Shown one piece after another: positions 1 through 37,129 of a DNA stretch of 37,129 bases. The translations under genes were made by a program, and so were the position numbers. This stretch comes from Acholeplasmatales bacterium (GTDB taxonomy: Bacteria; Bacillota_I; Bacilli_A; Acholeplasmatales; Anaeroplasmataceae), in the NCBI GenBank assembly GCA_024695025.1, contig JAILIY010000078.1:1-37129 (forward strand). Direction: 5' to 3'. Positions within the stretch are counted from its first letter, which is position 1. Each line of letters begins with the position of its first letter. The notes beneath the pieces are model-generated. The model did no database searches. It was not told the origin of the DNA and saw only the letters and a program-made list of their open reading frames with translations.

Positions 1-300
1 CACATCACTGGTGGTGGTTTTGACGAAAACATTCCAAGAATCTTAAAAGATAACATGGGCTTAGATATAGTTGAAGGCTCTTGGCCAATTTTACCTGTTT
101 TCAAATTCTTAGAAAAATATGGTAAGGTTGATCATAGAGAAATGTTTAATATCTATAATATGGGTATCGGTATGGTTTTAGCTTTAGAAAATGAACAAGA
201 AGCTAAAAAGGCTATTGAAATATTAGCTAAATATGGCGATAAGGCATATGTTATCGGCAAGATTACTGACAATGCTGGTAAGGTTGTAATTCATAAGTAA
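1..300 (+). CDS. purM: Phosphoribosylformylglycinamidine cyclo-ligase, C-terminal part (5' truncated by window)
   Basis: Frame 1 is open from base 1: HITGGGFDENIPRILKDNMGLDI...GIGMVLALE, typical PurM C-terminus; directly followed by purN/purH/purD. Confidence 0.93.
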   Translation, partial: HITGGGFDENIPRILKDNMGLDIVEGSWPILPVFKFLEKYGKVDHREMFNIYNMGIGMVLALENEQEAKKAIEILAKYGDKAYVIGKITDNAGKVVIHK

Positions 301-301
301 T

Positions 302-871
302 ATGAAGAATATAGCTATTTTTGCCAGTGGTAGTGGTACAAACTTTGAAGCATTAATAGAAAAATGTGAAAGTGGATTTATTGATGCTAAGGTTGTATTG
401 ATGGTTTGTGATAATAAGGATGCTTATGTAATTGAGCGTGCTAAAAAACACAATACACCTATGTTTGTATTTAATCCAAAGGATTATGATAAAAAAAGTG
501 AATATGAAACAGAAATTGTTAAATATTTAAATGATAATAAGGTTGATTTAGTATGTCTTGCAGGATATATGAGAATATGTGGCAAGGTATTATTAAATTC
601 TTATGAAGGAAAAATAATAAACATTCATCCAGCATTATTACCTTCATTTAAGGGTGCTCATGGTATTCATGATGCATACGAATATGGTGTTAAGGTATTT
701 GGTGTTACAGTTCATTATGTAGATAGTGGCATGGATAGTGGTAAGATAATTGATCAAGAAGCATTCCATATCGAAGATGGTATGAGTGTTGATGAGGTAG
801 AGACAAGAATTCATGAAATTGAACATGTCTTATACCCTAATGTAGTTAGAAAAATAGTTAGAGGAGACTAA
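302..871 (+). CDS. purN: Phosphoribosylglycinamide formyltransferase
   Basis: MKNIAIFASGSGTNFEALIEK, LAGYMRI, NIHPALLPSFKGAHG, GVTVHYVDSGMDSG motifs of PurN. Confidence 0.95.
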   Translation: MKNIAIFASGSGTNFEALIEKCESGFIDAKVVLMVCDNKDAYVIERAKKHNTPMFVFNPKDYDKKSEYETEIVKYLNDNKVDLVCLAGYMRICGKVLLNSYEGKIINIHPALLPSFKGAHGIHDAYEYGVKVFGVTVHYVDSGMDSGKIIDQEAFHIEDGMSVDEVETRIHEIEHVLYPNVVRKIVRGD

Positions 872-875
872 AAAA

Positions 876-2429
876 ATGAAAAGAGCATTAGTAAGTGTTA
901 CAGATAAAACTGGTGTAGTTGATTTTTGCAAAGGATTAGAAGAATGTGGATATGAAATAGTATCTACAGGCGGTACTAAAAAAGTATTAATTGCTGGTGG
1001 TGTTAAGGCTATTGATATTTCTGATATTACAGGCTTTCCTGAGATTTTAGATGGTAGAGTTAAGACTTTACATCCAAATGTTCATGGTGGTTTACTTGCA
1101 GTTAGAGATTTAGAATCTCACGTTAAACAAGTAAAGGAACACAATATTGAATATATTGATTTAGTATGTGTTAATTTATACGCATTCAAAAAGACAATTG
1201 AAAGAGGCGCACAATTCGCTGAAGCAATTGAAAATATTGATATCGGCGGACCTTCAATGTTAAGAAGTGCAGCTAAGAATCATAAATATGTTACAGTTGT
1301 ATCAGACATCAATGATTACGATAGAGTACTTAAGGAAATCAAGGAATTTGGTGATACTAAGTATGAAACAAGATTAGAACTTGCAGCTAAGGTTTATACA
1401 TTGACTGCTGAATATGATACTATGATTGCAACGTATATGAGAGAAAAGGCTGGCTTAAATGAAAAATTATTCATTGAAGCTGATTTAGTTCAAGGTCTTC
1501 GTTATGGCGAAAATCCACACCAAGAAGCTAAATTCTATGCAACTGATAAAAATTTAAGCTATTCACTTGCCAATGCAAAACAAATTCAAGGTAAGGAATT
1601 ATCATACAATAACATTCAAGATGCAAATGCTGCATTAAATATTGTAAGAGAATTCAAAGATACTCCATTTGCTATGGGCTTAAAGCATATGAATCCATGT
1701 GGAGCTGCAATTGGTAAAGACTTAAAAGAAGCTTGGTTAAAAGCTTATGAAAGTGACCCAGTATCTATTTTTGGTGGTATTGTTGCAACTAACCAAATCA
1801 TCGACTTAGAAGCAGCTAATTTAATTAAATTTGCTCACGGCGATAAGAAAAGCCCAATTTTCCTTGAAGTTATTTTAGCTCCAGGCTTTACTGATGAAGC
1901 ATTAGCTGCATTCAGCAAGCGTCCTGACTTAAGATTAATTGAATTTAAGCTTGGACAATATCCAAAGCAAAAACAATATGTTACTGTAAATGGTGGTCTA
2001 CTTGTTCAAGATCAAGATACAGAAATTAAAGAAATTAAAGATGATATGACAGTTACATCATGTAAGCCAACTAGCCAACAATTAATCGATTTAGATTTTG
2101 GTTGGAAGATTGTTAAGCATGTTAAATCAAATGCGATTGTCGTAGTTAAAAATGGTACAACTTGTGGTGTTGGTGCTGGCCAAATGAACAGAGTTGGTGC
2201 TGCTAAGATTGCAATCGAAGAAGCACATTCTCGTGGTGTTAAGGACGGTTTAGTACTTGCATCTGATGCATTCTTCCCATTTGCTGATACATTACAATAT
2301 GGTATCGACAATGGTGTTGTTGCAGTTGTACAACCTGGTGGTTCAAAGAAGGATCAAGATTCTATTGACCTTGCAAATGAAAAGAATGTTCCTATGTTAT
2401 TTACAGGAATGCGTCATTTCAAGCACTAA
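876..2429 (+). CDS. purH: Bifunctional AICAR formyltransferase/IMP cyclohydrolase
   Basis: 517 aa; RALVSVTDKTGVVDF, DGRVKTLHPNVHGGLL, LRYGENPHQ, KHMNPCGAA motifs. Confidence 0.96.
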   Translation: MKRALVSVTDKTGVVDFCKGLEECGYEIVSTGGTKKVLIAGGVKAIDISDITGFPEILDGRVKTLHPNVHGGLLAVRDLESHVKQVKEHNIEYIDLVCVNLYAFKKTIERGAQFAEAIENIDIGGPSMLRSAAKNHKYVTVVSDINDYDRVLKEIKEFGDTKYETRLELAAKVYTLTAEYDTMIATYMREKAGLNEKLFIEADLVQGLRYGENPHQEAKFYATDKNLSYSLANAKQIQGKELSYNNIQDANAALNIVREFKDTPFAMGLKHMNPCGAAIGKDLKEAWLKAYESDPVSIFGGIVATNQIIDLEAANLIKFAHGDKKSPIFLEVILAPGFTDEALAAFSKRPDLRLIEFKLGQYPKQKQYVTVNGGLLVQDQDTEIKEIKDDMTVTSCKPTSQQLIDLDFGWKIVKHVKSNAIVVVKNGTTCGVGAGQMNRVGAAKIAIEEAHSRGVKDGLVLASDAFFPFADTLQYGIDNGVVAVVQPGGSKKDQDSIDLANEKNVPMLFTGMRHFKH

Positions 2430-2447
2430 TTATAAAGGAGTTAAATT

Positions 2448-3695
2448 ATGGCTAAGGTTTTAGTAATAGGTGGCGGTGGTAGAGAACATGCTATCGTTTG
2501 TGCTTTATCAAAAAGTAGCAAGGTTGATGAAATTTATGCAGCTCCAGGTAATCCTGGTATTGCAAAATATGCAGTTTGCGTAAATATTAAAGATACTGAA
2601 ATAGACAAAATGCTAGAATTTGTTAAGGATGAAGGCTTCGATTTAGTAGTCGTAGGTCCAGAAGCAAGTTTAGCTTTAGGTATTATAGATAAATTAGAAG
2701 AAATGGGCGTTAAAGCCTTCGGTCCTAAGAAGGATGCCCATCTAATCGAATCTAGTAAGAATTTCGCTAAGGAATTAATGTTTAAATACAATATTCCAAC
2801 TGCGAGATATGAAACTTATGAAGATTATGATAAGGCAATCGACACTGTAAAGATTTCACCATTCCCTACAGTATTAAAATATGATGGTTTAGCTGCAGGT
2901 AAGGGTGTAGTTGTTGCTGAAAATTTCAAAGAAGCTGAAGAAGCTTTAAAAGATATGTTATTAGATGATAAATATGGTAAAGGAAAAGTAGTTATTGAAG
3001 AATATCTAGAAGGTCCTGAATTTTCATTTATGTGTTTTGTAGATGGAAAAAATGTTTATCCTCTAGAAATGTCACAAGACCACAAGCGTGCTTATGACAA
3101 CGATAAGGGTCCAAACACTGGTGGTATGGGCGCTTATACTCCACTTCCTTTTATTACTAAGGAAGATTATGAATATGCATTAAATGAAATAATGATTCCA
3201 ACTGCTAAGGCACTTGTAAATGAAGGTAAACCATTTAAAGGTGTATTATATGGCGGTTTAATGAAGACTAAAGATGGAATTAAGGTAATTGAATTCAACG
3301 GTCGTTTCGGTGACCCTGAAACTGAAGTTGTATTACCTAGATTAACATCTGATATCTATGATGCATTTATGGCTATTATCGACGGTAAAAAGCCAGTTTT
3401 AACTTGGGACGATAAATATTGTATAGGTATCGTTTTAGCATCAAAAGGTTATCCTGGAGATTACAAGAAGGGCTTTTTAATTGAAGGTGCCGAAAGTGAT
3501 GATATTTATCATATGGGTACTAAGTTTGATGATAATGGCAATTTATTAACTAATGGCGGTAGAGTATTAATTGCTTTAGGTAAAGGTGATTCTTTAGATG
3601 AAGCAAATAAGAATGCTTTAAAACTTGTTAATGAAATTAAATGTGAGAATTTATTCCACAGAACTGATATTGGTGCGAAGGCATACAGAAAGTAA
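2448..3695 (+). CDS. purD: Phosphoribosylamine--glycine ligase
   Basis: 415 aa; VLVIGGGGREHAI, VVGPEASLALGI, KYDGLAAGKGVVVAE, FNGRFGDPETEVVLPRL. Confidence 0.96.
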   Translation: MAKVLVIGGGGREHAIVCALSKSSKVDEIYAAPGNPGIAKYAVCVNIKDTEIDKMLEFVKDEGFDLVVVGPEASLALGIIDKLEEMGVKAFGPKKDAHLIESSKNFAKELMFKYNIPTARYETYEDYDKAIDTVKISPFPTVLKYDGLAAGKGVVVAENFKEAEEALKDMLLDDKYGKGKVVIEEYLEGPEFSFMCFVDGKNVYPLEMSQDHKRAYDNDKGPNTGGMGAYTPLPFITKEDYEYALNEIMIPTAKALVNEGKPFKGVLYGGLMKTKDGIKVIEFNGRFGDPETEVVLPRLTSDIYDAFMAIIDGKKPVLTWDDKYCIGIVLASKGYPGDYKKGFLIEGAESDDIYHMGTKFDDNGNLLTNGGRVLIALGKGDSLDEANKNALKLVNEIKCENLFHRTDIGAKAYRK

Positions 3696-3705
3696 GGTGA
3701 ACTAA

Positions 3706-4569
3706 ATGGCAATAATTATAAGTGGTAAAGAATTATCTTTACAAAAGAAAGAACAAATGAAGGCTTTAGTAGCAACTTTTCTAGCTAAATATGGTAGACT
3801 TCCTAAGTTGTCTGTTATTTTAGTTGGTAATAATCCAGCAAGCGTGTCATACGTAACTGGTAAAGGAAAATCTTGTGTTGAAATTGGTATGATAAATGAA
3901 ACAATAAGATTAGATGAAAACATCACTCAAGATGAATTATTAAAAAAGATTGATGAATTAAATAAGGATGATTCAGTTGATGGTATTTTAGTTCAATTAC
4001 CTTTACCTAAGCACATTGATTCAAATTGTGTAATTAATGCCATTGTACCTGAAAAGGATGTAGATGGCTTCCACCCACAAAATGTTGCATCATTATATTT
4101 AAAGCAAAAGGGTACATTACCTTGTACTCCAAAAGGTATCATTCAAGTGTTAGATAGCAAAAATATTACTATTGAAGGCAAAAGAGCTGTAGTAGTAGGA
4201 AGAAGTAATATAGTTGGTCTTCCGGTTGCTAAATTATTACTAGATAGAAACGCAACTGTTACAGTTGCTCACAGTAAAACTTCAAATTTAACTGAAGTAT
4301 GTAAAGAAGCTGATATCTTAATTGCTGCTGTAGGTAAGGCAAGATTTATTACTGCCGATATGGTAAAAGATGGTGCTGTCGTTATTGATGTTGGTGTCAA
4401 TAGAGACGAAAATACAGGTAAATTATGTGGAGATGTTGATTTTGATAATGTTAAAGAAAAAGCATCTTATATCACAAAAGTACCTGGTGGTATTGGTCCT
4501 ATGACTATTTCATGTCTTATGGAAAATACTATTGAATGCTTCTTAGCACATGTCGGAGGAAACAAGTAA
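3706..4569 (+). CDS. folD: Bifunctional methylenetetrahydrofolate dehydrogenase/cyclohydrolase
   Basis: DGILVQLPLPKHID, VPEKDVDGFHPQN, GRSNIVGLPVAKLLL, VPGGIGPMTISCLMENT. Confidence 0.96.
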   Translation: MAIIISGKELSLQKKEQMKALVATFLAKYGRLPKLSVILVGNNPASVSYVTGKGKSCVEIGMINETIRLDENITQDELLKKIDELNKDDSVDGILVQLPLPKHIDSNCVINAIVPEKDVDGFHPQNVASLYLKQKGTLPCTPKGIIQVLDSKNITIEGKRAVVVGRSNIVGLPVAKLLLDRNATVTVAHSKTSNLTEVCKEADILIAAVGKARFITADMVKDGAVVIDVGVNRDENTGKLCGDVDFDNVKEKASYITKVPGGIGPMTISCLMENTIECFLAHVGGNK

Positions 4570-5861
4570 TGATTGAAAGATATAGTAGAGCTCAAATGCG
4601 CGCTATCTGGACTGAAGAAGCCAAATTTGATGCATATTTAAAAGTTGAAATTGCAAATGCTAAGGCTTGGAGTGAACTTGGTGTTGTACCAAAAGAAGAT
4701 TTACCTAAGCTTGATAAAGCAACTTTTAATGTAGATAGAATTAAAGAAATTGAAGCTGTAACTAAGCACGATGTAGTAGCTTTTACAAGATGTGTTGGCG
4801 AATCATTAGGTGATGAAAAGAAATGGATTCACTATGGTTTAACATCAACAGATGTAGTAGATACTGCAAATGGATATATGCTTAAGAAAGCTAATGAAAT
4901 ATTAAGAAAAGACATTCATGACATTATGAATGTAATTAAAAAAAGAGCAATCGAATTTAAGATGACTCCATGTATTGGTAGAACACATGGTATGCACGCA
5001 GATATTACATCATTCGGTTTAAAATGGGCTTTATGGTATTCAGATATGACAAGATGTCTTGAAAGATTTGAATATGCTTGTAAAGAAGTTGAAGTAGGTA
5101 AATTATCTGGTGCAGTTGGTAATTTTGCAAATATTCCACCACAAATTGAAGAATTTGTATGTAAAGAATTAGGAATTGATTATGCAAAGATTTCAACACA
5201 AGTACTTCAACGTGACCGTCACGCTCACTATATGGCTTGTTTATCACTAGTTGCTAGTGAACTTGAAAAGATGGCTCTTGAGGTAAGAAATCTATCTCGT
5301 CAAGAAGTTAAAGAAACAGAAGAATTCTTTAATAAGGGACAAAAAGGATCAAGTGCTATGCCTCATAAGCGTAACCCTATTTCATCTGAAAATATTTGTG
5401 GTTGTGCTAGAGTTATGCGTGGTTATATGGATACTTTCTATCAAAATATAGCTTTGTGGCATGAAAGAGATATTTCTCATTCAGCAACTGAAAGAATTAT
5501 TTTACCAGATGCTACTGAATTATTAGACTATATGTTAAATAGATTTAAAGGTATCTTAGAAGACTTAACTGTATTCCCTGAAAAGATGATTGAAGATATT
5601 AATTTAACTCACGGTGTAATTTTTGCCCAAAGAGTATTATATAAATTAATTGAAAAAGGTTTTGTTCGTGAAAAGGCTTATGATACAGTTCAACCAATCG
5701 CTATGAAGGCATTAGAGACAAAGACTCATTATAAAGATTTATTAAAAGCTGATCCAGTTGTTTCATCAACTTTAACAAATGAAGAAATTGATTCTTGTTT
5801 CACTTTAGATTATTACTTAGTAAATGTTGATTATATTTTCAATAGATTAAATATTAAGTAG
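4569..5861 (+). CDS. purB: Adenylosuccinate lyase (start taken at ATG 4569, overlapping the folD stop)
   Basis: MIERYSRAQMRAIWTEEAKF, HYGLTSTDVVDT, GSSAMPHKRNPISSENICG. The track start at 4536 lies inside folD; ATG 4569 forms a TAATG overlap. Confidence 0.95.
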   Translation: MIERYSRAQMRAIWTEEAKFDAYLKVEIANAKAWSELGVVPKEDLPKLDKATFNVDRIKEIEAVTKHDVVAFTRCVGESLGDEKKWIHYGLTSTDVVDTANGYMLKKANEILRKDIHDIMNVIKKRAIEFKMTPCIGRTHGMHADITSFGLKWALWYSDMTRCLERFEYACKEVEVGKLSGAVGNFANIPPQIEEFVCKELGIDYAKISTQVLQRDRHAHYMACLSLVASELEKMALEVRNLSRQEVKETEEFFNKGQKGSSAMPHKRNPISSENICGCARVMRGYMDTFYQNIALWHERDISHSATERIILPDATELLDYMLNRFKGILEDLTVFPEKMIEDINLTHGVIFAQRVLYKLIEKGFVREKAYDTVQPIAMKALETKTHYKDLLKADPVVSSTLTNEEIDSCFTLDYYLVNVDYIFNRLNIK

Positions 5862-5870
5862 GAGGTATTT

Positions 5871-7418
5871 ATGCAAAACGAAAAGATTTTAGTTCTTGAC
5901 TTTGGTGGTCAATATAACCAATTAATTGCCAGAAGAGTCAGAGAATGTAATGTATATTGTGAAGTACATCCATACAATATGAGCCTTGAAAAGATTAAAG
6001 CATATAATCCTAAAGGTATTATCTTTACTGGTGGTCCAAACTCAGTATTTGGTGAAGATGCTCCACTTGTAGATAAAGAATTATTTAAATTAGGTTATCC
6101 TATTTTAGGTATTTGTTACGGATGTCAAACAATTGCCCATTTAAATGATGGTACTGTATCTCACGCAGACAAGCGCGAATATGGTAAGACTATGGTCGAT
6201 GTTGATACAAAATCTAAATTATTCAAAAATGTTTCAAAAGAAACTCAAGTTTGGATGAGTCATACTGATTTCGTATCTAAATTACCAGAAGGCTATAAGG
6301 TAGTTGCAAAAACTCCTTCATGCCCAGTTTCTGCAATGGAAAATGCAGAAAAGAAGATTTATGCAGTACAATTCCACCCAGAAGTTAATCACTCTTTAGA
6401 AGGTATGCAAATGCTTAAGAATTTCGTATATGATGTATGCGAATGTAAAGGTGATTGGAAGATGGATGACTTTGCAAAAACAACAATCGCTCAACTTAGA
6501 GAAAAGATTGGAAATGGCAAAGTATTATGTGCACTTTCTGGTGGTGTAGACTCAAGTGTTGCTGCTGTATTATTATCTAAGGCAGTAGGTAAACAATTAA
6601 CTTGTGTATTCGTTGACCAAGGTTTATTAAGAAAAAATGAAGGCGATGAAGTAGAAGCTGTATTTGGTCCAAATGGTCCATATAATCTAAACTTCATTAG
6701 AGTAAATGCTCAAGAAAGATTTTATGGTAAGCTTAAAGGTGTTACAGAACCTGAACGTAAGCGTAAGATAATTGGTGAAGAATTCATTAGAGTATTTGAA
6801 GAAGAAGCTAAGAAAATCGGTGCTGTAGATTATTTAGTTCAAGGTACTATTTATCCAGATGTTATCGAATCTGGCTTAGGTAAGAGTGCAACTATTAAAT
6901 CTCACCACAATGTTGGAGGTTTACCTTCAGTTGTAAATTTCAAAGAAATAATTGAACCACTTCGTCTATTATTTAAAGATGAAGTTCGTAAGGTTGGTTT
7001 AGAATTAGGTATTCCTGAATATCTAGTTTATCGTCAACCATTCCCAGGTCCTGGTTTAGGTATCAGAATCATCGGTGAAGTAACTGCAGAAAAGGTTAGA
7101 ATCGTTCAAGAAGCTGACTATATTTATAGAGAAGAAATAGCTAAGGCTGGCGTTGATAAATCATGCAACTTAGGTCAATATTTTGCAGCTTTAACTAATA
7201 TGCAATCAGTTGGTGTTATGGGTGATGAAAGAACATATGATTACGCAATTGCACTACGCGCTGTTCAAACATCTGATTTCATGACTGCTGACTGGGCAAG
7301 AATTCCTTACGATGTTTTAGATATTATTTCAAGAAGAATCGTAAATGAAGTTCGCGGTGTAAATAGAGTACTTTTAGATTGTACATCTAAACCACCAGCA
7401 ACTATTGAATTTGAATAA
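5871..7418 (+). CDS. guaA: GMP synthase (glutamine-hydrolysing)
   Basis: 515 aa; [59 protein letters not shown] end. Confidence 0.97.
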
Positions 7419-7427
7419 TTAAACGAT

Positions 7428-7475
7428 AAATAATGTCCTGTTGAATCTTATAGATTTAGCATGACATTATTTTTT
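7428..7475 (+). terminator. Intrinsic terminator after guaA
   Basis: Inverted repeat AAATAATGTC ... GACATTATTTTTT with an internal AATC/GATT mini-hairpin, followed by a T-run. Confidence 0.7.
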
Positions 7476-7569
7476 ATTTTCCTTAAATTAAAAATTGACT
7501 TTAAATTCTTGGCTAGTTAGTTTATAATAATAGTATAGATTTTCGATTTTTTAGGAAGGAAGTAAATAT

Positions 7570-9618
7570 ATGATTGGAAACAATATTCGTAATGTTGTCG
7601 TTTTAGGACACCAAGGCAGTGGTAAGACAACATTAGTAGAAAGTTTATTTGCCACTGCAACTAAAGCCACTAAAGGTTCTGTAGAAAAAGGAACTACAAT
7701 TAGTGATTATTTACCAGAAGAAAAGGAAAGACTATCATCAGTAAGATTATCTATAGTACCATTTGATTATAGTGACTATAGAATTAATTTAATTGATATC
7801 CCTGGCAACGATGATTTTGTCGGTGAAGCTATTTCCGCAATTAAAGTAGTAAAGGGTGCTATTTTAGTTATCGATGCTCAATCTAAGGTTGAGGTTGAAA
7901 CTATTAAGCATTGGAATTTCTTAAGAAAGAAAAATATTCCAACTTTAATATTTGTTAATAAGATGGATAAGGAATCTATTGATTTTGAAGCTGTACTTAC
8001 AGATATTAGAAACAAATTAGGTAAGAATGCTATTCCATTCTGTTACCCAATGGGCCACAATGATTCATTTGATGGTTTTATCAATATCGTTAAGCTAACT
8101 GCTAGAAAATACAATGGTGTTGAATGTGAAGATTGTGAAATCTATCCAGATAAAAAACAAAAAGTATTTGAGCTTCATAACACTATGGTTGAGGCTGTTG
8201 CCCAAACAAGTGATGAATTATTAGATAAATTCTTCTCTGGTGAAGTATTAACTAATGATGAAATTCAATATGGTTTAAGAACAGGCGTTTTAGATGGTGA
8301 ATTAGTACCAGTATTAGTTGGTTGTGCGACAAAGAATATCACAACACATACATTACTTGATATGATAATTGACTATATGCCAAATCCAAGTGATTTAAAT
8401 CCTATTGTTGGTTTAGATGAAGATTTAAATGAAATTGAAAGAAAGACATTAAACGAAGAACCATTTAGTGCATTCGTATTTAAGACAACTGTAGATTCAT
8501 TCTCTGGAACTACATCTATCTTTAAAGTAAATTCAGGTGTATTAAAGGCAGGAGATACTGTCTATATTCCTAATTTAAAGAAGAATGTAGTATTAAATCA
8601 ATTATTTACATTATGTGGCGCTAAACAAACTCAAGTTAATGAATTAGTTGCCGGAAACATCGGTTGTGTAAATAAGGTTGAAGGTCTTGAAACATCAATG
8701 ACTCTATGTGATCCTAAGAATAAGATTACATATAAAGAAATTGAATTCCCTACAGCTGTTTATTACAAGGGCTTAGTTACTCAATCTAAAAATGATGATG
8801 ACAAGCTTGGTACAGTTTTACAAAAGTTAATGATTGAAGATAAATCATTAGAAGTAAAAAGAAATATTGAAACTAATCAATTATTATTAGGTACATTAGG
8901 ATTAGGTCATTTAAATTTCGTATTAGATAAGATGAAAAATGCTTATAAGCTTCAAGTTTCAACTGAAGATCCAAAGATTGTATATCGTGAAACTATCAAA
9001 ACTAGCGCAGTTGGTAATGGTAGATACGTAAAACAATCAGGTGGTTCAGGATTCTATGGAGTTGTTGAAATGGAATTTAAACCAGCACCAGAAAATAAAT
9101 TTACTGAAGAAGTATTTGGTGGTGCAGTACCTAAAAATTACTTCCCTGCAGTTGAAAAGGGCTTCTTTGAAGCATGTGAAAAGGGTCTTTTAGCTGGCTT
9201 CCCTGTAATTGGTGTACATGCTATATTAAAAGATGGTAAATATCACCCTGTTGATTCAAACGAATTAGCATTTAAAAACGCAGCTATTTTAGCATTTAAA
9301 GAAGCATATATGAATTGTAAACCAGTAATTCTTGAACCAATTATCAGAGTTACAATTACTGTTCATAGCGACGATGTTGGTACTATTCTATCAGATTTAA
9401 ACTCTCGTAGAGCTAAGATCATTGGTATGGATGTAAATTCAGTTAAGGATCAAAAGATTTCTGCATTAGTACCAGAAGCTGAAATAATTGAATATGTAAA
9501 TGATTTAAAGAGTATGACACAGGGTTCAGGATATTTTGTAAGAGCATTTGAAAATTATGAAGAAGCTCCACAATATGTTCAAGAAAAAATCCTAAAGGAT
9601 CAAATTAAATCTATTTAA
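7570..9618 (+). CDS. Elongation factor G-like translational GTPase (divergent paralogue)
   Basis: 682 aa; P-loop GHQGSGKT, G3 DIPGND, G4 NKMD, domain IV/V ending MTQGSGYFVRAFENYEEAP. Divergent G1/G3 motifs indicate an EF-G-like paralogue rather than housekeeping fusA. Confidence 0.85.
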   Translation: MIGNNIRNVVVLGHQGSGKTTLVESLFATATKATKGSVEKGTTISDYLPEEKERLSSVRLSIVPFDYSDYRINLIDIPGNDDFVGEAISAIKVVKGAILVIDAQSKVEVETIKHWNFLRKKNIPTLIFVNKMDKESIDFEAVLTDIRNKLGKNAIPFCYPMGHNDSFDGFINIVKLTARKYNGVECEDCEIYPDKKQKVFELHNTMVEAVAQTSDELLDKFFSGEVLTNDEIQYGLRTGVLDGELVPVLVGCATKNITTHTLLDMIIDYMPNPSDLNPIVGLDEDLNEIERKTLNEEPFSAFVFKTTVDSFSGTTSIFKVNSGVLKAGDTVYIPNLKKNVVLNQLFTLCGAKQTQVNELVAGNIGCVNKVEGLETSMTLCDPKNKITYKEIEFPTAVYYKGLVTQSKNDDDKLGTVLQKLMIEDKSLEVKRNIETNQLLLGTLGLGHLNFVLDKMKNAYKLQVSTEDPKIVYRETIKTSAVGNGRYVKQSGGSGFYGVVEMEFKPAPENKFTEEVFGGAVPKNYFPAVEKGFFEACEKGLLAGFPVIGVHAILKDGKYHPVDSNELAFKNAAILAFKEAYMNCKPVILEPIIRVTITVHSDDVGTILSDLNSRRAKIIGMDVNSVKDQKISALVPEAEIIEYVNDLKSMTQGSGYFVRAFENYEEAPQYVQEKILKDQIKSI

Positions 9619-9621
9619 TTC

Positions 9622-9654
9622 AGGGCGGGGAGAAATCCCCTCTCTTTCTTTTTT
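9622..9654 (+). terminator. Intrinsic terminator after the EF-G-like gene
   Basis: GGGGA-GAAA-TCCCC hairpin (9627-9640) followed by TCTCTTTCTTTTTT. Confidence 0.85.
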
Positions 9655-9751
9655 GTATGGGTGTAATTTAAAATATTGTCCAAAATATTGAATAATCTAA
9701 ATATTTATTATAAAATAAATATATCGAAACTTACGATTCGGGGTGATTGTT

Positions 9752-10672
9752 ATGATATTTAATAACGCTATAAATAACCTTGTAGATAAATTAGCAGAAA
9801 AAACTGGCTACGATGTGAATGAAGTAGTCTTTTTTATGGCAATTGCATTTGCTGTTGTAATTGTACTAATCTGGCTATTAATTAATCTATTTGTTTATTT
9901 ATATAGAGAAAAGAAACGTAAAGAAAAAGAAAACGAATTATTACCAGAATTCGTTGATCAAGAAATTCCAGATTATGATGAAAAAATTAAACAACAAGAA
10001 GAATCAGAAGAAAAAGAAGAAGTTAATGCTGAAGATGAGTCTAAAGTTGTAGAAGTTGAAGAAACTGAAGAATCTGATACAGAAGAAAACAATGATGAAT
10101 CTGAAATAGTTGAAGAAACTTTTGCTGAAGTAAAAGAGACTCCAGTAGAGGAAGAAATCACTGAAGAAGCTCCAGTAGAGGATAATGTAGAAGAACCTCA
10201 AGAAGAAGTTTCTGAAGCAGCTGAAACACCTCAAAATGACAATCTAGTAATTGTAGATGATAGCGAAGACTCTCAAGAAGAAGTTCAAGAAGAAACTCCT
10301 GTAGAAGAAGTTCAAGAAGAAACTCTTGCTGAGGAAGTTCAAGAAGAAACTCCAGTAGAGGAAGAAATCATTGAAGAAGCTCCTGCAGAAGAACCTCAAG
10401 AAGAGACTCCAGTAGAGGAAACTATAGAAGAAATAACTGAAGATCCAGAAACTGTAGAAGAGACTCCAGTAGAGGAAACTATAGAAGAAATAGCTGAAGA
10501 ACCAGAAACTGTAGAAGAAACTCTTGCTGAGGAAGTTCAAGAAGAAGCTCCTGTAGAAGAACCTCAAGAAGAAGCTTCAGAAGAAGTTTATGACGAAGCT
10601 AAGATTGCATTTGAAAATAAGAAGCAAGATGCAATCAATAAATTAGAAGAATTAAAAAAGAATTTAAAATAG
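9752..10672 (+). CDS. Single-TM protein with long Glu-rich repetitive cytoplasmic tail (track start 9743 GTG; ATG 9752 preferred)
   Basis: GGGGTG RBS upstream of ATG 9752. N-terminal TM VVFFMAIAFAVVIVLIWLLINLFVYL, then RE KKRKEK, then ~200 residues of EETPVEE/EEPQEE/ETIEEI repeats. Confidence 0.8.
   Translation: MIFNNAINNLVDKLAEKTGYDVNEVVFFMAIAFAVVIVLIWLLINLFVYLYREKKRKEKENELLPEFVDQEIPDYDEKIKQQEESEEKEEVNAEDESKVVEVEETEESDTEENNDESEIVEETFAEVKETPVEEEITEEAPVEDNVEEPQEEVSEAAETPQNDNLVIVDDSEDSQEEVQEETPVEEVQEETLAEEVQEETPVEEEIIEEAPAEEPQEETPVEETIEEITEDPETVEETPVEETIEEIAEEPETVEETLAEEVQEEAPVEEPQEEASEEVYDEAKIAFENKKQDAINKLEELKKNLK
10400..10513 (+). repeat. 57-bp near-perfect tandem duplication (2 copies) within the Glu-rich gene
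   Basis: Copy 1 10400-10456 and copy 2 10457-10513: GAAGAGACTCCAGTAGAGGAAACTATAGAAGAAAT(A)(A/G)CTGAAGA(T/A)CCAGAAACTGTA; encodes EETPVEETIEEI(T/A)E(D/E)PETV. Confidence 0.85.
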
Positions 10673-10685
10673 TAGGTGAATTTGA

Positions 10686-11744
10686 ATGGAAGAATCAAAT
10701 TTAAATATTGATTTAGATGAATTGAATAAGGATATTGAAGCTGTAAAGAATGCTAAGACTGATGAAGAAATAGATTCTATAATGGCTAAATACGAAAAAT
10801 ATTTTAATAAAGAAGATAGTGAAGCTAAAGAAGATTTAACTAATGATGATTCTCAAGTAGAAGAACCTCAAGAATTAGAAGAAACTAAAGCTGACCAAAA
10901 GCCCGAAAAAGAAGCTAAGAAAGATAAATCAGTTCCTAATACTCCTATTAAAAAGACTGCAAGCACTAAAGCTAAACCAAAGGCAGATGCTAAGACTACA
11001 ACTAAGGCAACTGAACCTAAAGGTAGATCTTATAATGGTAAATATGAAATTTATCAAGTTGGTGGAGATTATCAATATCATTTAAAGGCATCAAATGGCG
11101 AAATCTTATTTGTTTCAGAAACATATACATCAAGAGATGGTGTATTAAAAGCTATTGAAGCTTTAAAGAGAAATCTTGAAACTGGTGAACTTAGAATATT
11201 TAAAGATAAAAAAGGTAATTATAAATTTAAACTTATATCAAAGAATTATCGTGTTTTAGCAATAAGTTCAACTTATTCTCAAGAAAAAGGTGCTGTAAGA
11301 GCTAGTGAATCATTTGTTAAATTCGCATCTAAGGCTGACAATGTATTTATTGATTACGAAGATGTAGATTTAAAAACAGCAACTGTTATTAAAATAGATA
11401 AGAGCGAAGATAAACAAGGCGGTAAATTTGAAGTTGAAGTATTTGATGGTGAATATAGCTGGGATTTAAAAGCATCTAATGGTCAAATATTATGTCAAGC
11501 TGAAGGATTTACATCAAAGAAGGGCTGTATGAATTCAATTGATTCATTTAAGAAGAACATTGAAGAAGGTACATTTAAATCTGTAAAGGATAAGAATGGT
11601 AATTATTGCTTCAAATTATATACACCAGCAGGAAGAGTTTGTGCAATTGGTGAATCTTATACATCTAAGACAAGCGCAGAATCTGCAGCTAATTCAGTTG
11701 CATCATTCTATAAAAATGCTGAAGTTGAATTTGTAGAAATATAG
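10686..11744 (+). CDS. DUF1508 (YegP-like) repeat protein with acidic/Lys-Ala-Thr-rich N-terminal linker
   Basis: Four DUF1508-like units: GKYEIYQVGGDYQYHLKASNGEILFVSETYTS..., GNYKFKLISKNYRVLAISSTYS..., GKFEVEVFDGEYSWDLKASNGQILCQAEGFTS..., GNYCFKLYTPAGRVCAIGESYTS. Confidence 0.8.
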   Translation: MEESNLNIDLDELNKDIEAVKNAKTDEEIDSIMAKYEKYFNKEDSEAKEDLTNDDSQVEEPQELEETKADQKPEKEAKKDKSVPNTPIKKTASTKAKPKADAKTTTKATEPKGRSYNGKYEIYQVGGDYQYHLKASNGEILFVSETYTSRDGVLKAIEALKRNLETGELRIFKDKKGNYKFKLISKNYRVLAISSTYSQEKGAVRASESFVKFASKADNVFIDYEDVDLKTATVIKIDKSEDKQGGKFEVEVFDGEYSWDLKASNGQILCQAEGFTSKKGCMNSIDSFKKNIEEGTFKSVKDKNGNYCFKLYTPAGRVCAIGESYTSKTSAESAANSVASFYKNAEVEFVEI

Positions 11745-11751
11745 AATAAAT

Positions 11752-11777
11752 GGGTTACTTAGGTAACCCTCTATTTT
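11752..11777 (+). terminator. Intrinsic terminator after the DUF1508 gene
   Basis: GGGTTAC-TTAG-GTAACCC perfect stem followed by TCTATTTTT. Confidence 0.85.
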
Positions 11778-11788
11778 TGGGGTGAATT

Positions 11789-12916
11789 ATGATGGATATT
11801 AATATTCCAAATAATATTATTAAAGGTATTATTTCTGGGAAGAAAAAAGAATCTAAATATGTTAAAGGTGTAATAAAAAGAATTGATATCAATGGTAAAG
11901 AAGTTCTTCAAGTTACTTTATATACCGAAAAACAAGCATTTCATCATAATTTAGATGATTCTGAATTTAAAGCTTTTATAGCTGATATGCTTGAAAACAA
12001 CTTTAATAATTTAGAACTTACTACAAGTGAATATAATTATTCTTATAGAATTACATCAAAAGGTAAATTATTATCAAATAGAAAACTAAATAAAGAATTT
12101 GTAAATGTTGAAATAGAGCACAACAGAAAAAAGAATTATTTAATTGAAGAAGGTATGATTGTACCACCACTTGTAGATTTAGGCGTAATGACTGATAGTG
12201 GTAAAGTTGTAAAGGCTAGTTATGATAAATTCAAACAAATTAATAGATTCCTAGAAATAATAAATGATTCAATATCAGGTGAAGAGGAATTAAAAATAAT
12301 TGATTTTGGTTGTGGAAAGAGCTATTTAACATTCATTCTTTATTATTATTATCTAGTTAATATTAGAAAGATTAAATGTAATATCATAGGTTTAGATTTA
12401 AAAGAAGATGTAATTGATAATTGTAACGAAATAGCTAAAAAATATAATTATAATAATTTAACCTTCTATAAAGGTGATATAGCTAAATATAAAGATAGTA
12501 GTGTAGATATGATCATTACTTTACACGCCTGTGATACAGCAACAGATTATGCACTATATCACGCTATTAACATGAAATGCAAATATATTTTTTCTGTTCC
12601 ATGTTGCCAACATGAAATAAATAATCAATTAAGTTCAGATAAATTCCATCTATTTAATAAGTTTGGGATTTTAAAAGATAGGTTTTCTGCGATAGTTACT
12701 GATTCTATTAGAGCAAATATATTACAATATTACGGTTATAAGACACAAATAATGGAATTTATTGATTTTGCACATACTCCTAAGAATTTATTAATTAGAG
12801 CACAATTGACAAATAATAAATATAATAAAAAAATAAAAGAAGAGGTAGATGCTCTTCTTAAAGAATTAGATGTTAAACAAACTTTATATGAATTAACATT
12901 AAAAAACGAGGACTAA
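11789..12916 (+). CDS. Class I SAM-dependent methyltransferase (Methyltransf_32-like)
   Basis: IIDFGCGKSYLTF SAM motif, GLDLKEDVI, ITLHACDTATDYAL, FSVPCCQHEIN; RBS GGGGTGAATT. Confidence 0.8.
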   Translation: MMDINIPNNIIKGIISGKKKESKYVKGVIKRIDINGKEVLQVTLYTEKQAFHHNLDDSEFKAFIADMLENNFNNLELTTSEYNYSYRITSKGKLLSNRKLNKEFVNVEIEHNRKKNYLIEEGMIVPPLVDLGVMTDSGKVVKASYDKFKQINRFLEIINDSISGEEELKIIDFGCGKSYLTFILYYYYLVNIRKIKCNIIGLDLKEDVIDNCNEIAKKYNYNNLTFYKGDIAKYKDSSVDMIITLHACDTATDYALYHAINMKCKYIFSVPCCQHEINNQLSSDKFHLFNKFGILKDRFSAIVTDSIRANILQYYGYKTQIMEFIDFAHTPKNLLIRAQLTNNKYNKKIKEEVDALLKELDVKQTLYELTLKNED

Positions 12917-12933
12917 GCATCCTCGTTTTGTTT
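12903..12933. terminator. Bidirectional terminator between convergent methyltransferase and pectinesterase genes
   Basis: AAAACGAGGA-ctaagca-TCCTCGTTTT with T-runs in both orientations. Confidence 0.85.
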
Positions 12934-13860
12934 TTAATTATTGTAATTAATGAATTTAAAGAATTTCTCTACATAAGCTAAAGCTTCGGCTTTATTTAAT
13001 GTATGAGCCCATTTTTCTCTTTTTGATAAATCTACATTTTCACTATATTCATAGAATCTAGCTGTTTTGTCTCTGTTTGTATTATTCCATTTGTTCCAAC
13101 CGAGTGGATTGATATGTTTACCTAAATTACACATGATAAATGCACATGTTCCGTAATCTCTCCAAGGTCTACCTAAATAGATATTTTTTGCGTCTCCTTT
13201 TGCGATTAGATTACATTTATAGAATAAATATCCAAATTTATCACTTTCTTCATGAGATGGAGCTGTAAGGTAACCACCGTCATGACCATCTAGATTAATT
13301 GATACTATATCGCAGTTAATAAACAAAGCATAAGCACCACCAAAGATAAAATCTACATTACCTATAATCTCGCATTTATCATATATTTGTATAGATTTAT
13401 TGCCCTTTAGGTGGGATTGAGGTAAGAAGCCTTGATGTCTTTGTATTAAATCCTTAGGTAGTGGACCGGTAAATAATGTATCTTGTGCACTTTTAATGAT
13501 AGAATTAGTAATAACAAAATTATTACCTTCAACATGTAAAGCTACTGCTTGACCATATTTAAGTGAATCTGAGCAAGAATTCATTATTGTTACGTCTTCA
13601 ACTGAAACGTTATCTCCACCAACGAATACGGTATATGTTCTAAATGTATTACATTCATTAAAATCTGGCATTATCTTATGGTAAAAGTCATGGTTTGTGA
13701 TAATAGTCTTGTCTTTTCCAGCACCTTTAATCTTGATGTTGTTGTTAAAAAACTCGACTTTTTCGTTATAAACCCCTTCATTTAAGTATAATTCATCATA
13801 TTCATTCATTTTCTTTAATGTCTCATTTATTGAGTCATTTGGACTAATTTTATATTTCAT
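12934..13860 (-). CDS. Pectinesterase (carbohydrate esterase family 8), no signal peptide
   Basis: GQAVALHVEGNN, SAQDTLFTG, GNVDFIFGGA, YLGRPWRDYG catalytic motifs of CE8; RBS AGAGGATGAT upstream of ATG. Confidence 0.92.
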   Translation of the reverse strand: MKYKISPNDSINETLKKMNEYDELYLNEGVYNEKVEFFNNNIKIKGAGKDKTIITNHDFYHKIMPDFNECNTFRTYTVFVGGDNVSVEDVTIMNSCSDSLKYGQAVALHVEGNNFVITNSIIKSAQDTLFTGPLPKDLIQRHQGFLPQSHLKGNKSIQIYDKCEIIGNVDFIFGGAYALFINCDIVSINLDGHDGGYLTAPSHEESDKFGYLFYKCNLIAKGDAKNIYLGRPWRDYGTCAFIMCNLGKHINPLGWNKWNNTNRDKTARFYEYSENVDLSKREKWAHTLNKAEALAYVEKFFKFINYNN

Positions 13861-13984
13861 AGTATCATCCTCTTTCTATATAATATTACCATATTTTAGA
13901 TGTTTTTATCATTATAATTTATAATATTTTAACAATAATATAAATCATTTTACCTGTATGGAATAAATTGTTGAGTTATTGTGG

Positions 13985-14011
13985 TTTTTTTGTGCAATTT
14001 GCACATAAAAA
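13985..14011. promoter_or_regulatory. Candidate operator: extended palindrome in the divergent intergenic region
   Basis: TTTTT-t-TGTGCAA-T-TTGCACA-t-AAAAA: 15-nt perfect core (13991-14005) and 5-bp complementary flanks with one mismatched pair; centred ~62 nt upstream of the predicted +1 of the plus-strand promoter. Confidence 0.6.
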
Positions 14012-14024
14012 TGCCAAAATACTA

Positions 14025-14053
14025 TTGACTATTATATATAATAATGCTAAAAT
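14025..14053 (+). promoter_or_regulatory. Predicted sigma-A promoter of the pectin/ABC gene cluster
   Basis: TTGACT (14025-14030), 17-nt spacer, TAAAAT (14048-14053). Confidence 0.7.
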
Positions 14054-14194
14054 ATTGTGTGAAAAAGTGAAAACGCTATATTTTTGCGCGCTTTTTATGT
14101 GAAATTATATTTAAAATGTGTGAATATATGGCGAGTATCGTCATAACTATTGTTATGAGGTGGTAGTATTAATAATAGAGTTTTTTACAAATAT

Positions 14195-14938
14195 ATGATT
14201 TTCGACTTAGCAACATTGTTAATTGTCGGATTTATCTTAGAAATAATTTGTGTTAAATTTGGAACAACAGTGTTCTTTGGTACACCTTTTATGTGTATAA
14301 CATTTTTAATAACATTTATAGCAGTTGTTAGATGGAATTTGTGGGGGTTAATGATTGTTCCATTGTTAGCGCTTGCTACTATTATAGGCGGAAGATGGAG
14401 TGAATTACCTTACTTAGCTCACGTATATGACTATAAAGCGTATATATCTATAGTACTTGGGTTATCAACAATAGGTATTAACTCAATATTCTTTATTAAA
14501 TTTGGTACTGATAAGATTACTGTATCTTTCCTAAAGATTGTTGGTTTATTATTACTAGATTATGTCACATTTACAATAATACAATTTATATCATATAGAT
14601 TGATGACTTCTCATAGTTTACTTGAGTCAGGAAAAATCATATATGAATATACAAATAAAAATGATGTAACAAAAAGCTATAATTTATGTAATTATGGCGA
14701 AAATGGTTTTGTGTACAACCTATTTGCGTTAATCGCAGGTATTGTTGGCACATTAGTACTTAGGTCTCAAGGAGTTGTTTGCAATGCTAAACAAAAATCC
14801 GTTGAAGATAGAAAAAATGCAGAACTCGATCGATTAGACAGGGAAAATTTTACGATTGAGGATGCAGTTAATACCGACGAAAGTGATGGTGAAACTGAGT
14901 CGGATAAGGATGAAGATGAAGACCTTCATTCAATTTAG
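14195..14938 (+). CDS. Uncharacterised polytopic membrane protein (about 6 TM) with acidic C-terminal tail
   Basis: Hydrophobic segments from MIFDLATLLIVGFILEII to FALIAGIVGTLVL; acidic tail DESDGETESDKDEDEDLHSI. Start uncertain (see finding on ATT 14168). Confidence 0.7.
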   Translation: MIFDLATLLIVGFILEIICVKFGTTVFFGTPFMCITFLITFIAVVRWNLWGLMIVPLLALATIIGGRWSELPYLAHVYDYKAYISIVLGLSTIGINSIFFIKFGTDKITVSFLKIVGLLLLDYVTFTIIQFISYRLMTSHSLLESGKIIYEYTNKNDVTKSYNLCNYGENGFVYNLFALIAGIVGTLVLRSQGVVCNAKQKSVEDRKNAELDRLDRENFTIEDAVNTDESDGETESDKDEDEDLHSI

Positions 14939-14958
14939 TATTAAAGGATGGTGTATTT

Positions 14959-15999
14959 ATGCAGAAGATAGTTCAGACTGATCAAAATGTAGTTGATGAA
15001 GTCGAACGAACAAAATGGAAACGTACGTTTGAAACATTTCTAAAAGATTGGCGTCTGTATGTCCTTCTAGTACCAATGTTATTATTCCTAATATTGTTCA
15101 AATATTGGCCAATTGGGAGTATTCTACAAGGTTTTAAATGGGGTGACTATTCAGATACGCTATATGGAGATCAATGGTGTGGTTTCTATTGGCTAGACTA
15201 CGTATTCGATGGTGCAGTAGCTCCACAATTCTGGTCAGCATTTAGAAATACATTCGTTAACTCTATGTATGGCTTGATATTTGGCTTCCCTATCCCTATT
15301 TTCCTAGCTTTACTATTCAGTGAAGTTAAGAATCAATATTATCGAAGCTTCCTACAAGTATCTTGTTACCTACCTCACTTCGTATCTACAGTAGTTGTTA
15401 CAACTATCATTAGATTATGGTGTAATGGTGAAGTTGCTAGTACAGGAAACGCCGGTGGTGTCTTATATCAATTATTCAAAGCGTTAGGATGGAATAAGCT
15501 TGATAGTGGCGATAAGCTTACAACAGACTTATTATTACATCCAAAGTTCTTCAGACCTATTTACCAAGTTTCTGGTATTTGGGAAGGTTCAGGTTATGGA
15601 TCAATAGTTTATTTCGCAGCGATTTTAGCAATATCACCAACTAGCTATGAAGCTGCAAGAATCGATGGTGCTTCTAAGTTACAACAAATTCGTTATGTAA
15701 CATTCCCTGGTATGGCACCTACATTAACAATCATGTTAATAACTCGTATCGGTCATATTTTAAATATCGGTTACGAAAAAATTATTCTATTAGTTGAAGA
15801 TAAGGAATCTTCTTGGGAGACAGCGGATGTTATTTCTACTTACGTATATCGTATGTCAGGTAGATCTTCATTAACTACTATCACTCCAGTTGCGCAAGTT
15901 GGTATTGCGATGGACTTATTCAACTCATTAATTGCAATGGCTCTAGTCTTAGGTGCTAACGCAATCAGTAGACGTGTATCATCTACTTCATTATTCTAG
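14959..15999 (+). CDS. ABC transporter permease, LplB/YtcP-partner type (CUT1)
   Basis: LYVLLVPMLLFLILFKYWPI, PIPIFLALLFSEVKN, EAARIDGASKLQQIRYVTFPGMAPT (EAA loop). Confidence 0.93.
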   Translation: MQKIVQTDQNVVDEVERTKWKRTFETFLKDWRLYVLLVPMLLFLILFKYWPIGSILQGFKWGDYSDTLYGDQWCGFYWLDYVFDGAVAPQFWSAFRNTFVNSMYGLIFGFPIPIFLALLFSEVKNQYYRSFLQVSCYLPHFVSTVVVTTIIRLWCNGEVASTGNAGGVLYQLFKALGWNKLDSGDKLTTDLLLHPKFFRPIYQVSGIWEGSGYGSIVYFAAILAISPTSYEAARIDGASKLQQIRYVTFPGMAPTLTIMLITRIGHILNIGYEKIILLVEDKESSWETADVISTYVYRMSGRSSLTTITPVAQVGIAMDLFNSLIAMALVLGANAISRRVSSTSLF

Positions 16000-16016
16000 T
16001 AGGAGGTAAACGCTAT

Positions 16017-16883
16017 ATGATGAAAAGATTGGATAGAACCGAAATTATATTTAAGATACTATCTTACGTATTGTTAACAATCTTCGCACTTGCATGTTTA
16101 TATCCATTTATATTTATCTTATCATGCTCAGTTTCATCAAGAACTGCAGTAGATGCTAACGATGTATATTTATATCCAGTTGGATTTAATATGAATGCTT
16201 ATAAATACGTATTCGAGGATAAGAGATTCTGGTTATCTTATTGTAACTCATTCTTCGTTACAATGTATGGTACTTTAGTATCAATGATCGTAGGTATTTG
16301 TGGTGCTTATGCATTATCAAAACCAAGATTATTATTTGGACGTGGATTTAACTTCATGTTAGTATTCACAATGTGGTTTAACGCAGGTATGATTCCAACA
16401 TATCAAAACTTCAAAACTTTCAACGTAAATAACATTTATATGTTTATCATCGCTTTAGGTTTCAATGCGTTCAACATTATCTTGTTGAGAAACTATTTCT
16501 CATCAGTTCCAACAGAAATAGAAGAAGCTGCAACAATCGATGGTGCAACAGAATTCCAAATCTTATTAAAGGTTTATGTTCCTATGTCAAAAGCATCAAT
16601 CGTAACAGTAGCAATGTTCTATGCTGTATCAAGATGGAATGGTTATATGTGGGCTCAAATGTTGTTAGACGAAAGCAACTGGCCTCTAACAGTTTATATT
16701 AGACAAGAAGTAGAAAGAATTATCAGCGCAATTAATGAAGCTGGTACAAACAACTACAATTTCTCAGTTTATGCATTACGTTATGCATTCATAGTGTGTT
16801 CAATAATTCCTATCATCGTTATTTATCCTAAGCTTCAAAAATACTTTGCAGCCGGATTAAATGTTGGTGGAGTTAAGGAATAA
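16017..16883 (+). CDS. ABC transporter permease, YtcP/LplC type
   Basis: EEAATIDGATEFQILLKVYVPMSKA EAA loop; C-terminal YPKLQKYFAAGLNVGGVKE typical of the family. Confidence 0.94.
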   Translation: MMKRLDRTEIIFKILSYVLLTIFALACLYPFIFILSCSVSSRTAVDANDVYLYPVGFNMNAYKYVFEDKRFWLSYCNSFFVTMYGTLVSMIVGICGAYALSKPRLLFGRGFNFMLVFTMWFNAGMIPTYQNFKTFNVNNIYMFIIALGFNAFNIILLRNYFSSVPTEIEEAATIDGATEFQILLKVYVPMSKASIVTVAMFYAVSRWNGYMWAQMLLDESNWPLTVYIRQEVERIISAINEAGTNNYNFSVYALRYAFIVCSIIPIIVIYPKLQKYFAAGLNVGGVKE

Positions 16884-16920
16884 AAAAATTTAAAGAAGAA
16901 AAGAAAAAAAGGAGAAAAAA

Positions 16921-19251
16921 ATGAAATTAAAAAGAATTGCTTTTTTAAGCGCAACAGCTGCAATTGCTGTAGCTTCACTTACTTCATGTAAAGGTGGTGG
17001 TAGTAGCACTGTAAAGGATGAAACTACACTAGATATTAGTATCAACTATAATGGTAAACAAGGTGTTAGTATGCGTGAGGATAGTTATGCTAACCCAGTT
17101 GATGGTAAGAACTATGTTAAGGGTGATATTTTACCTTTATGGAGTAGACTAGGCGAAATCTTAGGTTATGGTATTAAGGATGCATGTAGTTATTCTACAG
17201 GTACTATCAATACTGACTTTGATAACATTCAAACAGATGGTTATATGTCTCAAACATCAAAGAAGCGTCCAATGGATTTATTATATGCTAACACATCTAA
17301 GATCAATCCAGCTGGTGCAGCAGGCCAAGCTGTCAACTTAAAAGATCACTTAGACGAAATGCCTAATTTTAAGAAATTCTTAACTGATAACAAGGGTATT
17401 GAACAAGTAATCACTTACGATGGTGGTATCTACTATACTCCTTATTATGATGGTATGAACTATATCGAAAAGATGATTTCTATGAATCATGATTGGGTTA
17501 AAAAATTATTAGACCAAGAAGATACAACTGCATTCGACACAGTTCTTTCTGGTACTGGTGGAGCTGCTAACACATTAAAAGAAGCTAAGTATCAACCATT
17601 CATGGATGATACTAACAACTATCCTGATGCTGAAACTAAGGTTAAAGTTTCAACAATGGGCGATGCTGCTGGTAATACAAAAGAAATTACTATTAAGCAA
17701 ACTACAAACATTATTAAGCAACAAAATGAAGCTTTAGCTTCTGGTGCAACTGGTGCTGCATTAGCTAAACAATTACAAGATTATTTAAAGGTTGCATTTG
17801 CTGATGAAATTGGTACAGATAAGACTTATAAGAATTTATCTGATATCTTCGTTAGTGAACAAGCTGCATATAATGTTGATGAATTAATCGCATTAATGCG
17901 TGTTGTTAAGGCTAACCCTAAGACTTTAACAGGTGATGAAAAGACTGAAATTGAAGTATTCTGTCCACGTGGTGCTACAAACAACCGTTGTGATAACATC
18001 CAAGATTTCATGGGTGTTTGGGGTGTTCAAGGTACAACTGGTGAAAAAGATATGTTATACTTCGACGCTGATGGTAAGTTAAGAGATGGTGGTTCAACTC
18101 AAGCTAACTATGATGCTCTTGAATATTTACAACAAATTTATGATGAAGGTTTAATTATTGAAAACTTCTCTAACACAAGTGAAACAGTAACTGGTGGTAC
18201 TTATTATTTAAATAGATATTTCTCTCATACAGATAAGAACCCTGGTAGTGGTTTTATGGTTTATGATTATAATGCTTCAACTTCAGCATGTAACTTAAAA
18301 GACTCAGCTGGTATCGGTACAGATGCTTCTAAGTTAACTAATAATCAAACATCAACAAGAAACTTTGGTCCAGTTGTTACACCACTTTCTTATTGGACAA
18401 CTAAGACTTCTGATGGTGATTATGCTTTGGGTATCAAAGCTAATCGTGCTAACCAAACATTAATGCGTTATACAGAAGATAACAGAGGTCTTAAGGGTAC
18501 TTCTTGGATGATTCCTTCTAAATCAGATAACATTACTGGTGCATTAAAGATGATGGATTATATGTTCTCTGAAAAGGGTCAATGGTTAAATAACTTCGGT
18601 CCTGAAGCATATTGGACAGAAGAAAATCCAACAACTACTTATGCAGGTAGCAAGACTCCTCAATTAAATGCTAATGCATTAAAGATTGATTCAAATTCAG
18701 GTAATGACTTCTGGAGTGATATGAGAGGTTACGTTGGTGCTACTCATGGTATCGGTAACGTACGTCCAGCTTCATTAAACTTCCAAGTAACTAACGCAGA
18801 TGGTAAGGCTGGTATCCAAAATATGGATAACGCAATCGCATCTGGTGCTGTTACATTAGCATTAATGTCAAGATCTGAAACTAACCTTAAGTTTGCAGTT
18901 TCTGTACCATCAGCTGGTTATGTTGAAAATGGTAAGGAAATCGCTGCTAAGTATGATGCAGTATCAGGATTCTGGTCAACTACATTAGTATCAACAGACG
19001 ATTTAGGTTGGTGTAAATATGTACAACTTAACGATGAAGCTAACGCAGCTGCAAGAAATGCAGATGGTTCTGTTAAGGAAGAAGCTGTATTCGGTAAGGG
19101 TACTTCAGCTAAGGAAGACTATAGTTATAAGAATGTTATGGATCAAAGATATACTACAAGATTAACTTCTTACTTATATCAAATGGCATCATCATTAGGC
19201 GCAACTTATGGTGCTGACTACATGGTTAACTATATTCCAACTACAAAATAA
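16921..19251 (+). CDS. Large extracellular solute-binding lipoprotein (776 aa; LplA/YtcQ-like)
   Basis: Lipobox signal MKLKRIAFLSATAAIAVASLTSC; located immediately after two cognate-type permeases; NLKDHLDEMPNFKKFL and later SBP-like motifs. Confidence 0.87.
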   Translation: MKLKRIAFLSATAAIAVASLTSCKGGGSSTVKDETTLDISINYNGKQGVSMREDSYANPVDGKNYVKGDILPLWSRLGEILGYGIKDACSYSTGTINTDFDNIQTDGYMSQTSKKRPMDLLYANTSKINPAGAAGQAVNLKDHLDEMPNFKKFLTDNKGIEQVITYDGGIYYTPYYDGMNYIEKMISMNHDWVKKLLDQEDTTAFDTVLSGTGGAANTLKEAKYQPFMDDTNNYPDAETKVKVSTMGDAAGNTKEITIKQTTNIIKQQNEALASGATGAALAKQLQDYLKVAFADEIGTDKTYKNLSDIFVSEQAAYNVDELIALMRVVKANPKTLTGDEKTEIEVFCPRGATNNRCDNIQDFMGVWGVQGTTGEKDMLYFDADGKLRDGGSTQANYDALEYLQQIYDEGLIIENFSNTSETVTGGTYYLNRYFSHTDKNPGSGFMVYDYNASTSACNLKDSAGIGTDASKLTNNQTSTRNFGPVVTPLSYWTTKTSDGDYALGIKANRANQTLMRYTEDNRGLKGTSWMIPSKSDNITGALKMMDYMFSEKGQWLNNFGPEAYWTEENPTTTYAGSKTPQLNANALKIDSNSGNDFWSDMRGYVGATHGIGNVRPASLNFQVTNADGKAGIQNMDNAIASGAVTLALMSRSETNLKFAVSVPSAGYVENGKEIAAKYDAVSGFWSTTLVSTDDLGWCKYVQLNDEANAAARNADGSVKEEAVFGKGTSAKEDYSYKNVMDQRYTTRLTSYLYQMASSLGATYGADYMVNYIPTTK

Positions 19252-19281
19252 TTTATAATTTAAAATATGTTTTATATAGTT

Positions 19282-19311
19282 TAGTGATATAGCCTAGGAG
19301 CTATATCACTA
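19282..19311 (+). promoter_or_regulatory. Strong intercistronic hairpin after the SBP gene (no U-tract)
   Basis: TAGTGATATAGC-CTAGGA-GCTATATCACTA: perfect 12-bp stem with 6-nt loop, followed by GACTAATCC and the next RBS rather than a T-run. Confidence 0.75.
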
Positions 19312-19335
19312 GACTAATCCTATAAGGAGGTTTTT

Positions 19336-20145
19336 ATGCCAAATTTTCTTAAGTCAAAAGCAAAATTATTAATATTAATATATGGCGTTATTATTGCGCT
19401 TGTATTATTATTTGCTCTTGCTTTCATGACAAATTATGCAGATGTTCATGTATTCTATAGATATGGCACTGATAAGCAAGCTATTTTCAACAGTTCATCT
19501 GTATTAAATATTAATGGACAAACAAATAGTGAGTTATTTACATATTTCTCAAAATTAGCTTCATCTGGTGGTGCTGATGCAAATAATCCATTATATGAAT
19601 TATTAGAAGGCAAATCTGGTTCAACTGTTTTTGTAGATTCTGGTTTAGCTCAAATTGTTTATAATTTCCAAACAGATATGAGTGATTTTAATCAACAACT
19701 TATTATTTACTTTGTTGTGTCTATTATTTTATTCTCAGTTATGCTTATATGTTCTAATCAAAGCAGAAAAGTATATTATATTAGTAATTTAGTTGTAGGT
19801 ATTACTGTACCTCTTTTGATCACTGTTTATAGTGTGGTTATGCTAGTTAAGAATTTAAATTTAATGAATAGATTCTTAGATAATCAAGATTTATTTAAAG
19901 CAGTTGCTTATTTACAAAATGGTAAAATTGAGGCCATTGATAAAAATAATGCGATAAATGATTGGAATATAATTCTAGATCATACTGAAAAAGTAAATGT
20001 TACACCATTTATTTTCGGTATTATTGTTATTATTTTAGTAATTGTATATTCTATATTTATGGCTATATATACACTTTACAGATTTAAAGAATCATCTAAA
20101 CGTAGAGCAGAAATTATTGAAAGGGCGGCGAATAATAATGATTAA
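19336..20145 (+). CDS. Uncharacterised membrane protein (about 4 TM, large extracytoplasmic loop)
   Basis: RBS AAGGAGG; TM segments LLILIYGVIIALVLLFALAF, QLIIYFVVSIILFSVMLI, VVGITVPLLITVYSVVML, FIFGIIVIILVIVYSIFM. Confidence 0.75.
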   Translation: MPNFLKSKAKLLILIYGVIIALVLLFALAFMTNYADVHVFYRYGTDKQAIFNSSSVLNINGQTNSELFTYFSKLASSGGADANNPLYELLEGKSGSTVFVDSGLAQIVYNFQTDMSDFNQQLIIYFVVSIILFSVMLICSNQSRKVYYISNLVVGITVPLLITVYSVVMLVKNLNLMNRFLDNQDLFKAVAYLQNGKIEAIDKNNAINDWNIILDHTEKVNVTPFIFGIIVIILVIVYSIFMAIYTLYRFKESSKRRAEIIERAANNND

Positions 20146-20743
20146 TGAACAAAAAGAAAAAGCTACTCTTAATAAAATGTCTGATCTTGAATATGCAAAA
20201 AATGATGTGGAAATGATGAGATACAGAGCTAACGCTCTATCATCAAAATTAGGTATTTTTGGTATGATAGCTAGTTTGTTGGGCGCATTTATGTGCTTAA
20301 ACTCTTTCAGACCTCATGATTTTCAGATTTTTATCATTATAATGCTTAATATCGTTATTTTATTAGGCGGTTTCCTTGCTTGTGAAAAGGCGAAGAATTA
20401 TTCTAAAATTGGATCTATTTTCCAAATTATCTTTGGTGCTGTATGTATTGGTAGAATGTTCTATATTCCACTTATGCTTATTAGATACTATAACATTTAT
20501 AAAAAAGGTAATACAGCAAAAGGCTATGCTAAAGCTGTTGAAAATTTAGGTAATTCAATTAAGGCTAAGGATACATCAAGCTATGCTCATGCATTCTTCC
20601 CTTCTAGCGGTACAGCAAGAGGAATTACAGCAATGATTTTATTTGCAATTGCAGGTGGTTTATTTATCGCTGCAGGTGTAATCGGATATTTAAGAAGTCA
20701 AAAACTTACTAAGTATCTAAATAGTATTAACGAAAAGAAGTAA
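20138..20743 (+). CDS. Uncharacterised membrane protein (about 4 TM); start taken at ATG 20138
   Basis: ATG 20138 overlaps the upstream stop (20145); the track start 20042 lies within the upstream gene. TM-rich: LGIFGMIASLLGAFMCL, FIIIMLNIVILLGGFLA, GITAMILFAIAGGLFIAAGVIGYL. Confidence 0.75.
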   Translation: MINEQKEKATLNKMSDLEYAKNDVEMMRYRANALSSKLGIFGMIASLLGAFMCLNSFRPHDFQIFIIIMLNIVILLGGFLACEKAKNYSKIGSIFQIIFGAVCIGRMFYIPLMLIRYYNIYKKGNTAKGYAKAVENLGNSIKAKDTSSYAHAFFPSSGTARGITAMILFAIAGGLFIAAGVIGYLRSQKLTKYLNSINEKK

Positions 20744-20758
20744 GGAGGATAAAAGAAT

Positions 20759-21883
20759 ATGGCTTCTGATGTGATTTTAAAGGATGTTAATAAGGTTTAT
20801 CCTAATGGCTTCCACGCAGTTTATGATTTCAATATTGAAATTCAAAAAGGTGAATTTATTGTTCTTGCCGGTCCTTCTGGATGTGGTAAGTCAACAACTT
20901 TACGTATGATTGCCGGACTTGAAGAAATTTCTTCTGGTGATTTAATTATTAATGGTAAGAAAGTTAATAACGTAGCACCTAAGGATAGAGATATCGCAAT
21001 GGTATTCCAAAATTATGCCTTATATGCTCATATGACTGTATACCATAACATGGCTTTCTCTTTAACAATTAGAAAAGTAGACCCTGTTGAAATTCATGCT
21101 AGAGTTATGAAAGCTGCAGATGTATTAGGATTAGTTCCATACTTAAATAGAAAACCTAAGCAATTATCAGGTGGTCAACGCCAACGTGTTGCTGTAGGTC
21201 GTGCTATCGTTCGTGACCCAGTAGTATTCTTATTAGACGAACCATTGTCTAACCTAGATGCTAAATTACGTGGTACAATGCGTAAGGAATTAATGCAATT
21301 ACATGAAAGATTAAATGCTACATTTGTTTATGTAACACATGACCAAATAGAAGCATTAACATTAGCTACAAGAATTGTAGTTATGAAGGACGGTTATGTT
21401 CAACAAATTGCTACACCAAAGGAAATGTTTGATAATCCAGAAAACTTATTCGTTGCAGGTTTCATCGGAACACCTCCAATGAATTTCTTAAATGGACAAA
21501 TAGATGAAAATGGTGAATATTTCGTTCAAGACTTAAATGAAGAAAACGAAAGTGGTACTCAATTAAAGTTTAAGTTAACTCAACATCAACAAGATATTAT
21601 TGGTAACTATATTGGTAAGAAGGTTACTCTTGCAATTCGTGCTGAATATATTTACATTGATGATGCTAATTTAAGCAAGAATCCTGATTCACAATTCGTT
21701 ATTGAAACTGATTATGTTGAATATTTAGGTGCATATAACCTAATTTATGGTTTAATTGGTGGCGAAAACGTTATTGCAAAGGTTTATAATCGTCAAGATA
21801 TTACAGACAAACAAATTAAAGCTTGTTTCGATATGGAAAAAGCACATTTCTTCGATATTGAAACAACAAAGAGAATTAGATAA
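20759..21883 (+). CDS. ABC transporter ATP-binding protein, MsmX/UgpC (CUT1) family
   Basis: Walker A GPSGCGKST, signature LSGGQRQRVAVGRAIV, Walker B VFLLDEPLSNLDAKLR, C-terminal regulatory domain. Confidence 0.96.
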   Translation: MASDVILKDVNKVYPNGFHAVYDFNIEIQKGEFIVLAGPSGCGKSTTLRMIAGLEEISSGDLIINGKKVNNVAPKDRDIAMVFQNYALYAHMTVYHNMAFSLTIRKVDPVEIHARVMKAADVLGLVPYLNRKPKQLSGGQRQRVAVGRAIVRDPVVFLLDEPLSNLDAKLRGTMRKELMQLHERLNATFVYVTHDQIEALTLATRIVVMKDGYVQQIATPKEMFDNPENLFVAGFIGTPPMNFLNGQIDENGEYFVQDLNEENESGTQLKFKLTQHQQDIIGNYIGKKVTLAIRAEYIYIDDANLSKNPDSQFVIETDYVEYLGAYNLIYGLIGGENVIAKVYNRQDITDKQIKACFDMEKAHFFDIETTKRIR

Positions 21884-21898
21884 TGGAGGTATAAATTT

Positions 21899-22567
21899 AT
21901 GGATGATCAAGAACGCTATGAAGATGTGCCTCGTGAAAGAAAACGTTTCGTAGCTATATTTGTTATATTTGGACTATATGTTAGAAACATTTTCTTCGAT
22001 TTTATAAATTCTTTTAAATATAATCCAATGAAATTACCTTCTCTGCTTGTTGCAGCTCCAGGTATTTTCTTAGGCTTCTTCTTAGGTTTCCACTCTAAAG
22101 TTATCGGACCTATCACTTACGATATGGCTTGGTATACTTCGAATGGAGAAAGAGGTGCATGTAGTTATAAAATTGGATTTGACTATGGTGGAATTGTTTT
22201 ATTCATCATGATGTTACTAGGTATCTTAAATATTTTCGGTGCTGCATCTATGTCAGGTAAGAGAAATTTAGGCTCAGTAGTTTTATGTACAATTTCAACA
22301 ATTGCAATCGTAGTATTAAGTTGTTTATACATTTATTCAATTTTAATTTACAAAGAAGGCGCCTCAACAGCAGTAAGAGTTGCGGGTGAAAAAGTTAAGA
22401 GCGGTGACATTGATTTATGTTATATTCCAGGTACAAAGAAATTTAGTACAAATAGTAACTGGACATGGTCAATGATTTCTGTAGTTGTTTCATGCGTAAC
22501 ATCAGTTACTGGCTGTGTTTTAGGTTTTATCTTCTACGATAGAACATACGAAAAGGTGGATAGATAA
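21899..22567 (+). CDS. Uncharacterised membrane protein (about 4 TM)
   Basis: RBS ATGGAGG; PSLLVAAPGIFLGFFLGF, GGIVLFIMMLLGILNIFGA, VVLCTISTIAIVVLSCLYIYSI, SMISVVVSCVTSVTGCVLGFIF. Confidence 0.75.
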   Translation: MDDQERYEDVPRERKRFVAIFVIFGLYVRNIFFDFINSFKYNPMKLPSLLVAAPGIFLGFFLGFHSKVIGPITYDMAWYTSNGERGACSYKIGFDYGGIVLFIMMLLGILNIFGAASMSGKRNLGSVVLCTISTIAIVVLSCLYIYSILIYKEGASTAVRVAGEKVKSGDIDLCYIPGTKKFSTNSNWTWSMISVVVSCVTSVTGCVLGFIFYDRTYEKVDR

Positions 22568-23178
22568 TGAAAAAGAAAGCTAATCAATCTCCAGAGAATA
22601 TTAATCCTTATGAAGTTGATAAGCTTTCTAAAATCCCATCGTGGATTATTGTTGTCTTTCTTAAATATTGGGCAGCTGCGGCTGCTGTTTTCTTTATAGC
22701 AATAGGTGGTACTGATATCGGATTAGATTGGAGCGAAGAATCCTTCGAATCTGATTTCAGACTTATTGTTTCTATTGCGTTTATGACAGCGATTTTTATG
22801 AATTATATCATTAAGCAATTCGTTATGCTTATGCATAATAGAAGGAATAACACTTATCGATATAATATGATAAATTTACGTGGATTTTCAGCTTTTTTAC
22901 TTTATATTGTATATTCATTTGTTTTATCATTTATCCTTTATTTTGTTACAGTATTTATGGGTATAAAAGGATGGGTGATCAATCCGTTTACAACAGTAGA
23001 CTATGGTATTGAACCATTTACATATGGCTTATGCTTTATTGTTGTAGATTCTATGTTCGTATTTGTTAAAAATATGGTGGTTAACATTTGTTATAGAATT
23101 AGATATAAGAAACAATTAAATGATAAATCACCATTGATAATTAATAAAAACGAAAATGTAATCGCCAATAATTTATAA
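22567..23178 (+). CDS. Uncharacterised membrane protein (about 4 TM)
   Basis: Overlaps the upstream stop (TAATG); SWIIVVFLKYWAAAAAVFFIAIG, LIVSIAFMTAIFMNYI, FSAFLLYIVYSFVLSFILYFVTVF. Confidence 0.75.
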   Translation: MKKKANQSPENINPYEVDKLSKIPSWIIVVFLKYWAAAAAVFFIAIGGTDIGLDWSEESFESDFRLIVSIAFMTAIFMNYIIKQFVMLMHNRRNNTYRYNMINLRGFSAFLLYIVYSFVLSFILYFVTVFMGIKGWVINPFTTVDYGIEPFTYGLCFIVVDSMFVFVKNMVVNICYRIRYKKQLNDKSPLIINKNENVIANNL

Positions 23179-23192
23179 TTAAAGGAGATTTT

Positions 23193-24743
23193 ATGAATTT
23201 TAATGAATTATTTATAACTTCTAGAAGTATTTCGATTGAACTAGAAAATAATGACATTTTCTCAACAGATAAATATGATTTATTTGTAAACGATGAATTA
23301 TATTTAGAAAATTCTGTTAAAAATGTTGTTTCTATATATGGTTTATTCCCTAATAAGGAATATTCAATTAAAATTAAGCAAAACGATAGATGTTTTGAAA
23401 AAACAATTAAGACATTAGATGAATCTGTTTCATTAAATGTTTTAAGATTTGGCGCAAAAGGCGATGGAAAAACTATTGATACCAATGCCTTACAATGTGC
23501 AATATTAGCTTGTCCAGATAATGGTAGAGTATTTATCCCTAAAGGAAATTATTATACTGGTCCATTATTCTTAAAAAGTAATATTACTATAGAACTTGAA
23601 AAGGGAGCTGCTTTAATAGGTGATGTCGATAGAAATCATTACCCTATTTTACCTGGAACTATTTTTACATCAAACGAAAAGGATGAATATAATTTAGGTT
23701 CTTGGGAAGGAAATCCTCTTGATTGTTTTGCGAGCATCTTAACTGGTATTAATGTTGAAAATGTCAGCATTATTGGTGAAGGTGTTGTTGATGGCAACGC
23801 TAATAATTCTGATTGGTGGGTTGATGTTAGAACAAGAAGAATAGCTTGGAGACCAAGAGGCTTATTCTTAAATAATTGTAAAAATATTACATTACAAGGT
23901 CTAACTGTACAAAACACGCCATCGTGGAATTTACATCCATATTTTTCTGAAAACCTAAAATTTATTGATTTACAATTAATTAATCCAAAGAATTCGCCTA
24001 ATACAGATGGTTGTGATCCAGAATCATGCAAAAATGTTGATATTATAGGTGTATATTTCTCTGTAGGTGATGATTGTATAGCAATTAAATCTGGAAAGAT
24101 TTATATGGGTAGAAAGCACAAGAAGCCTAGTGAAAAGTTTAATATTAGAAATTGTTCTATGAACTTTGGTCACGGTGCTATCGTTTTAGGTAGTGAAATG
24201 AGCGGTGGTATTAAAGATATAGAAGTATCACAATGCTTATTTAATCAAACTGATAGAGGATTAAGAATTAAGACAAGACGTGGTAGAGGAAAAGATGCTA
24301 TTATTGATGGTATAACATTTAAGAATATTCTTATGAAAGATGTTCTTACTCCTCTTGTTGTAAATATGTTCTATTATTGTGATCCTGATGGTCATACAGA
24401 GTATGTTTATTCTAAAGAAAAATTACCTGTAGATGATAGAACACCTTATCTTGGTAAATTCAAGTTTACTGATATTGATTGTGAAAATGTAAATGTTGCA
24501 GCTGGTACTTTCTTCGGATTGCCAGAACAACCAATCGATTCTATTGACATAGAAAATGTTTCATTCCATTATTCTAAAGATCCAAAGGCTGGAGTTCCAG
24601 CGATGATGGATGGTTTAGATCCAATGAAAGGAAAAGGTTTAATATTTTCTTATGTAAATAGTGTCAATATTAAAAATGTTTCTTTCGATGGTTTAAATGA
24701 TAAAGAGTTTGAACTTAACGAAGTAAATAATTTTAAGAAGTAA
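23193..24743 (+). CDS. Glycoside hydrolase family 28 (polygalacturonase-type), no signal peptide
   Basis: GH28 motifs NTDGCDPES, GDDCIAIKSG, GHGAIVLGSEMSGG, RGLRIKTRRGRG; N-terminal ~80-residue accessory domain before LRFGAKGDGKTIDT. Confidence 0.93.
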   Translation: MNFNELFITSRSISIELENNDIFSTDKYDLFVNDELYLENSVKNVVSIYGLFPNKEYSIKIKQNDRCFEKTIKTLDESVSLNVLRFGAKGDGKTIDTNALQCAILACPDNGRVFIPKGNYYTGPLFLKSNITIELEKGAALIGDVDRNHYPILPGTIFTSNEKDEYNLGSWEGNPLDCFASILTGINVENVSIIGEGVVDGNANNSDWWVDVRTRRIAWRPRGLFLNNCKNITLQGLTVQNTPSWNLHPYFSENLKFIDLQLINPKNSPNTDGCDPESCKNVDIIGVYFSVGDDCIAIKSGKIYMGRKHKKPSEKFNIRNCSMNFGHGAIVLGSEMSGGIKDIEVSQCLFNQTDRGLRIKTRRGRGKDAIIDGITFKNILMKDVLTPLVVNMFYYCDPDGHTEYVYSKEKLPVDDRTPYLGKFKFTDIDCENVNVAAGTFFGLPEQPIDSIDIENVSFHYSKDPKAGVPAMMDGLDPMKGKGLIFSYVNSVNIKNVSFDGLNDKEFELNEVNNFKK

Positions 24744-24826
24744 TAGTTTTATAGGTTTAAATTATATAATTTAAATAATATGGTAAAATTTTGATGTTAT
24801 ATGTGTCTTTGTTTTGGTCAAAATTA

Positions 24827-24854
24827 TTGACTTTAAATGAAATGATGTTATAAT
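24827..24854 (+). promoter_or_regulatory. Predicted sigma-A promoter of the BspA-like lipoprotein gene
   Basis: TTGACT (24827-24832), 16-nt spacer, TATAAT (24849-24854). Confidence 0.7.
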
Positions 24855-24892
24855 TTAAATAAATGATACCGTTTTTTATGGAGGTTTTAAAA

Positions 24893-26509
24893 ATGAAGAA
24901 AATATTTCGTTCATTAGGTCTACTGACTTTAGCTGGTGCAGCGTTATTAACAGTATCAAGCTGTTCAGTATTTGGGGAAACTTATTATTATAAGTATGAC
25001 TCTGCAACAAAGGGTTATGCAGTTACTGGTTTAAAGAATTATACTAGCAATAGTATTACTATTCCTAGTAAGCATAATAATAAAAAGGTTACTAAGATTG
25101 CAGATGATGCATTTGAAGGTTGGGATATTCTAAAGAAAATAAAATTACCTAGTTCAATTAAGGTAATCGGTGATGATGCATTTAAGGATTGTAAATCATT
25201 AACATCATTTACTGTTCCTTCAAAAGTTGAAGAAATTGGTGATAATGCATTTGATGGATGTATATCATTAGAAACAGTTAGTTTACCAGATTCATTAGTA
25301 TATTTTGGTGACTATGTATTTGATGATTGTGACAAGTTATCATTTGATGGTGCAGAAACAGATACTAATGCTGTTTATTTCAATGATATTTTAATCAAAT
25401 TAACAGATACTGGTAAAACACAATCAGAAATCACTGTTAAAGATGGAACAAAGTTCATTAACTCTAATGTATTCGAAAATAATACTAATATTACAAAAGT
25501 AACTTTACCTAATACAGTTACAACAGTTTGTGCTGAAGCATTTAATGGTGCATCAAATTTAACATCTGTTAATATTCCTACATCATTAATTCAAGTTGGT
25601 TCTAAGGCTTTTTATGGTTTTGATAATTTAACTGAATTAAAATTAACATCTGATAAGGAAATTAGATTAAAAGAAAATGCATTAGAAAATTGTACAAACT
25701 TAAAGACAGTAGAATTAAATGGTAATGCAATTATTGAACGTCAAGCACTTGTTGGTTCAGGAGTTGAATCAATCAAAGTTACTGGTTCTGCAACATTTGC
25801 TGAACATGTAACAACTACTTCAGAAGGTTCAACTATATTAAATAATGAAGCATTTAAGAATGTTACATCATTAACTACTGTTGATTTAGGTGAAGGTTCT
25901 GTTATTGGTACAAATACATTTGAAGGTTGTACATCATTAGCAACATTAACAATGACTAATGTAAAAGCTATTAAGGCTAATGCATTCACTGGTTGTACAT
26001 CATTAGCAACTGTCGTTTTACCTGAATCATTAGAAGAATTAGGTAATGGTGCATTTAAGGATTGTACAGGTTTAACATCTGCTAAAATCAATGAATCAAA
26101 AGTAACAATGATTGGTTCTGGTTCTTCAACATCAACTGATTATGGTGTATTTGAAGGCTGTACATCATTAGCAACAGTTACTCTTAATGGTAAAATTACT
26201 GAAATTAACTTTAAATCATTCTCTGGTTGTACATCATTAACATCAGTTACAGGAATTGAAAATGTAGAAATAATTGCAGGTAGTACATTTGAAGGCTGTA
26301 CATCATTAGCATTATTCTCTGTATCTAAGAATCTTGAACAAATTGGTGGTAACGCATTTGCTGGTTGTACATCATTAACAACATTTACTTATGCTGGTGA
26401 TAAGGATGCATGGGAAAAATTAGTAATAGCTGAAACTGCATTCACAGGTTCTGCTTTAACTGAAATAACTTGTTCAAATGGTACTATTTCATTGACAAGT
26501 TCTAAGTAA
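24893..26509 (+). CDS. BspA-like leucine-rich repeat (LRR_5) surface lipoprotein
   Basis: ATG 24893 with RBS GGAGG preferred over track start 24863; lipobox MKKIFRSLGLLTLAGAALLTVSSC; repeated AFxGCTSLxxVxLPxSLxxIGxxAF. Confidence 0.9.
   Translation: MKKIFRSLGLLTLAGAALLTVSSCSVFGETYYYKYDSATKGYAVTGLKNYTSNSITIPSKHNNKKVTKIADDAFEGWDILKKIKLPSSIKVIGDDAFKDCKSLTSFTVPSKVEEIGDNAFDGCISLETVSLPDSLVYFGDYVFDDCDKLSFDGAETDTNAVYFNDILIKLTDTGKTQSEITVKDGTKFINSNVFENNTNITKVTLPNTVTTVCAEAFNGASNLTSVNIPTSLIQVGSKAFYGFDNLTELKLTSDKEIRLKENALENCTNLKTVELNGNAIIERQALVGSGVESIKVTGSATFAEHVTTTSEGSTILNNEAFKNVTSLTTVDLGEGSVIGTNTFEGCTSLATLTMTNVKAIKANAFTGCTSLATVVLPESLEELGNGAFKDCTGLTSAKINESKVTMIGSGSSTSTDYGVFEGCTSLATVTLNGKITEINFKSFSGCTSLTSVTGIENVEIIAGSTFEGCTSLALFSVSKNLEQIGGNAFAGCTSLTTFTYAGDKDAWEKLVIAETAFTGSALTEITCSNGTISLTSSK
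25925..26377 (+). repeat. Degenerate ~69-bp coding repeats sharing the core GGYTGTACATCATTA
   Basis: Core seen at 25925, 25991, 26156, 26225, 26294 and 26363 (spacings 66, 165, 69, 69, 69), each encoding GCTSL. Confidence 0.85.
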
Positions 26510-26520
26510 TTTAAATAAAT

Positions 26521-26546
26521 GGTCTCACAAAGTGAGACCTTTTTTT
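26521..26546 (+). terminator. Intrinsic terminator after the BspA-like gene
   Basis: GGTCTCAC-AAA-GTGAGACC followed by TTTTTTT. Confidence 0.92.
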
Positions 26547-26655
26547 ATGACAATCTATGAAAGCGTTTTTAACACGTAACAATAAAAAATGATGTGGTCA
26601 AATATATGTAAATATTATGTTATAATATAAGAGTATTTTTAGGAGGATTATTTAT

Positions 26656-27102
26656 ATGAAAGTTTCTATTGGATGTGATCATTCTGCTTTAGAATTAAAA
26701 AATGAAATTATCGCATTTTTAAAGAGCAAGTCTATTGAGGTCATTGATAGAGGTACTTACACAAAAGATTCATGTGATTATACTGATTATGGCTATATGG
26801 TAGCCAAGGATATCAAAGATAAAACTGTTGATAGAGGTATAGTTATATGTTTCACAGGTATTGGTATGTCTATGATTGCAAATAAGGTTAAAGGTGTAAG
26901 ATGTGCTTTAGTTGGTTCTAAGGACGCAGCTATTTTAACTCGTGAGCACAATGATTCCAATTGTTTAGCTTTAAGTGCTAAATATACAGGTTATGCTCTT
27001 GCAAAAGAAATTGTTGATATTTGGTTAAATACTGAATTCTCAAATAATGAACGTCATTTGAGAAGAATCAACAAAATTTCTAAATACGAAGAGGAATTCT
27101 AA
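26656..27102 (+). CDS. rpiB: Ribose 5-phosphate isomerase B (RpiB/LacAB family)
   Basis: MKVSIGCDHSALELKNEI, DYTDYGYMVAKDI, GIVICFTGIGMSMIANKVKGVRCAL, REHNDSNCLALSAKYTG. Confidence 0.88.
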   Translation: MKVSIGCDHSALELKNEIIAFLKSKSIEVIDRGTYTKDSCDYTDYGYMVAKDIKDKTVDRGIVICFTGIGMSMIANKVKGVRCALVGSKDAAILTREHNDSNCLALSAKYTGYALAKEIVDIWLNTEFSNNERHLRRINKISKYEEEF

Positions 27103-27110
27103 TTATTTAA

Positions 27111-27380
27111 ATGAAATTTGGCAAATATGCTAATACATATGCTATGGCTAGCCAAGGCATAATTTCAATGGCTGTTTTGGGAGTTATTGGATTTTTCATT
27201 GGTAGATGGATTGACAAGCATTCTGTTTGGCCTGCAATTTTAGCTATAGTAGGCGTATTATTTGGTTTATTTACATTAGTCGGTAATTTGATTTATATTC
27301 TTAAGCAAGAAGAGAAAGAAAAAGAAAAACAGAAACAATTAAATAAAGAGGAATCAAATGAAAAAGATATTAAACAATAA
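27111..27380 (+). CDS. AtpZ/AtpI-family small membrane protein (F0F1-ATPase gene 1-like)
   Basis: Two TM segments with GxxxGRWIDK; first gene of the ATP synthase cluster. Confidence 0.7.
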   Translation: MKFGKYANTYAMASQGIISMAVLGVIGFFIGRWIDKHSVWPAILAIVGVLFGLFTLVGNLIYILKQEEKEKEKQKQLNKEESNEKDIKQ

Positions 27381-27765
27381 ATTAATTTTAATACCCTCAT
27401 TGATTTTGATGATTGTTTCTATAATATTATCGTTTGTAATTGATATAAGTATATTATTTTTAGCTATTGGTATTTTGTTGGCGTTGATAAGTCATTTGTT
27501 GATGGTCTTACAAAACAATAGATTTGATGAAATAATGAATTCATATATTGAAAGACCTACATTTCATTCTGGTAAATTTTCAGTATTATGGGTTTTGTTA
27601 AGATTATTAGTTACAGCTTTAATTACAGTTTTAGCGATGCTTTTAGCCTACAAATATAGTTCACATATGGTTTTATCGGTGGTTCTATATGTAGTCGGTT
27701 ATATGATTGTTAAAATATTATTTATCGCATCATTATTTATAAAAAAAGAAGGTGATAATAGGTGA
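27358..27765 (+). CDS. AtpI-like membrane protein
   Basis: Four TM protein immediately upstream of, and overlapping, atpB; RBS AGAGGAATCAA. Confidence 0.6.
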   Translation: MKKILNNKLILIPSLILMIVSIILSFVIDISILFLAIGILLALISHLLMVLQNNRFDEIMNSYIERPTFHSGKFSVLWVLLRLLVTALITVLAMLLAYKYSSHMVLSVVLYVVGYMIVKILFIASLFIKKEGDNR

Positions 27766-28463
27766 TTCAAGTCAATGTGTTATCTTCGTTTAGCGATTAT
27801 TGGAAAAACTTCAATTGGTTAGGACCTATCGCTTCAACGATATACATTACATTAGGATTAATACTTTTATTATGTATCTTATACATATTTATTAGAAGGG
27901 TTGATCCATTGAAGAAAACCCCATTATGGTTAATACCATTTTTATGGTTTGTAGATATGATGAATGATTTTATGAAGGCAAATATAGGAAAGAGGTGGAA
28001 GAGCTATTCACCATGGTTCATATCTCTTGCAATATTTATATTATTTGCTAACATATCAGGCGTTTATTTATTAACTAACCCTACTCAGTATGTTGTTGTT
28101 ACTTTTGCACTTGCGATGTGCTCATTCTTTGTAATTCAACTTACTGGTATTGTGTCAAATGGTTTTAAAGGATATTTAAAAGGATTTTTAGATCCAACTC
28201 CAGTAATGCTTCCTATGAATATTGTAAGTGAATTTACATTACCTATTTCTTTATGCTTACGTCTATTTGGTAACGTCGTAAGTGGTGTATGTATTTCAAT
28301 ACTTATCAAGCATGTCTTAGGCTGGTGGAGTGTTCCAATTATGCCATTTATCAATTTGCTTTTTGATATAGCATTTAGTGTTATTCAAGTAGCAGTATTC
28401 GTTATTCTATCTATTATCTTTACATCTATGAAGATTAAAGATGAAGAAAAAATATATAATTAA
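27762..28463 (+). CDS. atpB: F0F1 ATP synthase subunit a
   Basis: FTLPISLCLRLFGNVVSG with the essential Arg; C-terminal AFSVIQVAVFVILSIIFTSMKI. Confidence 0.95.
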   Translation: MIQVNVLSSFSDYWKNFNWLGPIASTIYITLGLILLLCILYIFIRRVDPLKKTPLWLIPFLWFVDMMNDFMKANIGKRWKSYSPWFISLAIFILFANISGVYLLTNPTQYVVVTFALAMCSFFVIQLTGIVSNGFKGYLKGFLDPTPVMLPMNIVSEFTLPISLCLRLFGNVVSGVCISILIKHVLGWWSVPIMPFINLLFDIAFSVIQVAVFVILSIIFTSMKIKDEEKIYN

Positions 28464-28477
28464 AAAGGAGAAAATTT

Positions 28478-28753
28478 ATGGATTTTTTAACAATTTTAGC
28501 AAATGTAATTAGCTTTTTAGAAGGTGCAACTACAGGCGATGGTTTAAGATATATCGGTGCTGGTTTAGCTGTATTTACAGGTTTCGCAGCCGCTATTGGT
28601 GAAGGTAACGTTGCAGCACACGCAGTAGAAGCTATGGCTCGTCAACCAGAAATGGCTGGTACAATCCGTACAAACATGTTAATTGGTCAAGCAGTATCTG
28701 AAACAACAGGTTTATATGGTCTAATTATTGCAATTTTAATTTTATTTAACTAA
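28478..28753 (+). CDS. atpE: F0F1 ATP synthase subunit c
   Basis: GAGLAVFTGFAAAIGEGNVAAHAVEAMARQPEMAGTIRTNMLIGQAVSETTGLYGLIIAILILF. Confidence 0.97.
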   Translation: MDFLTILANVISFLEGATTGDGLRYIGAGLAVFTGFAAAIGEGNVAAHAVEAMARQPEMAGTIRTNMLIGQAVSETTGLYGLIIAILILFN

Positions 28754-28791
28754 TAGAAAAATAAATTTTATTACGAAAGGAGAATAGTCCT

Positions 28792-29415
28792 ATGATTAAT
28801 TTTTTAAGCCTTAATTCTGCTATAGATGCAATTACTGAGGCAGTTACAGGCAAACAAGAATTATCTAATGGTAATGTTATATATAATAATGGTCTTGGAC
28901 CAGTGACATTGATAGGAAAACCAGAGATGAAAGATAATATTTTATCATTTGGTATCGATTTTGGTATCCAAATTATCGCAACTATTCTCTTATTTTTGGC
29001 AGTTCGTTTTCTACTATGGAAGCCAATTACTAAAATTCTTGAAACAAGACGTGATGCAATCGAAAAAGATTACAACGACGCCGAAACAGCTAAAGCTAAC
29101 GCAATAGAAGCAGAAATGCGTCTAAAGGAACAATATAATGAAGCTCAAGCTAAAATCAAAGAAATTTTAGATAATGCTGAAAAGGAAGCTAACCTTAGAA
29201 GAGATGAAATTATTAATTCTGCAAAGAGCGAAGCTTTAAGACGTAAAGAAAGCCTTGAACAAGAATTGATTCAAGAAAGACAAAGTATGGAAAACCAAAT
29301 CAAACAAGAAATTGTTGAGATAGCTTTCCAAGCTGCAGAAAAGATAGTAGGCAAAGAAATTAACCAAGATAAATATCTAGATGTTGTTGATGACATCTTG
29401 AAAGGGGTTAATTAA
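28792..29415 (+). CDS. atpF: F0F1 ATP synthase subunit b
   Basis: TM followed by VRFLLWKPITKILETRRDAIEKDYNDAETAKANA and a long coiled coil; position in operon. Confidence 0.93.
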   Translation: MINFLSLNSAIDAITEAVTGKQELSNGNVIYNNGLGPVTLIGKPEMKDNILSFGIDFGIQIIATILLFLAVRFLLWKPITKILETRRDAIEKDYNDAETAKANAIEAEMRLKEQYNEAQAKIKEILDNAEKEANLRRDEIINSAKSEALRRKESLEQELIQERQSMENQIKQEIVEIAFQAAEKIVGKEINQDKYLDVVDDILKGVN

Positions 29416-29417
29416 TA

Positions 29418-29930
29418 TTGTTAGAGAAGGAATATGCAAAGGCACTTTGGGAACTTGCAATTGAAGAAAATAAGAGCGAGTTATTTAGAGATTACTTTGA
29501 GATAATTCGTGAGATTAAAAATGAAGACTTCTATGCAATATTATCAAGTCCTGTTATTAATAAGAGTGATAAGAAAGATATTATAAAAAATGTCTTTAAA
29601 AAATTTGATGAAACATTCGTTAATTTTCTATATGTATTAATTGATTATAATCGTTTTGAATTAGTAGATTCAATTGGACATCAATATAGAAAACATTATA
29701 GAGAATTTAAAAATATTGTCATCGTAGATATATATTCATCTAAAGACTTAAATAAAAGACAACTTAGTGAATTAAAAGAAACTTTAGAGAAAAAATACGA
29801 TGGTAAGACTATTGAAATGAAAATTACAATTGATCCTGAGCTTATTGGTGGATTAAGAATTATACAAAATGGTGAATCAATCGATTTAAATTTAAAAAAT
29901 TCTTTAGATAAGCTTAGAGAGGCAATGTAG
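29418..29930 (+). CDS. atpH: F0F1 ATP synthase subunit delta (TTG start)
   Basis: [42 protein letters not shown]; position in operon. Confidence 0.92.
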
Positions 29931-29943
29931 GAAAGGAATAGTT

Positions 29944-31452
29944 ATGGCGACTATAAATTTATCTGAAATTTCTAGTTCTATTAAAGAACAGATAAAAGCT
30001 TATAAAGAAGATATTCAGACAGAAAATGTTGGTCATGTTGTTCAAACTGGTGACGGTATCGCATTAGTTCATGGCCTAAATAAAGCGATGTCTAGTGAGC
30101 TATTATTATTCCCTAATGATGTTTATGGTATGGTACAAAATTTGGAAGAAAATGTTGTTGGTGCCATTTTATTAGGAGAAGGAAGCAAAGTAAAAGAAGG
30201 AGACTTGGTTAAATGTACAGGTAGAATTCTTGAAGTTCCAGTAGGAGATGAATTCTTAGGACGTGTTGTTAACCCACTTGGTCAACCAATTGATGGTTTA
30301 GGCCCAATTAGTTCTACAAATCGTCGTCCTATAGAAGTTAAAGCAACTGGTGTTATGGATAGATCAAGCGTTGATACACCTCTTCAAACTGGTATTAAGG
30401 TTTTGGATGCGTTAGTACCAATCGGACGTGGACAACGTGAATTAATTATCGGTGATAGACAAACTGGTAAAACATCAATTGCAGTAGATACAATTATAAA
30501 TCAAAAAGGAAAAGATGTAATTTGTATTTACGTAGCTATTGGTCAAAAGGAATCTACTGTTTCAAATGTTTATGAAACATTAAAGGAATATGATGCGATG
30601 AAATATTCAATTATCGTTTCTGCATCTGCATCTAACCCAGCACCTATGCTATATTTAGCACCATATTCAGGTGTAACTATGGCTGAATATTTTATGTTCC
30701 AAGGAAAAGATGTATTAATCGTTTATGATGATTTATCTAAGCACGCAGTTGCTTATCGTGAAATGTCATTATTATTACACAGACCACCAGGACGTGAAGC
30801 ATTCCCAGGTGATGTATTCTATCTACATTCAAGATTGCTTGAACGTGCTGCTAAATTAAATAAAGAATTAGGTGGAGGTTCAATAACTGCTCTTCCAATT
30901 ATTGAAACACAAGCTGGTGATATTTCAGCTTATATTCCAACTAATGTTATTTCGATTACAGATGGTCAAATATTCTTACAAACTGACTATTTTTACAAAG
31001 GTATTAGACCTGCGATAAATGCTGGTTTATCAGTATCACGTGTTGGTGGTGCTGCACAAACTAAGGCTATTAAGAAGGTTTCTGGTACACTTCGTCTTGA
31101 TTTAGCATCTTATAGAGAACTTGAATCATTTGCTCAATTTGGTTCAGATTTAGATGCATCTACAAAACAAAGACTAGATAGAGGTAGAAGAACTCAAGAA
31201 ATCTTAAAACAAAATTTACATAAGACAATATCTATGGAAGAAGAAACAATGATTTTATATTGTTTAACTCATGGATTTTTGGATAATGTTAAGATTGAAG
31301 ATTTAGCTAGATTTGAAGAACAATTATATATTGAAATGAAATCAAATAGTGAAGCTATGGAATTAGCTAAGACTATTAGAGAAACAAAAGTTTTACCTGA
31401 AACAGAAAAAATGGATCAATATTTTGAACAATTTGTTAAACGTTTCAATTAG
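29944..31452 (+). CDS. atpA: F0F1 ATP synthase subunit alpha
   Basis: [51 protein letters not shown]. Confidence 0.98.
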
Positions 31453-31467
31453 TAGGAGGCATTGTTT

Positions 31468-33754
<2,287 letters not shown>

Positions 33755-33755
<1 letters not shown>

Positions 33756-34147
33756 TGCGTATTATTTGTTCAACACATCAAGGTAATGTCTATAATGATG
33801 AAGTTGATTATGTCGTAGTTCACAACAAAGAAGATGGTGAATTTGCCGTGATGAACGATCACGTGCCTATCATCTCTGTTATGGGCTCTGGCTTTATCAA
33901 ATTAGTTAGAGGAAAAGATGAATTTTATGTAGTTATCACAAGTGGTATTTTCGAATTCCACGATAATATTGCGACCGTTTTATGCCAAGAAGCACAAATT
34001 GGTAGATCTAAAGATTCAGCTTATAAAAACTTGTCTGATATTCGTCACGAAAGAAGCGAAATCAACAAGACTGAGGCAACTGAATCCACTAAGATGGAAC
34101 AAGATTTATATGAAAATATAAAGAATTCGGGTGCTGGTAATTTATAA
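33755..34147 (+). CDS. atpC: F0F1 ATP synthase subunit epsilon
   Basis: Beta-sandwich N-domain pattern (GEFAVMNDHVPIISVMGSGFIKL) and position in operon. Confidence 0.9.
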
Positions 34148-34148
34148 G

Positions 34149-34382
34149 ATGATAATTTTAGGTGTAATTGGTGACATTAATGTAGATAATATTATGTTTA
34201 TGATCCTATATCTTATATCTTTCTTTATAAGCTTATATGTGATATTTAATACTAATTTTGAAAAATTATTTAAACAAGGCTCTGTTACAGCTATAAAAAT
34301 AGGACAAATTCTATTAGCTTTGATATGTGCATATTTAATATCACAAGGATTATATAATCTATATCTTTCATTAAAAATATAA
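34149..34382 (+). CDS. DUF1146 (YwzB-like) small membrane protein
   Basis: FEKLFKQGSVTAIKIGQILLALICAYLISQGLYNL; located directly after atpC, as commonly seen in Firmicutes. Confidence 0.7.
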   Translation: MIILGVIGDINVDNIMFMILYLISFFISLYVIFNTNFEKLFKQGSVTAIKIGQILLALICAYLISQGLYNLYLSLKI

Positions 34383-34412
34383 GGGACTAATTTATAATTA
34401 GTCCCCTTTTTT
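34383..34412. terminator. Bidirectional terminator between ATP synthase operon and YigZ-family gene
   Basis: GGGACTAAT-TTATA-ATTAGTCCC followed by CTTTTTT. Confidence 0.88.
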
Positions 34413-35063
34413 AATTTCTATATTGAACTGTCCTAAGAAAGTTAATGCTTGATTATCGACTTTATATTTATATAAATCATCTTTAAACTTATCGATTAAA
34501 TCAGATTTTAAAAAGCCTGTTATTATTACATCTGTAGTGAATGAAATATCATCATATGTGATGTAATTAAATACTTTAAGTAAGGTATTATATCCAGAAT
34601 AAGAAGTGGTAAATTTGAATTTAGTTTGTTCCTCATCGACAAATAATTCACATTTTTTAACAACTTCACTAACAGATTGACTATACGCTCTTACAAGACC
34701 ATTTGCTCCAAGCAATATTCCACCAAAATATCTAGTAGTTATAGCTAAAACATTAGTTAAATTATTCTTTTTAAGTACATCAAGCATTGGAAAACCTGCA
34801 GTTTTTTGTGGTTCACCATCATCTGATGCCTTCTGTATTTCTTGGTTATCTCCTAATATATAGGCATAACAATTGTGAGTTGCGTCATAATATTTTTTTC
34901 TTACACGCTCTAAAATATCATAAGCGTCTTCGACATTATCTATCCTATATAACGAAGTTATAAAAACGGATTTTTCTATAGTAATTGTATTTTCGTATGT
35001 TTTTTTAATCTTATACAATTTAATCACCAAATTTATTATACCCAATTGTTTAATTATATTCAA
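34398..35063 (-). CDS. YigZ/IMPACT (UPF0029) family protein; true start may be TTG at 35018
   Basis: ASDDGEPQKTAGFPMLDVL, TTRYFGGILLGANGLVRAYSQS motifs. Confidence 0.9.
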   Translation of the reverse strand: MNIIKQLGIINLVIKLYKIKKTYENTITIEKSVFITSLYRIDNVEDAYDILERVRKKYYDATHNCYAYILGDNQEIQKASDDGEPQKTAGFPMLDVLKKNNLTNVLAITTRYFGGILLGANGLVRAYSQSVSEVVKKCELFVDEEQTKFKFTTSYSGYNTLLKVFNYITYDDISFTTDVIITGFLKSDLIDKFKDDLYKYKVDNQALTFLGQFNIEIKKGD

Positions 35064-35103
35064 GAAAACCGAGTATTTATAATAATTATTATAATTATTA
35101 TGT

Positions 35104-35133
35104 TTTTCATTATTGCCTAAAATATGTTATAAT
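35104..35133 (+). promoter_or_regulatory. Predicted promoter of the CCA-pullulanase ORF
   Basis: TTTTCA (35104-35109), 18-nt spacer, TATAAT (35128-35133). Confidence 0.5.
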
Positions 35134-35165
35134 ATTTTTATAGGAATAGTTTTTGAGGTGTTACA

Positions 35166-37129
35166 TTGAATTATTTAGACTACGGTATAGAATTAATAAA
35201 TAAAATAGAAGAAATGGGCTATAAAGCTTACCTTGTAGGCGGAGCCATAAGAGATTCTTTATTAGGCTTAGAATCAAATGATATTGATATTGCCACATCA
35301 ATGCCACTTGAACTAATTGAAAAAACATTTAAAACTAAGCCAAATGGTAAAGATTTTTTTAGCTTGACTATTATTTATAAAAAATATACTTTTGAAATAA
35401 CTCATTTTAGAAAAGATATTAAAAGTATTAATCATCGTCACCCTGAGGTGAGTTATTGTGACACATATGAAGAAGATTCCAAAAGAAGAGATTTAACAAT
35501 AAACGCTTTGGCAATGGATAAAAATCGCCAAATTTTAGATTTTCATGGTGGATTAGATGACTTAAAGGCTAAGACTATAAAAATGATTGGAAATCCAGTA
35601 AAAAGGTTTGATGAGGACGCTTTGCGTATTTTACGTGCAATCTATTATTATGCTAAATTAGATTTTAATTTAGATAAGGCTACAGAAAAAGCTTTATGTG
35701 CAACTAGAGAATTATTAGTATATTTATCTGATGAAAGATTGTTTGCGAACTTCAAAAGAATCGCATATTTAGATAACGATAAAGGACTTAAATTCATCAA
35801 GGATAACAATATATTCCAATTTGTTCCAGTATATAATAATTTATTATCTATATTTGATAAGAATTATAAAGAAGAAGATTTAGTATTTTATTATTATTTA
35901 AAATTCTTTGAATATTTCCCATTAACTTCAAAAGAAGATAAGAAATTATGTAAAGAATTAGATATATTAATCAATTCTAATTTTGGCAATTATGAATTAT
36001 ATTTATATACTAAGACATATAAAAGATTTAAATCATTATTATCTAATTTAGGTTATGATACTGCATCTATCGATAAGAAATTAAGACAATTAGTAATCAA
36101 ATCTGAAGATGATTTAGAATTGTCTAAAGCCTTAATGTCTAAAGTTATTAAGACTCAAAAGAAACAATTATATATAGATAGAACAATTAAATTAATTTTA
36201 GATAAGAAAATCAATAATACAAAAGAAGATATCACAAGTGTATTAGATGAAAAAATAAAAGCGTATGTAGATTCATTTTACGCAATTACAATTTTATTAG
36301 ATAAAGATGTTTATGAAATCAATAAAGATTTTTATTTAGAATATGATAATAAAAAATCTATAAGACTTGATATATTTGAATTTTACGAGGAAGATAGATT
36401 TTATAAATATGTAGCCAAGCTTCCAAAAAATATTAAATTAAACGAAGAATATTATATTACTGATTTTAAAGGTAACAGAGGTCTTTTAAGATCAGGTAGT
36501 ATAATAAGAACTCAAGAATTTGAAAATAAATTTAAATATGATGGCCCTTTAGGATTTGTTTATACTAAAAATTCAACTAAATTTTATGTTTGGACACCAG
36601 TTGCCAAACAGATGGTTTTAGAATTATATCACAACGACATAATTAAAAAATATAATATGGTCTGTGACAATAATGGTGTATGGAGTGTAGAAGTTTTAGG
36701 AGATTTAGAAGGATATGGCTATTTATTTGATGTAAGAGTATTTGAAGAATTCGATCAAATATTAGATCCATATGCTATATCTAGTGCTGAAAATCATAAA
36801 TATAATTATGTAGTAGATAAAACTAAATTTTATAAGATGAGATATGATAAGCCAAAATTTTCTGGCAGATATACTGATTCAGTTATTTATGAGGCAAGTA
36901 TAAGAGATTTTACAAGTTATTATAGCGGACATTATTTAGATTTAATTAAATCTCAAGATTTTGAAGGATATCCTACAGGTCTAGAATATATAAAATCTTT
37001 AGGTATTACTCATGTTCAATTTTTACCTACATATGATTTTTATGGTGTAGATGATATAGACAAAGATAGATTTTATAACTGGGGTTATAATCCTCTTCAA
37101 TATTTCGTACCTAGCGGTTGGTACAGTGA
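35166..37129 (+). CDS. CCA tRNA nucleotidyltransferase fused in frame to type I pullulanase (GH13); 3' end outside window; not in supplied ORF track
   Basis: TTG start 35166 with TGAGGTG RBS; no in-frame stop to 37129. CCA motifs LVGGAIRDSLLGLESNDIDIAT, RRDLTINALAMD, RFDEDALRILRA; pullulanase N-domain AYVDSFYAITILL, IIRTQEFENKFKYDGPLGFVYTKNSTKFYVWTPVA, VIYEASIRDFTSYYSG, YNWGYNPLQYFVPSGWYS. Confidence 0.9.
   Translation, partial: MNYLDYGIELINKIEEMGYKAYLVGGAIRDSLLGLESNDIDIATSMPLELIEKTFKTKPNGKDFFSLTIIYKKYTFEITHFRKDIKSINHRHPEVSYCDTYEEDSKRRDLTINALAMDKNRQILDFHGGLDDLKAKTIKMIGNPVKRFDEDALRILRAIYYYAKLDFNLDKATEKALCATRELLVYLSDERLFANFKRIAYLDNDKGLKFIKDNNIFQFVPVYNNLLSIFDKNYKEEDLVFYYYLKFFEYFPLTSKEDKKLCKELDILINSNFGNYELYLYTKTYKRFKSLLSNLGYDTASIDKKLRQLVIKSEDDLELSKALMSKVIKTQKKQLYIDRTIKLILDKKINNTKEDITSVLDEKIKAYVDSFYAITILLDKDVYEINKDFYLEYDNKKSIRLDIFEFYEEDRFYKYVAKLPKNIKLNEEYYITDFKGNRGLLRSGSIIRTQEFENKFKYDGPLGFVYTKNSTKFYVWTPVAKQMVLELYHNDIIKKYNMVCDNNGVWSVEVLGDLEGYGYLFDVRVFEEFDQILDPYAISSAENHKYNYVVDKTKFYKMRYDKPKFSGRYTDSVIYEASIRDFTSYYSGHYLDLIKSQDFEGYPTGLEYIKSLGITHVQFLPTYDFYGVDDIDKDRFYNWGYNPLQYFVPSGWYS

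Follow-up and report, generated by a model that had tools for sequence, protein, structure and literature searches.

At the 3' end of a 37,129-nucleotide stretch of DNA (the window), an open reading frame for a CCA tRNA nucleotidyltransferase appears to run on into a type I pullulanase. Is this a genuine fusion, how could it have arisen, and does it imply that the two enzymes act together? The window corresponds to contig C92 in a draft MAG (G000; 1.65 Mb, 178 contigs, 78% complete) from an uncultured genus of Acholeplasmatales that resembles Anaeroplasma. Re-reading of the frame confirmed the claim of an earlier note on this sequence that it stays free of stops for 654 codons, from TTG at 35166 to the window edge. 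Extending the contig, which that note had proposed as a check, recovered the full ORF: the 3'-most 141 nt of C92 are identical to the 5'-most 141 nt of contig C31 and have no other copy in the genome, the pattern that adjacent contigs in an assembly graph would show. The joined ORF comprises 1046 codons and is closed by a TAA at C31:1316–1318. A false join is ruled out by the uniqueness of the overlap and by the alignment of the joined protein with its relatives throughout.

The TTG start is plausible, given the GAGGTG upstream of it and the agreement of the N-terminal MNY with MNYFETG of the relatives. The promoter-like site further upstream (Table 1) carries little weight, because matches in the promoter scan were no more common than in shuffled sequence. 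Two bases past the end of the fused ORF, at C31:1321, starts a yhaM-like ORF (YhaM-like proteins being 3'–5' exoribonucleases), and the ORFs after it read as pheS, pheT, and rlmN.

Table 1. Features of the fused locus and its surroundings (positions in the window).
Feature	Position	Strand	Remarks
cca::pulA fused ORF, 5' 654 codons	35166..37129	+	Other 392 codons and stop on C31 (locus L004, 142–1318)
CCA-adding-type nucleotidyltransferase domain	35166..36248	+	GGAIRD, DID, flexible loop, RRDLTINA, EDALR
Fusion junction E-K-I-K-A	36249..36263	+	Last CCA helix leads almost directly into first PulA_N1 strand
Relic pulA start, ATG AAA AAA TAA, +1 frame	36247..36258	+	Read from the sequence; putative history
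Type I pullulanase, part in window: PulA_N1, CBM48, start of GH13 barrel (YNWGYNP)	36258..37129	+	Catalytic residues on C31
Promoter-like site (TTTTCA, 18 nt, TATAAT preceded by TG)	35104..35133	+	5' of fused gene; weak evidence
Neighbour gene, YigZ/IMPACT-like by reading (putative)	34398..35063	-	Diverges from fused gene

Residues 1 to about 360 make up an enzyme of the class II CCA-adding type in which every core motif is present, as the earlier note had read from the first ~360 codons, and Pfam places PolyA_pol above its cut-off at residues 21–138. Motif A with the DxD metal-binding residues (GGAIRD...NDIDIAT) is seen here and in the two other fused proteins introduced below (G008 and G009); motif B RRD and motif D EDxxR are also found (RRDLTINA and EDALR; EDSLR in G008 and G009). 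Loss of the flexible loop is a hallmark of bacterial CC-adding enzymes (PMC7014341); the loop segment has 37 residues in 3/3 fused proteins and 22 in the HD-type paralogues of L040, L041, L042, and L044. The nearest solved structures for residues 6–320 are CCA-adding enzymes of Planococcus and Geobacillus. With such class II enzymes (Planococcus halocryophilus 6ibp, Geobacillus 1miv) the domain shares the core motifs, the EDxxR nucleotide-binding template, and the full-length flexible loop, but it carries an additional 680-residue C-terminal pullulanase and is divergent, scoring below the NCBI equivalog cut-off: PRK13299 is the best-scoring CCA family for the fused protein, though with 206.8 bits (G000) and 253.9 bits (G008) against the required 290. 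The CCA-adding label is based on the motifs and on unfused orthologues, and the sequence would also be compatible with an A-adding-only activity.

HD-type nucleotidyltransferase paralogues are found at L005:507–1775 (contig C51 of G000) and in the four loci named above; in the latter four the flexible loop is short by about 15 residues, CC-adding-like, and that of the G000 paralogue reads likewise short by eye. The loop-deleted paralogue co-occurs with the pulA-linked enzyme in several members of the genus, including G000. A split pair of CC- and A-adding enzymes is nonetheless disfavoured by four genomes (G003, G012, G015, and G023; 91–96% complete) that have the pulA-linked enzyme only, which makes full CCA activity of the latter more likely. 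All sampled tRNA genes of the three fused genomes encode CCA (17/17, 15/15, and 10/10; 42/42), which makes repair the most likely role of the CCA domain, one in which dosage would matter little. One genome of the genus, G014 (L046; 99% complete), has no PolyA_pol-family protein, and 12/12 of its sampled tRNA genes encode CCA; the enzyme thus seems dispensable in the genus, which would make it understandable that a bulky fusion is tolerated.

Residues from about 363 to 1046 constitute a complete type I pullulanase, which agrees with the earlier reading of such an enzyme after ~360 codons. The joined protein exceeds the equivalog cut-off of TIGR02104 (type I pullulanase; 559.9 vs. 504.5 bits); PulA_N1 (365–448) and CBM_48 (461–537) are above their Pfam cut-offs; and the motifs YNWGYNP (637), GFRFD (751), YGEGW (782), and ECHDN (867), with the GH13 catalytic D/E/D, are intact. 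Among solved structures, those closest to the part from residue 362 onward are type I pullulanases (B. subtilis AmyX, Anoxybacillus), and the best 50 matches of the structure search are pullulanases and related debranching enzymes, with TM-scores up to 0.93 by target length. The fused half has the same PulA_N1, CBM48, GH13 barrel, and catalytic D/E/D as AmyX/PulA (Bacillus subtilis 2e8y, Anoxybacillus 3wdh), its fold matching the Anoxybacillus enzyme with a TM-score of 0.93. Unlike these, it lacks a start codon of its own and is made as a C-terminal extension of the CCA enzyme.

The clade falls among uncultured Acholeplasmatales and Anaeroplasma, many of rumen and gut origin. Among 27 genomes of the genus, the fused frame is present in G000, G008 (RGIG3211, goat reticulum), and G009 (UBA7004), all three being MAGs or draft assemblies; this amounts to 3/160 genomes of the order, with none further among the strong matches listed. 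Residues 1–654 of G000 are matched end to end and without stops in the two other species (48% identity), which excludes a chance open frame. The fusions of G008 and G009 have 1054 codons each and are 85% identical, with zero indels between them; dS is ~0.5, and dN/dS is 0.23 for cca and 0.17 for the pullulanase part. Both halves are under purifying selection, which together with the absence of indels over 1054 codons suggests that both are functional. The other genomes differ in frame: in G018, G019, G021, and several species of another genus, cca and pulA lie in the same frame with one stop between them, while in the remaining genomes they overlap or abut in different frames. The long open-frame values that gave the appearance of fusion in G018, G019, G021, G031, and others were thus rejected, one in-frame stop separating the genes. 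The in-frame fusion claimed in the earlier note is therefore borne out by two further species. That note had also held that separate genes in clade-mates, with a sequencing error in a single strain, would speak against it; most close relatives are indeed unfused, but an error confined to one strain does not agree with the fusions in G008 and G009. Given these two and the lost pulA ribosome-binding site of G000, an artefact of sequencing or assembly does not fully account for the fusion.

The junction spans codons ~361–366 (about 36246–36263), close to the earlier estimate of 36240, and is covered in G000 by the peptide around SVLDEKIKAYVDSFYAITILLDK. The AlphaFold2 model of the G008 fusion (1054 residues) has two confident domains (mean pLDDT 92.4, pTM 0.70); the CCA helix ends at residue 363, the pullulanase strand starts at 367, and confidence dips to about 73 only at the linker. 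A short linker with the lowest confidence at the domain boundary could be seen in a polyprotein that is cut there by a protease; this is extremely unlikely, as there is no candidate protease or conserved cleavage site, and the junction residues differ among G000, G008, and G009.

In the unfused members of the genus, pulA starts with ATG 4–6 codons 5' of the conserved A-Y-I-D-S (23/23), with Shine-Dalgarno pairing of -5.1 to -9.7 kcal/mol (23/23). At the old start position of the fused species, ATG is absent in 3/3 (G009 has ATT), and the pairing is -2.4 (G000), -5.3 (G008), and -5.9 kcal/mol (G009). The relic start of G000 contains a run of six A at 36250–36255; one extra A would give ATG AAA AAA ATA AAA GCG (MKKIKAYVDS), the usual N-terminus of PulA. 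The A-run at the start of pulA has thus apparently lost a single base in the window's species. A similar relic start is found at the junction of G008.

The same observation could mean that the run truly has seven A, so that the G000 fusion would be a consensus error in a single draft MAG assembly (178 contigs, 78% complete) and the two genes would be separate and overlapping. We consider this improbable: with seven A, cca would overrun its usual end by some 17 codons, and no Shine-Dalgarno sequence would precede the pulA ATG, whereas 23/23 unfused relatives have one. Besides, there are 49 A or T runs of at least six within the 31 open genes of the window, indicating a low rate of run-length errors, and the fusions of G008 and G009 do not depend on this site, where G009 has no A-run.

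Somewhat easier to envisage, yet still unlikely, is that a separate pullulanase is made alongside the fusion, by non-AUG internal initiation or by slippage on the A-run. G009 has AAAGGG seven bases 5' of the ATT at the ancestral start position, and G000 and G008 share A6-T-A4 at the junction, with an upstream out-of-frame ATG that would come into frame if one A were inserted. On the other hand, the junction of G000 offers no usable ribosome-binding site (-2.4 kcal/mol), and between codons 331 and 480 its frame is devoid of ATG, GTG, and TTG; a six-A run is short for transcriptional slippage, and the element is not common to all fused species. Limited internal initiation may occur in G008 and G009, which keep a weak Shine-Dalgarno-like sequence.

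The gene order bears on how the fusion arose. The order cca–pulA–yhaM is conserved across Acholeplasmatales and related Tenericutes, cca and pulA being adjacent in Acholeplasma, Izemoplasma, and other Tenericutes. In 21/22 unfused loci, pulA starts from -35 to +15 nt relative to the cca stop, and yhaM follows. The sole exception to the tight spacing is L112, with a cca frame of 325 codons and pulA 185 nt further; its cca is possibly frameshifted or truncated. Short overlaps of this kind support coupling by termination–reinitiation (PMC10666635). The string, with the same genes, order, and orientation, is the direct ancestor state of the fused locus, which differs from it in having no stop and no start between cca and pulA.

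In trees built for the pullulanase, for the CCA domain, and for both combined, G008 and G009 are sisters adjoined by the unfused G010. The pullulanase and combined trees place G000 on an outer branch, so that the three fused sequences are not monophyletic, and G010 sits within the smallest group holding all of them. The AU test rejects a single fused clade; two independent fusions are thus the simplest reading, and the fusion probably arose twice. A single origin, disfavoured by this test, would be possible with one gain and a reversal in G010, for which a stop, a start, and a ribosome-binding site would have to be regained.

These observations are consistent with the following scenario. In the ancestors, ribosomes finishing cca would have restarted at once on the overlapping pulA. 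A small indel would then have removed the stop between the genes: by loss of one base from the A-run at the pulA start in the window's lineage, and by an independent event in that of G008 and G009. Once fused, the start codon of pulA would no longer be needed and would decay. With a linker of about three residues between them, the two domains would be expected to fold and work independently, a fixed 1:1 dosage being the only obvious consequence. Altogether, the locus probably encodes a genuine, nearly neutral fusion of the coupled cca and pulA, of ~1046 residues, in which two cytosolic enzymes would work independently; ancestral termination–reinitiation, activity of both domains, and near-neutrality are the parts that we infer from sequence. 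Fusions of adjacent or overlapping bacterial genes have been discussed (PMC3711429) and share this mode of origin, an indel or stop loss between coupled neighbours. As the partners here come from pathways that are unrelated, it is not obvious that a shared function can be inferred, as is usually done for fused genes.

An adaptive fusion would tether CCA-end repair to alpha-glucan breakdown, co-localising or co-regulating RNA and carbon-store metabolism. The order cca–pulA–yhaM, kept over long distances, and the probable double origin within one genus are in line with it; however, overlap and coupling account for the conserved order, the fused frame occurs in 3/160 genomes of the order only, and cca is also fused to yhaM in other genera, which points to operon geometry. 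No described link between tRNA CCA repair and alpha-glucan debranching was found in a full-text search of open-licence papers. We hold such an adaptive role to be very unlikely. Its specific form, a fusion selected because it couples tRNA 3'-end repair to glycogen debranching, and thereby RNA quality control to mobilisation of the carbon store, is highly improbable; if true, it would explain two origins in one genus. RNA/glycogen co-localisation and a processed polyprotein, both suggested in the earlier note, are thus unsupported, and a coupled gene string with stop loss fits instead.

The in-frame cca::yhaM fusion has 680–682 codons (L207, L208, L209, and L099, of which L209 and L099 are apparently the same contig). 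It is found in three genomes from two other genera of the family, in which pulA was not detected. In contrast to cca::pulA, it has retained an in-frame ATG and an internal ribosome-binding site, so two products would be possible. The parallel lends strength to the above scenario: with cca fused elsewhere to another neighbour, the recurring theme is the geometry of the gene string rather than a particular partner.

A full-text search of open-licence papers found none naming both enzymes together with a fusion, in line with the earlier remark that no such fusion was known; the cca::pulA architecture appears to be undescribed. Both functions are already known, and this is not a new RNA–glycogen system, so the functional surprise is limited. 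The locus is of interest as a clean natural case in which translationally coupled, overlapping genes have given rise to a fusion protein although its two enzymes share nothing obvious: a single genus contains the unfused, the in-frame-with-stop, and the fused state, and the relic start codon can still be read. It also cautions that a fused pair need not share a function, and that automatic annotation may be misled, giving the whole protein the name of one half.

Elsewhere in the window, positions 12934–24743 hold an apparent pectin-use locus, as read from the translations, with a pectinesterase-like gene, two ABC permeases, a large lipoprotein-like substrate-binding protein, an ABC ATPase, and a GH28-like polygalacturonase. 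It is followed at 24863–26509 by a lipoprotein-like protein of 548 aa with BspA-type leucine-rich repeats.
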